DNA of 64,000 bases from Niastella vici (GTDB lineage Bacteria > Bacteroidota > Bacteroidia > Chitinophagales > Chitinophagaceae): positions 1 through 64,000 of the forward strand of contig NZ_LVYD01000050.1 in assembly GCF_002077945.1 (NCBI RefSeq). The letters are read 5' to 3'. The position numbers were made by a program, and so were the translations under genes. The notes beneath the pieces were generated by a model that made no database searches, was not told the origin of the DNA, and saw only the letters and a program-made list of their open reading frames with translations. Positions 1 to 64,000 of this stretch are shown piece after piece (the stretch's first letter is position 1; every line of letters starts with the position of its first letter).

Positions 1-1092
1 TTACCATACACCTGGAACGGCAACACCTATAATGCCGCTGGCACTTATAAAGACACCCTGAAGAATGTGGCTGGCTGCGATTCTATCGTCACGCTCACAT
101 TGACCGTAAAAGCAACCCTGACCGGCGCTCAAACCGTAACCCTCTGTACAAGCCAATTGCCATACTCATGGAACGGCAACACCTATAATGCCGCCGGCAC
201 TTACAAAGACACCTTAACAAGTGCCGCTGGCTGTGACTCAATCGTAACATTAACACTCAACGTAAACACCGTAGTAACCGGCGCTCAAACCGTAACCATC
301 TGTACTAGTCAATTACCATACACCTGGAATGGCAATACCTATAATACTGCTGGAACTTATAAAGACACCTTGAAGAACGTGGCCGGTTGCGATTCTGTCG
401 TCACGCTCACCCTGACCGTAAACGCAGCATTAACCGGTACGCAAACCGTAACCATCTGTACCAGTCAATTACCATACACCTGGAACGGCAACACTTATAA
501 TACCGCAGGAACTTATAAAGACACGTTGAAGAACGTAGCTGGTTGCGACTCAATTGTAACCTTAACACTCAACGTAAACACCGCCGTAACAGGCTCTCAA
601 GCGATAGCCATCTGCAACAACCAATTACCATACACCTGGAACGGCAACACCTACAATTCTGCTGGCACTTATAAAGACACCTTGAAGAACGCCGCCGGTT
701 GCGACTCTATCGTCACGCTCACCCTGACCGTAAACGCAACATTAACCGGTTCTCAAACCGCAACAATCTGTACCAACCAATTACCATACTCCTGGAACGG
801 CAACACCTATAACGCCGCCGGAACCTATAAAGACACATTAATCAGCGCCGCCGGTTGCGACTCTATCGTAACACTTACCTTAATCGTAAATGCAACATTA
901 ACCGGCACACAAACCGCAACAATATGCCCAGGCCAGTTACCATACTCCTGGAATGGCAATACATACAACGCCGCCGGAACCTATAAAGACACATTAATCA
1001 GCGCCGCCGGTTGCGACTCTATCGTCACCTTAATCCTGAACGTAAAATCTTCCACTTCAAAAACAGAAAATATTTCTACCTGTGCCGGCTCT
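1..1092 (+). repeat. Seven tandem 156-bp coding repeats
   Basis: Units begin at 1, 157, 313, 469, 625, 781 and 937, each marked by TT(A/G)CCATAC. Period is exactly 156 bp (52 codons) with no indels. Protein identity between units is high, while many differences are synonymous (for example AACGGC/AATGGC, GCCGCC/GCTGGC). A diverged eighth unit follows. The array probably continues upstream of the window. Confidence 0.95.
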
Positions 1093-2244
1093 TATAAATT
1101 ACCCAATGGAGTCATCGCCTCCACAAGTGGCGTATACAGCTCCAGCTTTGTCAACCAGGCGGGGTGCGACAGTATCATCATTACTAACCTTACTTTACAA
1201 CCTGCTCCTAAATTAATTGTAAACAACCAGAACGGCGCTTGCAACCAAACCAGTATCGACCTTACTTCACAGGCCACAACTGCTGGCAGCGATGCGGGTC
1301 TCAGCTTCTCTTACTGGACAGACTCCAACGCTACCAAACCTTTGCCTGCGCCCAATGCAGTAAAGGCCAACGGCACCTATTATATCAAAGCTACCAACGC
1401 AGCCGGTTGTACCAGCATTAAGCCGGTTACGGCTCAACTGAAAAACATGCCTACGGCTAAGATCCTGGGTGGCAATGTTTGTCCGGGTACAAAAACCAAG
1501 TTAACAATTACGCTCACCGGTACAGCGCCATTTAACTTAACCTATACCGATGACACGGCCAGTCATACTGTCAATGGCATAACCAATTCTATTTATCAGT
1601 TTGAAGTAACGCCAACGACCTCTACCAAATACACCATCACCAGCGTAGCTGATGCGGTGTGCATAAACAATTCGCCTAATGCATCGGCCATGTTAAATGT
1701 GATCAAACCGCCGGCCTCAATACGTTACAATGAAGTAATTACATCTGTCAATCTGTCAACGCCGCTAAGGGCCAGATACTTTGGAAACAATTATTCCTAC
1801 TTCTGGTCGCCTGCAACCGGCCTGAACAGCGATGACGTGATCAATCCAATATTCAAATATGGTCAAAAGGTAGATTACCTGATCTATATAAAATCTGACC
1901 AGGGTTGTTTAATTGTAGATACACAAACAGTAAAAGTAATTGCCAGAACACAGGGTAATGAACCGCCAAACTTATGGGTGCCCACGGCCTGGTCGCCGCA
2001 TAATAAAGATGGCCATAACGACTACCTCTATCCATTTACGGTGAATATTGTCGAACTCAGATATTTCAGGGTATTCAATCGTTGGGGTGAACTGGTATTC
2101 GAAACAAAAGAATTAGGCAAAGGATGGGATGGCGTCTATAAAGGCGTGCAACAGGTAATGGATACCTATACCTGGACGGTGGAAGCTGTTGGTAACGATG
2201 GTACCGTATTCAAAAAAGCTGGTAATGCAATGTTATTACGATAA
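1..2244 (+). CDS. T9SS type B cargo protein with 52-residue tandem repeats (5' end outside window)
   Basis: The reading frame is open from base 1, so the start lies upstream; 747 residues are visible. The first 364 residues are seven in-register 52-residue units with the core LPYxWNGNTYN, GTYKDTL and AGCDSIVTL, each with one Cys near the unit end and one in AGCDS, suggesting a disulfide-linked Ig-like fold. A diverged eighth unit follows (KLPNGV, AGCDSI), then Ig-like segments with paired Cys. The last roughly 95 residues (VPTAWSPHNKDGHND, RVFNRWGELVFE, WDGVYKG) are the gliding-motility-associated C-terminal domain (TIGR04131/CHU_C type), the type B sorting signal for type IX secretion. The protein is therefore expected outside the cell, as an adhesin or matrix protein. 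The PorP/SprF gene begins 12 bases downstream, the usual partner of such cargo. Family assignment is firm; the ligand is unknown. Confidence 0.9.
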   Translation, partial: LPYTWNGNTYNAAGTYKDTLKNVAGCDSIVTLTLTVKATLTGAQTVTLCTSQLPYSWNGNTYNAAGTYKDTLTSAAGCDSIVTLTLNVNTVVTGAQTVTICTSQLPYTWNGNTYNTAGTYKDTLKNVAGCDSVVTLTLTVNAALTGTQTVTICTSQLPYTWNGNTYNTAGTYKDTLKNVAGCDSIVTLTLNVNTAVTGSQAIAICNNQLPYTWNGNTYNSAGTYKDTLKNAAGCDSIVTLTLTVNATLTGSQTATICTNQLPYSWNGNTYNAAGTYKDTLISAAGCDSIVTLTLIVNATLTGTQTATICPGQLPYSWNGNTYNAAGTYKDTLISAAGCDSIVTLILNVKSSTSKTENISTCAGSYKLPNGVIASTSGVYSSSFVNQAGCDSIIITNLTLQPAPKLIVNNQNGACNQTSIDLTSQATTAGSDAGLSFSYWTDSNATKPLPAPNAVKANGTYYIKATNAAGCTSIKPVTAQLKNMPTAKILGGNVCPGTKTKLTITLTGTAPFNLTYTDDTASHTVNGITNSIYQFEVTPTTSTKYTITSVADAVCINNSPNASAMLNVIKPPASIRYNEVITSVNLSTPLRARYFGNNYSYFWSPATGLNSDDVINPIFKYGQKVDYLIYIKSDQGCLIVDTQTVKVIARTQGNEPPNLWVPTAWSPHNKDGHNDYLYPFTVNIVELRYFRVFNRWGELVFETKELGKGWDGVYKGVQQVMDTYTWTVEAVGNDGTVFKKAGNAMLLR

Positions 2245-2256
2245 AAAATTTGCGTT

Positions 2257-3270
2257 ATGAAACAAGATCTAATTCGCAAAGTAGCAGTTCTGTGGTTGTT
2301 TTTCCCATGTATTGCATGGGCACAGGACCCAAGTTTTTCTCAATTCTTTTCATCTCCGCTGAATATAAATCCGGCGTTAACCGCCAATATCGATACCAAA
2401 TGGCGAATGGTCACCAATTTCCGCAGTCAGTGGATTGGTCCTGCCGCACCATATTCAACAGGAACGATCTCATACGATACCAAGGTCATGAAAGATAAAT
2501 TACCCGAAACAAGCGTGCTGGGCCTCGGCGGCATGCTTATGTACGATTACGCACAGGCAGGCATTCACCAAAGCGTATACGGATCGCTGAATGTTTCATA
2601 CAACATTACCCTGTCTGATGCAAATGGTGATCACCGGCTGGGAATAGGAGTGGGGGGCATTGTTGCTAACAAACATATAGCTTTCCACCGCCTTATTTAT
2701 CCCGAACAATTTACCGGCAATGGTTTTGATACCAATTTGCCTTCCGGCGAAGCAGCTCTCTCCAATATGAGGCCTTATTATTCTACCAGTGCAGGCGGCA
2801 CTTATAGTTATACAAATGACCGTACGAATTTCGACATGGGTATTGCCGTGTTCCATTTGAACCAGCCCAAACAAACCGTGCTCGATGATCCCAACAAATA
2901 CCTCGCCATGCGAAAAGTAGTGCATGCAAATTTCGAAACCTATCTCAATGATAATATGTTAATAAACACCAATGGCATTTATCAGGAACAATCAAAAGCC
3001 AGCTATTTTTCCGTTGGTGGCGCGCTGGGCTTTTTTATAAACGAAACCGGGGAAGACCAGGTCTTATACACGGGCGTTTGGTATTGGTCAAAGAACGCTA
3101 TTATTCCGTACATCGGTCTCCGGTATAAAACATGGCAATTTGGCTTAACGTATGATATCACTATTTCAAAGCTCAGTCAGGCCGCACAAAAACCAAAAAC
3201 ATTTGAATTATCCTTTATATTGAGGGGCGATGACCATAAAGATGGGGTCATCTGGTGCCCGTGGAAATAG
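2257..3270 (+). CDS. PorP/SprF family type IX secretion system outer-membrane protein
   Basis: This 337-residue protein has a signal peptide (hydrophobic stretch VAVLWLFFPCIAWAQ, cleavage likely after AWA) and then the family hallmark QDPSFSQFFSSPLNINPALT. The rest alternates short amphipathic strands with Gly/aromatic residues, as in the PorP/SprF beta-barrel that anchors or helps surface-attach type B T9SS cargo. It starts 12 bases after the repeat-protein gene, so the two form a cargo/anchor pair. Length is typical (about 300-350 residues). An ATG 7 bases upstream in another frame is ignored because only this frame gives a signal peptide and the family motif. Confidence 0.92.
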   Translation: MKQDLIRKVAVLWLFFPCIAWAQDPSFSQFFSSPLNINPALTANIDTKWRMVTNFRSQWIGPAAPYSTGTISYDTKVMKDKLPETSVLGLGGMLMYDYAQAGIHQSVYGSLNVSYNITLSDANGDHRLGIGVGGIVANKHIAFHRLIYPEQFTGNGFDTNLPSGEAALSNMRPYYSTSAGGTYSYTNDRTNFDMGIAVFHLNQPKQTVLDDPNKYLAMRKVVHANFETYLNDNMLINTNGIYQEQSKASYFSVGGALGFFINETGEDQVLYTGVWYWSKNAIIPYIGLRYKTWQFGLTYDITISKLSQAAQKPKTFELSFILRGDDHKDGVIWCPWK

Positions 3271-3430
3271 CGCTCCAGATACTTTTTTTCATAATATTTC
3301 GTTACGAATAAAGCTTTGCGTGGCAATGGGAACCGCCCCGTAAAGCTTTGTATTATTTTTAGTTTTTCAGGAGTTATTTTTGCCTGGTATTGCCTTGCCG
3401 GCTTAGTGAACCCCCAAACCAAATTCGTCC

Positions 3431-6400
3431 ATGAAAAGCAAGATGCGAAAAAGGCTTATCAGATTTCTGTTGATCCCGGTCCTGGTGATGGTTTTGTTGA
3501 TAGGAGTGGCATTCACCATTTTGCTGACCCAGCAACAACGCCTGGTTAAATTAGCTGTTAAGGAATTAAACAAAAAATTACCCGGCACCCTGTCTATAGA
3601 AAGCAGCGACATCTCCCTCTTTCAAAACTTTCCCTATATTTCCCTTCGGCTCAATAATGTGCGCTTTTATGCTACCAAAAGCACTTCCGAAAAGCCGTTA
3701 TTTGCGGCGGAACGCCTGTTTACCGGCTTTAGTGTCACCGATATTTTGAAACAGAACTACAAAGTGAAAGTGATCGTGCTGAAGAACGGCCATCTCGACC
3801 TCGTTGAAGAAAGCAATGGTCAGCTGAATATTGTGGAGGCCAGCCGCATTACCAGCGATACTACCACCACTGCAGATACAACCGATGCCGCGCTCAAACT
3901 CGATATCAAAAAGATCGTACTGAAGAATATTGCGGTTTCGTTCCTTGATAAGCAAAACGGCCGCAGTATAGTTTCGCAGATCGAACGCATACAATCATCG
4001 GTTCAGGATGACAGTCTGAAGATAACAGCCAGCCTTTCCGGCAAACTGATCATCGATTATACCAGCCCCGGCAATACCTCGCTTTTCCGCCAAAAACATC
4101 TCGAAACAGATCTGGCGTTGGCATATGAAAAAAATTCCGAATGGCTAACCATTGGCACCGGCAAACTGAAAGTGGAAGACGCTCTTTTTAACATTATCGG
4201 TTCTGCCAGCCTGCAAAAGAATAACAATTCGGTTGATCTCAAATTCGCCGGTGATAAACCCGATCTGCAACAATTGTTTGCCTTTGTACCCGCATCGGTT
4301 GCCCGTGAATTGAAGCATTTCCGCTATGATGGACACGTGAATTTTGAAGGGACTGTAAAAGGCAATGTGGGCAACAGACAAATGCCCCGCATCGACGTAT
4401 CATTCGGTTGTGCCAATGCCTGGCTGCACAATTCCAAAACAAACAAAAAACTCGATTCGCTGGCCTTTAAAGGTTATTATACCAATGGCGATGGAAAGAA
4501 TGGTAAAACGTCGGAACTGCGAATACTGGGCATGCATGCAAAACCGGGCTCTGGCATTTTCGACGGCAACTTCGTCATGCGCAATTTTGAGAACCCGAAG
4601 ATCTTCATGCAGGTCAATTCCAAACTGGAACTGGAATTCATAGGCGCCTTTCTCGGCATAAAAGACCTGCAACGGCTTACCGGGCAAATCGATCTTAAAA
4701 TGAATTTTAAAGAGCTGGTCGATATCAGTATGCCCGAACAATCGGTGGGGCGGCTTACTGAAGGTATCCAAAGCGAACTGGCTGTACATAATCTTACTTT
4801 CCGCATCCCCAATTATCCATATAATGTAGAACGGCTTAACCTGCATGCCAATATGAAGAACGGGTTCGTTCGCCTCGATTCCCTGGTATGCAATATTGGC
4901 CATTCCGATTTTTATGTCGACGGCACCCTGAACGATCTGCCGGCGATCTTCCACCAGCAAAGCAAACCGGTGACAGCCACCATAAATGCACGCAGCAGCA
5001 AAATGATCCTGCGCGAACTGCTGAATATCGATACAACCAAAAACCGTAAGGGAAAAGAAGAGATCTACGGGTTTACGATCGGCGCCTCATTGGAAACTTC
5101 AGTCAATGAATTGCTGCATTCGCATCCCTTGCCCAAAGGCATCTTGAAGATAGAACACCTCAACGCCGCCTTTAAAAGATACCCGCATGCCTTCCATGAG
5201 TTTGGCGCCGAGCTTACCATCGCCGATACCATGTTGCGGTTAAAGAATTTTGGCGGTCATATTGATAGCTCCGATATTTTGTTCAGCGGCCGCGTAAACA
5301 ACTATGCGCTGTGGTTCAACAAAATTAAAAAGGGGCGAACTGAGATCGCCTTCGACCTGAAATCGCAACGCCTGGCCATGAAAGACCTGCTGGGCCGCCG
5401 CACTAAAAAAATGGTCCCCATCGATTATCAGGATGAAATAGCTACCAACCTGTGGCTGCGTTCCAAAACACAATTGCGATACGATTCTGTCTTCAAATTC
5501 GCCAATATCAGGATCGCCAATATTTCGGGACAGCTCACCAAACATGCCTTCCAGCTCGATAGCATCAAAGGCAACGTGAAATTCAATACCGAAAACTTTA
5601 TAAAGATCGATACGCTCACCGGAAAGATCGGCCGCAGTGATTTTGATCTCAATATGCGGCTGTATACCGGCAAAGACAGCGCAAGGAGAATGAAGGAAAA
5701 TTACCTCAAATTCAACTCCCGTTTCCTCGACGTTGATGAGCTCACCAATTACAAATTAACCGCAAGGGAAGAAGCCACACCAGCCGCCACCGATTCATCA
5801 GCCGCGGCAACAACACCCGTACAACAGGTATCGTCATCAGTACACGCCAAAGCCTTTAATATCTTCCAGGTTCCCTTCCTCGACTTTAATGCAACAGTGA
5901 ATGTGGGCAAGGTAAAGTATCGCCGATTGTGGCTTAAAAACCTTTCTACCAATGTGCGCATGCTCGAAACCCATCACCTGTACCTCGATACCCTGCATGT
6001 TGAAATGGCCGGGGGCGCCATCGATGCACGGGCGCATTTTAATGGCACTGATCCTGAAAAGATCTATTTGAGAAGCCGCATAAAAGTGAACGATGTTGAC
6101 CTCGAAAAACTGATGCTGAAGCTGGATTATTTTGGCCAGGACTATGTGATCAATAAGAATATTAAAGGCAGGCTTACCGGACAAATAAAAGGTTATATGC
6201 GGGTGCATCCTGATCTCACCCCAATGCTCGATCAATCACAGGCGCAGCTCGATATCAACATCTACAATGGTACGCTGATGAATTTTGCCCCCATGGAAGC
6301 CATCTCATCCTACTTCAAGGATAAGAACCTGAAAATGGTACGGTTCGATACCTTGCGAAATGTGCTAACGTTCAAGGATAACACCCTGAACATTCCCGCC

Positions 6401-6673
6401 ATGAACATCAACTCCTCATTGGGCTTCCTCGAATTTTCCGGCACGCAATCGCTCGATCTCAAAATGGAGTACTACGTGCGCATCCCGCTCAAAATGGTAA
6501 CCCAGGTTGGTTTCCGCATGCTGTTCAACAAGAAAAAAGAAGAAGTGGACCCCGACCAGGTTGATGCCATAGAATATCGCGATAAGGATAAAAAGGTGCG
6601 CTTTATGAACCTGATGATCACCGGCACCCCCGATGATTACAAAGTTCATTTGGGCAAGCCGAAAAAAGCATAA
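3431..6673 (+). CDS. AsmA-like family membrane-anchored protein
   Basis: The 1080-residue product has a single N-terminal membrane anchor (about residues 10-32, FLLIPVLVMVLLIGVAFTI) followed by a long periplasmic body. The anchor is followed by VKELNKKLPGTLSIES and SLRLNNVRFYATK, typical of the AsmA N-terminal region. The C-terminal part (DINIYNGTLMNFAPMEAISSY, SSLGFLEFSGTQSLDLKMEYYVRIPL) matches the AsmA C-terminal region of Bacteroidota members. Proteins of this superfamily are repeating beta-groove bridges implicated in lipid transport between inner and outer membrane, or in envelope assembly; the exact cargo here is unknown. It follows the PorP/SprF gene after 160 bases, so it may be a separate unit. 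An intrinsic terminator follows 32 bases after the stop. Confidence 0.85.
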   Translation: MKSKMRKRLIRFLLIPVLVMVLLIGVAFTILLTQQQRLVKLAVKELNKKLPGTLSIESSDISLFQNFPYISLRLNNVRFYATKSTSEKPLFAAERLFTGFSVTDILKQNYKVKVIVLKNGHLDLVEESNGQLNIVEASRITSDTTTTADTTDAALKLDIKKIVLKNIAVSFLDKQNGRSIVSQIERIQSSVQDDSLKITASLSGKLIIDYTSPGNTSLFRQKHLETDLALAYEKNSEWLTIGTGKLKVEDALFNIIGSASLQKNNNSVDLKFAGDKPDLQQLFAFVPASVARELKHFRYDGHVNFEGTVKGNVGNRQMPRIDVSFGCANAWLHNSKTNKKLDSLAFKGYYTNGDGKNGKTSELRILGMHAKPGSGIFDGNFVMRNFENPKIFMQVNSKLELEFIGAFLGIKDLQRLTGQIDLKMNFKELVDISMPEQSVGRLTEGIQSELAVHNLTFRIPNYPYNVERLNLHANMKNGFVRLDSLVCNIGHSDFYVDGTLNDLPAIFHQQSKPVTATINARSSKMILRELLNIDTTKNRKGKEEIYGFTIGASLETSVNELLHSHPLPKGILKIEHLNAAFKRYPHAFHEFGAELTIADTMLRLKNFGGHIDSSDILFSGRVNNYALWFNKIKKGRTEIAFDLKSQRLAMKDLLGRRTKKMVPIDYQDEIATNLWLRSKTQLRYDSVFKFANIRIANISGQLTKHAFQLDSIKGNVKFNTENFIKIDTLTGKIGRSDFDLNMRLYTGKDSARRMKENYLKFNSRFLDVDELTNYKLTAREEATPAATDSSAAATTPVQQVSSSVHAKAFNIFQVPFLDFNATVNVGKVKYRRLWLKNLSTNVRMLETHHLYLDTLHVEMAGGAIDARAHFNGTDPEKIYLRSRIKVNDVDLEKLMLKLDYFGQDYVINKNIKGRLTGQIKGYMRVHPDLTPMLDQSQAQLDINIYNGTLMNFAPMEAISSYFKDKNLKMVRFDTLRNVLTFKDNTLNIPAMNINSSLGFLEFSGTQSLDLKMEYYVRIPLKMVTQVGFRMLFNKKKEEVDPDQVDAIEYRDKDKKVRFMNLMITGTPDDYKVHLGKPKKA

Positions 6674-6704
6674 AGCAGGAGGGGGGAACACCATACCAAT
6701 AAAA

Positions 6705-6735
6705 AAACCCCATCACGATATGGGGTTTCTGGGTT
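6705..6735 (+). terminator. Intrinsic terminator after the AsmA-like gene
   Basis: AAACCCCAT (6705-6713) pairs perfectly with ATGGGGTTT (6720-6728) around a 6-base loop; the downstream tract is T-rich but interrupted (CTGGGTTT). It lies just after the stop at 6673. Confidence 0.7.
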
Positions 6736-7009
6736 TAATAATTTGCACTAATAGAGTCATCGTGCTTTCTTCACAGGGATTGGATCTGCTCATAAGATAT
6801 CGGACAAAACGGGGCCATCTCTGGAAGTTCTGGGATTGGCACTAGAGCTATATCAAATATAATAAGTAATTAAAATAAAGTAAAGTGTTTTGCGGGTTTT
6901 GTTTTAAGTTCCTGAAGAATTAATAGAAGTTCCGCTTTAAGTGTTTTGGTCACAGATGATTAAGTGCCATTTTAAAAAAAGTGATCTGGATCAAGAAATA
7001 TTTCCAGGG
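6736..7009. other. Gap between convergent genes, nothing recognised
   Basis: About 270 bases, AT-rich, between the AsmA-like gene and the 3' end of the ABC-F gene on the other strand. I see no coding frame with family resemblance, no strong hairpin and no RNA motif. Confidence 0.6.
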
Positions 7010-8593
7010 CTAAACTTTAATTGTCCGTTCAACATTTACTGCGCCCAGAAAGTGTTCATCATGCGACACTACGATAAGGGTACCCTGATACCCATTGATT
7101 GCAGCAGTCAGCATCTCTATATTCTGAATATCAAGGTTATTGGTTGGCTCATCCAGCACAATAATATCCGGCGCCTGGTTGCTGATGGTAAGGCAACAAA
7201 GAATTAACCGCATGCGCTCACCACCACTCAGCGAGCCGCAGCCTTTGTCCCAATCTTCTTTTGTGAACAAGAAACGGTTTAGCCTGATCTTTATCTCATG
7301 CTCCTGCAAGGCCATATTGAATTGCTGCGCCTGCTCGTACACATTATAATTGTTGTTGATCAATGTATAATCCTGATCAATATAGATCCATTTGTTATCA
7401 GCCCGGTAAACCGTACCAGTCGCTGGTTCCAGCTCACCGAGGATCATTTTTATCAGCGTTGTTTTGCCAGAACCATTTATCCCTTTTATAACGATCCGCT
7501 CGCCGCTGTTTATTTGAATATCGAGGTTATGCGCCCAAATGTGATGCTGATCATACTTATGATTTACCCCGGTGGCCGTGAACAGCACCTTTCCCTTGTG
7601 CAGCATCATATTATTAAAACCGAATTGCATTTTGTCGATCTCCGGCAATTCATTGCGCAAGGCCTGCAGATCACCCGAAAGTCCGCTGATCTTTTCAGCA
7701 TGAGCGCCTTTGATCTTTGCCGTACTGTTTTCTGCACTGTTCCGCAAGGTGTTCATCATGATCTTTGCCACGCCTGCTTTTTCCTGCTTACGCTTTCCCC
7801 GCGCATCCAGCTTTTGCTGCCTTTCCATGGTTTCCCGTTCTTTCTCCTTTGCCTTTCGCAACGCTTTTTCCTTGCTCTGGATGTCGAGGTTCAGGGCATT
7901 ATTTTCTATTTGCTTTTGTGCCGCATAAAAATCATAATTACCGCCGTACACAGTTATGCCGCTGCTGCTTAATTCACAAATGGTATTCAACAGGTTCAAT
8001 AGCTTTCTGTCGTGGCTTACCACTACCAGGGTGCCCGATGTCGATTGTATATAATTATATAATAGTTCCCGGCCCGCAGTATCGAGGTGATTGCTGGGCT
8101 CATCCAGTAACACCAATGAAGGCTGGTGAATATGAATACCGGCCAGGAAGACCTTTGTTTTTTGTCCGCCACTTAATGTACTCATTGGCCGGGTGAGGTC
8201 AGGCTCATTCAATTGCCAGTACTGCAGTGCTTCCTGGCAACGTTCTTCAATCGTCCAGTCATCATTCAATATAGTAAGGTGTTGTTCTGTAACATGTCCG
8301 GCCAGTATCGCTTTCAATGCAGCCAACTTATGCTCAATGCGCAATGCCTGTGCAACAGTAAGCTCGTTGTACTGTCCAAATAGTTGGGGAACATAGTAAG
8401 GGGAAACATGTATATTTAAATAACCATCATGTGGTAATAATTCACCCGCCATGATTTGTAACAGCGTCGATTTTCCCGTACCATTATTCCCGGTCAGGGC
8501 AATTTTATCACCGCTGTTTACAGATAAATTGAGATTATCAAACAACCGCTCTTTATTGGGATGCTGATAAGAAAGGTTCTGGAGAATTAGCAT
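7010..8593 (-). CDS. ABC-F family ATP-binding protein (ribosome-associated)
   Basis: A 527-residue soluble protein with two ABC ATPase domains and no membrane segment, the ABC-F layout. Domain 1 has Walker A GNNGTGKST (35-43), signature LSGGQ (about 142) and Walker B LVLLDEPSNHLD. A charged linker follows (EKALRKAKEKERETMERQQ) and corresponds to the P-site tRNA interaction motif region. Domain 2 has Walker A GINGSGKTT, signature LSGGE and DIIVLDEPTNNLD. ABC-F proteins bind the ribosomal E site and either rescue translation or protect against antibiotics. It groups by length with the small (about 520-residue) members, which include resistance types, but the sequence alone does not decide this. 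The leader contains a hairpin that pairs the start codon, which suggests inducible translation. Transcribed alone. Confidence 0.88.
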   Translation of the reverse strand: MLILQNLSYQHPNKERLFDNLNLSVNSGDKIALTGNNGTGKSTLLQIMAGELLPHDGYLNIHVSPYYVPQLFGQYNELTVAQALRIEHKLAALKAILAGHVTEQHLTILNDDWTIEERCQEALQYWQLNEPDLTRPMSTLSGGQKTKVFLAGIHIHQPSLVLLDEPSNHLDTAGRELLYNYIQSTSGTLVVVSHDRKLLNLLNTICELSSSGITVYGGNYDFYAAQKQIENNALNLDIQSKEKALRKAKEKERETMERQQKLDARGKRKQEKAGVAKIMMNTLRNSAENSTAKIKGAHAEKISGLSGDLQALRNELPEIDKMQFGFNNMMLHKGKVLFTATGVNHKYDQHHIWAHNLDIQINSGERIVIKGINGSGKTTLIKMILGELEPATGTVYRADNKWIYIDQDYTLINNNYNVYEQAQQFNMALQEHEIKIRLNRFLFTKEDWDKGCGSLSGGERMRLILCCLTISNQAPDIIVLDEPTNNLDIQNIEMLTAAINGYQGTLIVVSHDEHFLGAVNVERTIKV

Positions 8594-8672
8594 AATTTCT
8601 TTCTTCAGTAGATAAATAAATAATAGCAGGCCGCTTTGCGGTTGCTATCTATTCCGGGCTGAAAGAAATTAT
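8591..8672 (-). promoter_or_regulatory. Leader hairpin sequestering the ABC-F start codon
   Basis: ATAATTTCTTTC (8592-8603) is a perfect 12-bp complement of GAAAGAAATTAT (8661-8672). On the minus-strand mRNA the 3' arm includes the AU of the AUG at 8593. Inside lies a second stem, ATAGCA/TGCTAT (8623-8628 with 8643-8648) topped by CCGC-TTT-GCGG (8631-8641). An alternative pairing TAGATA/TATCTA (8609-8614 with 8646-8651) competes with the inner stem. This looks like a translational attenuator. Confidence 0.6.
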
Positions 8673-8722
8673 CTATTACATTGAGTTGATCTAAATGAAG
8701 GAATGCAAATATACGAACTATT

Positions 8723-10033
8723 TTATTTACGCACCAGCAACAGATCTATCTCATCATACCCCGTTGGCAGGGTTATGCCATTGGTGTTGGCGCCTGCATC
8801 GAGCAGGGCTTTAACTGCATCTGGCGAACGCCGCCTGATCCAGTACGAATCCACACAAGCCTTTACAGCCAGCATCAATGGAGTTTGCCCATTCTTATCG
8901 GCCACCTCAATGGGTGAACCGGCAGCTATCAGTTTTTTTACCACTGCAGGAAATCCGCGCCAGGCAGCAATATGTATGGCAAGGCTTCCGGTAGGAATGC
9001 CATAATAGGCATCGCCGTTCCTGTACGGCTCCTGTGCCGGAACACCAAGATTCAGCAATTGCTGCACGCCGGGTGAATTCCCGCAAACACAAAAACGGGC
9101 GAGCAGTTCACCACCCATGCCAAGCAACTGTGTTACCAGGGTGGGGGATTGTTCAGCCAGTGCATGTACGGCCGTTTCATCGCCCATAGCACAGGCAGCT
9201 ATCAATTCATACACCCCATGCTGTTCAACAGGAATGCCTTTTTGCGCAAATAACGTCAGCACATCGCCACGGCCTTCACAGGCTGCCATGGTAACAGGCG
9301 TAATGCCATTGCTCGCCAACAATGGATCGGCCCCCCGGTCGAGCAGCAGCGCTATAAACTCCAGTCCATTGGCGCGTTTCAACGAGTGATGCAATGCATG
9401 CCAGCCGCGTTTCCTTTCTCCATTGGCATCAGCCCCGTGATCCAACAGGTATTGAAGTCCATCGTAATCGTGCCAGTCGATTTTCCTGATCAGCATCATC
9501 GACAGGTTTTCATTCGTTAGCTTACCGGTTTGTACAAGCGCCTGCATGGCCTCGTTCTCGTATGTTTCGGGTGAATGGTACACCGCTTCTTCATCGTTGG
9601 GTTCGGCGCCATAAGCAAGCAATAAACTGGTAAGCGCGGCATCGTGCGCTATACCTGCCGCGCCATATAAAGCCGATTCAAATCCGGGAAATTCTCCCTG
9701 CATCATAAAACCCGAGTTGGGATCGGCGCCCGCATCAAGCAACGCAGTAGCCGCTTCTATAAAATCCCCGTTCCTGTTTTTATGGAGCCGCAAATATTTG
9801 GACATACATAAATACACCAATGCATTGCCGCCATAGGGCTCCGACAAAGCTGTAGCGTTTGCCGCATCTTCGGCCAGAAATTCACGTACCAGCTCAACCT
9901 GGCCGGTAACAGCGGCCGTGTGAATATCCATCGCAGCTATCTCCGGATGCGATAGCAGTAATTGCTCCGCTTCTTCCAGCGAACCATCCCAGATGGCCGC
10001 CTTTATAAAGGCCGTACGCCGTTCTTCGTTCAT
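8723..10033 (-). CDS. Ankyrin repeat protein
   Basis: The 436-residue protein consists largely of ankyrin-type 33-residue helical repeats, seen as recurring phrases such as ALLDAGADPNSG, YLLDHGADANGE, LLLDRGADPLLASNG, IAAGSPIEVADKNGQTPLMLAVKA and ALLDAGANTNG. No signal peptide or membrane segment is present, so it is predicted cytoplasmic. Ankyrin arrays bind proteins; no enzymatic domain is visible. Some repeats are degenerate, especially near residues 240-330. It is transcribed divergently from the copper-type regulator at 10121 and lies upstream of the ABC-F gene on the same strand, separated by 129 bases holding the ABC-F leader. Its partner protein cannot be deduced. Confidence 0.85.
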   Translation of the reverse strand: MNEERRTAFIKAAIWDGSLEEAEQLLLSHPEIAAMDIHTAAVTGQVELVREFLAEDAANATALSEPYGGNALVYLCMSKYLRLHKNRNGDFIEAATALLDAGADPNSGFMMQGEFPGFESALYGAAGIAHDAALTSLLLAYGAEPNDEEAVYHSPETYENEAMQALVQTGKLTNENLSMMLIRKIDWHDYDGLQYLLDHGADANGERKRGWHALHHSLKRANGLEFIALLLDRGADPLLASNGITPVTMAACEGRGDVLTLFAQKGIPVEQHGVYELIAACAMGDETAVHALAEQSPTLVTQLLGMGGELLARFCVCGNSPGVQQLLNLGVPAQEPYRNGDAYYGIPTGSLAIHIAAWRGFPAVVKKLIAAGSPIEVADKNGQTPLMLAVKACVDSYWIRRRSPDAVKALLDAGANTNGITLPTGYDEIDLLLVRK

Positions 10034-10108
10034 GGGAATATTTTGTTAAACTAATTTATCGAAAAAATGGCAGCTGATCTATAACATCCTGCTAAAAACT
10101 ATATGCCG

Positions 10109-10116
10109 TATCTTTG
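10109..10116 (+). promoter_or_regulatory. Bacteroidota minus-7 promoter box (TATCTTTG)
   Basis: Perfect match to TAnnTTTG, ending 4 bases before the ATG at 10121. Transcription starting a few bases downstream would give a leaderless or nearly leaderless mRNA, and it rules out the upstream in-frame ATG at 10103. No clear minus-33 TTTG is visible. Confidence 0.6.
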
Positions 10117-10120
10117 CGCC

Positions 10121-10681
10121 ATGCAATTGTATATAAAAAATATGGTGTGCGACCGCTGTATCCTGGTCATAAAAGAGCAACTGGAAAAAGCAGGCATACC
10201 TTATAATAATGTTAACCTGGGTGAAGTAGAACTGGATAAGGAGCCCACGCCTCAACAACTGGAAGTATTGAACAAAAACCTCACCGCCATCGGCTTTGAA
10301 CTGCTCGATGATAAAAAAGATAAGCTGGTGGAGAAAATAAAGAACATCATCATTTCACTTGTTCATAGAAATGAAGACAGCAACAACAAAAAGCTGTCTG
10401 CTATTCTGGAAGAAAGACTGCAACTCGATTATCATTATTTATCAAACCTCTTTTCTTCCCAGGAAGGCATTACCATTGAAAAATATTCCATTCGCCAACG
10501 CATAGAACGGGTAAAGGAATTGCTTACCTATAATGAACTAAGTTTGAGCGAGATCGCCAACCAAATGGAATACAGCAGCGTGCAACACCTTTCGCAACAG
10601 TTTAAAAAAGAAACCGGTTTAACACCTACCAAATTCCGCGAGTTAAAAGAGAATACCCGCAAGCCACTTGATAAGGTGTAG
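10121..10681 (+). CDS. AraC-type regulator with N-terminal heavy-metal-associated-like domain
   Basis: The N-terminal 70 residues (MQLYIKNMVCDRCILVIKE) resemble an HMA/CopZ-like domain with a CxxC metal site. The C-terminal half (about residues 85-185) is an AraC-type DNA-binding domain: helix-turn-helix LSEIANQMEYSSVQHLSQQFKKETG followed by LTPTKFRE. The architecture suggests direct sensing of Cu(I) or a similar soft metal and control of the adjacent copA/copZ-like genes. The start at 10121 is chosen over 10103 because the minus-7 box lies between them. It precedes copA on the same strand by 210 bases that include a palindromic repeat. Such HMA-AraC proteins occur beside copper ATPases in Bacteroidota. 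The metal is inferred. Confidence 0.85.
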   Translation: MQLYIKNMVCDRCILVIKEQLEKAGIPYNNVNLGEVELDKEPTPQQLEVLNKNLTAIGFELLDDKKDKLVEKIKNIIISLVHRNEDSNNKKLSAILEERLQLDYHYLSNLFSSQEGITIEKYSIRQRIERVKELLTYNELSLSEIANQMEYSSVQHLSQQFKKETGLTPTKFRELKENTRKPLDKV

Positions 10682-10812
10682 TTGCCGGTTACTGGTTACC
10701 GGGCAAAAAATTCGGAGCCACCGATTACATGTAGAGTGATCGACAATCAAGACCCGGCAACTGGTACCTGGCACCTGGTAACTGGCAATTGGTACCTGGT
10801 AACCGGTAACTT
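10682..10812. repeat. Family A intergenic quasi-palindrome (GGTTACC words)
   Basis: Left arm TTGCCGGTTACTGGTTACCG and a longer right arm built from CTGGTACCTGG / GGTAACCGGTAAC words are mutually complementary around a roughly 45-base unrelated centre. Related elements occur at 23888, 36620, 46569 and 47565. Confidence 0.75.
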
Positions 10813-10870
10813 AAAATTATATACATCCCGCACTTAATCTTGTAACAATGGATTACTCGCATAGCTGGAA

Positions 10871-10882
10871 CTTTGTACAAAG
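10871..10882. promoter_or_regulatory. 12-bp palindrome upstream of copA, candidate operator
   Basis: CTTTGTACAAAG is a perfect palindrome ending 9 bases before the copA ATG. It overlaps a one-mismatch minus-7 box (GAACTTTG, 10868-10875), as expected for an operator, but there is no second copy in this window to support it. Confidence 0.35.
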
Positions 10883-10891
10883 GTTTTTACT

Positions 10892-13153
10892 ATGTCTACA
10901 AGTACCATTGAAAAAGAACAAACATATATAGCCCACGGCCAAACCGTTAGGAAAACATTTCCTGTGCTCGACATGACCTGTGCCGCCTGTGCCATCAGTG
11001 TTGAGTCTATGTTAAAGTCGGCAAAAGGCGTCACCAATGCAGGCGTGAATTTTGCCAATCAAAGCGCCTGGGTTGAATACAACCCCGCCATTGCCACGCC
11101 TGCCAATTTACAGCAAACTGTGCGCTCCATTGGCTACGATCTCGTTATTGACGAAGCAAACAGCAACGAAATAAAAGAAGCCGCCCAACAGGAACATTAT
11201 AATGCGCTTAAACAACGTACCCTTTGGGCTTCCATATTATCATTACCGGTAGTACTGATCGGTATGTTCTTTATGGACCTGCCGTATGGAAATTATATCT
11301 CCATGGCACTCACCATTCCCGTTATTGGCTGGTTCGGCCGTTCTTTCTATGTAAATGCGTTTAAACAGGCCCGTCATGGCAAGGCCAATATGGATACACT
11401 GGTGGCCCTGAGTACCGGGATTGCTTTTTTATTCAGCGCCTTCAACACCATCGATCCCGGCTTCTGGCATGCGCGGGGAATTCACCCCCACGTTTATTTC
11501 GAAGCAGCCTCCGTTATTATTGCCTTTATTTCATTAGGGAAATTGCTGGAAGAAAGAGCCAAATCCAATACATCTTCAGCTATTAAAAAGTTAATGGGTC
11601 TGCAACCTAAAACGGTGCGGGTGCTTACCGGCGATAAAGAACAGGAATTACCCGTTTCGGCTGTGCTTCCCGGCCATACTATTCTTATTCGCCCCGGCGA
11701 AAAGATCCCCGTCGATGGCATCGTAACAAGCGGCGCTTCGTACGTTGATGAAAGTATGATCACCGGCGAACCGGTGCCGGTACAAAAAGAAAAAGACAGT
11801 AAAGTATTTGCCGGAACCGTAAACCAGAAAGGCAGCTTTCAATTCCTGGCGCAAAAAGTGGGGAACGATACCATGCTGGCCCATATCATCAAAATGGTGC
11901 AGGAAGCGCAGGGCAGTAAGGCGCCCGTACAAAAACTGGTTGATAAAATTGCCGGCATCTTTGTGCCGGTAGTGATCGGCATTTCCATACTCACCTTTGT
12001 GGTATGGATGCTGGCCGGTGGCAACAATGCCTTTACCAATGCACTGATCACTTCAGTAACCGTGCTGGTCATTGCCTGTCCATGTGCGTTAGGCCTTGCA
12101 ACACCTACTGCCATCATGGTAGGTATAGGTAAAGGCGCCGAAAACAATATTCTTATCAGGGATGCCGAAAGCCTGGAACTGGCTTATAAAGTAGATGCAG
12201 TTATTCTCGATAAAACCGGCACCATTACCGAAGGAAAACCGGTGGTAACACAAATGAGCTGGCTAACCGGTGCTCAAAACGACCCGGCATTGAAACAGGT
12301 GCTGTACAGCCTCGAGATCCAGTCAGAACATCCGCTGGCCGAAGCCGTTATCCATGAACTGAAAAAACAACCAGTTACCGCAGCCCCTGTGCAACAATTT
12401 GAAAGCCTTACTGCAAGGGGTGTAACCGGGTTGGTGAATGGTAAACGGTTCTATGTGGGCAATAAACAACTCATTGATGAAAATAAGCTCTCCATTGACG
12501 TCGGGTTGTTGCAGCAGGCTGCCCAATTACAACAACAGGCCAATACCGTTATCTATTTTGCCAGTCAGCAACAGGTGCTGGCCATCATCGCCATTGCCGA
12601 TAAAATAAAGCCAACCTCGGCCAAAGCCATTAAACAGTTACAGCAAATGGGTATTGAAGTGTATATGCTTACCGGCGATAATGAACAAACGGCTGCGGCC
12701 ATTGCAGCAGAAGCAGGCATTACCCATTATGGTGCCGGTATGCTTCCATCGGGCAAGGCCGGTTTTGTAAAAGAACTGCAGCAGCAACAAAAAGTAGTGG
12801 CTATGGTAGGGGATGGCATCAACGATTCGCAGGCCCTGGCCCAGGCCGATGTAAGCATTGCCATGGGCAGGGGGTCGGATATTGCGATGGACGTAGCAAA
12901 AATGACACTCATCACCAGCGACCTGCAATCGATCCCCAAAGCGCTGGTGCTTTCCCGCAAAACGGTGCGCACCATTCGGCAGAACCTGTTCTGGGCCTTT
13001 ATTTATAACCTCATTGGCATACCCCTGGCTGCCGGTGTACTGTATGCGTTCAACGGGTTCCTCCTGAACCCAATGATCGCCGGCGCGGCCATGGCCCTCA
13101 GTTCCGTATCGGTAGTGACCAATAGTTTAAGATTAAAAACAACTAAAATATAA
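10892..13153 (+). CDS. copA: Copper-translocating P1B-type ATPase
   Basis: The 753-residue protein carries one N-terminal metal-binding domain with MTCAAC (Cys30, Cys33), then the transmembrane helices of a P1B ATPase. Diagnostic elements are the TGEP actuator motif, the intramembrane CPC (about residues 396-398, [13 protein letters not shown]), the phosphorylation site DKTGT (about 440), the HP dipeptide (SEHPLAEA) and [14 protein letters not shown] plus the HP motif with a single HMA domain define Cu(I) export pumps of the inner membrane. Downstream, after 16 bases, is a CopZ-like chaperone; upstream is the HMA-AraC regulator. Together they form a copper-homeostasis module. Length and motif set are complete. 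Confidence 0.95.
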
Positions 13154-13169
13154 AATAAAAACCCATAGT

Positions 13170-13385
13170 ATGGAAACAGTAAAATTCAAAACAACGATCA
13201 AATGTGGTGGCTGTGTAGCCACTGTTACCCCGTATTTAAACGAAGCGGTGGGCGCCAACAACTGGAATGTAGATCTTCAATCACCCGATAAAGTATTAAC
13301 CGTTAATACCGGTCAGCAGGAAAAAGAAGCCGAAGTGATCAAAAAACTACAGGAAGCCGGTTACAAGGCCGAAAAGATCGGCTAA
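13170..13385 (+). CDS. Heavy-metal-associated domain protein (CopZ-like chaperone)
   Basis: A 71-residue single HMA domain, KFKTTIKCGGCVATVTPYL, with the CxxC metal site written CGGC and the usual beta-alpha-beta pattern ending EVIKKLQEAGYKAEKIG. It starts 16 bases after copA, so it is co-transcribed and presumably delivers Cu(I) to the pump. The site is CGGC rather than the MxCxxC of classical CopZ, a variant common in Bacteroidota small HMA proteins. Its role as chaperone rather than buffer is inferred. Confidence 0.88.
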   Translation: METVKFKTTIKCGGCVATVTPYLNEAVGANNWNVDLQSPDKVLTVNTGQQEKEAEVIKKLQEAGYKAEKIG

Positions 13386-13391
13386 AAGATA

Positions 13392-13484
13392 AAGGGTTTT
13401 GTGGAAAAACAGGGCTGAACGTTATTCATTAAAAAATAATTTTAGTCACATTACTGCGGTAATACTTGCTTCCACAAAACCCTT
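13392..13484. repeat. 15-bp perfect inverted repeat between the copper genes and the STM4015 operon
   Basis: AAGGGTTTTGTGGAA (13392-13406) is the exact reverse complement of TTCCACAAAACCCTT (13470-13484), separated by 63 bases that contain a smaller palindrome ATTAC-TGCG-GTAAT. It could terminate copper-operon transcription or structure the leader of the next operon, whose ATG is 21 bases on. Confidence 0.7.
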
Positions 13485-13505
13485 ACTTTTACAAAAACAA
13501 TTCCC

Positions 13506-14417
13506 ATGGTTTCAGAACACTTGCAAACCTTTCTCAACAAACCTGTCCAGGATTTTTTACCTCCCACCACTATTGATCCCGAAAAATTTGTTTACCGCCT
13601 GCGTGTCAGTTATGAAGATGAAGGCGTAACCATCACCGACCTGCTCGAAGCATTTGTACGCGATCCCCAGGTTGGTAAAGTAACAGAACTCATCATTGGC
13701 CAGTTCAATGCCGAAGTTTCTGAATCAAGCTTTGAAGTAGTTGACAAACTGGTTGCCCTGAAAAACAGTTTACCAGGCCTGAAAGCGTTGTTCATCGGCG
13801 ATATCACCTATGAAGAATGCGAGATCTCCTGGATCAATCAAACCGATATATCCCCCATATTAAAAGCATTTCCCGCCCTGGAACATTTACAGATCAGAGG
13901 CGGTTCAGATCTTTCGTTCAGCGATCTGCAACACGACCGGCTCACCACACTTATTATTGAAACCGGTGGCATGCCACCCCCGGTGGTTACCCAGGTGAAC
14001 GCCGCCCGTTTGCCCAACCTTACAAAATTGGAATTGTGGCTCGGTTCAGATGAATATGGCTTTGCTTCCACCACAGCTGATCTGGCAATGGTATTGTCAG
14101 GTTCCACCTTTCCAAAACTCACACACCTCGGCCTCATGGATAGCGTCATTCAGGATGATATCGCCATTGCCATTGCCCAGGCGCCGGTACTGAATCAATT
14201 GCAGGTGCTCGATTTGTCAAAGGGCATTCTTACTGATAAAGGCGCTGCCGCCCTGCTGAAGAGCGCAGGCATCAAAAAATTGAAACACCTCAACCTGCGC
14301 CACCACTTTATGTCGGAAGCCATGATGGAACAGTTGCGATCATTGGGCATTTCCATCAACCTTGATGACAAACAGGAAGAAGACGACGATTACCGCTATG
14401 TAGAAGTAGCCGAATAA
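13506..14417 (+). CDS. STM4015 family leucine-rich-repeat protein
   Basis: 303 residues of LRR-type repeats: LKALFIGDITYEECEISWINQ, FPALEHLQIRGG, LPNLTKLELWLGSDEYG, FPKLTHLGLMDS, LQVLDLSKGILTDKGAAALL, LKHLNLRHHFMSEAMME. The phrases GDITYEECEISWI and ETGG-(M/L)-P are, from memory, hallmarks of the STM4015 family named after a Salmonella locus. No signal peptide, so it is cytoplasmic. It is the first gene of a tightly packed operon (next ATG 7 bases after its stop) containing the STM4014, STM4013, STM4012 and STM4011 families. LRR domains recognise proteins or peptides, so a scaffold or substrate-binding role is possible. No biochemical function is established to my knowledge. Confidence 0.85.
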   Translation: MVSEHLQTFLNKPVQDFLPPTTIDPEKFVYRLRVSYEDEGVTITDLLEAFVRDPQVGKVTELIIGQFNAEVSESSFEVVDKLVALKNSLPGLKALFIGDITYEECEISWINQTDISPILKAFPALEHLQIRGGSDLSFSDLQHDRLTTLIIETGGMPPPVVTQVNAARLPNLTKLELWLGSDEYGFASTTADLAMVLSGSTFPKLTHLGLMDSVIQDDIAIAIAQAPVLNQLQVLDLSKGILTDKGAAALLKSAGIKKLKHLNLRHHFMSEAMMEQLRSLGISINLDDKQEEDDDYRYVEVAE

Positions 14418-14424
14418 ATAGCAT

Positions 14425-15528
14425 ATGCAGTTCACCATTATTGGCAATCCGGAAAACAGAAGGGTAAGGGGCTTTTGCGAAACCGCGCAACAGCTTGGAT
14501 ATGGTATGCCCACCCTCATTTCCTATGCCGGTTGGTTGAATGGCGCCGGCCGGCCCGCCATTCCTTATGGCAGTATGCTGAAGATCGATTCCCCCGGCGA
14601 AAATGAAGCCGTACGCAATATGCTCGTGGCCCGGGGAGAGGGCGAGGCATCAGCACCGGCTGAGCACGGTGAAATAAAACATATGCGTGCCTGGTATACC
14701 GGTTATGCCGGCTGGTTGCAACAAGTGCAGGCTATCATTCAGGAACAATCGCTGCGGGTTATGAACACCCCGGCCGATATCTTATTGCAATTTAATAAAC
14801 CCGCCTGTCAGGCATGGTTACAACAACAGGGCGTACCGGTGCCGTTCAGGTTACCGGCTTTTACGGGTTACGACGAACTGGTTGAACACATGCAACGGCA
14901 TGGCCTGCATAAAGTGTTCATTAAACCGGCGCATGCCTCTTCAGCATCCGGCGTTATTGCCTTCCGCAAAAGCGGTCATCGCGTACAGGCAATTACATCT
15001 GCCGAAACGGTTACCTCAGCAGCCGGTATTCAACTGTATAATTCCTTACAGGTATGCACCTATACCCGCGAACCCGAAATAGCGCAATTGATCAACCGCA
15101 TGGTTAAAGAAAACGTGTTTGCCGAAGAATGGCTGCCCAAGGCAACCCTGAACGGGCGGTACTTCGATGTACGGGTGCTCGTGATTGCAGGCCGGGCACG
15201 TCATACGGTGATCAGAACAAGCCGTCATGTCATTACCAATTTACATTTGGGCAACCGCCGCGGCGACATGAACGAATTCATCGAAATAATAGGCGCTCAT
15301 AAATTGGCGGAAATAAATCAACTGGCCGAAAAAGCAGCCGCCTGTTTTCCCGGTTCATTATACATGGGAATCGACATACTGCTGACCGCCGGTCTTAAAA
15401 AAACAGTCGTACTGGAAATAAATGCTTTTGGCGATCTGCTGCCGGGTTTGCTCCATGAAGGGGAAACGTGTTATGAAGCACAGCTCAGGGCCATGGTCAA
15501 AAAACACGAACAAGCTGCCATATGTTGA
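14425..15528 (+). CDS. STM4014 family protein with ATP-grasp-like fold
   Basis: The 367-residue product starts with FTIIGNPENRRVRGFCETAQ and later carries ATP-grasp features: FIKPAHASSASGVIAFRK (lysine and glycine-rich loop), EEWLPKATLNGRYFDVRVLVIAGR, and the metal/nucleotide segment YMGIDILLTAGLKKTVVLEINAFGDLLPGL. ATP-grasp enzymes join a carboxylate to an amine or thiol through an acyl phosphate, so this is the likely ligase of the operon. It starts 8 bases after the LRR gene's stop codon and overlaps the HAD gene by 7 bases. The STM4014 family assignment rests on motif resemblance and on operon partners; the substrate is unknown. Confidence 0.82.
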   Translation: MQFTIIGNPENRRVRGFCETAQQLGYGMPTLISYAGWLNGAGRPAIPYGSMLKIDSPGENEAVRNMLVARGEGEASAPAEHGEIKHMRAWYTGYAGWLQQVQAIIQEQSLRVMNTPADILLQFNKPACQAWLQQQGVPVPFRLPAFTGYDELVEHMQRHGLHKVFIKPAHASSASGVIAFRKSGHRVQAITSAETVTSAAGIQLYNSLQVCTYTREPEIAQLINRMVKENVFAEEWLPKATLNGRYFDVRVLVIAGRARHTVIRTSRHVITNLHLGNRRGDMNEFIEIIGAHKLAEINQLAEKAAACFPGSLYMGIDILLTAGLKKTVVLEINAFGDLLPGLLHEGETCYEAQLRAMVKKHEQAAIC

Positions 15529-16211
15529 CAACGTCTATCAATACCCTCATTTTTGACCTGGACAATACCCTTATTGACCGCAATGCCGCCATGCGCCTGG
15601 CCGTGCATGATCTGTTAAAAATATGGGGCTATCGCGACCCGCAATTAAAAACAGCCGTGAAAGAAAGTATCGCATACGACAATTGGGGTTATACCGACAG
15701 AGCTGTTTTTTGTTCCTGGTTTTTGCATACCTACGCAAAAGGTGATTTCCGGAGTAAAATGACCCCGGCGGCTTTATTGACGGCGCTGCAGGTAATGATG
15801 GCGCAAAGATTACAACCCGACCCTTCTTTAAACGGCTCATTGCATTTTTTGTCAACACAATTTCAACTCGTACTGGCATCAAACGGTGGCGGCAACATTC
15901 AACGGGCAAAGCTCTCACGGGCCGGGCTGGAACCATTCTTTCAACCGAAGGCGATCTTTATCTCCGGTGAAATGAAATACGAAAAACCCAATCCGGCGTT
16001 CTTTCAAAAGATCATAGAGCAGCTGAAACTCGATCCTTCCAGCACTATGGTAATAGGCGACAACCTCATTCACGACGTTATGGCGCCTGCGTTATGCGGT
16101 ATGCTCACCTGCTGGGTATCGCATGGCAGGGAAAACGAAGCAGGCATCAGGCCCAACAAAGTCATTAAGAATATAACGGAGATAAGCAGATGGAGCAGGC
16201 TATTGACATGA
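15522..16211 (+). CDS. HAD superfamily hydrolase embedded in the STM4011-4015 operon
   Basis: 229 residues with the four HAD motifs: I LIFDLDNTLIDR (nucleophile Asp), II VLASNGGG, III lysine in EKPNPAFFQKI, IV VIGDNLIHDVM. The cap is a short helical insertion (C1 type), as in small-molecule phosphatases. It overlaps the upstream ATP-grasp gene by 7 bases and the downstream STM4013-family gene by 4 bases (ATGA), so it is translationally coupled and belongs functionally to this operon. It probably removes a phosphate from a pathway intermediate. I do not recall it as a constant member of the STM4011-4015 set, so it may be a lineage-specific addition. Confidence 0.88.
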   Translation: MLTTSINTLIFDLDNTLIDRNAAMRLAVHDLLKIWGYRDPQLKTAVKESIAYDNWGYTDRAVFCSWFLHTYAKGDFRSKMTPAALLTALQVMMAQRLQPDPSLNGSLHFLSTQFQLVLASNGGGNIQRAKLSRAGLEPFFQPKAIFISGEMKYEKPNPAFFQKIIEQLKLDPSSTMVIGDNLIHDVMAPALCGMLTCWVSHGRENEAGIRPNKVIKNITEISRWSRLLT

Positions 16212-17008
16212 ACAGCGTAGTGAAGCACATGCATGTGCTTTTTGTTACGCTCGACAGTTTACGGTACGATGTGGCAGTTAACTTATTCAATGAAGGCCGC
16301 ACCCAACATCTTCAACAGTACAGCCCCGGTGGCTGGCAGCAATGCCATTCGCCAGGCAACTTCACCTACGCAGCGCACCATGCTTTCTTTGCCGGTTTTT
16401 TACCCACGCCGGCTACCAATGCCAAAGCGCCCCGGCTGTTCGCGGCCCGTTTTGCCGGCAGTGAAACTACAGGATCTCAAACACAGGTCTTCGATACGCC
16501 CGACATCGTTAGCGGTTTTGCTTCACTCGGCTTCCGCACCATCTGCATAGGCGGTGTGGGCTTTTTTAACAAGCAAACCGCGTTAGGGCAGGTATTACCC
16601 TCGCTTTTTACCGAAAGCTACTGGCAGCCTTCCTATGGCGTTACCGACCGCGATAGTACCCGCCATCAATTTGAACAGGCAGCACAACTGGTAAACACTG
16701 CCGGCAACCAGCAGCTGTTTATGTTCATCAATGTATCGGCCATTCATCAGCCCAACTATTTTTATTTGCCCGGTGCACAAACCGATACGTTGCAATCGCA
16801 TGGCGCGGCCCTGCAGTATGTCGACAGCCAGCTGCCCATATTGTTGGAAGCTTTCCGGCAGCAGCACCGCGACACGTTTTGCATCTTCTGTTCCGACCAT
16901 GGCACTGCCTATGGCGAGAACAATTATTACGGCCATCGCGTGGGGCATTCCACCGTATGGGAAGTACCTATGACAACTTTTATCTTGAAAAAAACTGGCA
17001 ATGGTTAA
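16208..17008 (+). CDS. STM4013/SEN3800 family hydrolase (alkaline phosphatase/sulfatase fold)
   Basis: 266 residues from the ATG at 16208, which overlaps the HAD stop as ATGA; an in-frame ATG at 16190 is less likely. The N-terminal HVLFVTLDSLRYDVAVN and C-terminal FCIFCSDHGTAYGENNYYGHRVGH are the metal-binding and catalytic ends of the alkaline phosphatase/sulfatase superfamily. A Thr/Ser nucleophile is expected in GNFTYAAHHAFFAG, where TYAAHHAFFAGFLP resembles the STM4013 signature. It lacks a signal peptide, unlike true sulfatases, so it acts in the cytoplasm, possibly as a phosphodiesterase or phosphomutase-type enzyme. It overlaps the radical SAM gene by 8 bases. The reaction is unknown. 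Confidence 0.85.
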   Translation: MNSVVKHMHVLFVTLDSLRYDVAVNLFNEGRTQHLQQYSPGGWQQCHSPGNFTYAAHHAFFAGFLPTPATNAKAPRLFAARFAGSETTGSQTQVFDTPDIVSGFASLGFRTICIGGVGFFNKQTALGQVLPSLFTESYWQPSYGVTDRDSTRHQFEQAAQLVNTAGNQQLFMFINVSAIHQPNYFYLPGAQTDTLQSHGAALQYVDSQLPILLEAFRQQHRDTFCIFCSDHGTAYGENNYYGHRVGHSTVWEVPMTTFILKKTGNG

Positions 17009-18302
17009 AACCCTTTTTAACAACATATACGAAGGGTACGCATATTCCTACCCGCACAAACACAGTTATCGCCGGTTAAACAACCTGTCGCTGCCGGAAT
17101 TATGGTCACCCGAAAAGAAAGACGCCCTCTTTCTGTATGTGCATTTGCCCTTCTGCGAAATGCGTTGTGGTTTTTGTAACCTGTTCACGATCGCGAATCC
17201 ACAGACCGACATGGTAGATGCCTACCTGCGCACCCTGGCGCGGGAAGCCAAAACGATAAAAGACCAGATCGCCCCCAAAGCATTCGCACAAATGGCAGTA
17301 GGCGGCGGCACACCCACTTTTTTACAACCACCGCAACTGGAAAAACTGTTTTCCATAATCAGGCAACTGGGGGGCGAACCCGAAAACATACCCACCTCGT
17401 TTGAATTGTCACCGGCTACGGTCACCCGCGAAAAGCTCAGGTTGTTGGTTGAGCAGGGAGTCGATAGGGTAAGCATGGGGGTGCAGAGTTTTGTGGAAAC
17501 CGAGGTAAAATCCCTGGGCCGGCCGCAAAAAAATACCGAAGTATACGCCGCACTCGATCTGCTGAAACAATATTCCTTTTCAATAGTGAATATCGACCTC
17601 ATTTATGGCGCGTATGGGCAAACGCTGTCGTCCTGGCTGCATTCGGTGCAGGAAGTCATCAGGTATGGGGTGGAAGAAGTATTTATCTACCCCCTGTATG
17701 TACGGCCGCTTACCGGCATTACAAAACTGAACCAGGAACCCGAAGACAACCGGTTTATATTTTATCGCGAAGCAAAACAGTTACTGCAATCGGCCGGCTA
17801 CCACCAGGTATCGATGCGCATGTTCCAGAAAACAGGCATTGCACAAAAAAGGCTTGCCCGCAGTTATGCCTGCCAGGAAGATGGCATGATCGGGCTGGGC
17901 GCAGGGGCCAGGTCCTATACGCAGTTGGTACATTATTCATCGGAATACGCAGTTGCCCGCCAGAATATTCGTTCCATCATTGAAAAATATATTGCCCGGC
18001 CGCATTTTAACGAAGTGGATTATGGCATTGTGCTGAACAAAGAAGAACAGCAGCGGCGCTTCGTTATTAAATCCATTCTGCATGGAACCGGTCTCGATCT
18101 GAAAAGATACCATACATTATTTGAGCAGGATGCACTGCGCGAATACCCATTGTTACCAGAACTGATCAATGCCGGTATGGCGCGGCTGCAGGGGCATGAA
18201 CTCCGGCTAACCGATATGGGCCTCGATTATTCCGACGCCATTGGGCCCGCGCTGTATTCAGCACCCATAAAACAACTGATCACTGAATTTGAATTGCAAT
18301 GA
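17001..18302 (+). CDS. STM4012 family radical SAM protein (HemN-like)
   Basis: 433 residues. HLPFCEMRCGFCNLFT supplies the CxxxCxxC that binds the 4Fe-4S cluster for S-adenosylmethionine cleavage. QMAVGGGTPTFL, ELSPATVT, GVDRVSMGVQSF and NIDLIYGAYGQT are typical of the HemN/coproporphyrinogen-oxidase-like class, and a HemN-type C-terminal domain follows (GLDLKRYHTLFEQD). HemN homologues are mostly not porphyrin enzymes but methylases, cyclopropanases or heme chaperones. The N-terminal YEGYAYSYPHKHSYR is, in my recollection, diagnostic of the STM4012 family. It is overlapped by both neighbours (8 and 4 bases), so production is stoichiometrically coupled. Substrate unknown. Confidence 0.9.
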   Translation: MVKTLFNNIYEGYAYSYPHKHSYRRLNNLSLPELWSPEKKDALFLYVHLPFCEMRCGFCNLFTIANPQTDMVDAYLRTLAREAKTIKDQIAPKAFAQMAVGGGTPTFLQPPQLEKLFSIIRQLGGEPENIPTSFELSPATVTREKLRLLVEQGVDRVSMGVQSFVETEVKSLGRPQKNTEVYAALDLLKQYSFSIVNIDLIYGAYGQTLSSWLHSVQEVIRYGVEEVFIYPLYVRPLTGITKLNQEPEDNRFIFYREAKQLLQSAGYHQVSMRMFQKTGIAQKRLARSYACQEDGMIGLGAGARSYTQLVHYSSEYAVARQNIRSIIEKYIARPHFNEVDYGIVLNKEEQQRRFVIKSILHGTGLDLKRYHTLFEQDALREYPLLPELINAGMARLQGHELRLTDMGLDYSDAIGPALYSAPIKQLITEFELQ

Positions 18303-19156
18303 CGTTGTCAATATTATACCGCGGTGTATTATCAGGCTGTAACTACGACTGCCCCTATTGTCCGTTTGCCAAGCGTAAAGATACCCGGGCCACGCTGGCT
18401 ACAGATGCGCAGCAGGTAGCCCGCTTCGTGCAATTTGTAAAACAGCAAACCAATATCGAATTCAAATTATTCTTCACGCCCTGGGGCGAAGCCCTCATTC
18501 GCAGGTATTACCAGCAGGCATTGGTTGAATTAAGTCATTGCAGCAACGTACAAAAGATCGCCATTCAAACCAACCTCTCGTGTGCCACTGGCTGGCTGCA
18601 AAAAGCCCTTAAAGAAAAAATAGCGCTCTGGTGCACGTATCATCCCGGTCAGGTTAGCCGCGAAGCATTTTTGAACAAATGCAGCGAGCTCGATGCTATG
18701 GGCGTTACCTACAGTGTAGGCATAGTGGGTTTCAAAGAAACGATCCCTGAAATTGAGACCATGCGCACGCTGTTACCCAAAGAAAGATATTTATGGGTGA
18801 ACGCGCTCAAAAAGCAGGCAGACTATTACGACAATAATGAACGGGAACGGCTGATCGCTGTTGACCCGTACGTGCCCTATAACATGGTGCATCATGAAAG
18901 CGAGGGTAAAGCCTGCCGAACGGGACATACCGTAATAAGCGTGGATGGTGAGGGCAATATTTACCGGTGTCATTTTATAAAAGAAAAGCTGGGCAATATT
19001 TACCAGCACGACCTCAATACTATTCTAAAACCCCGCGCGTGTACCAATGCCACCTGTGGCTGTCATATTGGTTATGTGCATATGGACCACCTGAATTTGT
19101 ACGAGGTGTACAATGGCCGCGAGCTGGAGCGGGTGGTGGCAGCAACCCGGCATTAA
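18299..19156 (+). CDS. STM4011 family radical SAM protein with C-terminal Cys-rich domain
   Basis: 285 residues starting LSILYRGVLSGCNYDCPYCPFAKRK, where CNYDCPYC is the CxxxCxxC radical SAM motif. The C-terminal 80 residues hold seven Cys (CRTGH, YRCHFI, ACTNATCGCHIG) in a SPASM/twitch-like arrangement that would bind an auxiliary iron-sulfur cluster, as in peptide-modifying enzymes. The ATG overlaps the stop of the preceding gene (ATGA). It is the last gene of the operon; a 421-base gap follows. Peptide modification is a reasonable guess from the auxiliary cluster, but no precursor peptide is evident nearby. Family membership is secure from the N-terminus and operon. Confidence 0.9.
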   Translation: MTLSILYRGVLSGCNYDCPYCPFAKRKDTRATLATDAQQVARFVQFVKQQTNIEFKLFFTPWGEALIRRYYQQALVELSHCSNVQKIAIQTNLSCATGWLQKALKEKIALWCTYHPGQVSREAFLNKCSELDAMGVTYSVGIVGFKETIPEIETMRTLLPKERYLWVNALKKQADYYDNNERERLIAVDPYVPYNMVHHESEGKACRTGHTVISVDGEGNIYRCHFIKEKLGNIYQHDLNTILKPRACTNATCGCHIGYVHMDHLNLYEVYNGRELERVVAATRH

Positions 19157-19577
19157 CCATCATTTATCATCTTTCGTTTCCGCGTCAGCATCTGTCTTCA
19201 ATGACCGCATCAACATCAGTGTTGAAGAATGCCGGTTCTCCATTCTACAGCAGATTGGCCCGGAAATGCGGGGCAATGCCGCATAATGCTGGGGAAATAG
19301 CGAAACGCTTCGCTGACATTCAATTTTTTATAAGGCGTTATGTCTACAATTTCTATCAACAATTCAGCTGAAATGGCAGGGCAGGATATTTGATGCCTTT
19401 GAAATGCGTGGGCTGTTTATTAATATGACTGCTGCTTACCGCCTGGTTTATAAATAACAGGCTCCGGAACACGTCCCGAAGCCCGTTACACTTTGCTGAA
19501 ATGGCATTCACATCAGCGGTGGTTTTGCCGGTATATTGGACTATCTGCGGAGCTAAAATATTCAAGAACCTTTTTGT
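19157..19577. other. 421-base gap after the STM4011 gene, no gene recognised
   Basis: One short stop-free stretch (about 19148-19284, reading RINISVEECRFSILQQIG) lacks a start codon and any family match. A small hairpin AGCGAA-ACGC-TTCGCT lies at 19299-19314 without a T-tract. It could hold a promoter for the glycosyltransferase gene. Confidence 0.6.
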
Positions 19578-20630
19578 ATGATACAATTTGATACAGAAAA
19601 ACCAACCATCGCCCTGTTCAGGGCCCTGCAACTCGGCGATATGTTGTGCGCAGTTCCCGCCATGCGGGCCTTGCGTCACGCCTTTCCACAAGCCGATATT
19701 GCCCTGATAGGTTTACCATGGGCAAATACATTTGTGCAACGGTTCAACCATTACCTCAATCGCCATATTGCTTTCCCCGGTTATCCCGGTTTGCCCGAAC
19801 AACCATTTTCAGAGAACGGCTGGATGACATTTGTTACCACCATGCAACAGGAACAATTTGATTGCATTATACAAATGCAGGGCAATGGAACAATAGTGAA
19901 CCAAATGCTGCAGCAGTTATATGCAAAACAACTGGCCGGCTTTCACCGGTACGACTGCCAAATGGACCCACAATTTTTTTTAGAGTATCCGGAAGAAGAG
20001 CATGAAGTAATGCGGCATCTGTTATTGATGAAGCACCTGGGCGTGAAGGATGAAGGGGTACAGCTGGAATTCCCCATCACCGAACAGGAAGAAACAACTT
20101 TGCATCAGGTAGCGCCGTTTGTACATGACGAACCCTATGTATGCATTCACCCGGGATCAGGGAGCACAGCCCGTCAATGGAATCCCTGTTACTTTGCCGC
20201 ATTGGGCGATTATTGCGCCGAACATGGGTACCGCGTAGTGCTCACGGGCACGCCCGATGAAACCTGGATCACCGATTATGTAGCCAACCTCATGACACAT
20301 AAACCAGTGAACCTGGCCGGAAAAACAGGGCTGGGGGTGGTAGCGGCATTAATAAAACGAGCCCACCTGCTGATAGCTGATTGTACAGGCGTTTCCCACA
20401 TTGCTGCGGCCACGCAAACACCCAGTATCATTATAAGTATGGATGGCGAACCGCATCGCTGGGCACCAATGAACCATTCGTTGCATCATGTATTTGACTG
20501 GACAAATAACAGGTCTTTTACAGAGGTACATAATCAGCTTGTAAACCTGGTTGCCATGGATACAAAAGAAAATACATTATCAAAGTTTGCCGTTTTTCAA
20601 TCAGGGGCAATGGGTTTTATCGTTGAATAA
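19578..20630 (+). CDS. Glycosyltransferase family 9 (heptosyltransferase-like)
   Basis: 350 residues. The N-terminal LFRALQLGDMLCAVPAMRALRHAFP is the GT9 nucleotide-sugar transferase N-domain signature, and the C-domain has YVCIHPGSGSTARQWNP, VVLTGTPDE, NLAGKTGLG and LIADCTGVSHIAAATQTP, matching ADP-heptose:LPS heptosyltransferases. Such enzymes extend LPS core or related surface glycans on the cytoplasmic face of the inner membrane. It lies on the same strand as the STM4011-4015 operon but 421 bases downstream, so co-function is uncertain. The stop lies 30 bases inside the 3' end of the convergent receiver gene. Confidence 0.9.
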   Translation: MIQFDTEKPTIALFRALQLGDMLCAVPAMRALRHAFPQADIALIGLPWANTFVQRFNHYLNRHIAFPGYPGLPEQPFSENGWMTFVTTMQQEQFDCIIQMQGNGTIVNQMLQQLYAKQLAGFHRYDCQMDPQFFLEYPEEEHEVMRHLLLMKHLGVKDEGVQLEFPITEQEETTLHQVAPFVHDEPYVCIHPGSGSTARQWNPCYFAALGDYCAEHGYRVVLTGTPDETWITDYVANLMTHKPVNLAGKTGLGVVAALIKRAHLLIADCTGVSHIAAATQTPSIIISMDGEPHRWAPMNHSLHHVFDWTNNRSFTEVHNQLVNLVAMDTKENTLSKFAVFQSGAMGFIVE

Positions 20631-20990
20631 ACTCATGAGGTGTTTGCGCAGGATCTTTACATTTTCCGGCTTGGGGATACAGCAATCGGCTCCCAATTGC
20701 AATGCTTTTTTATGGTCCTCTTCACTGATGTAGGTAGAATACATTACAAAGACCGATTTTTTTAACTGGTCCAGTTCTTTCAATTGCTTCAGGCAATTGA
20801 GGCCATTATAGCGTGGCATATTGATATCGATAAAAACAAATTCAGGTTGCAGCTCCTTTACGAGATGGGTAGCCTGTTCAAGACCGTTAGCCCAAACACA
20901 CTGGCAATTTTCCCCTGTCATCTCCAATGCCAGTTTAATGATATAATATTCCTCTTCATCATCGTCTACCAACAGAATGGTCCTTTGCAT
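20601..20990 (-). CDS. Single-domain response regulator (receiver domain only)
   Basis: 129 residues from the ATG at 20990; in-frame ATGs further upstream (21011, 21062) only add an unconserved tail. All receiver residues are present: acidic pocket LLVDDDEEE, phospho-acceptor Asp in FIDINMPRYNG, Thr in MYST, Lys in IPKP. There is no output domain, so it works as a phosphorelay or protein-interaction module, like the Rcp/CheY-type receivers common in Bacteroidota. The last codons overlap the convergent GT9 gene by 30 bases. A histidine kinase at 24027 is the nearest kinase but is not adjacent. An orphan TPP aptamer with terminator lies upstream on the same strand. Confidence 0.9.
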   Translation of the reverse strand: MQRTILLVDDDEEEYYIIKLALEMTGENCQCVWANGLEQATHLVKELQPEFVFIDINMPRYNGLNCLKQLKELDQLKKSVFVMYSTYISEEDHKKALQLGADCCIPKPENVKILRKHLMSLFNDKTHCP

Positions 20991-21424
20991 AACAGTGGTT
21001 GTGTTGTACATATTTAACGTAAAATAATGGTTCGGGTTAGGCATACAGAAACCAAATACCAATTACAAATGAATTGGGCCTGGGTTTAAATTCCAGAATG
21101 AAAGCTGTACATCATACCAATATCCGGGCGCAGGTAATCCTGAAAAAAATAGAACTGAAAGGGCTTAATCCTTAATTATAATATTTTGGTTAATATACAG
21201 GAAAAGAATGTATAAACAAACGGGACACTGTGTTGCCGTAGGTATTATGAAGATAGCCACTTAGTCATGTGAAAACAAATTATTTTCTGCTGGCGGCCAG
21301 CCGGGTATGAATTGTACCCGGCCCCCGGCCCAGGTAAACAGCATTAAAACAAGACCGTAATTTACTGAAATGAAGAAGACTGTGGTGTATTATTTAAACC
21401 AATGCATGCAGTAACGGGAACAGC

Positions 21425-21453
21425 AAAAAAAAGACTCCGGATGTACCGGAGTC
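21425..21453 (-). terminator. Intrinsic terminator directly downstream of the TPP aptamer
   Basis: Read on the minus strand: GACTCCGG, loop TACAT, CCGGAGTC, then eight T (21432-21425). A perfect 8-bp GC-rich stem with a T-tract, immediately 3' of the TPP aptamer. Confidence 0.92.
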
Positions 21454-21454
21454 C

Positions 21455-21549
21455 CCTCTGTTTCCCAGTCCCTACGCTGGCATTATCCAGATCAGGTTGT
21501 TGGAGTATTTTCTCAGGTTTAGTTTACTGGTTCTATCCCTTATTCAGAG
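21455..21549 (-). ncRNA. TPP (THI-element) riboswitch aptamer, orphan
   Basis: On the minus strand the conserved TPP core is present: CCTGAGAAAATAC, then ACCTGATCTGGATAATGCC and AGCGTAGGGA. These correspond to the pyrimidine- and pyrophosphate-sensing helices. A closing P1-like stem CTCTG/CAGAG pairs 21545-21549 with 21455-21459. The P2/P3 5' part (GGGATAGAACCAG) is more divergent than usual. A strong intrinsic terminator follows at once. The next gene on this strand is a receiver protein about 435 bases further on, and no thiamin gene is present in the window. Confidence 0.85.
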
Positions 21550-21840
21550 ATATACTTGTTTACTTAAACCACCTCCCTGAAAAACATTTGATCTATAACT
21601 AAAAATAATGTGCCAGTAATATCTCCCTCCTGACCAAAATCATTGCAGGTGCATATTGAGGAAATATGTCGTCACTGTACTCAACAAAAATAAATACTGG
21701 GGTTTATTTTTTTTATTCATTCAAATGTCGATAGCTTTAATATACCAACAGATCAATTTACCAGCTCACCGTTTGTTTATTTGCTTCGAAACGTTTTATT
21801 ACTTTTTATTAACTGGGATCAACAATTAACAACAGTAAGG

Positions 21841-21888
21841 AACAGTTTACGACTATAACGGACAATAACAACCGTTATAGCAACTGTT
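21841..21888. promoter_or_regulatory. Nested inverted repeat upstream of the KGG protein gene
   Basis: CTATAACGG (21853-21861) pairs perfectly with CCGTTATAG (21872-21880); outside it AACAGTT (21841-21847) pairs with AACTGTT (21882-21888). It lies 115 bases before the ATG at 22003 and may be an operator or a 5' leader structure. Confidence 0.55.
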
Positions 21889-22002
21889 ATACTTATTGAG
21901 AACAACGATCAGTGTTTGCAACAATAAAGCAACACAATGCAGTGAGCATTAAAATTGCAGTATATCAGACATTCCATTTACTAACGATTAAACTATTTAA
22001 TT

Positions 22003-23073
22003 ATGGAAAGAAGAGATCGACAGGGCAGGCGTAATACCGGCCGTCAGTACAATGAAGGAAACCGGGAACGCTATGGCTCGCAAGGAGGCTGGGGACAACA
22101 AGGTGAATATGGACAGCAAAGAAGAGGAATGGGAGGTTATGGACAAGGTGAATACGGCAGCCAGCATCAGGGCGGCTGGGGACAACAGGGTGCGTATGGC
22201 GGTCAGCAAGGTGGTTGGGGACATCAGGGTGGATACGGCGGTCCGCAAGGCGGCTTTGGTGGAAACCAGGGCTATGGCGGCCAACAAGGTGGCTGGGGCT
22301 ATCCCGGTTACGGAAACCAGGGCTATGGCCAGCAAGGCGGCTGGGGCGGTGGTTACGGCAACCAGGGTTATGGACAAATGGGCGGCTATGGACAGTATGG
22401 ACAACAAGGCGAATATGGACAACACAGAGGCGCCTGGGGACAACAGGGTGGTGGTTATGGCAACCAGGGTGGCTATGGCCAGCAATATGGTGGTCAGTTT
22501 GACCAGGACTATGACGATAGATACGAAGATGATGATTATGGCAGCCAGATGCAGGGAAGGTATGGCGAAGAAGAAGACTTTGACGAAGATGATGATTATG
22601 GTAACCAGATGCAGGGAAGGTATGGCGAAGAAGAAGAGGAATATTATGACGAAGACGAAGATGATTATGGCAGCCAGATGCAGGGCCGTTCGCGCCAGGG
22701 CTTCGGCAGCATGAGCCGGGAAAGGGAACGCAGCGGCATAGGTATGGGCAGCCGCCGTTATCAGCATGAAATGGGCGGCATGGGCCAGCAAGGCAATCGT
22801 GGCCGTTCATACCGTGAAGAAGAGGATTACGATTACGAAGGTGGCATGTATGGCCGTCAGGGTAGAAGAGGCAGCTCCGACACTTCGCGCCGTGGCTTTG
22901 CCAGTTTGCCCAAAAGTGAAGTACGCCAGATAGCCAGCATGGGCGGACGTGCTCGCAGCGGCCAAACAAGCGGCAGCTCGGGACGGGGCCGTTCTTCCAG
23001 CAACAAAAGCAGCTCATTTTCCCGTTCACAACGCGGAAAGAGCGGGCAAAGAAGTAAAAGCAGCTCGAGGTAA
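22003..23073 (+). CDS. Gly/Gln/Tyr-rich low-complexity protein with KGG stress motif
   Basis: 356 residues in three zones. Residues about 20-165 are GYGQQGGWGQQG-type low complexity, rich in Gly, Gln, Tyr and Trp with almost no aliphatic residues. Residues 165-235 are acidic with a repeated DDDYG(S/N)QMQGRYGEEE block. The C-terminal third is Arg/Ser/Gly-rich and contains RRGFASLPKSEVRQIASMGG, matching the KGG motif of general stress proteins (GFASM..EKxREIASKGG), and an earlier weaker RQGFGSM. The composition resembles prion-like RNA-binding or phase-separating proteins. The N-terminus MERRDRQGRR fits KGG proteins. Long open frames on both strands here are by-products of composition. A YciF-like stress gene follows. 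Biological role unknown. Confidence 0.8.
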   Translation: MERRDRQGRRNTGRQYNEGNRERYGSQGGWGQQGEYGQQRRGMGGYGQGEYGSQHQGGWGQQGAYGGQQGGWGHQGGYGGPQGGFGGNQGYGGQQGGWGYPGYGNQGYGQQGGWGGGYGNQGYGQMGGYGQYGQQGEYGQHRGAWGQQGGGYGNQGGYGQQYGGQFDQDYDDRYEDDDYGSQMQGRYGEEEDFDEDDDYGNQMQGRYGEEEEEYYDEDEDDYGSQMQGRSRQGFGSMSRERERSGIGMGSRRYQHEMGGMGQQGNRGRSYREEEDYDYEGGMYGRQGRRGSSDTSRRGFASLPKSEVRQIASMGGRARSGQTSGSSGRGRSSSNKSSSFSRSQRGKSGQRSKSSSR

Positions 23074-23075
23074 TG

Positions 23076-23180
23076 AATAGGAAGTAAGAAGTAGGAAGTA
23101 GGATGTAAGAAGTATGAAGATCGCAAATAATTGTAAGGCTGAAAATTTCAGACTTTTCTTACCTCCTACTTCTTACTTCA
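23076..23180. repeat. Family B intergenic quasi-palindrome (GAAGTAAGAAG words)
   Basis: Left arm of reiterated AAGTAAGAAGTAGGAAGTAG words and right arm CTTACCTCCTACTTCTTACT are complementary around about 45 unrelated bases. Same architecture at 42452, 43695, 45150 and 49673. Confidence 0.8.
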
Positions 23181-23256
23181 AAAGGTTATGACCTCAATGG
23201 TGAACCCATTCACCAAACAATCATTTATTAATAATCACCCACTAAATAATAGTAAC

Positions 23257-23883
23257 ATGGCAGCGGTAACAGAAACAGGGAAAAAAGGTAACGGACATAC
23301 CATAGAATCAGAAACCAGGAAAAAAAGCAGCAGTCAAAGCAGTATAGATGAATCTCCAACCTATTTGCAGAAGTTCTTTCTTGACCAGGTAAAAGATATA
23401 TATTATGCCGAACAGGAACTGCTGAAAACTTTACCTGAAGTAAAGAGTGTGGCCACTACCGAAGAATTGGAAGACGCCATCGAAGAGCACCACCAGCAAA
23501 CAAGACGGCATGTGAAAAGATTGGAAAAGATCTTTCACATGATCGGCTCAAGAGCAGAGGGGAAGCGGTGTGAAGCGATGGATGGCCTCATCAAGGAATG
23601 CAAAACTATTATCCGCGAAACTGAAGAAAGCACCATGACCCGCGATGCGGCGCTGATCATAGCTTTGCAAAAAATCGAACACTATGAGATCGCTTCTTAT
23701 GGTGGTTTGGAAGCACTGGCGGTGACCATGGGCCTTGAAAAAGCGGCAGATCTTTTAGACAAAACACTGGCCGAAGAAGAAATGGCCGACCAGCAGTTAA
23801 CTGATATTGCCGAGAATTTCATCAATGTGGAAGCAGAACACGAAGGCTCCTATAATTGGGATAAAAAGATCTGGGTAGTATAA
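23257..23883 (+). CDS. YciE/YciF-like ferritin-fold stress protein (DUF892)
   Basis: About 208 residues from the ATG at 23257 (an in-frame ATG at 23188 gives 69 more bases but lies in repeat-derived DNA). After a polar, disordered N-terminus comes YLQKFFLDQVKDIYYAEQELLKTLPE, then EEHHQQTRRHVKRLEKIF and ALQKIEHYEIASYGGLEALA, the helical bundle with Glu/His ligands of the DUF892 family (YciE/YciF), which binds a di-iron centre and responds to stress. Its position after the KGG-motif protein is consistent with a general stress cluster, as in enterobacterial yciGFE, where yciG is itself a KGG protein. That parallel strengthens both calls. Confidence 0.88.
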   Translation: MAAVTETGKKGNGHTIESETRKKSSSQSSIDESPTYLQKFFLDQVKDIYYAEQELLKTLPEVKSVATTEELEDAIEEHHQQTRRHVKRLEKIFHMIGSRAEGKRCEAMDGLIKECKTIIRETEESTMTRDAALIIALQKIEHYEIASYGGLEALAVTMGLEKAADLLDKTLAEEEMADQQLTDIAENFINVEAEHEGSYNWDKKIWVV

Positions 23884-23887
23884 AGAT

Positions 23888-24006
23888 TAGTTGCCAGTTA
23901 CCGGTTACCAGTTACCAGGACTTGAATATCGGGCACCCGGCCAATCATTGGGCCCGCCGGATTTTCGCCCGGTAACAGGGAACCGGCAACCGGTAACAGT
24001 AACATT
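23888..24006. repeat. Family A intergenic quasi-palindrome
   Basis: Left arm TTGCCAGTTACCGGTTACCA, right arm CCGGTAACAGGGAACCGGCA then ACCGGTAAC, with a centre of about 50 bases. It lies between the convergent YciF-like and histidine-kinase genes. Confidence 0.75.
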
Positions 24007-24026
24007 GACTATTGGGGATTTCAAAT

Positions 24027-25223
24027 TCATTCCGCAGGTAAATAACATTTTATTGTTGCCCCCTTTCCCGGCTGGGCAATGGCTTGTATAAACCCATCAT
24101 GCGCTTCCACGATCTTCTTTGCAATGGTAAGTCCCATACCCGAACCATGATACAGGCTTTTGGGATGTAATTTTTCAAACATGATAAAAACCCGGTCGGC
24201 ATGCACAGGATCAAAGCCGATGCCATTATCAGTAAAAGAAACCTGTACTATTGGTTTATTACTTTGAAACCCGGGTGGCAAATCGGCTGAGTCAATTGCA
24301 TGGCTGGCAATCCTGATATAGGGCTGATTCCCTTTCTCCTGAAACTTCAGCCCGTTATCAATGAGGTTAACGAACAGGGTTTGCAGCATGTCTTTATAAC
24401 CGGGTATCAACGGCAAACCGTCTGTTTCAATAACAGCCCCCCTTTCAGTGATCTTTTTTTCCAGCTTTACCAGGGCTTCCCTGTACACTTCGTTCAGGTC
24501 AACGTTATTGCGCACCTGTTTGAAACTGTTGATATGACTCAGCGCCCAGATATCATCCAGTAACAGGTTAATTTTATTGATCGATGCCTGAATGCGGCGG
24601 ATGTTGGCCTTGCCGCCATTCGATAACACCTTTCCTTCCGATTTCACCAGCAATTCAAAGGCAGTATACACATGCCGTAAGGGTTCCTTTATTTCGTTAC
24701 TGGTGATATAAGTAAAAGTGGCCATTTCGGTAGTGACGGTTTCCAGTTGACGATATTGCTGTGCCAGCGCCTCATTCACTTCCTGCAATCTCTTTTCCGC
24801 TTTTACCCGCCCGGCTACATCATGCATGATATTCATAACGCTCTTTACCTTGCCCGCTTCATTGGTGAGAGGAATAAAATGGTTTTCATAATTTTCCCGG
24901 TTAAACAAGCCGGTACGGGCCGGAACAAAAGTTTTATAGCCCCTGAATGCAGATTGAATGGCGTCAATCATCTCTGGATCTTCCTTTAATTGCGCAAATA
25001 CCTGCAGCAAAGATTTGCCAATGATATCATCTTTATGTATTCCGGTAATTAAAGCCGCCGTTTTGTTCCAGGCGATCACGCACCATTGCTCATCGATAGC
25101 CATAACCCGGTCAATACTGTTATCGGTTAGCAATTCATACAAATCAGGGTGGGATGTTTGCTGAAAAGCCGCTTTACGCATAGAAGTAAGTTTACTGTTA
25201 AAGTCAGCATTGTCAACTTCCAA
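24027..25223 (-). CDS. PAS-domain sensor histidine kinase, H-box histidine replaced by Asn
   Basis: 398 residues: PAS domain (about 25-135, DRVMAIDEQWCVIAWNKTAA, NIMHDVAGRVKAEKRLQ), a coiled-coil linker, a dimerisation region (about 165-240) and an HATPase_c domain (270-398) with N-box NLIDNGLKF, G1 DNGIGFD and G2 GSGMGLTIAKKI. In relatives the phospho-acceptor sits in a (A/S)SHDLKEPL motif; here it reads TSNEIKEPL, so the histidine is Asn, confirmed in the codons (AGT AAC GAA ATA AAG). ATP binding looks intact. No membrane segment, so cytoplasmic. It may be a signalling pseudokinase or a regulator of another kinase. No adjacent response regulator. Confidence 0.88.
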   Translation of the reverse strand: MEVDNADFNSKLTSMRKAAFQQTSHPDLYELLTDNSIDRVMAIDEQWCVIAWNKTAALITGIHKDDIIGKSLLQVFAQLKEDPEMIDAIQSAFRGYKTFVPARTGLFNRENYENHFIPLTNEAGKVKSVMNIMHDVAGRVKAEKRLQEVNEALAQQYRQLETVTTEMATFTYITSNEIKEPLRHVYTAFELLVKSEGKVLSNGGKANIRRIQASINKINLLLDDIWALSHINSFKQVRNNVDLNEVYREALVKLEKKITERGAVIETDGLPLIPGYKDMLQTLFVNLIDNGLKFQEKGNQPYIRIASHAIDSADLPPGFQSNKPIVQVSFTDNGIGFDPVHADRVFIMFEKLHPKSLYHGSGMGLTIAKKIVEAHDGFIQAIAQPGKGATIKCYLPAE

Positions 25224-25330
25224 GGGTTAAAAAAGAACCTGGGTCATTAATTTAAATAACCTGTTCAAACACTCTTAATCCAATATTAAGGTACACCTTT
25301 TGATGCAAAAAATAATCAAACCATTACCTG

Positions 25331-25795
25331 ATGGATATCATCATTGAAACGCCCAAAGGAAGCCGCCAGAAATATACATATGATAAAAGCTTACAATTGT
25401 TTAGATTGAAAAAAGTATTGCCGCCCGGGCTCGTATTTCCATTTGATTTTGGTTTTATTCCCGGCACAAAGGGTGAAGATGGAGACCCGCTAGATATTAT
25501 GGTACTTTCAGAATACCAGGGGTTTCCCGGCTGTGTAATGGATGTACGACTGGTGGGCTGTTTACAGGCCACACAGGTTGCCGGCAAAAAACCTTATCGT
25601 AATGACCGGTTTATCGGGATACTTGAACAAAGCACGGTCTACGACCGCATCACGTCGCTTGAAGAATTATCCACCGAATTAATTGACAGCATCAAATTGT
25701 TCTTCTCTACCTATCTGCAGGCCGAAGGGAAAACCGTTCAATGGGAGGCTGACTTGAACACGTTGCAGGCGATGGAATTAGTTAAAGGCAAATAG
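25331..25795 (+). CDS. ppa: Inorganic pyrophosphatase, family I-like
   Basis: 154 residues. FDFGFIPGTKGEDGDPLDIMV contains the family I catalytic signature DGDPLD, and ETPKGSRQKYTYDK is the substrate-binding N-terminus. It hydrolyses pyrophosphate to phosphate with Mg2+, pulling biosynthetic reactions forward. It is somewhat shorter than typical bacterial Ppa (about 170-180). The later segment KPYRNDRFIGI replaces the usual DxK(V/I) pattern and is more divergent, so it may be a secondary paralogue. It stands alone between a convergent repeat element and the divergent kinase. Confidence 0.85.
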   Translation: MDIIIETPKGSRQKYTYDKSLQLFRLKKVLPPGLVFPFDFGFIPGTKGEDGDPLDIMVLSEYQGFPGCVMDVRLVGCLQATQVAGKKPYRNDRFIGILEQSTVYDRITSLEELSTELIDSIKLFFSTYLQAEGKTVQWEADLNTLQAMELVKGK

Positions 25796-25857
25796 TTCAC
25801 AGTTTAAAGTTCCTGATAAAAAACTGTGAACTTTGAACTTTAAACTTTAAACTAAAT
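25796..25857. repeat. Intergenic quasi-palindrome (AGTTTAAAGTT words)
   Basis: AGTTCACAGTTTAAAGTT is followed by ACTGTGAACTTTGAACTTTA and further CTTTAAACT words, with complementary arms and a short centre. It lies between convergent ppa and hydrolase genes. Confidence 0.7.
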
Positions 25858-25860
25858 AAC

Positions 25861-27279
25861 TTACTTAATTGCCTTTTCTATTCTCGAAAAATTTATTCCA
25901 ACACTGTGAAATTCTGGTTGCGAACGCAAACGCTCTTTTTCATTAAAACCACAGGCCACTGCTTTTAACAGATCGTTTTCGGCGCCCTTTACTTCGTTTT
26001 TCCTTGCCTGTAAGATGGCAGAAAAATACCAGGCTTCGCTGTTGGTGGGGTCGGCCATTTTATACAGGTTCACAAAATATTGCGCGGGCTCATTCTGGTT
26101 GTTTTTTATCAGCTGGTTGCTGTACGAATAAAAAGCCAGTGATAAATAGGCCAGTAAACGCTGGTACATGGCGCCATCGGCAGTTTGGGCTTTGGCTTTT
26201 GCCTGCAGGTCGTCGATCGTCTTCGTCCAGTAATTCATATCGCCCTGCTGAAACTGTTGCATATACTGGCTTTTGATCTGCTGTTCCTTTTCAAGCAACT
26301 GTTGTTTCGCCTGCAGTTGATGCTGGTAAGCCGGTTTACTGGTAATAGCAGCAGATTGCTGTTCAAACCAGCTGCTTTCATTCGATATTCCCTTCAGCAG
26401 GTTGATGGCCAGGGTGCATTGCGCCACCGCCTGCACCAGTTTGTTTTCTTTGTTGCTTTTTTCAACAGCATTTTTGCTGGAACCGGTAAAACTATTGATC
26501 AGCGCTTCATTCACCGGCAGCCCTTTATTGCGCATGGCATCGAACTGAAAACCGGTAAAGGCTTCGTTCATCGTTGCTTCGGGCGCCCATTCGTGTTTGC
26601 CATTGAATAAGAGAATGCGGTGTGGGGTAGAAGTTTTATCAAATGCGGCATTGATGGCTACCAGCTCGGTCATATTCATATCACCTTCACCGGCAATGGC
26701 GGTAAAGCTGAACCCGTAATTATCGGCCGGAGCACCATCGGGCAAACCGGCACTGTTGGCAATAACCCCTTTTATTTCGGGATGTTGTAAGGCCACATAG
26801 CCGGCCACCTTGGCGCCGCCCGAAAACCCGGCTGTATATATTCGTTGAGGATCTATGTTCAGTCTTCTCCTGGTATCAGCAGAAAGGGCCTGCCAGGTCG
26901 CTTCTGCCTGGTCCCAGCTATTCCCGTTCTTTGAGTTATTACTTCCCACCAAAATAAAACCATAACTATTGGCCAGTTGCTGGTATTTGCGCAGGGGTAA
27001 TGAACCGCTCGCATGCGGATCAAAAAAATAGACTATTGGTAATGGTGTCTTATTTTGCACAGCAGGTATGTACAGGGCATACGACTGGGTGGCATTGCCC
27101 GTACAGGGCACGGTATCGATCAGCTTTCCAATTGGAAAAGAATCGGGCGATGCAGCAGAGGTGGCTATAACGGTATCCTTTGCAATACTATCCGTTCGTT
27201 TGGGATTGCGGTTATCGCCGGCACATGATTGCGTGCAAAGTATGACCAGAAATAAAACAACAAACCGGTGCAATTTCAT
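25861..27279 (-). CDS. Lipoprotein alpha/beta-hydrolase with C-terminal TPR-like region
   Basis: 472 residues. The signal peptide ends in a lipobox (LCTQSC), so it is a lipoprotein. Residues about 60-260 form an alpha/beta hydrolase similar to feruloyl-esterase/dienelactone types: PIVYFFDPHASG, nucleophile elbow GFSGGAK (Ser), GLPDGAP, and a late His in NGKHEWAPE. The C-terminal 200 residues are helical with coiled-coil (QLQAKQQLLEKEQQIKSQYM) and a TPR-like pair near the end (EAWYFSAILQARKN). Probably faces the periplasm or outer membrane and cleaves an ester; the substrate cannot be inferred. Its 3' end abuts a palindromic repeat and its 5' end another. Confidence 0.78.
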   Translation of the reverse strand: MKLHRFVVLFLVILCTQSCAGDNRNPKRTDSIAKDTVIATSAASPDSFPIGKLIDTVPCTGNATQSYALYIPAVQNKTPLPIVYFFDPHASGSLPLRKYQQLANSYGFILVGSNNSKNGNSWDQAEATWQALSADTRRRLNIDPQRIYTAGFSGGAKVAGYVALQHPEIKGVIANSAGLPDGAPADNYGFSFTAIAGEGDMNMTELVAINAAFDKTSTPHRILLFNGKHEWAPEATMNEAFTGFQFDAMRNKGLPVNEALINSFTGSSKNAVEKSNKENKLVQAVAQCTLAINLLKGISNESSWFEQQSAAITSKPAYQHQLQAKQQLLEKEQQIKSQYMQQFQQGDMNYWTKTIDDLQAKAKAQTADGAMYQRLLAYLSLAFYSYSNQLIKNNQNEPAQYFVNLYKMADPTNSEAWYFSAILQARKNEVKGAENDLLKAVACGFNEKERLRSQPEFHSVGINFSRIEKAIK

Positions 27280-27287
27280 AGACGAAC

Positions 27288-27364
27288 AAGTTATTCAGTT
27301 CGTAAGTTAGTAAGTTCTTTAATTAAACACAATAACTTACTAACTGAATAACTCAGTAACTAAC
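27288..27364. repeat. Intergenic quasi-palindrome (AAGTTAGTAAGTT words)
   Basis: GTTATTCAGTTCGTAAGTTA and AACTTACTAACTGAATAACT are complementary arms of a palindrome between two co-directional minus-strand genes. Confidence 0.7.
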
Positions 27365-27366
27365 CA

Positions 27367-28401
27367 CTATTTCTTCAGGTGTTTTCTCAGCTCCGGCGCC
27401 ACTTTAGTTCCCAATAATTCAATGGCCCGCATCACTTTACTATGCGGCATGGTGCCCACACTGATGTGTAATAAAAACCGGGTGAGGCCCAGCAACTCCT
27501 GTTCATACAATATCTTTTCCGTTACTTCCTGCGCACTGCCCACCAGCAGTGCACCACGTTTGCTGCGCATATTTTCAAACGCCTGGCGCGACATCGGTTG
27601 CCAGCCACGTTCCTTGCCCAACTGCGTCATTACATACTGGTACGAAGGGAAAAATTCATCGGCCGCCTGTTGCGAGGTATCGGCTATATAGCCATGTGAG
27701 TGCACCGCCAATTGCAGCTTGCTTTCATCATGACCGGCTTTTTTATAAGTGTTTCTATATAAGTCGGCCAATGGCACAAAATGCTCCGGACTGCCCCCAA
27801 TGATCGCCATGGCAAGCGGTAAACCCAAAGTAGCGGCCCGCGTCACTGAATTGGGAGTGCCGCCAACTGCTATCCATACCGGTAATTGATCATGAAAAGG
27901 CCTTGGATACACGCCCTGGTTTTGAATGGGCGAGCGAAACTTGCCCCGCCAGTTCACCTTTTCACTTTTATTGATCTGTAGCAGCAGATCGAGCTTTTCG
28001 GCAAACAGTTCATCATAATCGTTGAGGTTGTAACCAAACAGCGGGAACGATTCAATAAAGGAACCCCGGCCGGCCATGATCTCGGCCCGGCCATCACTCA
28101 ACAGGTCAACCGTGGCAAAATCCTGGAACACCCGTACGGGATCAGCGGAGCTTAATACGGTCACTGCGCTGGAAAGCTTTATATTTTTTGTTTTGGCCGC
28201 TGCAGCAGCCAGGATAACAGCAGGGGAGGAAGCGATAAAATCGGGCCGGTGGTGTTCGCCAACGGCAAATACATCGAGCCCAACCTGTTCCATTAACTCC
28301 ACTTCTTCCATCAGGTCGCGCATGCGCTGATGCTGCGAAATGCTTTTGCCCGTAGCGGTATCGGGCGTTAATTCAACGAAAGTACTGACACCTATTTCCA
28401 T
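27367..28401 (-). CDS. LLM class flavin-dependent oxidoreductase
   Basis: 344 residues of the luciferase-like monooxygenase TIM barrel: [14 protein letters not shown] at the first strand, [36 protein letters not shown], and [18 protein letters not shown] are typical of the group that includes alkanal monooxygenase-like proteins. It uses FMN or F420-type flavin; Bacteroidota members are assumed to use FMNH2. The substrate is unknown. An unusually clear Shine-Dalgarno (AGGAGA) lies about 10 bases before the ATG. Monocistronic between two palindromic repeats. Confidence 0.9.
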
Positions 28402-28437
28402 ATAAATTGATTCTCCTATGATTGATATAGCAATTGT

Positions 28438-28556
28438 TATTCGTGAATGGTGAAGGCAATGGGCAAATTATTCCGGTGGTGCAGGATTGGTCATTATTTT
28501 CAAAATTCGCGAGCTATTCACCATTGACCATTCACCATTGACCATTGCCCATTCAC
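28438..28556. repeat. Intergenic quasi-palindrome (CACCATTGACCATT words)
   Basis: Left arm GTGAATGGTGAAGGCAATGG and right arm of reiterated CACCATTGACCATTC words, complementary, around a 50-base centre. It lies in the region between the divergent LLM and fucosidase genes. Confidence 0.75.
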
Positions 28557-28690
28557 CCCCATACAACCAAAAGTATGGCAAATAAGTTCAACATACCCAC
28601 TATACTCCATGTAAGCGATCTCACCCCCGAACAAAAGCAACCGATTGCGGGAGATTGTTTTAATTAATGCTAAAATCTTACATTCACGCC

Positions 28691-30040
28691 ATGAAACGAA
28701 TTGCATTCGCTATTACCAGCTTACTCCTGTCAACCGGTTGTTTATTGGCACAAACCGCCACCACTGGCACGGGCCATTACCAACCCGCCGCACAGAATAT
28801 AGCAGCCCGCCAACAATACCAGGTCGATAAATTCGGGATGTTCATTCATTGGGGACTCTCGAGCATGCTGGCCGATGGCGAATGGGTAATGAATAACCGG
28901 AATATTAAAGTGGTTGATTATACCCGCCTGCTGCGCGCTTTCAACCCCGTTGATTTCAATGCCGCACAATGGGTGGCCACGGCAAAGAACGCCGGCATGA
29001 AATACATTGTTTTCATTACCCGCCACCACGATGGGTATTCAAACTGGGACACCAAATATTCCGACTGGAAAATAACCAATACGCCCTATGGTAAAGATGT
29101 GCTGAAAATGCTTGCTGAAGAATGTAAAAAACAGGGCATCAAACTGGGGCTTTATTATTCCCTGCTCGACTGGTACCGCACCGATTATCCCAGGGAAACC
29201 GGTCGCACCGGCCAGGGTACGGGTAGAACCGGAAAAAGCGATTATGCCTCGTATTTGCAATTCATGAAGAACCAGCTTACCGAACTGCTCACCAATTATG
29301 GCGATATCATGTGCATCTGGTTCGATGGTCATTGGGACCAAACCAATCCCGAAGGCCAGGCCGACCGTTCTTCACGCATTGACTGGAAGTACGACGAGAT
29401 CTATAGCCTCATTCATAAATTGCAGCCGCAATGTATGATCGGCAATAACCATCATTTATCGCCTATAGATGGGGAAGATTTTCAAATGTTCGAACGCGAC
29501 CTGCCGGGCGAAAATAAATCGGGCCTCAGCTTTCAAAAGGCATCTGCCCTGCCGCTCGAGACCTGCGAAACAACCAATGGCGCCTGGGGATATAACATCA
29601 CCGACCGCAATTACAAATCAGTAAAGCAGGTAGTGCAATTGCTGGTGGGCGCAGCCGGCCGCGATGCCAATCTGTTGCTGAACGTAGGGCCCATGCCTAC
29701 CGGATTGATACAATCAGAATTTACCGATACACTGGCCGGGGCAGGGAAGTGGCTGCAGCAATATGGCGAAAGCGTGTATGGCACCCGGGGCGGCCCCCTG
29801 TCACCACAACCCTGGGGTGTAACCACCCAAAAGGGAAAGCTCATCTATCTGCATTTGTTCAAAGCGCCCGAAAGCAACAGCATTGAAATACCCGATGCAA
29901 AGCTCAAAATAAAGTCGGCCAAACTGCTGGGCAGCAATACGCCGGTAAAGTTCACCAAACAAAAAACCGGAATTACTATTTCAACAGAAGGTATAACAAT
30001 AGATGGGCCCGATACGATCATTGTGCTGGAAGCTAGCTAG
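28691..30040 (+). CDS. Alpha-L-fucosidase, GH29
   Basis: About 449 residues from ATG 28691, which gives a signal peptide (MKRIAFAITSLLLSTGCLLAQ); an in-frame ATG at 28667 precedes it. The family signature is clear: QVDKFGMFIHWGLSSML, NAGMKYIVFITRHHDGY, then MCIWFDGHWDQ with the catalytic Asp nucleophile in the WFDG motif, and LLLNVGPMPTG. GH29 enzymes release L-fucose from glycans. Exported to the periplasm or beyond; no SusCD pair or other CAZyme is adjacent, so it is not part of a visible polysaccharide utilisation locus. The Cys in the signal region (STGC) could alternatively be a lipobox. Confidence 0.92.
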   Translation: MKRIAFAITSLLLSTGCLLAQTATTGTGHYQPAAQNIAARQQYQVDKFGMFIHWGLSSMLADGEWVMNNRNIKVVDYTRLLRAFNPVDFNAAQWVATAKNAGMKYIVFITRHHDGYSNWDTKYSDWKITNTPYGKDVLKMLAEECKKQGIKLGLYYSLLDWYRTDYPRETGRTGQGTGRTGKSDYASYLQFMKNQLTELLTNYGDIMCIWFDGHWDQTNPEGQADRSSRIDWKYDEIYSLIHKLQPQCMIGNNHHLSPIDGEDFQMFERDLPGENKSGLSFQKASALPLETCETTNGAWGYNITDRNYKSVKQVVQLLVGAAGRDANLLLNVGPMPTGLIQSEFTDTLAGAGKWLQQYGESVYGTRGGPLSPQPWGVTTQKGKLIYLHLFKAPESNSIEIPDAKLKIKSAKLLGSNTPVKFTKQKTGITISTEGITIDGPDTIIVLEAS

Positions 30041-30096
30041 TAAGATGTACCCTGGCTGAACAGGTTAATGCTGTTCACCTCACAGGTTAGCCCGTT

Positions 30097-30899
30097 TCAC
30101 ACCATCCCCAGCACGCCGGCGCCACCAACGTATTTAACCATTTCAATATGGCCGTTTGGCATATTGCCAAAGGCAATGCCAATGCCCAGTATACAACTGT
30201 AGGCATCCAGGCTGATCGCTTCTTTAAATTCCTTTCTCAGCGATGTAAGGCTGGCAAATATGGTGAATGCGGGTGATTGTGGTCTGTTTCCCGGAACTTG
30301 CAAAAACTCCAGCGTACTTCTTTTCCTGCTTTATTCACGTACCCTTTAGGATCATAGAACATATCCTGGATTATACCGAATACGGCAATGAACTTATACC
30401 AGGAGTAATTGCCAGGCACGAAAAAGTTTACCCCCGGTATCAATGCAGGTATAGTAACAGCACCCATCAATGTTTCTTTCGACAACGTATATTCCAGTGG
30501 GTTAGCAATAATGGTATTGAATGGCGTGCGGCGGTTGAGATTAAAGCCCTGCATCAGGCCCGGATTTTTGGAGAGCTCAATACTGCGTTGCCCATGCTCA
30601 CTTTCTGTATCCAGCGCCTGTATGGGTATAAATAGGGAATTGAGCGGACCGGCAATGTTATAATCACCCAAATATTTCAACGGGCGCAAGGCGTCCATAA
30701 CCTGGCGGGTAATTTTAGCCCTTCCGCCAAATTCACTATTGTTCCTGCGGGTGGCGGCAAAAGAAGGCTTTGTTTTTATTTGCCTTTTGGTAGGCCCCCC
30801 TTTTGTTCGCACAACCGGTTTATCAAGTCCTCTGACATTATAGATAGAGAGATTGCCTACAGAACCTGTAAAGGTGGAGTTTGGATTGAATTTTCCCAT
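30097..30899 (-). pseudogene. Frameshifted gene for an unknown Bacteroidota protein
   Basis: The upstream frame (from ATG 30899, MGKFNPNSTFTGSVGNLSIY) runs to about residue 198 (NKAGKEVRWSF) and then breaks. The conserved-looking end lies in the next frame (QVPGNRPQSPAFTIFASLTS to GGAGVLGMV, stop at 30097). The break sits in a run of five A (30302-30306, + strand). One extra base in that run would fuse the frames as RWSF-LQVPGNRPQ, giving 267 residues. I recall similar FTGSxGNLSxY proteins in related genomes, always of unknown function. It may be a sequencing or assembly error, a real inactivation, or slippage. Confidence 0.65.
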
Positions 30900-30962
30900 A
30901 CTGGTTGGTTTAATGGTGATAAAAAGCCCGGCCCTAAAGCCCTGGCGTGACCGAAAAAACAT

Positions 30963-31706
30963 ATTGTAATTTACGAAAATACCTGTATCTTCGGTTTAAC
31001 GTGCAGGTTAACTATATTTTACACATTACACCTGACGTATATACCACACATTAATTCCGCCTGGAATTGCCCCCTTCGTTTACTTCAATTTATTACCTAA
31101 GCTTTACCCCCGCATCAACACCGGAAGCGTACCTGCTTCGTATTAGCTTCGCATCGGCTTCGCTATTATTACATACTTATCGGCTACCTGTTTAGCAAAT
31201 ATGCCGAACATGTCCCGTTCTTTTAAAGGAACGGCTTATATACGGCACATATACGAGACATGTACGGAATAAATACGGGAAACAGGCGAAGCCGGTACGA
31301 AGCATGGGCGAAGCAAAGCCGGTCCCGGTTACAACCCGGGATAAAGAATAAGTAATAAAAAGGGAAATAATAGAAAGAGGAAAGACGGCGGCCCATACTC
31401 AACTTTTTGGGCCTTTTGGAGGTGCTCACAAAGAGCATGAAGCTTAAAGAATGGTCAATTAAAGATACGTTTTATTCGCCCAATCACATTCAATTTATAT
31501 CTCATTTGTTAAGAATATTTCCATCCCAACTAAACCTTCCTGTAACAAAATGATCGAAGCCGCAACCTATTACGCATATAAACCAGAAAGCAATACATCA
31601 GGACTAAGGTAAGTAGGTATTGTTGATAAGTTCATATTGCTTTGCTGTTAAATACATTTTATTTGCATGCTTATTCAATTGGAACATTTAAACCTCAATT
31701 TTTTTT
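30963..31706. other. 744-base gap without a recognisable gene
   Basis: No frame here resembles a known family. The segment 31085-31330 is an irregular palindrome-like region built from CTTCG/CGAAG and CCGG words. The remainder is AT-rich and contains the promoter of the lipoprotein gene at 31707. Confidence 0.6.
31085..31330. repeat. Irregular inverted-repeat region (GCTTCG / CGAAGC words)
   Basis: GCTTCG, GCATCGGCTTCGC words on the left (to about 31165) mirror GCGAAGCCGG, GAAGCATGGGCGAAGC on the right (31285-31320). The core contains a near-perfect 20-bp palindrome CCGTTCTTTTAAAGGAACGG (31215-31234). Confidence 0.6.
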
Positions 31707-32255
31707 ATGAAAAGAGTAATTACCCTCTCTCTTATTGCGACTGTCCTTGTGTTCTCGGCCTGTAAAGGTGGTAAAAAAGAAGAGACCAGCGAAGCAACCG
31801 GTTCTACCCAACAAACTTCCGGCAGCGAAGAAAAAAAGCCTGCAGCCAATCAGCCCAAAGAATACAAAGTGACCATCACACCTGATTCTGCTATTTTAGG
31901 TAAAAAGAAAGAAGCCCTGGTAAAAGTGACCGGCGCCACAGCCATGGCATTAACCGATGCCGATGGTAAAGATAATGGTATTGAAGTATCGTTCAAGCTT
32001 ACCCTCACCAATAAAAACAAGATCGGCGAAGGCTACAGTATCCATGTTGATTATACTAATTCCCGGTTGAAATTAGACAACGGTACCACCATCACCCACG
32101 ATTCAGGTACCGATTATTTGCGGGCAGAACCCGAAGCCACTTCAAAAGAAGAAACCTGGACGTATAAAATTCCTGCCGGCGCCAAACCAACTGAATTGAA
32201 CCTGTTCATGGACGAAACCCGTGTTTCAGTAGGAGTGAGCCTGAGCGAGAAATAA
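31707..32255 (+). CDS. Putative lipoprotein, unknown function
   Basis: 182 residues with signal peptide and lipobox (LVFSAC), so lipid-anchored. A low-complexity Glu/Ser/Thr/Lys linker (residues 22-50) is followed by one beta-rich domain: EYKVTITPDS, VSFKLTLTNKNKIGEGYSIH, DYTNSRLKLDNGTTITHDSG, LNLFMDETRVSVGVSLSEK. This is an immunoglobulin-like layout similar to DUF4352-type telokin folds, but I cannot assign a family. A strong terminator follows 23 bases after the stop, so it is monocistronic. Confidence 0.8.
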   Translation: MKRVITLSLIATVLVFSACKGGKKEETSEATGSTQQTSGSEEKKPAANQPKEYKVTITPDSAILGKKKEALVKVTGATAMALTDADGKDNGIEVSFKLTLTNKNKIGEGYSIHVDYTNSRLKLDNGTTITHDSGTDYLRAEPEATSKEETWTYKIPAGAKPTELNLFMDETRVSVGVSLSEK

Positions 32256-32276
32256 TTTTGCATACAACTTGAAGTA

Positions 32277-32306
32277 AAGCCGCCCCGAATTCCGGGGCGG
32301 CTTTTA
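32277..32306 (+). terminator. Intrinsic terminator between convergent genes
   Basis: GCCGCCCCG (32279-32287) pairs with CGGGGCGGC (32293-32301) around AATTC, followed by TTTT. Its flanking AAA makes it weakly bidirectional, serving the convergent CoA-transferase gene as well. Confidence 0.88.
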
Positions 32307-32401
32307 TATTTTTTCATGCGCCAACAGGTTGGTGCAATCCCTTTCATCGATGATCCTGAAACCCTTGTAGCCAGGGCCGTATAAAGAACCTTTTGTGGAA
32401 A

Positions 32402-33712
32402 TTATAAGGCCGTAGTTTTTTCACTTACCGCCTTTTTATAGAACCGTTCATACACCGCCTTGTCCAGTTCTTCCCGGTGATCGGGATGCGCCAGGTTGAT
32501 CAACGCCTGCGCCCGCTGTTTCAGGTTCTTACCAAACAAATCGGTGATCCCGTATTCCGTAACTACCCAATGTACATGCCCCCGCGTGGTAACCACGCCG
32601 GCGCCTTCTTTTAAAAAGGGCACAATGCGTGAGATGCCTTTTGAAGTAGTGGAAGGCAGGGCAATAATGGCTTTCCCATCCTGCGACAAAGAAGCGCCAT
32701 GCATAAAATCCATTTGTCCGCCAATGCCCGAATACTGATAGGTACCAATAGAATCGGCGCATATTTGTCCGGTAAGATCAATTTCCAGCGCGCTATTGAT
32801 GGCCGTGGCCCTCGGGTTCTGGCGAATGATGCTTGTATCGTTCACATATTCTATAGCCATGACGCGAATGGCGGGATTGTCGTTCACAAAATCGTACAGG
32901 GCGCGCGTTCCCGCTATAAAACCCGTTACCGACCGGCCTACATTCAGCTTTTTACGCCTGTTATTGATGATGCCCTGTTCTATCAAAGGAATTACACCAT
33001 CGCTCAACATTTCGGTATGTACGCCCAGGTCTTTATGGCCGGTGAGGTTCTTCAACACCTGGTCGGGGATATTACCAATGCCCATTTGCAGCGTGGCCCC
33101 GTCTTCGATAAGGGAAGCTACATTTTTTCCGATCTGTTCAATAGCACTGTTCACTTTGCCGGCATAATTCACTTCGGGCAACGCGCATTCATGTTCTACC
33201 AGCAGGTCAATTTTATCAATATGAATAAATCCATCGCCATGGGTGCGGGGCATTTGCGGGTTTACCTGCGCAATGATGATGCGGGCAGTATCAACCGCGG
33301 CACGGGCAATATCCACTGAAGTTCCGAGGGTACAAAACCCATGCCGGTCGGGCGGCGATACCTGAATTAATGCCACATCAATGGGTAGAATATTTCGTTT
33401 AAACAATTGTGGTATCTGGCTTAAAAAAACCGGTACATAATCGCCCTGCTCACTGTTCACTACGTTGCGCACGTTGGCCGACACAAAAAGGGAATTAAAG
33501 AAAAAGCTGTTCCGGTATTCGCGCCTGCCAAAATCAATATCGCCCAGGGTGGTGATGCTTACGAGTTCTACATTGCGTAGTTCGGTATAGCGGTGTTGCA
33601 ATGCTTTTATCAGGTGTAATGGGGTAGCGGCGCTTCCATGTAAAAATACCCGTTGATCACTCTGTATAACTTTTACGGCTTCTGCTGCGGTACAATATTT
33701 TGCTGTTGTCAT
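32402..33712 (-). CDS. Acetyl-CoA hydrolase/CoA-transferase family protein
   Basis: 436 residues. KVIQSDQRVFLHGSAATP, DVALIQVSPPDRHGFCTLGTSVD, LQMGIGNIPDQVL, LGVHTEMLSDGV and GGQMDFMHGA are the hallmarks of the acetyl-CoA hydrolase/4-hydroxybutyrate CoA-transferase family; the catalytic Glu is expected in the GVHTEML region. It transfers CoA between short acyl groups and carboxylates in the cytoplasm. Length is typical. Monocistronic. Substrate specificity (acetate, butyrate, hydroxybutyrate) cannot be read from the sequence. Confidence 0.92.
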   Translation of the reverse strand: MTTAKYCTAAEAVKVIQSDQRVFLHGSAATPLHLIKALQHRYTELRNVELVSITTLGDIDFGRREYRNSFFFNSLFVSANVRNVVNSEQGDYVPVFLSQIPQLFKRNILPIDVALIQVSPPDRHGFCTLGTSVDIARAAVDTARIIIAQVNPQMPRTHGDGFIHIDKIDLLVEHECALPEVNYAGKVNSAIEQIGKNVASLIEDGATLQMGIGNIPDQVLKNLTGHKDLGVHTEMLSDGVIPLIEQGIINNRRKKLNVGRSVTGFIAGTRALYDFVNDNPAIRVMAIEYVNDTSIIRQNPRATAINSALEIDLTGQICADSIGTYQYSGIGGQMDFMHGASLSQDGKAIIALPSTTSKGISRIVPFLKEGAGVVTTRGHVHWVVTEYGITDLFGKNLKQRAQALINLAHPDHREELDKAVYERFYKKAVSEKTTAL

Positions 33713-33940
33713 AAATGCCTGTTTACGGATACAAGATTACAACGGCGGCCAATTGTTTAAACTGATTATTGTCAGGTCAACCTGTGAAAAAGATCAGCCG
33801 GGTTAGCAGCAATTTGAAAAGTAGCCGGGTTTGGATGACCGGACATTATACGAAAAACGTTCCGCAATACCGGGCCTTTTTTTTGCGCTATATAAAAACA
33901 CGCAATCAATAAATTTAGGCTATTTTTAGCCCCATTTTTT

Positions 33941-34738
33941 ATGCCGGCAAAAAACCTGGAAATAAGAACAGTGAACGTAACCCGTTACGTAACGCCCCTG
34001 CGCGAGGGCGGTTCACTACCCGCCATTGCAGAAGCAGATGACGGCTTTATGTATGTGCTGAAATTCAGGGGAGCAGGGCAGGGGATAAAAGCGCTGATCG
34101 CCGAATTGATCGGTGGCGAAATAGCGCGTACCCTGGGGCTGAAAGTTCCCGAGCTCGTATTCGCCAACCTCGACACCGCTTTCGGCCGTACAGAACCCGA
34201 TGAAGAAATACAGGACCTGTTAAAAGCAAGTGTTGGACAGAACCTGGCCCTGCATTATTTATCGGGCGCCATTACTTTTGACCCCGCAGTTACCAAAGTA
34301 GCAGCAAGGCTGGCTTCGCAAATAGTGTGGCTCGATTGTTTACTGATGAATGTTGACCGCACGGCACGCAACACGAATATGCTCATCTGGCATAAAGAAC
34401 TTTGGCTCATCGACCATGGGGCTACTTTATATTTCCATCATTCCTGGAACAACTGGAAAGAACAGGCATTAAAACCATTTGCGCAGGTAAAAGACCATGT
34501 GTTATTGCCACAGGCAACACAACTGGCCGAAGTGGATGCCGAATACAAAGCAATATTGACAGAAGAACGCATTCGCGCCATTGTTGCGCTGCTGCCCGAT
34601 GAGTGGCTGGCAACCGATGAACAGGAAGCAACTATTGCCGAACGCCGCCAGGTGTACGCCGATTTTTTAATAACCCGAATAGCATCGTCACACATTTTTG
34701 TAAAAGAAGCCCAACATGCAGGAAAAATACTTATTTGA
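33941..34738 (+). CDS. HipA-like kinase-fold protein
   Basis: 265 residues resembling the short HipA family kinase domain: a Gly-rich N-terminus (TPLREGGSLPAIAEADDGFMYVLKFRGAGQG), then WLDCLLMNVDRTARNTNMLIW (HRD-like catalytic loop NVDRTARNTN) and LWLIDHGATLYFH (DFG-like DHG). It lacks the HipA N-terminal subdomain and there is no HipB antitoxin upstream. It overlaps the following DUF3037 gene by 23 bases. This pair recurs in bacteria in my recollection. Function is unknown; kinase activity is suggested by the conserved loop residues. Confidence 0.8.
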   Translation: MPAKNLEIRTVNVTRYVTPLREGGSLPAIAEADDGFMYVLKFRGAGQGIKALIAELIGGEIARTLGLKVPELVFANLDTAFGRTEPDEEIQDLLKASVGQNLALHYLSGAITFDPAVTKVAARLASQIVWLDCLLMNVDRTARNTNMLIWHKELWLIDHGATLYFHHSWNNWKEQALKPFAQVKDHVLLPQATQLAEVDAEYKAILTEERIRAIVALLPDEWLATDEQEATIAERRQVYADFLITRIASSHIFVKEAQHAGKILI

Positions 34739-35099
34739 GTACGCCGTTATTCGTATTGTGCCGCGGGTAGAACGGGAAGAATTCTGCAATGTGGGCATTA
34801 TTTTGTTCAGCAAGGAGAAAAAATTCCTTGGCGCCATGCACACCGTAAATGAAACCCGGCTGAAAGCCCTCGATGAAAAAGCCGATATCGACGAAATACA
34901 GGCTTATTTGCTGGCATTTGAAAAGATCTGTGCGGGCGCTAAAGACGGCGGCCCCATTGCACAGCTCGATATGCCTTCGCGTTTCAGGTGGCTCACCGCA
35001 CAACGCAGCACTATTTTGCAAACTTCACGCGTGCATCCGGGTTTTTGTGCCAACCCGCAGGAGGCGTTAAAACGCCTGCACGAACAATTGGTATTGTAA
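34716..35099 (+). CDS. DUF3037 domain protein
   Basis: 127 residues: FEYAVIRIVPRVEREEFCNVGIILFSKEK at the N-terminus and FRWLTAQRSTILQTSRVHPGFCANP near the end are characteristic of DUF3037. No catalytic motif or membrane segment is apparent. The ATG lies 23 bases inside the HipA-like gene, so the two are translationally coupled and likely act together. Confidence 0.85.
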   Translation: MQEKYLFEYAVIRIVPRVEREEFCNVGIILFSKEKKFLGAMHTVNETRLKALDEKADIDEIQAYLLAFEKICAGAKDGGPIAQLDMPSRFRWLTAQRSTILQTSRVHPGFCANPQEALKRLHEQLVL

Positions 35100-35516
35100 T
35101 TTGTGGCAGCAACAATTCTTAGGATAATAATTCGTTAATCAACAGGTAATTTTAACAATACGATCCAATATCCTTCATGGCATAGAGTTTGCTCAACACG
35201 GTGCATATTTCTATGCTGTTAAAACCAGTTTTGCATGAAATTTCCACTGCCGTCATATGAAGAACAACGCACAGTAAGTGCAACTTTCCCTGCCAGTTAT
35301 CCCCAATTTTACGAAGTGGTGTTTACCAACGTTCGTATGACAATTATCATTTTGAAATCATTTTTTAAATGGGGGTTCTTTAACATTTCTTTCTTTACCT
35401 TTGCCCCGCTCAAAAATCAGACGTATTAAACCCCGCTGGAAATAAAAAGGCTCTCCTGGTAGCAGCATTTTTGATTTGTAGTTAAAGTTGATACAAAAAC
35501 AATTTTTCGCATTACT
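35100..35516. other. 417-base gap, no gene recognised
   Basis: AT-rich DNA before the desaturase. A 64-codon open frame at 35235 has no family resemblance and an unbiased composition. The last 60 bases probably contain the desaturase promoter. Confidence 0.6.
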
Positions 35517-36596
35517 ATGCATAAAGTAACCTTTAATAATAAGAACAAGAGCTTTTTCAATACGCTGAAATCAAACGTTGATCAATATTTTGCTACAGCG
35601 CAAATAAAAAAGACCGGTAATTGGGGACTGTATTCCAAAACAGCCATTTTAGCGCCCGGGGCCATACTTATTTATGCGCTCCTGATCTTAATACCCGCTA
35701 TGCCTGCCGTTTTGGCTATTTTACTGTGCTGCTTATTGGGATTCGTTTTAGCAAGTATCGGTTTTAATGTAATGCACGATGCCTGTCATGGCAGCTATTC
35801 AAGCAAAGGCTGGGTAAACGACACCATGGCCCTGAGCTCGAATTTACTGGGCGGCAACACTTATATCTGGAAATTCAAACATAATATCGTTCACCATACC
35901 TATACCAACATCGACGGGGTAGATGATGACATTGCGCTGAGCCCGTTGATGCGCCAGTGCGAAACCCAGAAATGGCTTCCGCCACACCGCTACCAGCACA
36001 TATATGGCTTTCTTCTATATGCCTTTACTTCACTGGCCTGGTTCTTTGTAATGGATTTTACCAAATATTTTAACCAGAAAGTGCATACTACCCCCATGAC
36101 GAAGATGGATTTCAAGGAACATGTGATCTTTTGGGTAAGCAAAGCTTTATATGCAGCTTTTTTTATTGTGATCCCCATCTATCAATTAGGCTGGATGCCC
36201 TGGTTGTTTGGTTTTATTGCCCTGAACCTGACCCTGGGTTTAACCCTGGCGGTGGTATTTCAGCTGGCGCATGTGGTGGAGCATACTGAATTCGTTCATT
36301 ATGATCACCAGGACGACATGAAAATCGAGAACGAATGGGCTATTCACCAGGTAAAAACAACAGCCAATTTCGCTCCCCGCAATAAATTTATCTCCTGGTA
36401 TGTGGGCGGACTGAACTACCAGGTTGAACACCACCTGTTCCCCCGCATCAGCCATATACATTATCCGGCCATCAACCGCATTGTAAAACAAACCTGCCAG
36501 CAGTTCAACATCGGTTACAATGAGTTCCCGACCATGCAGGCGGCCATTGCCTCGCATTACCGAATGATTCGTGAGTTGGGGAAGAAACCAATTTAA
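35517..36596 (+). CDS. Membrane fatty acid desaturase (acyl-CoA/acyl-lipid type)
   Basis: 359 residues with the three His boxes of front-end/delta desaturases: HDACHG, HNIVHHTYTN (HxxxHH) and QVEHHLFP (QxxHH), which ligate the di-iron site. Four or more membrane helices separate them (AILAPGAILIYALLILIPAMPA, LAVILLCCLLGFVLAS-like). The QxxHH third box is typical of linoleoyl-CoA/front-end desaturases, and no cytochrome b5 domain is fused. It introduces double bonds into membrane lipids, for example in the cold. Monocistronic with a family A repeat downstream. Confidence 0.92.
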   Translation: MHKVTFNNKNKSFFNTLKSNVDQYFATAQIKKTGNWGLYSKTAILAPGAILIYALLILIPAMPAVLAILLCCLLGFVLASIGFNVMHDACHGSYSSKGWVNDTMALSSNLLGGNTYIWKFKHNIVHHTYTNIDGVDDDIALSPLMRQCETQKWLPPHRYQHIYGFLLYAFTSLAWFFVMDFTKYFNQKVHTTPMTKMDFKEHVIFWVSKALYAAFFIVIPIYQLGWMPWLFGFIALNLTLGLTLAVVFQLAHVVEHTEFVHYDHQDDMKIENEWAIHQVKTTANFAPRNKFISWYVGGLNYQVEHHLFPRISHIHYPAINRIVKQTCQQFNIGYNEFPTMQAAIASHYRMIRELGKKPI

Positions 36597-36619
36597 TTGC
36601 AGGTATAATTTCAGATTTC

Positions 36620-36722
36620 AAGTAACAGTAACCGGTTACCAGTTTCCGGTTACCAGGAATACAATTAGTAGTTCCGATTTTCAGCCCCGGTAACCGGGAC
36701 CCGGAAACCGGCAACTGGTTCA
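36620..36722. repeat. Family A intergenic quasi-palindrome
   Basis: Arms AGTAACCGGTTACCAGTTTC and CCGGTAACCGGGACCCGGAA; the centre contains TTTTCAGCCCCGG, a string shared in inverse form (CCGGGGCTGAAA) with the elements at 46569 and 47565. Confidence 0.75.
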
Positions 36723-36773
36723 TTTTGCATTCTCACCAATTTTTAGCTATTCTCCAATTGTGTAACTTAGAGC

Positions 36774-37472
36774 ATGTTTTCAGATGACAAATGGCTGCTG
36801 ATACGCAATTACGACCTGTGGGCGCATTTAACCGATGAAGAGTATGATGAGCTGAACATCGTACACAACTTTATTGAGGCCCGTAAAGGCGATTATATTT
36901 ACTTTGAAGCTTTTCATCACAACAAACTGTACTTCGTAAAGGAAGGCTATATTCGCATAGGCTATATTGACAACAGCGGCCGTGAAGTGATCAGGGAGAT
37001 CATTCAGAAAGGCGAGCTGTTCGGACAAATAACCCTCGAAAAAAGCAGCCTGAACGGCGAGTTTGCCCAGGCCTATAAAAGCGAAGTAAGCCTTTGCGCC
37101 TTCTCCATCGAAGACTTTCAAAAGCTGCTGCAGAAAAAGCCGGCCCTGGCGCTTAAATACAGCAAACAGGTAGGTTCCAAACTCAGACACATCGAAAACA
37201 GGTTGCTTAACCTGCTGAACAGGGACGTAAAGACCCGCCTGCAGCATTTTTTATTGCAGCTGGCGCAAAAACACGCCGGTGCTTCCGCCAATTCCATTTG
37301 TATTCCCAATTATCTTACCCACGAAGACATTGCCAACCTCATAGGATCGAGCCGCCAAACCGTTACCACCCTTATCAATGAGCTGGCCACAGAAGGATTG
37401 ATCACCTACAATCGCAATGAGATCTGTTTTCCCGATGTTAAAAAAATACAAAACCACGGCGATGTCGTATAG
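36774..37472 (+). CDS. Crp/Fnr family transcriptional regulator
   Basis: 232 residues: an N-terminal cyclic-nucleotide-binding-like beta roll (FIEARKGDYIYFEAFHHNKLYFVKEGYIRIGYID, GELFGQITLE) and a C-terminal winged helix (LTHEDIANLIGSSRQTVTTLINELATEGLITY). The phosphate-binding cassette for cAMP is degenerate and there is no Fnr Cys cluster, so the effector is unknown. The following YHS and DoxX genes, in the same direction, are likely targets. Each gap between these genes holds a family C palindrome. Confidence 0.92.
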   Translation: MFSDDKWLLIRNYDLWAHLTDEEYDELNIVHNFIEARKGDYIYFEAFHHNKLYFVKEGYIRIGYIDNSGREVIREIIQKGELFGQITLEKSSLNGEFAQAYKSEVSLCAFSIEDFQKLLQKKPALALKYSKQVGSKLRHIENRLLNLLNRDVKTRLQHFLLQLAQKHAGASANSICIPNYLTHEDIANLIGSSRQTVTTLINELATEGLITYNRNEICFPDVKKIQNHGDVV

Positions 37473-37511
37473 CCGACAGACGAGCCGAACCAGGCCGTGT
37501 AGTTTTGATTA

Positions 37512-37603
37512 CTGATTTTGAGATATAGGGAATTAGGGATTTAATAAAAGTCATGACTCCCGACAATAAAGAAATCTCAAGATCCCTACATCAAACAATC
37601 AAA
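37512..37603. repeat. Family C intergenic quasi-palindrome (GAGATTTGGGATTT words)
   Basis: TGATTTTGAGATATAGGGAA on the left and AATCTCAAGATCCCTACATC on the right are imperfectly complementary. Present between Crp/Fnr and YHS genes. Confidence 0.65.
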
Positions 37604-37616
37604 AATTTAAAAAGTT

Positions 37617-38084
37617 ATGAAGCACTTTATAACAGCTGTGTGCCTGCTATTGATGCAGGTGACCATCGGTAATGCCCAGGAAAACAACCCACGTACCAAA
37701 CAATTCAACCTTAACCACAACCTGGCCATTGAAGGGTATGACCCTGTAGCGTATTTCAAACAAAACGCTGCGGTAAAAGGCAGTAAAGACCTGGCCGTTT
37801 TTTACCAGGGTGTTACTTATTACTTTTCATCGGCGGCCAACAAAGAGGAATTTAAAAAGAGCCCGGCCCGGTATGAACCCCAATACGGCGGCTGGTGCGC
37901 CTATGCCATGGGCAGCAAGGGCGAGAAAGTGGAGATAGACCCCAAAACCTTCAAGATCACCGACGGCAAGTTGTACCTGTTCTATAATAAATTCTTCAAT
38001 AATACCCTTACGAGTTGGAATAAAGACGAAATGGGATTGAAAAATAAAGCAGATGTCAACTGGAAGAAAATTTCGGGAATTTGA
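37617..38084 (+). CDS. Exported YHS domain protein
   Basis: 155 residues with signal peptide (MKHFITAVCLLLMQVTIGNAQ) and a single YHS-type domain: GYDPVAYFKQNAAVKGSKDL, YYFSSAANKEEFKKSPARYEPQYGGWCAYAM. YHS domains are small metal-associated modules. The GYDPVAYF...YGGWCAYAMG form is common as a periplasmic protein next to DoxX or copper/peroxide stress genes. It lies 144 bases after the Crp/Fnr gene and before a DoxX gene. The Cys in GGWCAYA may bind metal. Confidence 0.9.
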   Translation: MKHFITAVCLLLMQVTIGNAQENNPRTKQFNLNHNLAIEGYDPVAYFKQNAAVKGSKDLAVFYQGVTYYFSSAANKEEFKKSPARYEPQYGGWCAYAMGSKGEKVEIDPKTFKITDGKLYLFYNKFFNNTLTSWNKDEMGLKNKADVNWKKISGI

Positions 38085-38160
38085 GATTTGAAATCCAATG
38101 CGGAGATCCTGATAATAAAGAAATCTCTAAATCTATAAATCTCGCAATCAGAAATATAAA
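38084..38160. repeat. Family C intergenic quasi-palindrome
   Basis: TTGAGATTTGAAATCC and GAAATCTCTAAATCTATAAA arms between the YHS and DoxX genes. Confidence 0.6.
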
Positions 38161-38186
38161 ATTAAGCCCTCAAAACATCATCGCAA

Positions 38187-38567
38187 ATGAAAAGTAACAC
38201 TATATTCATGTGGATCTTACGGTTGTTAGCGGCCGTGATCATGTTACAAACCCTGTATTTCAAATTCACCGCGCACGAGCAGTCGGTGGCATTGTTCACC
38301 CAACTGGGCATGGAACCCTGGGGCCGTATTGGCACCGGCGTGCTGGAGCTCATTGCTTCCATTTTGATCCTGAACCCGCGCACAACAGGGTGGGGCGCCG
38401 GCCTGGGTCTTGGCCTCATGAGCGGCGCCATATTCTTCCACCTCACCAAACTGGGTATTGTGTTCGCCGGCGATGCAGTGCTCTTCATTTATGCCGTGAT
38501 CACTTTTGTGTGCTGTTTGATCCTGCTTATTAAGTACCGCACGCAGTTACCGGTTTTGAGATTTTGA
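38187..38567 (+). CDS. DoxX family membrane protein
   Basis: 126 residues, four predicted membrane helices: FMWILRLLAAVIMLQTLYFKF, IGTGVLELIASILILN, WGAGLGLGLMSGAIFFHL, VLFIYAVITFVCCLILL. The motif GVLELIASILIL with an N-terminal RLLAAVIMLQTLYFKF is typical of DoxX/DoxD-like proteins (FTAHEQSVALFTQLG). These small inner-membrane proteins are linked to redox or thiol stress; the reaction here is unknown. Confidence 0.88.
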   Translation: MKSNTIFMWILRLLAAVIMLQTLYFKFTAHEQSVALFTQLGMEPWGRIGTGVLELIASILILNPRTTGWGAGLGLGLMSGAIFFHLTKLGIVFAGDAVLFIYAVITFVCCLILLIKYRTQLPVLRF

Positions 38568-38672
38568 GGTTTCAGGATTTCGGGATTTAAAAAAAAGCGC
38601 AGAAGGCTGCCTGCAGACCGGCAGGCTTGATCTTAAAGCAAATCTCAAAATCGCAAAAACGCTAAATCAGAA
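38558..38672. repeat. Family C intergenic quasi-palindrome
   Basis: TTTTGAGATTTTGAGGTTTC and CAAATCTCAAAATCGCAAAA arms. The centre includes GCCTGC-AGACCG-GCAGGC, a 6-bp stem. Starts inside the last codons of the DoxX gene. Confidence 0.65.
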
Positions 38673-38762
38673 TTTTGTCCAATATTTTCCCCGCTTTGCG
38701 TTTAAAAACTTTAACATTTATATTGGTCATCAGGGTTTACTTTAGATTAAAAGGCTTTTTAT

Positions 38763-39302
38763 ATGAAGTACATAACCGGTTCTATACTGTTCCTGTTGCT
38801 TGGTTTTTATTGTAGTGCCCAAATCTATACCCCTGTTGACAACGCTTCGGACGTTTCTTTCAAAATAAAGAACCTCGGCTTCAATACAGGCGGCTCTTTT
38901 AGCGGCCTGGCGGGCACTATAACCTTTACGCCCGACAATCCCGCTGGCTGCAGTTTTGATGTGCATATTGAAGCGAATACGATAAATACGGGGGTTGAAA
39001 TGCGGGATAATCACCTGCGAAGCGATGATTATTTTGATGTAAAAAACTATCCACAGATCAAATTCGTATCTGAAAAAGTAACCGGCACAAAAAAGAACGG
39101 AACATTATTTGTTTCCGGTAAACTTACCATAAAAGGGATCACAAAGGATATCTCATTTCCTTTTACGGCACAGCCCATTTCCGATGGTTATTTATTTAAC
39201 GGGCAGTTTAATTTGAACCGGCGCGATTTTAAAGTAGGAGGCGGTAGTACAGTGAGTGATCATCTAACGGTATTGCTGAAGGTAGTAGCAAGGAAAGCCT
39301 GA
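38763..39302 (+). CDS. YceI family protein
   Basis: 179 residues with a signal peptide (YITGSILFLLLGFYCSAQ). The lipocalin-like YceI beta barrel is indicated by ASDVSFKIKNLGFNTGGSFSGLAGTITF, MRDNHLRSDDYFDVKNYPQIKFVSEKV, KLTIKGITKDISFPF and FNLNRRDFKVGG. YceI proteins bind isoprenoids or polar lipids in the periplasm. It is the next gene on the same strand after DoxX, but a 195-base gap suggests its own promoter. Confidence 0.92.
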   Translation: MKYITGSILFLLLGFYCSAQIYTPVDNASDVSFKIKNLGFNTGGSFSGLAGTITFTPDNPAGCSFDVHIEANTINTGVEMRDNHLRSDDYFDVKNYPQIKFVSEKVTGTKKNGTLFVSGKLTIKGITKDISFPFTAQPISDGYLFNGQFNLNRRDFKVGGGSTVSDHLTVLLKVVARKA

Positions 39303-39381
39303 TCTTCGGGTATAACGGTTAAATGCCAAACAGGAAATTCTTAATAGAAAAATAGTTTAAATTTAAGTACAAAACCGACCA

Positions 39382-39882
39382 ATGCAATTACAACAAGCCG
39401 TAAATACAATTTTTGTACAATTGTCTGGCTCACTCGGCCAGTTGTCGCCACCGCAATACAGCCAATCGTGCCAAACCCTGTTCAACAATACGATAGGCCA
39501 GCATGTGCGACACATTATTGAGTTGTTTCAATGCCTCGAAACAGGTTACCTGTCGGGCATTGTGAATTACGAAAAACGTAAGCGCGACACATTGATAGAA
39601 ACCGATAAGGAGCTGGCGGGCCGCCTGTTACTGGAAATTCACCGGGGGTTGAGCAAGCCCAACAAAACGCTCACCCTCGAAGCCTGCTACGATGAGCACC
39701 ATACCGAAGCAATTGCCATTGAAACAAATTATTACCGCGAGGTAGCTTATAACCTCGAGCATACGATACACCACATGGCCCTTATACGGGTAGGCATAAC
39801 TGAAATTTCCAACATTCAATTACCAGACGATTTCGGGGTAGCTACTTCTACCATTAAGTATCGAAAACAATGTGCACAGTAA
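39382..39882 (+). CDS. DinB family protein
   Basis: 166 residues, predicted four-helix bundle with the DinB-like His triad: GQHVRHIIELFQCLE, then HHTEAIAIETNYYREVAYNLEHTIHHMALIRVG (HTIHH). These proteins bind a metal and often transfer or carry thiols such as bacillithiol; the substrate here is unknown. It overlaps the NRDE gene by 13 bases, and that gene in turn overlaps an ATP-grasp gene by 1 base, making a three-gene operon. Confidence 0.82.
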   Translation: MQLQQAVNTIFVQLSGSLGQLSPPQYSQSCQTLFNNTIGQHVRHIIELFQCLETGYLSGIVNYEKRKRDTLIETDKELAGRLLLEIHRGLSKPNKTLTLEACYDEHHTEAIAIETNYYREVAYNLEHTIHHMALIRVGITEISNIQLPDDFGVATSTIKYRKQCAQ

Positions 39883-40607
39883 CATTCATTCCTGCGGGAG
39901 ATAAAATATACCTCACCAGCAACCGCGATGAAAAGCACTGGCGTTCCAATGCATGGCCGCCTGCTGTTCACGCCGCCGCTTCGGGCAACCTGTTGTTCCC
40001 GAAAGACGGGGATGCCGGTGGAACCTGGATAGCGGCCCACGAAAACGGTAATGCCATTGTATTTTTAAACGGCGGTTTTGTGCGCCATACACCGCAGCCG
40101 CCATACCGAAAAAGTCGGGGGCTGATATTGCTTGAGCTGTTAGATTCCGCCGACCCCTTCCTGGCTTTCAGCGCTATTGGCCTACAACAAATAGAACCCT
40201 TCACCGCCATCATCTGGAGCACCGGCAACCTGTTTGAATGCCGCTGGGACGGTCATCAAAAGCATGTAAAACGGTTATCTGCCGCCACTCCGCACATTTG
40301 GTCATCGGCCACCTTATACGAAGGGGAAGTGGTGGAGAAAAGAAAAAGCTGGTTCAGTGAATGGCTGCAGCAATCCCGCATTGCGGCACAACCTGTTCCC
40401 GATGATATCCTTTACTTTCACCAGTTCACCGGTGATGGCGATACCCATAACGACCTGCGCATGAACCGCAACGGGCAGGTGTTTACCGTAAGCGTAACCA
40501 TGTTGACACTTACTGATGAAGCAACACACATGCATTATCTTGATCTTAAGAACAACAATGCTTTCACGCAACAATTAACAGTTGAAAAATCATTGGCAGG
40601 CCGATAA
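39870..40607 (+). CDS. NRDE (TANGO2-like) family protein
   Basis: 245 residues beginning MCTVTFIPAGDKIYLTSNRDE, the family's Cys at position 2 followed by the NRDE motif. The N-terminal Cys suggests an Ntn-type hydrolase. GGTWIAAHENGNAIVFLNGGFV is also typical. Eukaryotic TANGO2 affects Golgi organisation and heme handling; bacterial function is unknown. Overlaps both neighbours (13 and 1 bases). Confidence 0.9.
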   Translation: MCTVTFIPAGDKIYLTSNRDEKHWRSNAWPPAVHAAASGNLLFPKDGDAGGTWIAAHENGNAIVFLNGGFVRHTPQPPYRKSRGLILLELLDSADPFLAFSAIGLQQIEPFTAIIWSTGNLFECRWDGHQKHVKRLSAATPHIWSSATLYEGEVVEKRKSWFSEWLQQSRIAAQPVPDDILYFHQFTGDGDTHNDLRMNRNGQVFTVSVTMLTLTDEATHMHYLDLKNNNAFTQQLTVEKSLAGR

Positions 40608-41671
40608 TGAACAGCATACAACGCATCGTGCACCGACCATTCTTTATAAAATTATTTAACTGGGAATACTGGAGCTTTACAAGTGTATACCTGTGCATTT
40701 ACCCGGTTTGGCTATTGCTATGCCTTCGGGCACGCTCTTTCTTTTTCTTCGCCGCATCGAACCCCACCATAAAGAACGGCGGCTTTTTGGGCGAAAGCAA
40801 AAAAGACATTATCACTATTATACCGCCGCAATATCATCCGCCCTCGGTTTTCTTTTCCATACCAGCCAATGGCGATATTGTGTTACGCGAGTTGCAACGG
40901 GCTGGCTTACAATTTCCCCTCATTGGTAAACCCAATATCGGCGGCCGTGGCCGGGGCGTAAAGGTATTACGCGATGAAAAGGACGTGAAGGCTTATGTAC
41001 ACAATGCCTATCTCGATTTTCACATCCAGGAATTTGTTCCCTGGAAAAATGAAGCCGGTATTTTCTACGTACGTTATCCCAACCAGCCAAACGGTTTTAT
41101 CTCGGGCATCGTAGGCAAGGAGTTTTTATCGGTGACCGGCGATGGAAAACATAGCATCCTGCATTTATTGCAACAGGATAAACGCGCCCTTATGTACCTC
41201 GGCAGCATGAAAAGGATCCATGGCAATGGGTTGAACTTCGTTTTACCCGAAGGCGAAAAAATGATCGTTTCACCATTCGGTAACCACGCACGGGGTTCCA
41301 AATTCCTCGATGTAAGCAACCTGGCCGATGAAAAGCTGACCGCCGTTATTGATAAGATCTGTAAACAGATCCCCGGTTTTTATTATGGCCGGCTCGATAT
41401 TCGTTTCGAAAGTTGGGAAGCCTTAAAAGAAGGCCGTAACTTTTCAATTATAGAAGTAAATGGGGCAGGGGCTGAACCAACGCATATTTATGATCCCCGC
41501 CATTCAATATTTTTTGCCTGGAAAGAGATCGTGCGGCACTGGATCATACTCAACCGCATCAGCCGCATGAATCATAAAAAAGGCCACCGGTATCTTTGCC
41601 TGCGCGAAGGCATTGCCATGTTCAGGGAAGCAAAGGATTGGAGCCGGAAGCTGGCGGCGATGACGGAATAG
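40607..41671 (+). CDS. ATP-grasp domain protein, unknown substrate
   Basis: 354 residues; its ATG shares the last base of the NRDE stop (TAATG). ATP-grasp features: FPLIGKPNIGGRGRGVKVLRD (Lys and Gly-rich loop), IQEFVPWKNEAGIFYVRYP, and YGRLDIRF...FSIIEVNGAGAEPTHIYD (metal-binding Asp/Glu/Asn end). The N-terminal segment WSFTSVYLCIYPVWLLLCL is hydrophobic and may be a membrane anchor. Acyl-phosphate ligase chemistry is expected. Its partners, DinB-like and NRDE, do not reveal the substrate. Confidence 0.8.
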   Translation: MNSIQRIVHRPFFIKLFNWEYWSFTSVYLCIYPVWLLLCLRARSFFFFAASNPTIKNGGFLGESKKDIITIIPPQYHPPSVFFSIPANGDIVLRELQRAGLQFPLIGKPNIGGRGRGVKVLRDEKDVKAYVHNAYLDFHIQEFVPWKNEAGIFYVRYPNQPNGFISGIVGKEFLSVTGDGKHSILHLLQQDKRALMYLGSMKRIHGNGLNFVLPEGEKMIVSPFGNHARGSKFLDVSNLADEKLTAVIDKICKQIPGFYYGRLDIRFESWEALKEGRNFSIIEVNGAGAEPTHIYDPRHSIFFAWKEIVRHWIILNRISRMNHKKGHRYLCLREGIAMFREAKDWSRKLAAMTE

Positions 41672-41699
41672 ATACCCCCGCCCCTAAAGAGGAGGAAGA

Positions 41700-41782
41700 A
41701 GCTTCAGATTTCAGGGCCCTGAGCGAAGTCAAAGGGATGAAAAAGGCATTGCGCGAAGTCGAAATGCCGTTTTAAGTTTCAC
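41700..41782. repeat. Short inverted-repeat segments with GCGAAGTC core
   Basis: CCCT-GAGCGAAGTCAA-AGGG (41717-41736) and GGCATT-...-AATGCC (41745-41768) are two hairpins sharing GCGAAGTC, between the ATP-grasp and LysE genes. Confidence 0.5.
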
Positions 41783-41803
41783 GATTCAACAACATTAAGA
41801 AAA

Positions 41804-42430
41804 TTGTACTTAAGAATCTTCATCACGGGAATGTTCATTAGTTTCCTAGGAACTTTGCCATTGGGAACGCTGAACGTTGCGGCCATGCAGATCTCCGTTA
41901 GTGATGGCGTACGGCCGGCATTGTATTTTTCCCTGGGCGCTTTACTGGTTGAGATCATCTATGTACGCATTTCGCTGGTGGCCATGGATTGGGTACAGCG
42001 GCAAAACAGGTTGTTCCGCTGGCTCCAATGGTTTACGGTGCTCATCATAGCAGCCCTGGCCGTTTCGAATTTTGTTGCCGCGGCAAGTCCGCATGCGCAA
42101 AAGAACATCATTCTTTCCCATACGTTGCATCGCTTTTGGCTGGGGGTGGCCATGAGCGCCATTAACCCGGCCCAGATCCCCTTCTGGTTTGGCTGGAGCT
42201 CCGCCCTGTTCACGAAAAAACTCTTACTACCCCGCAACGATCATTATAACACCTATATCGCCGGTATTGGCCTCGGCACCTTTCTGGGCAATGCAGTCTT
42301 TATTTTTGGCGGACAATTGATCGTAAACCGTTTAAACGCGCACCAGGACCTCATTAGCTGGATCATCGGCGGGGTGTTTGCGATCACCGCAATCATTATG
42401 AGTATAAAGATTGTCAGGAAGAAAAAATGA
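41804..42430 (+). CDS. LysE family transporter-like membrane protein
   Basis: 208 residues starting at TTG 41804; this start completes the first helix (IFITGMFISFLGTLPLGTLNVAAMQI) in the way family members do, whereas the next ATG (41831) would cut it. Six hydrophobic helices follow (ALYFSLGALLVEIIYV, FTVLIIAALAVSNFVAA, FGWSSALF, WIIGGVFAITAIIMSI). The PLGTLNV motif is typical of LysE/RhtB amino-acid exporters. Monocistronic. Confidence 0.85.
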   Translation: MYLRIFITGMFISFLGTLPLGTLNVAAMQISVSDGVRPALYFSLGALLVEIIYVRISLVAMDWVQRQNRLFRWLQWFTVLIIAALAVSNFVAAASPHAQKNIILSHTLHRFWLGVAMSAINPAQIPFWFGWSSALFTKKLLLPRNDHYNTYIAGIGLGTFLGNAVFIFGGQLIVNRLNAHQDLISWIIGGVFAITAIIMSIKIVRKKK

Positions 42431-42451
42431 GGCATAGTGTAATTAAAGGCA

Positions 42452-42560
42452 GAAGTAGGAAATAAGAGGTAAGAAAGTTCTGAAATTCCTGGCCTCGCCA
42501 TTACTCGTCAACCTGTCAATTTATTAACTTCCTACTTCTTACTTCATACTTCCTATTTCT
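42452..42560. repeat. Family B intergenic quasi-palindrome
   Basis: Left arm GAAGTAGGAAATAAGAGGTA, right arm AACTTCCTACTTCTTACTTC, with an unrelated centre of about 40 bases. Confidence 0.75.
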
Positions 42561-42711
42561 TTATCCTACAGGCACAAAAACAGCATTGCTAATCAACACA
42601 TTACATCTTAACAATCATTTTCCTGCCAACCCACACACCAAAAAAAACCCTTATACGTTTAAACCTTATGCCCGGCAAGTAGTCTGAAACCGGACTCTTA
42701 AATTATACCCC

Positions 42712-43563
42712 ATGCAAAAAAAACAATCCATGCTCCTCGGCCTCATGGCCTGCTTTCTGATCACTTCATTTATTGCCTGTAAAAAGGATGCTAAAGATGA
42801 CACCGATACGCAGCCTGCGCAGGATAACTCCCTCGCAGAATCGAATTACAACGATGCCAATACCATGGTAGATGCATCAGTAGCTGCAGGAACGAGCTTT
42901 ACGTTCAGACAAGCTACCAACCAGGACGTAGCCCGGCTGGAAGGTATACTGGGCACTTGCGCCACAGTAACCATTGATACAGTAAGTACTACACGTTCAG
43001 TAACGATCAACTTCGGCACCAGCAATTGTTTGTGCGCCGATAACCGTTACCGCCGTGGTAAAATACTCGCCACCTGGACCGGTAAATACCGCGAGTCAGG
43101 TACAGTAGTAACCATCACCTACGATGGCTACTATGTAAACGATAACCAGATCAAAGGAACGCATACAACTACCAATATGGGGTTGAATGCAGCACAACAC
43201 CTGGTATATAAGATTGAAGTGAACGGCTCTATTGTGAAAGCCAATAACGGCGGTACCATTACCTGGGTGTCGACCCGCTATCGCGAATGGGTGGCCGGTT
43301 CCAGCACACCATTGAACCTGCTCGATGACACGTATTCAATCACCGGTTCTGCCAGTGGTACCAATGCAGCAAATGAAGCCTATACTATTAACATTACCCA
43401 GGCGCTGGTTCGTAATATGAGCTGTTACTGGTTCGAAAGCGGTAAAGTGGAAGTAACGCCTGCCGGCAAACTGACCCGTACGCTTGATTATGGCAGCACC
43501 GGTTGCGATAACAAAGCCACGGTTACAATTGGCAATACCACCTTTAACGTTACACTACAATAA
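42712..43563 (+). CDS. Putative lipoprotein, unknown function
   Basis: 283 residues with signal peptide and lipobox (TSFIAC) followed by KK, so lipid-anchored. The mature part is beta-rich: YRRGKILATWTGKYRESGTVVTITYDGYYVN, KANNGGTITWVSTRYREWVAG, and EAYTINITQALVRNMSCYWFESGKVE. A short Asp-rich linker follows the anchor. Similar proteins are frequent in Chitinophagaceae without known function. A strong terminator lies about 55 bases downstream. Confidence 0.82.
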   Translation: MQKKQSMLLGLMACFLITSFIACKKDAKDDTDTQPAQDNSLAESNYNDANTMVDASVAAGTSFTFRQATNQDVARLEGILGTCATVTIDTVSTTRSVTINFGTSNCLCADNRYRRGKILATWTGKYRESGTVVTITYDGYYVNDNQIKGTHTTTNMGLNAAQHLVYKIEVNGSIVKANNGGTITWVSTRYREWVAGSSTPLNLLDDTYSITGSASGTNAANEAYTINITQALVRNMSCYWFESGKVEVTPAGKLTRTLDYGSTGCDNKATVTIGNTTFNVTLQ

Positions 43564-43617
43564 TATAACGAAAGTTTTTCAACATTTCATCCCATAATAA
43601 TAGTGTTTGTTTTAGTG

Positions 43618-43645
43618 GCCTCCCGATTCATCGGGGGGCTTTTTG
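43618..43645 (+). terminator. Intrinsic terminator after the lipoprotein gene
   Basis: GCCTCCCGA (43618-43626), loop TTCA, TCGGGGGGC (43631-43639), then TTTTT: a 9-bp stem with one G-T pair. Confidence 0.9.
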
Positions 43646-43694
43646 TTTTATAAGAGGCAGGTAGTGTTAATTGAAAGAATTGTGAATGTATGAG

Positions 43695-43756
43695 ACTGAA
43701 ATAAGAAGTAAGAGGTAAGAAGTAGGAAATACTTTTTCTAACTTCCTACTTCGTAA
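43695..43756. repeat. Family B intergenic quasi-palindrome (short)
   Basis: AAGAAGTAAGAGGTAAGAAG and CTAACTTCCTACTTCGTA with a very short centre, between convergent genes. Confidence 0.7.
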
Positions 43757-43788
43757 GCCTATTATGAGAAATATATCATTTTAAAACC

Positions 43789-45108
43789 TTAGCCCATTTC
43801 CTGCAACCACTTGTCTCTATCATCGGGACTGAACTTCCAGGGTGCAAAATTATTTTCTACGTTGCTGAACATCGCGTTCCACTCCTGTGGCGCATTGCTT
43901 TCTTCCATGATCAGTGAACGGCGCAGCTCAAGGATGATCTCCAGCGGACTAATACTTACCGGACATTCCTGCACACAACTGTTACAGGTAGTACAGGCGC
44001 GCAGCTCTTCTACTGAAATATAATCGTGCAGCAGGGTTTTACCATCGTCTTTAAACTCGCCGTTTTGATCTATGTTCTTCCCAATATCTTCGGCCCGGTC
44101 GCGGGTAGCCATCATGATCTTGCGGGGCGATAATTTTTTACCGGTAATGGTGGCCGGACAAGCCGCACTGCAACGGCCGCATTCGGTACAGGAAAAGGCA
44201 TCGAGCAAATTACGCCAGCTGAGATCGGTGACGTCTTTGGCGCCAAATTTATCTGGAGGCGTAGCATTTGTTGGCGCCAGTTCGGGCTGCATGGCATACA
44301 GTACCTCATTTTGAATCGACTGCATGTTATTCATTTTGCCCATAGGCTGCAGCCGTGTATAGTAGGCGTTGGGAAATGCCAGCAATATATGCAGGTGTTT
44401 GGAGAAAGGGATATAATTCAAAAAAGCAAAAATGCCGAGGATATGCAGCCACCAGCAGGTTCTTTCAACACCCACAAGCGCACTATTGCTCAACCCGCCC
44501 AGCAAAGGATGCAGCATGGAAGAGAATAAAAAATTACCGGTAACGTTCTCCCCATAATGGCCATAGCCGCGTTGTTGTAAAACAGTATCGGCCGCATTCA
44601 TGGTGAGGAACAGGGTCATCAGCACGATCTCGGTAATGAGGATATAATTAGCGTCGCTGCGCGGCCATCCATTCAGGTCGGGGCTGGCCAGGCGTTTTAC
44701 TTTCACAATATTCCTTCTGATCAAAAAAATAACACAGCCCGCCAACACGGTCACCGCCAAAAACTCAAACGCATCGATCAGATAGGGGTATACAACACCG
44801 CCGGCCTTTGAAAAAATGCGGTGAGTACCAAATACACCGTCAATAACGATCTCCAGTACTTCCAGATTAATAATAATGAAACCGGCATAGATAAAAAAGT
44901 GCATCGTTGCCACTAAAGGATTGCGAAACATCTTTTTTTGTCCGAACGCCAGCAAAAACACATTGCGCCAGCGATCGCCGGTACGATCGGTATAGTCGGC
45001 ATCTTTACCAAGCAGGATATTACGGCGTATGGTCATTATCTTTTTACTGAAGAACCAGATGGCCACAGCAGAAATGATAATGAAGAGTATTTGTGGTATA
45101 TATGACAT
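43789..45108 (-). CDS. HdrD/GlcF-like membrane iron-sulfur oxidoreductase subunit
   Basis: 439 residues. The N-terminal half has about five membrane helices of the nitrate-reductase-gamma/heme-b type (FIIISAVAIWFF, FFIYAGFIIINLEVLEIVI, FLAVTVLAGCVIFLI, ITEIVLMTLFL). The C-terminal half carries two 4Fe-4S motifs, CTECGRCSAACP and CTTCNSCVQECP. The CCG domain that normally follows in HdrD/GlcF is absent, and no CCG-domain gene lies next to it in this window. It probably passes electrons to or from the quinone pool; the partner is not visible. Confidence 0.88.
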   Translation of the reverse strand: MSYIPQILFIIISAVAIWFFSKKIMTIRRNILLGKDADYTDRTGDRWRNVFLLAFGQKKMFRNPLVATMHFFIYAGFIIINLEVLEIVIDGVFGTHRIFSKAGGVVYPYLIDAFEFLAVTVLAGCVIFLIRRNIVKVKRLASPDLNGWPRSDANYILITEIVLMTLFLTMNAADTVLQQRGYGHYGENVTGNFLFSSMLHPLLGGLSNSALVGVERTCWWLHILGIFAFLNYIPFSKHLHILLAFPNAYYTRLQPMGKMNNMQSIQNEVLYAMQPELAPTNATPPDKFGAKDVTDLSWRNLLDAFSCTECGRCSAACPATITGKKLSPRKIMMATRDRAEDIGKNIDQNGEFKDDGKTLLHDYISVEELRACTTCNSCVQECPVSISPLEIILELRRSLIMEESNAPQEWNAMFSNVENNFAPWKFSPDDRDKWLQEMG

Positions 45109-45149
45109 AATACTAAGATAGCTAATTTGGTAATTGAAAAGAAGCCGAA

Positions 45150-45292
45150 GTAAGAAGTAGGATGTAAGAAGAGATTGCTGATTTTTAGATTTCGTGATCT
45201 TTGGATTTGTATAGGATTAAATTTTCCGATAAATCTCAAAATCTCTAAATCCCGAAATCTCTAAATTTCTTACCTCCGCATATTCCTTAACC
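45150..45292. repeat. Nested family B (outer) and family C (inner) quasi-palindrome
   Basis: Outer words GAAGTAAGAAGTAGGATGTA and TTTCTTACCTCCGCATATTC enclose inner GATTTTTAGATTTCGTGATC and AAATCTCTAAATCCCGAAAT, i.e. one element is inserted or copied inside the other. Confidence 0.75.
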
Positions 45293-45934
45293 TCCACTTT
45301 CACCTGTAAGATTATAGATCTTTTGTATTCGTTTCAGTATTCCATCAAAGTCGATATGCAGGTCTTTCAACAAACCATTGTGCAGGTCGAACACCCACCC
45401 GTGCACAACAGGATAGCCTTTTTCTTTATAGTTCAATTGTACTGCTGCAGTTTTGATAACGTTGATGGCCTGTTCTTCTACATTTAGTTCAACCAGGCGG
45501 TTGTACCGCAGGGTGGCATCCTCAATGCTGTCGAGCTCTTTTTCGTGCAGGCGGTAAACATCCCTGATATTACGTAACCACGGGTTCATGATGCCGAGGT
45601 CAACAGGTTGCATGGCAGCTTTTACCCCACCGCAATTATAATGGCCGCATACAATAATGTGTTTTACCTGCAGGGTGCGTACGGCATAGTTCAGCACCGC
45701 CATAACATTGAGGTCAACATTATTTACCAGGTTGGCTATGTTACGATGTACGAACACCTGGCCGGGGCCGGCGCCCATGATCTCCTCGGCAGTTACGCGG
45801 CTGTCGCTGCAACCAATGTACAGGTATTCAGGTTGCTGATCGCCCGCCAGTTTGGCCAAAAAATTTCCATCTTTCGCTGTTTGCTGGCTAACCCATTTAC
45901 GGTTGTTCTCAAAAATCTGGTCGTAGGAGAGCAT
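45287..45934 (-). CDS. can: Beta-class carbonic anhydrase
   Basis: 215 residues from ATG 45934; a longer frame to 46027 is rejected because a perfect minus-7 box lies between them. The zinc ligands are clear: GCSDSRV (Cys and the Asp-Arg dyad) and HIIVCGHYNCGGVKAA (His and Cys). The remaining sequence (FVHRNIANLV) is conserved. It interconverts CO2 and bicarbonate in the cytoplasm. Divergent from the phosphoribosyltransferase gene. Confidence 0.95.
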   Translation of the reverse strand: MLSYDQIFENNRKWVSQQTAKDGNFLAKLAGDQQPEYLYIGCSDSRVTAEEIMGAGPGQVFVHRNIANLVNNVDLNVMAVLNYAVRTLQVKHIIVCGHYNCGGVKAAMQPVDLGIMNPWLRNIRDVYRLHEKELDSIEDATLRYNRLVELNVEEQAINVIKTAAVQLNYKEKGYPVVHGWVFDLHNGLLKDLHIDFDGILKRIQKIYNLTGESGG

Positions 45935-45962
45935 ATTGTGATGGTTTATTGTGAAATATTGG

Positions 45963-45970
45963 CAAATGTA
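45963..45970 (-). promoter_or_regulatory. Minus-7 promoter box of the carbonic anhydrase gene
   Basis: TACATTTG on the minus strand, a perfect TAnnTTTG match. A TTTG minus-33 candidate lies 16 bases upstream (45987-45990). It is 28 bases before the ATG at 45934. Confidence 0.6.
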
Positions 45971-46028
45971 AGGCCATATGGTTTTACAAAGAACCGGGCA
46001 GGCAGTACTAAAACTCAGAACTTTCATT

Positions 46029-46036
46029 TAGATTTG
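46029..46036 (+). promoter_or_regulatory. Minus-7 promoter box of the phosphoribosyltransferase gene
   Basis: TAGATTTG, matching TAnnTTTG, ending 14 bases before the ATG at 46051; no good minus-33 is visible. Confidence 0.5.
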
Positions 46037-46050
46037 ACCCCAAAAAATCC

Positions 46051-46548
46051 ATGGCGCGTAACTATATACTCGATAAAGAAACTGTAGCCCGGAAATTACA
46101 ACGGATAGCCTATGAGATCGTAGAAAACAATATCGACGAAAAGGAGATCATTCTCGCCGGTATTCGTGATAATGGCAGTGTAATAGCCCGTAATATAGAG
46201 CAACTGTTACGTTCCATAAACAGCGATATTAAGATCTGGAATATCGATATTTCCCTCGATAAAAGATCGCCGCACGATATAAAGCTGAGCGGCGAAACCG
46301 ATTTTACCGATAAAGTGATCATTGTGATCGATGATGTGGCCAACAGCGGCAGAACCATCCTGTATGCTATAAAACCCTTTCTGGCCTATTTGCCCAAAAA
46401 GATCCAGACACTGGCGCTGGTTGAACGCACCCATAAGACATACCCCGTTAATACCGATTATGTAGGACTTTCGGTAGCTACTACATTACAGGAGCATATT
46501 TTTGTTGAAGTGGAGGGGGATACTGTTACAGGCGCTTATTTAGAATAG
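46051..46548 (+). CDS. PyrR-like phosphoribosyltransferase family protein
   Basis: 165 residues with the PRPP-binding loop VIIVIDDVANSGRTILYA and the flanking KVIIVIDD strand; the N-terminal IVENNIDEKEIILAGIRDNGSVIARNIEQLL and C-terminal LVERTHKTYPVNTDYVGLSVATTLQEHI resemble PyrR/uracil phosphoribosyltransferase. In Bacteroidota this group is usually annotated only as phosphoribosyltransferase family. No pyr attenuator or pyrimidine gene is adjacent, so a role in pyr regulation is not supported by context. Confidence 0.88.
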   Translation: MARNYILDKETVARKLQRIAYEIVENNIDEKEIILAGIRDNGSVIARNIEQLLRSINSDIKIWNIDISLDKRSPHDIKLSGETDFTDKVIIVIDDVANSGRTILYAIKPFLAYLPKKIQTLALVERTHKTYPVNTDYVGLSVATTLQEHIFVEVEGDTVTGAYLE

Positions 46549-46568
46549 AGGAACGTTTGTGATAAAAG

Positions 46569-46705
46569 TAACTGTTGCAGGGTGCAGGTTACCGGGGCTG
46601 CCAGTTACCAGGTACCGGTTACCGGGGCTGAAAACAAAAACAGCTTAACTATTGGCGGAATACTGAACCTTAAAGCCTGGGATCTGGGAACGGGCAAACC
46701 GGGAA
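46569..46705. repeat. Family A intergenic quasi-palindrome
   Basis: GCAGGTTACCGGGGCTGCCA, CCAGGTACCGGTTACCGGGG and GAACGGGCAAACCGGGAACT words between convergent genes. It contains CCGGGGCTGAAA, shared with 47565. Confidence 0.75.
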
Positions 46706-46728
46706 CTGATCCATAATTCACAAATTTA

Positions 46729-47799
46729 TTAGTAGTACAAAGCATACAATTTAAATTTTCCCTTACTTAATGCAATCGCAGGCGCCGGTATCTTCACCAT
46801 ATTGGCTATGTACAATACCGAGCGTAAAAATTTATTGTTCGTTTTAATACGGGTAAGGTCAATATCGGGCGACAGTAAAAAATGGCGCTCGCGGGGAATA
46901 TCGTAGCGGCTGAAGGTATTGCCCTGTTTATCGGTCCATTTATTTTCATACCCGCCCAGCATTCCGTTGCTGTTATACCCAATGGCGATATTTAACCAGG
47001 CCGGCCAGTTTGAACCCGGAAAAAAAGCATGCACGTTGGCGCTGAGCCAGTAGGTTTGCGAATTATAATCTTTCAGCATTCGCTCGGGCAGGCTTTTACC
47101 AAAAAGCTGATCGCGGCGGGTAACCAGTTCAGGCGAATTATAGTCATACGGCCAGTAGCTGAGTTTAAATTGCAGGCGTTGTTCGTGCCAGCCCAGTTGC
47201 TGGGCAACAAAGGTGGCAGCGCCCACGGTATTGGCAGTCATATCGCCCCAGCTAAAGCCCCATTCACTGCTGAAACCATCCTGAATTTCGATAATACTTT
47301 GATAGGCGAGTCCGGCGGCTCCACCCAGCCAGGCGCTTTGACGCTCGTTCAACCCCGACCATTTCCATAGCCGGGCCGAGAGGCGGCTCATTTGGTAGGC
47401 CGTCCAGGTATGGCCGCATTTATCCATCTGGTTCCATTCGCCATTATCATTAAAAAAATGGAAATCGCTTTTGGGATAACCTGCATACCAGGCTTTGTTT
47501 AAAGCGATGTAGGAGGCGCCCCAGGCAGCGAGATGCGAGCCCGCGATCAGCCATACGCGTTGCCGGGTACCGGATACCAGTTGCCCGGTACCGGGGCTGA
47601 AATCAATAGCAGCCTGATTGCTGTCGGGTATGCGGGCATTAAAGTCCTGGTAACCGGGAACTGGCAACCGGGAACTAACCTGAGCATTCACATTAACATT
47701 TAAGCAAATAAGGGTCAGCAGGGCGGTCGGTATTCTGAAAAAGGGGAGGTATGTTTTTTGAATAGTAGAAGCCACTATGAATTTTATTGGATGGCGCAA
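46729..47799 (-). CDS. DUF2279 (YfiM-like) family protein
   Basis: 356 residues. After a probable signal peptide (RIPTALLTLICLNVNVNAQ) comes a linker that is encoded by a family A repeat (see 47565-47692), then the DUF2279 core: HFFNDNGEWNQMDKCGHTWTAYQMSRLS, GGAAGLAYQSIIEIQDGFSSEWGFSWGDMTANTVGA. The Asp/His/Glu-rich MDKxGH motif recalls YfiM. It is likely an outer-membrane or periplasmic protein; function unknown. Start is the first ATG that yields the signal sequence; a second Met is not available nearby. Confidence 0.8.
   Translation of the reverse strand: MRHPIKFIVASTIQKTYLPFFRIPTALLTLICLNVNVNAQVSSRLPVPGYQDFNARIPDSNQAAIDFSPGTGQLVSGTRQRVWLIAGSHLAAWGASYIALNKAWYAGYPKSDFHFFNDNGEWNQMDKCGHTWTAYQMSRLSARLWKWSGLNERQSAWLGGAAGLAYQSIIEIQDGFSSEWGFSWGDMTANTVGAATFVAQQLGWHEQRLQFKLSYWPYDYNSPELVTRRDQLFGKSLPERMLKDYNSQTYWLSANVHAFFPGSNWPAWLNIAIGYNSNGMLGGYENKWTDKQGNTFSRYDIPRERHFLLSPDIDLTRIKTNNKFLRSVLYIANMVKIPAPAIALSKGKFKLYALYY
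47565..47692. repeat. Family A element inside a coding sequence
   Basis: GGGTACCGGATACCAGTTGC, CCGGTACCGGGGCTGAAATC and CTGGTAACCGGGAACTGGCA occur in frame within the DUF2279 gene, encoding its region just after the signal peptide (SSRLPVPGYQDF to GTGQLVSGTRQR). Same words and layout as the intergenic family A elements. Confidence 0.75.
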
Positions 47800-47884
47800 A
47801 AGTACGGTTCCCTTAATAAACCTGTCGTTAAATCATAAAATTATATAACTTCAAACCTTCAATACTAACATCAAATTGAGCACT

Positions 47885-49618
47885 ATGGATGATGCAATTA
47901 TGCAGCGCGTACAAGTTTGGAAAAACGGAAACTACGACGATGCCGCCAAACAGGAGATCGCCCGCCTAGAAAAAGAGAACCCGAACGAACTGGCCGATGC
48001 TTTTTACCGGAACCTGGAATTTGGTACGGGAGGTTTGCGCGGAATTATGGGCATTGGCACCAACCGCATAAACAAATATACGGTGGGTATGGCCACCCAG
48101 GGTTTTGCCAATTACCTGAATGCAACCTATCCCGGTGGTGTTATTCGTATTGCTATTGCACACGATAGCCGTAACAACAGCCGCCAGTTTGCAGAGATCA
48201 CTGCCAATGTAATGGCCGCCAACGGCATCAAAGTATTTTTATTTGAAGCATTGCGCCCCACCCCCGAACTCAGCTTTACCATCAGGCAACTGGGCTGCCA
48301 GGGCGGTGTGGTTTGTACCGCTTCGCATAACCCCAAAGAATATAACGGTTACAAAGCATACTGGAATGATGGTGGACAGCTGGTTCCGCCACACGACAAA
48401 AACGTAATAAAGGAAGTAGAGAAAATTGCTTCGGTCGATGAAGTGAAATGGAGTGGGGGCGAAGCCAATATTACCCTCATTGGCCAAGAGGCCGATGCAG
48501 CGTATATTGATATGGTTAAAGAGCTGAGCGTTTATCCCGAAGTGATCACCCGCCAGCACGATCTTAAAATTGTTTATACGCCTATACACGGCACCGGTAT
48601 TATGCTGGTTCCGCAGGTACTGCAACGTTTTGGCTTTACCAATGTGCACATTGTTGAAGAGCAGGCCAAACCCGATGGCAATTTCCCAACGGTTATTTAT
48701 CCCAACCCCGAGGAAAGCGAAGCCATGAGCATTGGGTTGAAAAAAGCGAAAGCACTGGATGCTGATATTTTATTGGGAACCGATCCCGATGCCGACCGCG
48801 TAGGTATTGCCATCAAAGACAAACAGGGCAACTGGGTGTTGATGAATGGTAACCAAACCGCCGTACTGGCATTCAATTATATCATTGAAGCGCGCAAAGC
48901 CAAAGGCATTGCCCAAAAGAATGATTTTGTATGCAAGACCATTGTAACTACCGACATGATCGACCGCATTGCAGCCGATAACAATGTGAAATGTTACAAT
49001 GTGCTCACAGGTTTTAAATGGATCGCCGAACTCATCAAGGAAAAAGAGGCCAGCGAAAATTACACAGTGGGTGGCGAAGAAAGCTATGGGTTAATGATCG
49101 GTAGCAGGCTGCGCGACAAAGACGCCGTTTCGGCCGTTGCCCTGTTGTGCGAAATGGCCGCTTATGAAAAAGACAAGGGCCGGTCGCTGTTTGAAAAACT
49201 GATCGATCTGTATGTACAATACGGTTATTACAAGGAACACCTGATCTCCATCACCAAGAAAGGGATGAACGGACAAAAGGAAATTGCCGAGATGATGGAC
49301 GGTTACCGCCATAATCCGCCAATGACCATCAATGGTTCACCGGTGGTGCAATTGCTCGATTATGAATTGAAGAAGGGGAAGAACCTGCAAACCGGTGAGG
49401 AATGGGATATTAAATTGCCTGCTTCCAATGTATTGCAGTTCATTTTATCTGATGGCAGCAAGATCTCGGCCCGCCCAAGCGGAACGGAACCAAAGATCAA
49501 ATTCTATTTCAGTGTAAATACCACCATCAAAAGCGCCGCGGAGTTCGATGGAACTCAGGTGCATGGAGAGCTGGATAAGAAAATTCAGGGAATTATTAGT
49601 GATATGGGGTTGAAGTAA
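47885..49618 (+). CDS. Phosphohexomutase (phosphoglucomutase/phosphomannomutase family)
   Basis: About 577 residues from ATG 47885 (a TTG nine bases upstream is in frame). Complete alpha-D-phosphohexomutase motifs: FGTGGLRG, catalytic serine TASHNPKEYNGYKAYW, metal loop GTDPDADRVGIA, sugar-binding GGEESYGLMIG and phosphate-binding RPSGTEPKIKF. It interconverts hexose 1- and 6-phosphates in the cytoplasm, feeding glycogen, cell-wall or nucleotide-sugar pathways. The length and GTDPDADR form place it with the pgcA-type bacterial phosphoglucomutases. Confidence 0.95.
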   Translation: MDDAIMQRVQVWKNGNYDDAAKQEIARLEKENPNELADAFYRNLEFGTGGLRGIMGIGTNRINKYTVGMATQGFANYLNATYPGGVIRIAIAHDSRNNSRQFAEITANVMAANGIKVFLFEALRPTPELSFTIRQLGCQGGVVCTASHNPKEYNGYKAYWNDGGQLVPPHDKNVIKEVEKIASVDEVKWSGGEANITLIGQEADAAYIDMVKELSVYPEVITRQHDLKIVYTPIHGTGIMLVPQVLQRFGFTNVHIVEEQAKPDGNFPTVIYPNPEESEAMSIGLKKAKALDADILLGTDPDADRVGIAIKDKQGNWVLMNGNQTAVLAFNYIIEARKAKGIAQKNDFVCKTIVTTDMIDRIAADNNVKCYNVLTGFKWIAELIKEKEASENYTVGGEESYGLMIGSRLRDKDAVSAVALLCEMAAYEKDKGRSLFEKLIDLYVQYGYYKEHLISITKKGMNGQKEIAEMMDGYRHNPPMTINGSPVVQLLDYELKKGKNLQTGEEWDIKLPASNVLQFILSDGSKISARPSGTEPKIKFYFSVNTTIKSAAEFDGTQVHGELDKKIQGIISDMGLK

Positions 49619-49672
49619 TCTGATGGATGTTTTGACATGAAATTGTTACCCACCAGAATATAGGAAAACGAA

Positions 49673-49818
49673 GTAAGATGTAAGAGGTAAGAAGTACGAA
49701 GAACCCGTATTTCGAGCCTCTTCCTTTTTTGCAACCTGCTTATATTCGCTACTAAATGAAGTAGGAAGCATGAGGCAGGAAGATTTCATACTTCCTACTT
49801 CTTACTTCCTACTTCAGC
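49673..49818. repeat. Family B intergenic quasi-palindrome (long)
   Basis: Left words GAAGTAAGATGTAAGAGGTA, right words CATACTTCCTACTTCTTACT then TCCTACTTC, with an additional GAAGTAGGAAGCATGAGG in the centre. Between convergent genes. Confidence 0.75.
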
Positions 49819-49868
49819 TTTTAAAATACTATTATTTGTTCTTAAACCTGGTGCTTAACAGCCCACCA

Positions 49869-50447
49869 CTATTGCTTGCCACCTTCTTTAGGCGCAGTGG
49901 CGGGTGCAGGGGCTGCTTCCTTGGCCGCAGGCGTAATATTCAACTTCTTGAACACCAGTGGTAAAATATCGTCGGCAGCGGGGAACGCGATCAATTGCTC
50001 TTTGGGCAGAATATAAGCGTAACCGTTCTCTTTGGCCACTGCCTGAGAGGTAGTCACCGCTTTTTCCTGGATGGGCGCCAGCAACTCCTGTTCGTGCTGG
50101 TTCATCATTTGCTGGGCTTCCTGGTTAACGAAATTGGTCCATTTCAAATACAGGTCATTCAGCTCTTTTCTCTTAACTTCCTTCTGAGCAGAAGTCCATG
50201 TAAGGGTATCTTTGCTGGTGGCCACTTTCTGTTTTACCATAAAATCCTGCTGATAGTCATTGCCTTGTTGAACCAGGGCTTTTTTATATTCTTCCATATC
50301 TGCGGCCGCCTTCTTGTATTCAGGCATGGCGGCGATGAGGTCCTGCAGACTTATATAACCTATTTTGTTTTGTGCATTAGCTTGAAAAGCGTTGGCTAAC
50401 AGACCAATCGTAAAAATTAAAATCACTGCTACAAATTGCCTTTTCAT
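49869..50447 (-). CDS. OmpH/Skp family outer-membrane chaperone
   Basis: 192 residues: signal peptide (VAVILIFTIGLLANAFQANAQ), then KIGYISLQDLIAAMPEYKKA, the Skp start, long helices with heptads (AADMEEYKKALVQQGNDYQQ, QEVKRKELNDLYLKWTNF) forming the coiled-coil tentacles, and a late strand AYILPKEQLIAFPAADDI. It holds unfolded outer-membrane proteins in the periplasm. The C-terminus carries an Ala/Pro tail. Monocistronic. Confidence 0.9.
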   Translation of the reverse strand: MKRQFVAVILIFTIGLLANAFQANAQNKIGYISLQDLIAAMPEYKKAAADMEEYKKALVQQGNDYQQDFMVKQKVATSKDTLTWTSAQKEVKRKELNDLYLKWTNFVNQEAQQMMNQHEQELLAPIQEKAVTTSQAVAKENGYAYILPKEQLIAFPAADDILPLVFKKLNITPAAKEAAPAPATAPKEGGKQ

Positions 50448-50538
50448 ATACGTAAACGTGGGTTTGAAGTTATAGGTCGCAAAAATAGCGGAAATCGGTG
50501 CTTTCCCCGAAAAAATCGGGGCTGTTTATTTCTTCACG

Positions 50539-51732
50539 TTATTCCAGCACTTTTTCGCTGATCTTTCCTGTTTTTTTATTTTTTAAAATTACTTTTTTAG
50601 CCCCGTAATGGGTCACTTCCTCTTTAACGAGATAATGGTCTGCATCGTATTCGGTGAGGTGGCTATCTTTCGTAACCCCGGTTCGGCCCCGCCAGATGTC
50701 GAGTTGAACCGGCTCCCACAACTTTGATTTGGCCGAGCGGTAAGCGGCGTCGAGAATGCAATTCACCACATACCCGTCGTAAAAGGTTTCTTTGGGGTCG
50801 CTGCCGGCATCCAGGGCATTGAACATATCCATAAACATGTGGTTATAGCCCAGCTCATTGAGCTCATCGCCTACCGGAAATAACCAACCGGTATTGCTTT
50901 CGGCTTTTTCCGCAACATAATCGGCCCCCTTGCCGCTGGTGAACATATCGAAACCGGTACGCAAAAAGCTGTTGATCCAGATGGTGCCTTCAGAACCCAT
51001 TACTTCATCGCGGAGGTCGAGCCCGCCGCGGAAGGTCCAGCTTACTTCAAACTGTCCTATGGCGCCGTTCTCATATTTCACCAGGCCAATGGCGTGGTCT
51101 TCGGCATCAATGGGTTTTACCTGGGTATCGGCCCAGCACATCACCTCCACCGGTTTTATATCTTTTCCAATATAACTGCGGGTTATTTCAACGCAATGGC
51201 AGCCGAGGTCAAGAATGCAACCGCCGCCGGCCTGTTCCATATCCCAGAACCAGTCGCTATGCGGGCCAGGGTGGGTTTCGCGCGACTTGGCCCATAAAAT
51301 GCGGCCCAGTGCCCCGTTCTTCACACTCTCCAGGGCTTTTATGAATTTGGGCGTATATACGAGGTCTTCGAGATAGCCATTGAAAATACCGGCCTGTTCA
51401 ACGGCCTGCAACATACGCTTTGCTTCTTCGCCGGTACGGCCCAGCGGTTTGGTGGTCATTACGGCTTTGCGGTGAACGCAGCAAAGCATTACGGCCGCTT
51501 CGTGCAGGTTGTTGGGCAGCGATATGCAAACGATATCTACATCGGGATGCGCTATGGCTTCTTCCATATTGGTGGTATAATGCGCAACCTGGTAGTCTTC
51601 AGCAAAACGCTTTGCGCTTTCAGTGCGGCGCGAATAAACGCTTACGATCTTATCACGGCTTCTGTACCCTTGTAGGGAATCGGCATAAAACCGGCCTATA
51701 AAGCCCGAGCCCAGCATTGCAATACGTGCCAT
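50539..51732 (-). CDS. Gfo/Idh/MocA family NAD(P)-dependent oxidoreductase
   Basis: 397 residues: Rossmann start RIAMLGSGFIGRFYADSLQ, then VDIVCISLPNNLHEAAVM and the family EKP-like loop written TTKPLGRTGEEA, and a C-terminal barrel with GGCILDLGCHCVEITRS. Acts on a sugar or inositol-type substrate with NAD(P). The upstream gene on the same strand is a nucleoside/sugar-type MFS permease, 152 bases away, so the two may form an uptake/oxidation unit. Confidence 0.92.
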   Translation of the reverse strand: MARIAMLGSGFIGRFYADSLQGYRSRDKIVSVYSRRTESAKRFAEDYQVAHYTTNMEEAIAHPDVDIVCISLPNNLHEAAVMLCCVHRKAVMTTKPLGRTGEEAKRMLQAVEQAGIFNGYLEDLVYTPKFIKALESVKNGALGRILWAKSRETHPGPHSDWFWDMEQAGGGCILDLGCHCVEITRSYIGKDIKPVEVMCWADTQVKPIDAEDHAIGLVKYENGAIGQFEVSWTFRGGLDLRDEVMGSEGTIWINSFLRTGFDMFTSGKGADYVAEKAESNTGWLFPVGDELNELGYNHMFMDMFNALDAGSDPKETFYDGYVVNCILDAAYRSAKSKLWEPVQLDIWRGRTGVTKDSHLTEYDADHYLVKEEVTHYGAKKVILKNKKTGKISEKVLE

Positions 51733-51764
51733 AGAAATAAGTTTGTTAGTTTATTAGTTTTTAG

Positions 51765-51905
51765 TTCGAAGTTCTTTTGTTCGAAACCCGCGGGTATTTT
51801 CGGAATTCACTATTGAAAAGAATTTTCGAGTTCTTTATTCGAAACCCGCTGGTATTTTCCGGCTTCGCCCCGATACCTCGTTGCCTATTGAAATGCATTT
51901 TCAAG
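51765..51905. repeat. Tandem duplicated 3' end of the MFS gene
   Basis: Units share TTCGAAACCCGC(G/T)GGTATTTTC and CTATTGAAA...TTTTC(A/G)AGTTC at about 51765, 51825 and 51890; the last copy is the true coding end. Read on the minus strand the middle copy still encodes NKELENSFQ-stop, next to the real NKELENAFQ-stop. Confidence 0.7.
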
Positions 51906-53132
51906 TTCCTTATTCGCTTTTTTTTCTTTAAACGTCACGATAAAGAACAGCAGGATTACAGCGGCAAAGCCGGCTGGCAACCACCAGAAGCTTTGCCATT
52001 GGGGCAAAGTAAGCGCTTTGGCCGAACCGAGGAATTTATTGTAAGCCATGCCGGCTGTTTGTGCTCCTACGAGCATACCCACGCCATAAGTGACAAATAC
52101 AATGAGGCCCTGCGCCTGCGCCCTGATGAGGGGATTGGCTTTTTTATCAACGTAGATCTGTCCGGTCACAAAGAAAAAATCGTAGCAAATACCATGTAGC
52201 GCAATACCGGTCAATATCATCCAGCTTACCTGGTCGGGCGCGCCAAGGGCAAACAATGCATAGCGTAATACCCAGGCCAGCATACCGGCAGCCAGCATCC
52301 ATTTTACACCCAGCCGAATAAAAAAGAAAGGCATCAGCACCATGAACAGGGTTTCAGAAATTTGTCCAACGGTTTGCGTAGCCGCAATATTTTTAAACTG
52401 CGCGCCCTCGAGGAAGATCTGTGTAAAGTTATAATAAGCAGCCAGCGGAATACAGATCAGGAATGAGCTGATGAGGAAAATAAAGAAAGATGGACTGGCC
52501 AGTTGTTTAAATGCATCGACCCCAATGATACTGCTGGCCGAGATCTTTCTACCGGCGGCAGGGGGTGGGGTATTGGGTAAAAAGAAACTATAAATGCCCA
52601 ACAGCAAACTTGCGGTTGCCGTCATATACAACGGCAGCGAAGTTTCTTCGGGCTTCAAATTATTTGTAACAAAGCGGCTCAATACAAAACTGATGATGAT
52701 GCCGGCAACGATCCAACCGATGGTGCCAAAAACACGGATCAGGGGAAACTCTTTTTCCTGGTCGTTCATTTTATGAAAACAAATGGTGTTGGCCAGGCTC
52801 ATCGTTGGCATGTAGCATAAATTATAAGCCAGCAGCAATAAGATAAATACCACGGGATTTCCGGTGGCAGAAGGCGTAAGGAACATAAACACCGCACCTA
52901 AAATATGCAGGGTGCCCAATACCTTTTGGGTAGCAAAAAAGCGGTCGGCTATTAACCCAACAAAGAACGGCGCAATAATAGCAGCAATCGGGTTCGCCGT
53001 ATATGGCCAGTGGGTTAAATTGGCCATATCGTGGTTACTCATATATACGCCAATGGAAGTATACCACGAACCCCAGATAAAAAACTCCAGGAACATCATT
53101 ACAGAAAGTTGAACACGCAATGCTGCTTTCAT
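51885..53132 (-). CDS. Nucleoside-type MFS permease (NupG/XapB-like)
   Basis: 415 residues with about twelve membrane helices. The start LRVQLSVMMFLEFFIWGSWYTSIGVYM is the nucleoside:H+ symporter signature, with APFFVGLIADRFFATQKVLG as the MFS loop and FPLIRVFGTIGWIVAG. In Bacteroidota such NupG-like permeases often sit next to Gfo/Idh/MocA oxidoreductases, as here, and may carry sugars. Its 3' end is tandemly duplicated downstream. Confidence 0.9.
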   Translation of the reverse strand: MKAALRVQLSVMMFLEFFIWGSWYTSIGVYMSNHDMANLTHWPYTANPIAAIIAPFFVGLIADRFFATQKVLGTLHILGAVFMFLTPSATGNPVVFILLLLAYNLCYMPTMSLANTICFHKMNDQEKEFPLIRVFGTIGWIVAGIIISFVLSRFVTNNLKPEETSLPLYMTATASLLLGIYSFFLPNTPPPAAGRKISASSIIGVDAFKQLASPSFFIFLISSFLICIPLAAYYNFTQIFLEGAQFKNIAATQTVGQISETLFMVLMPFFFIRLGVKWMLAAGMLAWVLRYALFALGAPDQVSWMILTGIALHGICYDFFFVTGQIYVDKKANPLIRAQAQGLIVFVTYGVGMLVGAQTAGMAYNKFLGSAKALTLPQWQSFWWLPAGFAAVILLFFIVTFKEKKANKELENAFQ

Positions 53133-53302
53133 ATTTGCAGGTTATATTTTTTTCAGGAACCGACTGGATCTCGCTCTAAAGATATTGTTTCTGCTTACTT
53201 CAAACACATTAAAGATTGATAAATACCTGTATGTGATGAAGCCCGGAAATTACAACAAAATTGTATTAGCGCCTGACCGATTAGCACCCGCCTGATTTAA
53301 AT

Positions 53303-53346
53303 TTTGAATTATTACCGGTTATTGTACATTTGTATAAGTACTTATA
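53303..53346 (+). promoter_or_regulatory. Promoter with overlapping MarR-type palindromic operator
   Basis: Minus-33 TTTG (53303-53306), 18-base gap, minus-7 TACATTTG (53325-53332), then a perfect 14-bp palindrome TATAAGTACTTATA (53333-53346) directly on the expected transcription start. ATG of the marR gene is 6 bases further. Confidence 0.7.
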
Positions 53347-53352
53347 TAATTT

Positions 53353-53841
53353 ATGAGCTTTTACCAATCCCTCGGTTTTCTTGTATTCGGGAGCCGCTTG
53401 CGGCGACTGAGCGAGGCTTTCCTGGCCGATGTGAACAAGATCTATGCAGAGCATGAGTTATCGTTCGATGCGGCCTGGTTCCCGGTGTTCTATATTTTGT
53501 CGCGCCAGGAAACGGTTTCCATAAAAGACATTTCAGAAGAACTGGGCATTTCCCATTCGGCAGTGAGCCAGCTGGTAAGCAGTCTGCAACAGAAAGGACT
53601 TACCAAAACCACCACGGCCGATGATGATGCCCGCAAAAAAGTAGTGGCATTTACCACCAAAGGCAAAAAATTACAACAACAGGTGCAGCCGGTATGGGAT
53701 GCCCTGCAACAGGCCATGGAAGCGCTGGCCAATGAAGGCCGGCACAGCAAAACCATTTTAACCGCCATTGAGGAAATAGAGCAGGGATTACAAAACGAAT
53801 CAGTTTTTAACCGGGTGCAAACCATTTTGCACCATAAGTAA
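53353..53841 (+). CDS. MarR family transcriptional regulator upstream of hut genes
   Basis: 162 residues with a winged helix: TVSIKDISEELGISHSAVSQLVSSLQQKGLTKTTTADDDARKKVVAFTTKGKKL (wing DDDARKK). It is preceded by a palindrome on its own promoter, so it probably autoregulates. hutH starts 6 bases after its stop, making a marR-hutH operon; it is therefore a candidate hut repressor, in place of HutC. Confidence 0.92.
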   Translation: MSFYQSLGFLVFGSRLRRLSEAFLADVNKIYAEHELSFDAAWFPVFYILSRQETVSIKDISEELGISHSAVSQLVSSLQQKGLTKTTTADDDARKKVVAFTTKGKKLQQQVQPVWDALQQAMEALANEGRHSKTILTAIEEIEQGLQNESVFNRVQTILHHK

Positions 53842-53846
53842 TACAT

Positions 53847-55409
53847 ATGCAACAGGAGTTTTATTACGGTATAGACCATTTAACGATTGGGACCGCCCTG
53901 GCCATCGCCAGCGGCAAAACAAAAGGCGTGCTGAACCATGCGGCCATTGCCAACATTCAAAAAAGCCAGCAGCATGTTCAGGAAATTGTTGAGCATAATA
54001 AAACCGTGTATGGCATTAATACCGGTTTTGGGGTGCTGGCCAATAAACCAGTTTCGGAAGAAGATACCCGCATTTTGCAACATAAGATATTGCAAAGCCA
54101 TAGCGTAGGTGTGGGCGAGCCCATTGGAGTTGAAATTGCGAAACTCATGCTCATTACCAAAGTGCATGCCCTGGCCCGCGGTTATTCAGGTGCCCAGCTC
54201 ACCACGCTGCAACGAATTTTATGGCATATTGAACAGAATGTAATTCCCGTTGTACCCGAAAAAGGAAGTGTGGGCGCCTCGGGCGACCTGGCGCCACTGG
54301 CGCATTTGTGTTTACCATTGATAGGGTTGGGCGAAGTTTTTTATAAAGGGGTGCGCTATAGGTCAACTGAAATACTACAGCAATTTGGCCTGGCTCCTAT
54401 ACAACTGGGCCCCAAGGAAGGGTTGGCGCTCATCAACGGCACCCAATTCATTTTATCCTTTGCTGTAAAGGCCGTGCAACGCCTGCATTATTGCCTCGAG
54501 GCAGCCGATATCATTGGCGCCATGAGCCTCGAAGCGCTTACCGGCACCAAGGCGCCGTTTGATGAACGACTGCATAAGCTGCGGCCCTTTGCCGGCAATG
54601 AGCTGGTAGCACAACGGCTGCGTTTGTTGTTACACCAGAGCGATATTATGCAAAGCCATGTTGATTGCGGCCGCGTGCAGGACCCATACAGTTTACGTTG
54701 CATGCCCCAGGTACATGGCGCCAGCCGCAATGCCTGGCTGCATTTGAAACAACTCACCGAAATTGAATTGAATTCCGTAACAGATAATCCCATCATCTTA
54801 AGCGCCGATGACACCATCAGCGGTGGTAATTTTCATGGGCAACCGCTGGCATTGCCACTCGATTATGCCTGTATTGCTGCCGCCGAAGCCGGTAATATCT
54901 CTGACCGCCGCACCTATCTGTTGCTCGAAGGCAAGTGGGGCTTACCGTTATTGCTGATGAAAAATGTAGGGTTGAACAGCGGTTTTATGATACCCCAGTA
55001 TACCACGGCCGCATTGGTAACAGAAAACAAAACATTGTGTTTTCCGGCAAGTGCCGACAGTATTCCCACTTCACTGGGGCAGGAAGATCATGTAAGCATG
55101 GGCAGCATCAGCGGCCGCAAGCTGAACCAGGTGATCGATAACCTGGAATATATTTTAGCCATTGAATTATTGAGTGCGTGTCAGGCCATTGAATTCAGAC
55201 GGCCATTGAAAAGCACCGAGCTGTTAGAATCGGCCCATGATTATGTGCGGGAGTTTGTAAGCTTTGCAGAAGAAGACAGAATATTTGCTGACGATATTGA
55301 TAAGATCAAACGCCTCATCAGTGATTTTTCGTTTGTGGAGCATTGTAATGGATTTGCGAAATTGAAAAAGATCAATTTAAATGAGGGTTATGAGGGGTTT
55401 GGGGTGTAG
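53847..55409 (+). CDS. hutH: Histidine ammonia-lyase
   Basis: 520 residues. The MIO cofactor triad Ala144-Ser145-Gly146 lies in GSVGASGDLAPLAHL; GINTGFGVLANKPV and the DNP region (TDNPIILSADDTISGGNFHGQPLA) complete the active site. It deaminates L-histidine to urocanate, the first step of histidine catabolism. It starts 6 bases after marR and is followed 35 bases later by hutU. Length and motifs are typical. Confidence 0.95.
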   Translation: MQQEFYYGIDHLTIGTALAIASGKTKGVLNHAAIANIQKSQQHVQEIVEHNKTVYGINTGFGVLANKPVSEEDTRILQHKILQSHSVGVGEPIGVEIAKLMLITKVHALARGYSGAQLTTLQRILWHIEQNVIPVVPEKGSVGASGDLAPLAHLCLPLIGLGEVFYKGVRYRSTEILQQFGLAPIQLGPKEGLALINGTQFILSFAVKAVQRLHYCLEAADIIGAMSLEALTGTKAPFDERLHKLRPFAGNELVAQRLRLLLHQSDIMQSHVDCGRVQDPYSLRCMPQVHGASRNAWLHLKQLTEIELNSVTDNPIILSADDTISGGNFHGQPLALPLDYACIAAAEAGNISDRRTYLLLEGKWGLPLLLMKNVGLNSGFMIPQYTTAALVTENKTLCFPASADSIPTSLGQEDHVSMGSISGRKLNQVIDNLEYILAIELLSACQAIEFRRPLKSTELLESAHDYVREFVSFAEEDRIFADDIDKIKRLISDFSFVEHCNGFAKLKKINLNEGYEGFGV

Positions 55410-55443
55410 AATTAAAGAAATTGGTAACTTTTAAATAAAACGT

Positions 55444-57117
55444 ATGACCACTTCACAATACGACATAAAAAAATACAAAACCCCAACGGGATCACAATTG
55501 AATTGTAAAGGCTGGATACAGGAAGCGGCCCTGCGCATGCTGCTTAACAACCTTGATCCCGCCGTGGCAGAACGGCCCGATGACCTCATCGTATACGGCG
55601 GACGCGGAAAAGCAGCCCGCAATTTTGAAGCGCTTGATATGATCATTCAATCGCTAAAAGACCTTAACGATAATGAAACCCTGTTGATACAAAGCGGCAA
55701 ACCGGTTGGCATATTACAAACCCATGTTAATGCCCCCCGCGTACTCATCTCCAATTCACAACTGGTTCCTAAATGGGCCACCTGGCAACATTTTGATGAA
55801 CTGGAAAGAAAAGGATTGATGATGTACGGACAAATGACCGCCGGTTCATGGATCTATATCGGCAGCCAGGGTATTGTACAGGGCACGTATGAAACTTATG
55901 CAGCGGCTGCCAGTAAACATTTTGGCGGTTCGCTCAAAGGCACGCTGAATGTTACAGCCGGTTTAGGTGGCATGGGTGGCGCCCAACCAATGGCCATCAC
56001 CATGAATGAAGGCGTGGCGTTGATCGCAGAAGTGGAAGAGTGGAGAATAGACAAACGCATCGAAACAAAATACCTCGATGTTAAAATGACAAATATTGAT
56101 GCAGCGATTGACCGGGCGTTGGAAGCAAAAGAAAAAGGGGAAATACTTTCTATTGGGGTATTATGCAATGCAGTTCATTTGTTACAACGTTTGGTTGAAA
56201 GAAATATTGTTCCCGATACCTTAACCGATCAAACATCGGCACATGATCCGCTGATCGGTTACTGGCCGCATGAAATTTCATATGAACAGGCTAAGATATT
56301 ACGTGAACAAAATCCGGATCAGTATATTAATTATGCGTACAACTCCATGTACAGGCACGTAGAATTAATGTTAGAATTACAACAAAAAGGTGCTATCACG
56401 TTTGATTATGGAAATAATATCCGTGCAAGGGCGCAGGAAAAAGGTTTGACAAACGCTTTTGATTTCCCGGGTTTTGTTCCGGCTTATATTCGTCCGCTGT
56501 TCTGTGAAGGCAAAGGTCCCTTCCGCTGGGCGGCATTAAGCGGCGACCCAAACGATATTGCAGTAACAGATGAAGTCATTGGCAACATGTTCCCCGAAAA
56601 TAATTCTTTGCAACGCTGGCTCAAACTGGCCAAAGAAAAAATTGCCTTTCAGGGATTGCCGGCGCGCATTTGCTGGCTGGGGCAGGGAGAACGGGAAAAA
56701 GCGGGACTTGCGTTCAATGAACTGGTAAGGACCGGAAAGGTAAAAGCGCCCATTGTCATTGGCCGCGATCATTTGGATACCGGCTCAGTGGCATCGCCCA
56801 ATCGCGAAACAGAAAGCATGCTCGATGGCAGCGATGCAGTGGCCGACTGGCCCATACTGAATGCATTGGTAAATACTGCAGGCGGCGCCAGCTGGGTAAG
56901 TTTGCATCATGGGGGTGGGGTAGGAATGGGCTACAGCATTCATGCAGGAATGGTGATCGTTGCAGATGGAACCAACGAAGCAGCGCTTCGCCTGGCGCGG
57001 GTTTTAAGAAACGATCCGGGTATGGGAGTTATACGACATGCCGACGCGGGATATGACGTAGCAAAAGAAACTTCATTAAAATTTGATCTTGATTTAAAAA
57101 AACGGTTTCACAGATAA
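55444..57117 (+). CDS. hutU: Urocanate hydratase
   Basis: 557 residues with the NAD+-dependent urocanase features: [38 protein letters not shown], the active-site region [15 protein letters not shown] and [21 protein letters not shown]. It converts urocanate to imidazolonepropionate. Start ATG 55444 follows hutH by 35 bases, so the two are co-transcribed. Confidence 0.95.
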
Positions 57118-57252
57118 AAATAATTTTTTATTTTGTCGGCGATACCACCCAACTGATAGGAAAAAAATGGTATTTATACTATGACAAAATATCTTCGTAA
57201 TTCTGTACGTTGTAGCAGAGGAGAAGATAAACATGTATGAAAAATCCGAAAT

Positions 57253-57831
57253 ATGAAAACAACCATCGCCTTGTTCTTTTTTGCCTTAGTAGCCAGCACA
57301 GCATTTTCTCAGGCCAAAGTTGGTCTGAAGATCGTTCAGAACGGAGCTCCCGTAAATCCCGTTAACGGTGAGTATGATTTAAAGAAAGCCCCTTTTACCG
57401 TTGAATTCACATTCGACGTTAATGCGTATGATGGCGTTTTTGTTTACGCCGATGTTACCGACGCCATTTACAAGATTGGCGACAAAGCCTCTTTACCCGA
57501 CCTGCAAGACATTCCCTACAAAATTGCTAAGGAAGATAACTTCAACCCAAACAAACAGGTTGTTATCAATTCTGACAACTGGGCTTTCTGGTACTATAAT
57601 AAAGCCACCAATGAATACCGGTTCGACAGAGACATTAAAACAGTGGATGCCAATACGGTCACTGCCACCAGAACCATTGAGCAAGTGTTTTTCCCGGTGA
57701 AAGAAAAAACAGTAAAAGTTGCAGAGATGGCTGAACCCCTGTACCTGTTTTTCCTTGTTACCAATCCTTACAACCAACGCGGAGTAGTTAGAGAACTCTA
57801 CCGCCAGCGGATGAAACTGAATTTTAAATAA
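57253..57831 (+). CDS. Exported protein of unknown function
   Basis: 192 residues with a signal peptide (MKTTIALFFFALVASTAFSQ). The mature part is beta-rich with no recognised domain (KVGLKIVQNGAPVNPVNGEY, PFTVEFTFDVNAYDGVFVYADV, ATRTIEQVFFPVKEKTVKVAEM, PLYLFFLVTNPYNQRGVV). It has its own near-consensus minus-7 box (TATCTTCG, 57190-57197) and its own terminator, so it is probably not part of the hut operon although it lies between hutU and otsAB. Confidence 0.75.
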   Translation: MKTTIALFFFALVASTAFSQAKVGLKIVQNGAPVNPVNGEYDLKKAPFTVEFTFDVNAYDGVFVYADVTDAIYKIGDKASLPDLQDIPYKIAKEDNFNPNKQVVINSDNWAFWYYNKATNEYRFDRDIKTVDANTVTATRTIEQVFFPVKEKTVKVAEMAEPLYLFFLVTNPYNQRGVVRELYRQRMKLNFK

Positions 57832-57863
57832 GGCAATAGGTTAAAGAACATACAACAATAAAG

Positions 57864-57896
57864 GGAGATCAGCAGAACGCTGGTCTCCTTTTTTTA
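57864..57896 (+). terminator. Intrinsic terminator after the exported protein gene
   Basis: GGAGATCAGC (57864-57873), loop AGAAC, GCTGGTCTCC (57879-57888), then TTTTTTT; one G-T pair. Confidence 0.92.
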
Positions 57897-57984
57897 TTTC
57901 TGATTTTGAGATTTCGCGATTTCGGGATAGACTACCGCCAATTCCATAAATCCCAAAATCTCTAAATCCCGAAATCAGCAATTG
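57897..57984. repeat. Family C intergenic quasi-palindrome
   Basis: TGATTTTGAGATTTCGCGAT and AAATCTCTAAATCCCGAAAT around a centre of about 25 bases, immediately after the terminator. Confidence 0.75.
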
Positions 57985-58156
57985 ATTTTTAATACCGCAT
58001 TAAGCCACAATTACAATCTCATTAATTCCCCCCATATCTTAAACAATCTCCCTCTATTGGCATTATAATTTCATTCATAACAAACCAGCAAAAGGAACGC
58101 CTTGGGTGCCAATGTACCTGATAAGGCCTATTAATCATTGGTTTACTGTTTATTTT

Positions 58157-60388
58157 ATGGGACGATTGATTATTATATCTAACAGGCTACCTTTTTCTAT
58201 TGACCATGAAGGAGATCAACTTACGCTTCGGCAAAGTTCAGGGGGACTGGTGTCTGCAATAAAAAGTTATATCGAAAGCGATAGTTCAAAAAACAGGGGC
58301 TTTACGGAAAAGTTGTGGGCAGGTGTGGCAGATTTTCCCCAAAATGAATGGACTGTTGTCGCTGAAAAATTATCGGGCCGCGACTTTCAAATTATTCCCT
58401 TATTCGTTAACAAACTCGTTTACAAAGATTATTATAATGGGTTTTCCAATTCGGTATTGTGGCCCCTGTTCCATTATTTTCCAAATTTGGTCGAATACCA
58501 GGCGCACTATTATGATGCTTATGTAAAAGTGAACCGCGCTTTTGCCGATAAACTGATACCGGTGTTGCAACCCGACGACACCATCTGGATACACGATTAT
58601 CAACTGATGCTGTTGCCCGAAATGTTGCGCACTGAAAGACCCGATATTACCGTCGGTTTCTTTTTACATATTCCATTCCCTTCCTACGAGTTGTTCAGGA
58701 CCCTGCCAACCGAATGTAAATCCTCTTTATTAAAGGGCGTATTGGGCAGCGATTTAATTGGCTTCCATACTCACGATTATGCACAACACTTTTTACAATC
58801 GGTAAAAATGATCCTTGGTGTTGATAGCAATTTCCATAATATTCAATACCAGGACCGGCTTATAAAGGCCGACCTGTTCCCCATCAGCATCGACTATAAA
58901 AAATTCAATAAGGCCTGCGATGATCCTGAAACAAAGGCCTATTACCGGGAAATAAAAAACAATTTTGAAGGCAGGAAGATCATCTTTTCGGTTGACCGGC
59001 TCGATTATACAAAAGGCCTGATGGACCGGCTGAATGCGTTTGATCATTTCCTGGAGCAATATCCCGAATGGCGCGAGAAAGTGGTTTTCATCTTGAACAT
59101 TGTACCTTCACGCGACGACATTCAGGCCTATACCGAACGTAAACAACAAATAGAACAAAAGATAGGCACCATTAATGGTAAAATATCAACCATTACCTGG
59201 CAGCCGATCATATACCGGTACACCCATCTTCCGTTCACCGAACTGGCCGCTTTATACAAAGCAGCCGACGCCGCGTTGATAACACCATTACGCGATGGTA
59301 TGAACCTGGTAGCCAAAGAATATGTTGCCAGTAGTTCAGGAAAGAGAGGCGTTTTGATCCTAAGCGAACTGGCCGGCGCTGCCAACGAGCTCAATGAAGC
59401 CCTGCTGGTGAACCCAACAGACATCATTGAAGTATCCAAAGCCATTCACCGGGCACTGACCATGCCCCAGGAAGAACAGCAGCATCGCATAACCTTAATG
59501 CAGCAGCGGTTATCTGATTACGATGTAATTAAATGGGTAAGCGATTTCCTCGATCAGCTATCGAATGTTAAGGCAGAACAGCAAAAACAACAGGTAAAAG
59601 TGCTGGACGAAAAAACCGGTTCACAAATTCATTTGCATTACCAGATATCCAGAACCCGTTGCCTGCTGTTAGACTATGACGGCACACTGGTACCATACGC
59701 CCGCATGCCGGCAGATGCAAAACCCAATGAAGAATTGCGGGCCATATTGACGGGCTTATCACAAGACCCAAAGAACAATGTAGTGATCATCAGTGGGCGC
59801 GAGGCCGATTCACTGGAAAAATGGCTGGGCGATCTGCCATTGATGCTGGTAGCAGAACATGGCGCCAGCTTCAAGAACAAAGGCGAGCAATGGCAACAGG
59901 CCGTATCGATCCCCGATCAATGGAAGAATGAGATAAGGCCCATTATGCAGCTGTTTGTAACCCATTGCGTAGGTTCTTTTATTGAAGAAAAAACAAATAC
60001 GCTGGCCTGGCATTATCGCAATACGCATCCCGACCTGGGTTTTACCCGGTCACGCGAATTGATCAATAACCTTACGCAACTGTTACAGAATACCATGTTA
60101 CAGGTGGTAGATGGTAACAAAGTAGTAGAAGTACGGATGTCGGGTTTTGATAAAGGCATTATGGCAATGAGAATAGTAAATGACCTGCAACCCGATTTTG
60201 TACTATGCATAGGCGACGATACAACCGATGAAGATATGTTCAAAGCACTGGCTGAACGGGCCTACAGTATAAAAGTGAGCAATGGTCCAACGGCTGCGCA
60301 ATACACCGTTTTTTCGCAACAAAAAGTGTTGCAATTATTGAAAAAGTTAATGTTACCCGTGATCAATAAACAATACGCAGGTACATAA
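58157..60388 (+). CDS. Bifunctional trehalose-6-phosphate synthase/phosphatase
   Basis: 743 residues from ATG 58157 (an in-frame GTG at 58106 is not needed: MGRLIIISNRLPFSI is the conserved start). Residues 1-460 are a GT20 OtsA domain (SGGLVSAI, WIHDYQLMLLPEMLR, GFFLHIPFPSYELFR, VDRLDYTKGL, LRDGMNLVAKEYVA). From about residue 500 an OtsB HAD phosphatase follows (LLLDYDGTLVPYARMP, ISGREADSLEKWL, LCIGDDTTDEDMF). It makes trehalose from UDP-glucose and glucose-6-phosphate in one polypeptide, an osmoprotectant enzyme. Ends with a terminator. Confidence 0.95.
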   Translation: MGRLIIISNRLPFSIDHEGDQLTLRQSSGGLVSAIKSYIESDSSKNRGFTEKLWAGVADFPQNEWTVVAEKLSGRDFQIIPLFVNKLVYKDYYNGFSNSVLWPLFHYFPNLVEYQAHYYDAYVKVNRAFADKLIPVLQPDDTIWIHDYQLMLLPEMLRTERPDITVGFFLHIPFPSYELFRTLPTECKSSLLKGVLGSDLIGFHTHDYAQHFLQSVKMILGVDSNFHNIQYQDRLIKADLFPISIDYKKFNKACDDPETKAYYREIKNNFEGRKIIFSVDRLDYTKGLMDRLNAFDHFLEQYPEWREKVVFILNIVPSRDDIQAYTERKQQIEQKIGTINGKISTITWQPIIYRYTHLPFTELAALYKAADAALITPLRDGMNLVAKEYVASSSGKRGVLILSELAGAANELNEALLVNPTDIIEVSKAIHRALTMPQEEQQHRITLMQQRLSDYDVIKWVSDFLDQLSNVKAEQQKQQVKVLDEKTGSQIHLHYQISRTRCLLLDYDGTLVPYARMPADAKPNEELRAILTGLSQDPKNNVVIISGREADSLEKWLGDLPLMLVAEHGASFKNKGEQWQQAVSIPDQWKNEIRPIMQLFVTHCVGSFIEEKTNTLAWHYRNTHPDLGFTRSRELINNLTQLLQNTMLQVVDGNKVVEVRMSGFDKGIMAMRIVNDLQPDFVLCIGDDTTDEDMFKALAERAYSIKVSNGPTAAQYTVFSQQKVLQLLKKLMLPVINKQYAGT

Positions 60389-60440
60389 TCCTTCAACTAC
60401 GCTCAGGGCGCGCGGGAACTTAAAAACTTTGTCCGACGGG

Positions 60441-60490
60441 AAGTCCGGAAGCAATACTGTAAGGCGGTATCTTCTTCCGGACTTTTTAAT
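60441..60490 (+). terminator. Intrinsic terminator after the trehalose gene
   Basis: AAGTCCGGAAG (60441-60451) pairs with CTTCCGGACTT (60474-60484) over a 22-base inner part containing ATAC/GTAT, followed by TTTTT. Confidence 0.85.
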
Positions 60491-60559
60491 TATGACGCTG
60501 CTGAAAAATCCTCATCGATTATTGATTCCCCGCTTTTCAAATTACCCTATCTTCACTCT

Positions 60560-61804
60560 ATGGCCGCAATATTAATCACCAATATCAAACAGCTAGTTAA
60601 TGTACGGGAACAATGGCAGGTGTTGCGGGGAAAAGAACTGGCTCAACTCCCGTGTATAAGCAACGCATATTTATTGATAGAAGATGACACTATCGTTTCG
60701 TATGGCACCATGGAACAACTGGCATCGGCGAATGAGGCGGTTCCAACTGAAATAATTGACGCCACTGGCAAACTGGTATTGCCAACCTGGTGCGATAGCC
60801 ATACCCACCTCGTATTTGCTGCCAGCCGCGAAAATGAATTCATTGATAAGTTAAAAGGGCTTAGCTATGCCGAGATCGCAGCGCGGGGCGGCGGCATCCT
60901 TAATTCGGCCCGTAAACTAAATGAGGTTACAGAAGATGAACTGTTCAACCTGGCCTGGAAACGCCTGGATGAATTAATGCGGTTGGGAACCGGCGCTATT
61001 GAAATAAAAAGCGGCTATGGCTTAACAGTACCGGGCGAGTTAAAAATGCTGCGGGTAATAAAAAAGTTGCGCGGCAGCGCAAAGGTTACCATCAAAGCCA
61101 CTTTCCTGGGCGCACATACGTATCCGGTTGAATACAAAGACGATCATGCCGCATATATTGATCTCATCATAAATGAAATGCTGCCAGTGATAGGCCGTGA
61201 ACAACTGGCCGATTATATTGATGTGTTTTGCGAAACGGGTTTCTTTTCACCGGCCGAAACCGAAATGATCTGTAAAGCGGGGATGCAATATGGGTTGAAA
61301 CCAAAGATCCATGCCAATCAACTCAATTTATCGGGCGGCGTACAAACCGGTGTGGCCCTGGGCGCTGTCAGCGTTGATCACCTGGAGACCATGGATGAGG
61401 GCGCCATCAAAACACTGGCGGGCTCCTCAACGATCGGCACCCTGTTACCAACAGCGGCTTTCTTTTTACGCATGCCCTTTCAGCCGGCCCGCGCGCTTAT
61501 CGATGCGGGTTGCGCTATTGCCCTGGCTTCCGATTTCAATCCCGGTTCATCGCCCAGCGGCAATATGAACCTGGTGGTGAATATGAGTTGTATACAAATG
61601 AAAATGTTACCCGAAGAAGCCATCAATGCCGCCACGCTCAACGGCGCCTGGGCAATGGAATGCGCCGATCAACTGGGAAGTATTTCAGTAGGCAAAAAAG
61701 CGAATTTAATTATTACCAAACCTGTACCATCGTTAGCGTATTTGCCATATGCTTTTGGTTCAAACCTTATTGAACAGGTGATTATAGGAGGAGAGCGCCT
61801 ATGA
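60560..61804 (+). CDS. hutI: Imidazolonepropionase
   Basis: 414 residues of the amidohydrolase fold: metal ligands CDSHTHLVFAASRENEF (HxH), KSGYGLTV, FLGAHTYPVEYK, HANQLNLSGGVQ, and late LASDFNPGSSPSGNM. It hydrolyses imidazolonepropionate to formiminoglutamate. Its stop overlaps the start of the COG4389 gene (ATGA), and a probable formimidoylglutamase starts after that, so the end of the pathway is one operon, separated from hutHU by about 3.4 kb. Confidence 0.95.
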   Translation: MAAILITNIKQLVNVREQWQVLRGKELAQLPCISNAYLLIEDDTIVSYGTMEQLASANEAVPTEIIDATGKLVLPTWCDSHTHLVFAASRENEFIDKLKGLSYAEIAARGGGILNSARKLNEVTEDELFNLAWKRLDELMRLGTGAIEIKSGYGLTVPGELKMLRVIKKLRGSAKVTIKATFLGAHTYPVEYKDDHAAYIDLIINEMLPVIGREQLADYIDVFCETGFFSPAETEMICKAGMQYGLKPKIHANQLNLSGGVQTGVALGAVSVDHLETMDEGAIKTLAGSSTIGTLLPTAAFFLRMPFQPARALIDAGCAIALASDFNPGSSPSGNMNLVVNMSCIQMKMLPEEAINAATLNGAWAMECADQLGSISVGKKANLIITKPVPSLAYLPYAFGSNLIEQVIIGGERL

Positions 61805-63867
61805 TAAGAAGAAAGAAAAAAGTGAACCTGGTTAAGGAGTTCCTCAACAAAGGCCGCACCGTTTCAATCAAGGACCGGGAAGAGGCCCTCGACTACCTGG
61901 TTGCTTTTGTGGGTATGATCAGGCCGCGTTTATCAGAATTTGAAAATGCCAATAAGAAATTTGCAGAAACCCTGCAGTTTATAAACCAGCAGCCATCGGT
62001 GCTGAACAACCTGCGCATTGCCATCATGGCCCAGCTCATCAACAGCAACCTGGTGCCCATGCTTACTGAAAGCGGCATTACTGTTTCGCGGGGCGCGGGC
62101 CGCGAACTGTACGCCCGGTTAAAACATAAATTATTACCCGCCGCACAGGACCCCAACGATTTTTTATACTTACTGAACCGCATCTTTTTCAGGCATACCG
62201 ATTATGAGTGGGTTGAACAGCTGGGCCGCGAAAAATGGATGCATTTATTTCAGCTCATCGGACTTTCTTTTTCGGGTAATGAACCGGTGATCGTTAAACA
62301 GGCCATTCTTTCCTTACAAATATTGAGCGCCCGCGTAGCGCAGTTGGGCTGGGAAAACGAGATCACGCATAATATACCTGCCCAATGGCAGCCACCCAAT
62401 AATCCTTTTGCGGTGCAGCAACACCTGGTGTACCAGATAAAAGAATTAGTGCTGCGCCAAAATAAAACCAGGGAGGCAGTGCGCGAATTGACGGCTGCAT
62501 TAGGCGAGGTGCTGGCCCATTGTTTCGAACTGGTTCAACATATTCGCAACGAAACGGCCGAAAAAGGCGCCAGCCTGTCGCAAACATTTATCCTGTTCCA
62601 GATTGAACAGAAACTGAACCGCATGAGCCTGCTGCTCGATATTGCCGATGCCGATGAAAAGATCAACCTGGCAAGGTTCGCCAACCTGTTCATTGTTGTG
62701 GTTCGCAATGAGAACAGGAAGAACAGTATCAGGGAATTCCTGTCACAAACTACCGGCTACCTGGCTTACCAGATAGCCGAGCACAAGGGAAAGAAAGGCA
62801 GCAAATACATTACCTCCACACCGCTTGAATATTTTCAGATGATCGGCAGCGCCATGTGGGGCGGCCTTATCATTTGTTTTGTAGCCATTTTTAAAAACCT
62901 GTTGACATTGCTGCACCTGGCGCCCTTCTGGAGCGGTTTTGTATACAGCATCAATTACAGTCTGGGTTTTGTAGCCATTGAAGAAACAAAGGCTACCCTT
63001 GCCACCAAACAACCGGCCTTCACCGCCAGCGCTGTCGCCAGTTCGTTAGACGCGCGTAAAAGCGATGAACCGCCTAACTTATATAACCTGGCCGTAACCG
63101 TATCGGAAGTAAGCCGCAGCCAGATCGCGTCTTTTATCGGCAACCTCATTGTGGTGTTTCCCGTCACTTACCTGCTGGCGTGGTTGTACGACCTGGCTAT
63201 TGGCCACCCGCTGGTGCAAGGCGAAAAGGCTGCTCAGTTATTGCAGGATCAGCACCCGGGTTACAGCCTTTCCCTGCTGTACGCCTGCAATACCGGGTTC
63301 TTTCTTTTTTTAAGCGGTATTATAGCCGGGTATGTACAAAACAAAATAAATTATGGGCGCATTGGCAAAAGGCTCACCGAGCACCCGGTGCTGCGCCTGT
63401 CGCTTCCACCAAACCGGTTGCAGAAAATAGCCAATTATGTAAACAAAAATGGGGGCAGCCTGGCCGGTAATATTGCTTTAGGTATTTTTCTGGGTACGGC
63501 CGGCATCCTGGGTAAAATATTTGGTATACCTTTCGATATCAGGCACATTACCATTTCGGCAGCCAACACTTCCTTAGGGGTGTATGGAGTAGGGTGGGCG
63601 CATCTCAATTACAGGTACCTGGCCAATGTGGTGGTGGGTGTGCTGGGCATCGGTTTTTTTAATTTCCTGGTGAGCTTTTCACTGGCCTTTATTGTAGCAG
63701 TACGGTCAAGGGGTATTCGCCTGAAGGATTACCCTGGTTTTTTACGCATCCTTTGGAAATATTTTCGCAATCATCCGCTTGATTTTATCAGGCCGCGGAA
63801 ATCCCGCAATAGGCGGGACCCGGGGCGGAACGGGCGATCAGAAACGGATATAAAAGAATCAGTATAA
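61801..63867 (+). CDS. COG4389 membrane protein (annotated as site-specific recombinase)
   Basis: 688 residues, overlapping hutI by 4 bases. The N-terminal 350 residues are helical and soluble-looking (LVAFVGMIRPRLSEFENANKKF, EQKLNRMSLLLDIADADEKI); the C-terminal half has about six membrane helices (MWGGLIICFVAIFKNLL, FSIGNLIVVFPVTYLLAWLYDL-like, CNTGFFLFLSGIIAGYV, GNIALGIFLGTAGILG, VVGVLGIGFFNFLVSFSLAFIV). This is the family historically called site-specific recombinase (Gcr), but nothing resembles a tyrosine or serine recombinase. Coupling to hutI hints at a membrane function tied to histidine use, unproven. Confidence 0.8.
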   Translation: MIRRKKKVNLVKEFLNKGRTVSIKDREEALDYLVAFVGMIRPRLSEFENANKKFAETLQFINQQPSVLNNLRIAIMAQLINSNLVPMLTESGITVSRGAGRELYARLKHKLLPAAQDPNDFLYLLNRIFFRHTDYEWVEQLGREKWMHLFQLIGLSFSGNEPVIVKQAILSLQILSARVAQLGWENEITHNIPAQWQPPNNPFAVQQHLVYQIKELVLRQNKTREAVRELTAALGEVLAHCFELVQHIRNETAEKGASLSQTFILFQIEQKLNRMSLLLDIADADEKINLARFANLFIVVVRNENRKNSIREFLSQTTGYLAYQIAEHKGKKGSKYITSTPLEYFQMIGSAMWGGLIICFVAIFKNLLTLLHLAPFWSGFVYSINYSLGFVAIEETKATLATKQPAFTASAVASSLDARKSDEPPNLYNLAVTVSEVSRSQIASFIGNLIVVFPVTYLLAWLYDLAIGHPLVQGEKAAQLLQDQHPGYSLSLLYACNTGFFLFLSGIIAGYVQNKINYGRIGKRLTEHPVLRLSLPPNRLQKIANYVNKNGGSLAGNIALGIFLGTAGILGKIFGIPFDIRHITISAANTSLGVYGVGWAHLNYRYLANVVVGVLGIGFFNFLVSFSLAFIVAVRSRGIRLKDYPGFLRILWKYFRNHPLDFIRPRKSRNRRDPGRNGRSETDIKESV

Positions 63868-63894
63868 TTACATCTTAAACTATTGACTATCTGT

Positions 63895-64000
63895 ATGAAA
63901 AATTTCAAGTTCTACAATAAGCACGATGTATTGAACCTTACCAGGATCCGGCGTTTTGAAACCAAATTAGGAGAAAGTGTGCAGGTGCTGCCCGACAAAA
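63895..64000 (+). CDS. hutG: Probable formimidoylglutamase/arginase-family protein (5' end only)
   Basis: The visible 35 codons begin KNFKFYNKHDVLNL and contain IRRFETKLGESVQVLP, which resembles the N-terminus of Bacteroidota ureohydrolase-fold (arginase/formimidoylglutamase) proteins. Position after hutI in the same direction fits HutG, the step that releases formamide or ammonia from formiminoglutamate. Metal-binding motifs lie beyond the window, so the call is provisional. Confidence 0.6.
   Translation, partial: MKNFKFYNKHDVLNLTRIRRFETKLGESVQVLPDK

Follow-up and report, generated by a model that had tools for sequence, protein, structure and literature searches.

The operon and its gene products

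The window, that is, the whole 64,000-nucleotide stretch of Niastella vici DNA that was analysed, holds at 13506-19156 a single cluster of six genes in the order STM4015, STM4014, HAD, STM4013, STM4012 and STM4011 (Table 1). All five NCBIfam models scored over their curated cut-offs: NF038076 for STM4015 (350.3 bits, cut-off 275), NF038074 for STM4014 (375.7 bits, cut-off 175), NF038075 for STM4013 (384.7 bits, cut-off 250), NF006067 for STM4012 (540.2 bits, cut-off 380) and NF038073 for STM4011 (389.6 bits, cut-off 200). The profile search that the first-pass annotation had proposed therefore confirms its complete STM4011-STM4015 set, with the six ORFs located as described. It had also described six overlapping genes, and four of the five junctions do overlap, but the LRR and ATP-grasp genes are separated by a gap of 7 nt. 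An ATGA lies at 18299-18302 and, given an STM4013 start at 16208, a second lies at 16208-16211; this start is more likely than that at 16190 because position 1 of the NCBIfam profile aligns to STM4013 residue 7, and on it the earlier count of two ATGA overlaps is right. An Rfam search of 13150-13700 gave no score near a gathering threshold.

Table 1. Genes of the operon and C-terminal features of STM4015, in window coordinates
Feature	Position	Strand	Length or remark
ORF 1, STM4015 LRR protein	13506-14417	+	303 aa
STM4015 acidic linker codons, residues 287-296	14364..14393	+	precedes tail; variable among relatives
STM4015 C-terminal heptapeptide RYVEVAE codons	14394..14414	+	last codon GAA = Glu303, proposed anchor
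ORF 2, STM4014 ATP-grasp ligase	14425-15528	+	367 aa
ORF 3, HAD-IA phosphatase-like protein	15522-16211	+	229 aa
ORF 4, STM4013/SEN3800 hydrolase	16190 or 16208-17008	+	272/266 aa
ORF 5, STM4012 HemN-like radical SAM enzyme	17001-18302	+	433 aa
ORF 6, STM4011 radical SAM enzyme	18299-19156	+	285 aa

The closest PDB chain to the AF2 model of STM4015 (pLDDT 93.4) is 2ra8 (34% identity, TM 0.82 by query length), which is itself a Bacteroides fragilis member of the STM4015 family (Q64V53_BACFR; profile E 2.6e-90) and matches the family profile through its last position, a Glu. This solved structure is a structural-genomics deposit, and a search of open-access papers found none that names it. Within the LRR body, W109, L172, G240 and G246 are strongly conserved.

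Judged by its AF2 model (pLDDT 93.5), STM4014 is a ligase of the ArgX/LysX-RimK fold. When this model was compared by Foldseek with 350,542 PDB chains, the top match was 3vpb (ArgX with LysW), then 3vpd, and these were followed by 5k2m with LysW-gamma-AAA, 5zk6 (RimK with RpsF, within the top ten) and 7dro (PsnB with its precursor). A PDB profile search likewise placed 1uc8, 1uc9 and 3vpd at the top, with a modest sequence match to LysX (5e-5), and the score against the RimK-family model TIGR00768 was under its cut-off (37.7 versus 143.4 bits). Residues K125 (77/78), K167 (78/78), D317 (78/78), E331 (77/78) and N333 (78/78), which we take to be the nucleotide and Mg residues of ATP-grasp ligases, are intact.

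STM4013 has a sulfatase-fold profile (PF00884, 48.9 bits, cut-off 25), and its best PDB profile matches are the arylsulfatase 6hhm (8.8e-7) and then the nucleotide pyrophosphatase 2gsn (2.6e-6). Formylglycine sulfatases carry a Cys (or Ser) nucleophile within CxPxR. Aligned by eye with that motif, STM4013 has T59 at the presumed nucleophile position, a Thr in 78 of 78 sequences and never a Cys, which rules out a sulfatase despite the prominence of sulfatases among the profile matches. Because D22, D236, H237 and H249, the candidate metal ligands, are each kept in 78/78 as well, the protein probably belongs among the Thr-nucleophile members of the alkaline phosphatase superfamily. The third ORF encodes a HAD-IA hydrolase (PF13419, 57.9 bits) for which no equivalog model reached its cut-off among the 25 matches listed. 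Its gene lies within the operon in just 2 of the 90 other sampled loci (L031 and L032), is common to the window, Niastella populi and Chitinophaga rhizophila, and, lying outside the operon core, represents an extra gene of a few relatives.

Both remaining enzymes keep their radical SAM cysteines. Those of the CxxxCxxC motif of STM4012 (C52, C56 and C59) were found in 86/86 sequences; its top PDB profile matches were HemN (1olt, 1.5e-58) and NocN (9p2u, 2.6e-37), with scores under the cut-offs for HemN (TIGR00538, 156.7 versus 324.95 bits) and HemW (TIGR00539, 161.8 versus 205.4 bits). In STM4011, C14, C18 and C21 and a further five cysteines (C206, C224, C248, C253 and C255) were all present in 91/91. 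The C-terminus, with its C206-x12-G219-x4-C224 spacing, had been called SPASM-like, which is partly supported: its five cysteines are invariant, but the Pfam SPASM score (18.7 bits) falls short of the cut-off of 21.5. The top PDB profile match of STM4011 was SkfB (6efn, 7.1e-5). A sulfatase maturase was ruled out (21.4 versus 349.45 bits), the single-sequence PDB matches to that enzyme having E-values of only 0.06-0.07. These residue counts left out STM4013 pieces under 240 aa and STM4012 pieces under 400 aa, and the HAD part of one sequence (L028) and the STM4013 part of another (L025) were cut off.

Distribution and copy number

Relatives of the operon span Bacteroidota, Streptomyces, Deinococcus, Planctomycetes and Salmonella, and occur in 154 of 5426 complete Escherichia coli genomes. 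The neighbourhood comparison that had been proposed found the families together across many phyla, and among 198 actinobacterial genomes drawn as a sample STM4015, STM4014 and STM4011 were over cut-off in the same 5; neither of the objections foreseen in the first-pass annotation, unrelated families or a failure to co-occur elsewhere, therefore applies. Its statement that no activity has been reported also held, since we found no paper in the open-access literature that gives the set a function, and two Salmonella papers mention one gene of the set a single time, in a table. Anti-phage defence was rejected for want of a strong PADLOC match, the six proteins matching defence models only partially (31.2 bits to PDC-M51A, 17.2 to pVip).

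Loci were sampled as the best 80 of 573 relatives (592 stretches), with 9 of 13 plasmid matches and one further genome (G088), and the sample is heavy in Streptomyces because only the best 80 relatives were kept. STM4015 adjoined STM4014 in all 76 sampled loci having both, and in several split genomes this pair stands apart from STM4013-STM4012-STM4011. Among the 79 sampled loci with STM4015, 34 carry it in two to four tandem copies, as against no second STM4014, STM4012 or STM4011 in 90 loci; the sole doubled STM4013 (L107) is a single gene split between two reading frames. Another recurrent module beside the operon relatives consists of DUF6745 and a protein of about 100 aa. It was not found in N. 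vici; a search of the window's own genome for DUF6745 gave no match, a weak result because the controls also matched nowhere, and the same model matched members in other genomes.

The C-terminal glutamate of STM4015

STM4015 has the consensus ending R-[YF]-x-x-V-x-E, preceded by an acidic linker that varies (column entropies of 2.4-3.5 bits at -8 to -21, save 1.9 at -11, in 35 representatives). Endings were read from the sampled loci and from 22 separately fetched places. A C-terminal Glu was found in 115 of 118 ORFs (best 80 of 573 relatives plus the added loci), with R at -7 in 107, Y or F at -6 in 112 and V at -3 in 102, and in 34 of 35 representatives sharing less than 60% identity. One 19-bit LRR ORF (L089) is counted within the 118 and stands outside the conservation and 35-representative sets, and two weak pieces at L116 (32 and 33 bits), which do not end in Glu, were excluded as family genes. 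The Glu is invariant in alignments A5 and A8, from both of which two Herpetosiphon exceptions were left out (A8 holds 52 of 64 listed representatives, A7 36 of 36). It also ends all 24 further family genes taken from separate genome searches (12 + 12), among which divergent planctomycete proteins keep the Glu with the rest of the ending different. The planctomycete MAG G398 has five LRR proteins, each on a contig of its own, that all end in Glu, with one STM4014 over cut-off. STM4015 of E. coli LF82 is Glu-ended too; the E. coli and Salmonella endings and that of L041 share the Glu alone with the consensus, and L123 keeps the Glu and Tyr -6.

This ending is not a general habit of LRR proteins, as Glu ends only 1 of 15 other LRR ORFs from four of these genomes (16 places were fetched, one lacking an ORF over the match), nor is it common in the same loci, where 7 of 333 enzyme ORFs have it. 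An origin in gene overlap or a ribosome-binding site was likewise ruled out: the Glu codon is GAG (84/118) or GAA (31/118), and the Glu is kept in 96 of 99 sampled ORFs with no possible ATGA and in 21 of 23 for which the next family gene is more than 25 nt off or none was seen, start sites being approximate. Within the N. vici genome, a DNA pattern for the same ending gave 14 matches versus 28 in a reversed control, so such matches are not above chance. A conserved last residue is, however, not unique to STM4015. All 57 complete ORFs for the small partner in the DUF6745 module end in Asp, and DUF6745 itself ends in Thr in 54/57, so an ordinary structural reason for the Glu is possible.

Proposed tethered chemistry, its alternatives and known systems

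We propose that STM4015 is a carrier or substrate for the operon enzymes. The first-pass annotation had offered the LRR protein as substrate binder or as the substrate itself, and the latter is the better supported by the Glu ending, the adjacent ligase fold and the multiplication of the LRR gene alone; its interpretation of the operon as a whole is partly supported. The explanation that we favour, and to which we would give an about even chance, is a system resembling the amino-group carriers, with STM4014 loading the Glu tail, where the remaining enzymes would do their work. STM4015 would offer its terminal Glu at the end of an acidic tail, its LRR body serving as a docking platform; STM4014 would use ATP to activate a carboxylate of this residue and join an amino compound to it; STM4012 (HemN-like) and STM4011 (weakly SkfB/BtrN-like) could then perform radical chemistry on the attached group or on the tail itself; and STM4013, through its presumed Thr nucleophile, might remove or transfer phosphate, aided in the window by the HAD phosphatase. 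The action of STM4014 on the tail is inferred, and so would be the carboxylate used, the identity of the amine, the sequence of the steps and any product release.

Several observations count against this carrier-like explanation. D-Ala-D-Ala ligases and inositol pyrophosphate kinases appear in the same Foldseek list at slightly weaker E-values, and STM4014 scores far under the LysX model TIGR02144 (28.9 versus 275.6 bits). Disorder is not predicted for the tail (pLDDT block means of 85 for residues 291-300 and 71 for 301-303), in two Herpetosiphon loci with four copies the leading copy lacks the C-terminal Glu, and STM4015 was found without STM4014 in G395, where it is broken, and in G405, a MAG. 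The sequences are related to one another, many being from Streptomyces, and the core operon of the sampled loci holds no peptidase for release. This last point would suit a permanent RimK-like mark, whereby STM4014 regulates the LRR protein by adding one or more amino acids to its C-terminus, the radical SAM enzymes finish the work and the modified protein is itself the product. The tail fits such a mark equally well and RimK-RpsF is among the top ten structural matches, but LysX/ArgX chains rank above RimK, and a regulatory mark would hardly call for three further core enzymes, one with a phosphohydrolase fold. We consider this alternative unlikely.

Two other alternatives seem to us still less probable. 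The tail could be the core peptide of a RiPP-like system, in which the radical SAM enzymes, and perhaps also STM4014 in the manner of a graspetide ligase, introduce cross-links and the LRR domain is an outsize leader. The preferred residues at -7, -6 and -3, the tandem copies of the "precursor" gene, the weak kinship of STM4011 to the sactipeptide enzyme SkfB (its nearest solved relative) and the presence of PsnB in the STM4014 fold list all point this way. Yet Glu alone is strict, with Y and F alternating at -6 and only the Glu retained in E. coli, Salmonella and L041, so no fixed cross-link pair is evident, and the core set has neither peptidase nor exporter. Alternatively, and in our estimate with similarly little likelihood, the LRR protein could be a mere scaffold or sensor, its Glu a docking tag or structural element, with the enzymes producing a small molecule or cofactor that is never tethered. 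Binding of partners is usual for LRR folds, the LRR body has conserved positions of its own, and the last residues of the two neighbouring DUF6745-module proteins are conserved too; simple docking nevertheless accords poorly with a Glu that is strictly C-terminal and stands next to a carboxylate-ligase fold, and scaffold genes at two to four tandem copies beside single enzymes would, to our knowledge, be unusual.

A fuller version of the carrier-like explanation is more tentative, and we incline to doubt it: the LRR proteins would be reusable carriers whose Glu is amide-loaded by a LysX-like ligase, the radical SAM pair and the phosphate enzyme would build a metabolite or cofactor, tandem or scattered carriers would share one enzyme set, and DUF6745 with its small partner would be a frequent second module. 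The Glu ending makes the purpose of a widespread, unstudied operon testable at the end of one protein. If the tail carries an adduct, amino-group-carrier biosynthesis would come to include large repeat proteins and radical chemistry, and genome mining would gain a signature in an ATP-grasp gene next to an LRR protein with the ending R-[YF]-x-x-V-x-E.

Among known systems, RimK acts on the C-terminal Glu of ribosomal protein S6, which resembles the role proposed for STM4014 as an ATP-grasp ligase working at such a residue; unlike RimK, STM4014 lies under the RimK-family cut-off, and the substrate and operon are unrelated. Graspetide ligases (PsnB, MdnC) also belong to the ATP-grasp enzymes and work on the carboxylates of a ribosomally made precursor, and they rank under LysX/ArgX in the STM4014 fold list; in the STM4015 tail we recognised no graspetide core motif. 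HemN and the class C radical SAM methyltransferase NocN both match STM4012 by profile, the HemN and HemW models remaining under cut-off. In the pearlins (3-thiaglutamate, 3-thiahomoleucine), a carrier receives an extra C-terminal residue that is subsequently modified; in one case a radical SAM enzyme does this (PMC9303977). The PEARLs use aminoacyl-tRNA, unlike the system proposed here; Pfam and NCBIfam searches of the six window proteins gave no peptide aminoacyl-tRNA ligase domain and no metalloprotease. LysX couples an amine to the gamma-carboxyl group of the Glu that ends LysW, a small protein with zinc-binding Cys and an EDWGE motif (PMC10433800). In contrast, STM4015 is a 303-aa LRR protein that ends RYVEVAE, lacks EDWGE and has radical SAM enzymes and phosphohydrolase folds as partners. 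Although the GSWGR motif is absent from the window STM4014, which stays under TIGR02144, its fold is nearest to LysX and ArgX all the same, and STM4015 shares with the LysW/LysX and LysW/ArgX pairs an acidic C-terminal tail, a terminal Glu and an ATP-grasp ligase that is the top PDB fold match.

The operon in the window and among its relatives

The six open reading frames that the first-pass annotation had described are present, and in profile searches five of their products scored far above the curated NCBIfam cut-offs for STM4015, STM4014, STM4013 (also named SEN3800), STM4012 and STM4011, families already known, though only by name. The remaining product is a HAD-IA hydrolase. The overlapping starts and stops claimed for the operon occur at four of its five junctions, the remaining junction having no overlap, and ATGA appears twice if STM4013 begins at the start that its profile supports. 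The STM4011 model has one match in the window's own genome, and among the best 80 relatives kept Niastella populi is the closest with a name, its STM4011 being 77% identical. Upstream of STM4015 lies a perfect 15-bp inverted repeat with 63 nt between its arms, which are the sole exact copies of the 15-mer genome-wide; it is not conserved in N. populi and is possibly a regulatory hairpin or a small insertion.

Coordinates of features in the window and in related loci
Feature	Sequence	Position	Strand	Remark
Operon: STM4015, STM4014, HAD, STM4013, STM4012, STM4011	window	13506-19156	+	
Inverted repeat, first arm	window	13392-13406		
Inverted repeat, second arm	window	13470-13484		
ATGA overlap	window	16208-16211		given the profile-supported STM4013 start
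ATGA overlap	window	18299-18302		
Glycosyltransferase family 9 gene (heptosyltransferase-like)	window	19578-20630	+	~420 nt downstream of STM4011; profile search
STM4013, cut off early	L028, Bacteroides finegoldii plasmid copy	6598-6965		
DUF6745 and ~100-aa protein pair (examples, among others)	L022	7894-9215		
	L023	1319-2644		
	L024	424-2046		

Because only two of 395 genomes drawn from the same phylum, the window's own and G088, pass the STM4011 cut-off (some match was seen in 19), the operon appears sporadic in the phylum and is probably moving horizontally. Scanning the genome collection with the profile found at least 573 relatives (at least 592 matched stretches), and the best 80 relatives, nine plasmid loci and the locus of G088 made up the 90 loci studied. 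By their record titles these belong to Actinomycetota, Bacteroidota, Chloroflexota, Planctomycetota, Pseudomonadota, Deinococcota and Bacillota, with a Sandaracinaceae, an Obscuribacter and an Abditibacterium as further members. The neighbourhood comparison proposed as a check upholds the grouping: the families co-occur in the 90 loci across many phyla, most commonly in the order 4015-4014-4013-4012-4011. Tandem STM4015 copies were found in 34 of the 79 loci that have the gene (two copies in 32; four in two, both Herpetosiphon), and no second STM4014, STM4012 or STM4011 gene was found in any of the 90 loci; the sole doubled STM4013 is a single gene read in two frames. STM4015 adjoins STM4014 in all 76 loci having both, including two rearranged ones (L041 and L063).

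In follow-up searches of 14 genomes (those of 13 loci missing a part, and G088), the STM4015 model matched in 13, nine above cut-off, and the STM4014 model in 12, 11 above cut-off; several of these genomes carry the two as an adjoining pair on a separate contig. G397 had no STM4015 and only a weak STM4014, G395 had no STM4014 and an STM4015 split into two frames, and in G405 STM4015 was present and STM4014 was not found. Among 198 actinobacterial genomes, STM4015, STM4014 and STM4011 exceeded their cut-offs in the identical five (hypergeometric 4e-10 for one pair, uncorrected for the genomes' relatedness). In complete E. coli genomes each of these three was found in 154 of 5426, STM4014 with coverage of at least 80% in 87 of the 154; the operon of strain LF82 has the usual order plus a Cof-type HAD and lies between genes resembling those for sulfosugar use and typA. 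The copy on Salmonella Senftenberg "plasmid 3" is accompanied by chromosome-like genes (typA, glnA, glnL, glnG), and this record may represent part of the chromosome or an assembly issue. In the B. finegoldii plasmid copy STM4012 was not detected, while STM4015, STM4014 and a fusion of STM4011 to a Cof-type HAD are retained.

A DUF6745 protein with an LRR-like N-terminus is encoded in 57 of the 90 loci, and a protein of about 100 residues with a conserved His and the motifs GExTGHxH, HEEH and QREY in 58; those copies of the latter that were searched against Pfam and NCBIfam matched nothing there. Beyond Streptomyces relatives the module occurs in Deinococcus, Methylobacterium, Nonomuraea, Nocardia, a Chloroflexota MAG and a Gemmataceae MAG. 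DUF6745 was found in six of the 198 actinobacterial genomes, four of them among the five bearing STM4015, and a weak profile search did not find it in the window's genome. Neighbour clustering yielded no other family common to several non-Streptomyces loci except an ABC-transporter ATPase cluster (five loci), which belongs to a large general family.

The C-terminal glutamate of STM4015

The window's STM4015 ends in RYVEVAE, and this last residue, Glu303, is invariant in an alignment of 13 STM4015 proteins. Across the 90 loci, 115 of 118 homologous STM4015 ORFs end in Glu, with the consensus R-Y/F-x-x-V-x-E (R in 107, Y/F in 112, V in 102); the Glu is lacking from the first copy at each of the two Herpetosiphon loci with four copies, and from one LRR ORF that scores 19 bits and probably lies outside the family. 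A further 24 family genes from separate genome searches all end in Glu, as does LF82 STM4015 (FTE), and four divergent planctomycete proteins (L041, L123, L158, L159) depart from the consensus with -GD[YMF]E yet keep the Glu. In the planctomycete MAG G398, five LRR proteins, each encoded on a contig of its own, all end in Glu (two with the divergent -GD[FM]E), and one STM4014 is above cut-off; these proteins may be scattered partners for one ligase, or may reflect MAG mixing.

STM4015 sequences are mutually related, and the key point of the alignments is that the linker has diverged while the last residue was kept: among 35 representatives below 60% identity, 34 end in Glu (column entropy 0.19 bit), whereas linker columns mostly reach 2.4 to 3.5 bits against a body-column median of 2.0. 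As controls, a Glu end was found at the same loci in 1/76 STM4014, 2/80 STM4013, 0/87 STM4012 and 4/90 STM4011 proteins, and, in four of these genomes, in 1 of the 15 other LRR ORFs that matched weakly. STM4015 carries an N-terminal WGR domain in two Bacteroidota loci, L003 and L028.

Gene overlap was rejected as the cause of the Glu, since ORFs without a possible ATGA still end in it (96/99), as do 21 of the 23 for which the following family gene lies over 25 nt off (starts approximate) or is unseen. However, in the DUF6745 module the small protein has a terminal Asp in all 57 cases and DUF6745 itself a terminal Thr in 54 of its 57 complete ORFs, so a fixed terminus can have other causes, or else this pair represents further clients.

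The AF2 model of STM4015 is a confident LRR fold (93.4), least so within its body at residues 101-110 (mean 73), which contain the conserved E-x-S-W-I stretch. Its closest PDB chain, 2ra8 of B. fragilis, is itself a family member, and we found no paper naming it in the open-access literature; its sequence matches the profile through the last position, Glu, beyond which come eight residues that are presumably a tag. Because confidence in the modelled tail declines without becoming very low, the tail may be partly ordered.

The enzymes and the proposed loading of the tail

Against solved structures the STM4014 profile matched LysX best (1uc8, 1uc9, 3vpd) with modest E-values (5e-5); by profile score it is neither LysX nor RimK. 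The nucleotide- and Mg-binding residues expected of it are intact in the aligned sequences. Its AF2 model (mean pLDDT 93.5) placed ArgX in complex with LysW first among 350,542 PDB chains, then LysX, LysX/ArgX with LysW-gamma-AAA, RimK with RpsF and PsnB with its precursor; D-Ala-D-Ala ligases and inositol pyrophosphate kinases came next with slightly weaker scores. ArgX/LysX, RimK and PsnB activate a protein carboxylate.

STM4013 is a member of the alkaline-phosphatase superfamily (48.9 bits to Pfam Sulfatase; best PDB profile matches an arylsulfatase and nucleotide pyrophosphatases) and has Thr at the nucleophile position in 78 of 78 sequences, which fits phosphate mono-/diesterases or transferases rather than formylglycine sulfatases. 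Besides being HemN-like, STM4012 matched the radical SAM methyltransferase NocN, so that a methyl/methylene or other carbon-radical step is possible. All 91 STM4011 sequences retain the three radical SAM Cys together with five C-terminal ones; the closest solved relatives of STM4011, weakly, are the sactipeptide enzyme SkfB and BtrN. HAD proteins have been recruited on more than one occasion (HAD-IA in the window and two relatives; Cof-type downstream of STM4011 in Salmonella and E. coli, and fused to it in B. finegoldii), which suggests that phosphate is removed in the pathway.

The first-pass annotation had taken the LRR protein for a substrate binder or the substrate itself, and this idea now gains a specific form, in which STM4014 would most likely load the C-terminal Glu of STM4015. 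That the remaining enzymes would then act at the loaded tail completes a proposal to which, as a whole, we give even chances. It has three rivals. STM4014 could instead leave a permanent mark on STM4015 as RimK does, and RimK with RpsF stands in the fold list below the ArgX and LysX complexes. The tail could also be read in a RiPP-like manner, for which PsnB in the fold list and the weak likeness of STM4011 to SkfB speak. Finally, STM4015 could be a plain scaffold, a reading that has the LRR fold beside it and must accommodate the retained Glu, for which the DUF6745 pair offers a parallel.

The proposed loading of the Glu by STM4014 has precedent. According to PMC10433800, LysX attaches the amino group of its substrate to LysW at the gamma-carboxyl of the C-terminal Glu; in the haloarchaeal homologue, an Ala in place of this Glu results in arginine auxotrophy. 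In pearlins, according to PMC9303977, the C-terminus of a carrier is loaded and then modified, in one case by a radical SAM enzyme, and the same paper likens pearlins to amino-group carriers. The STM4015 system would follow a like logic, a loaded carrier C-terminus and then radical SAM work, and the proposed mechanism is a variation on the logic of amino-group carriers and pearlins, not something categorically new.
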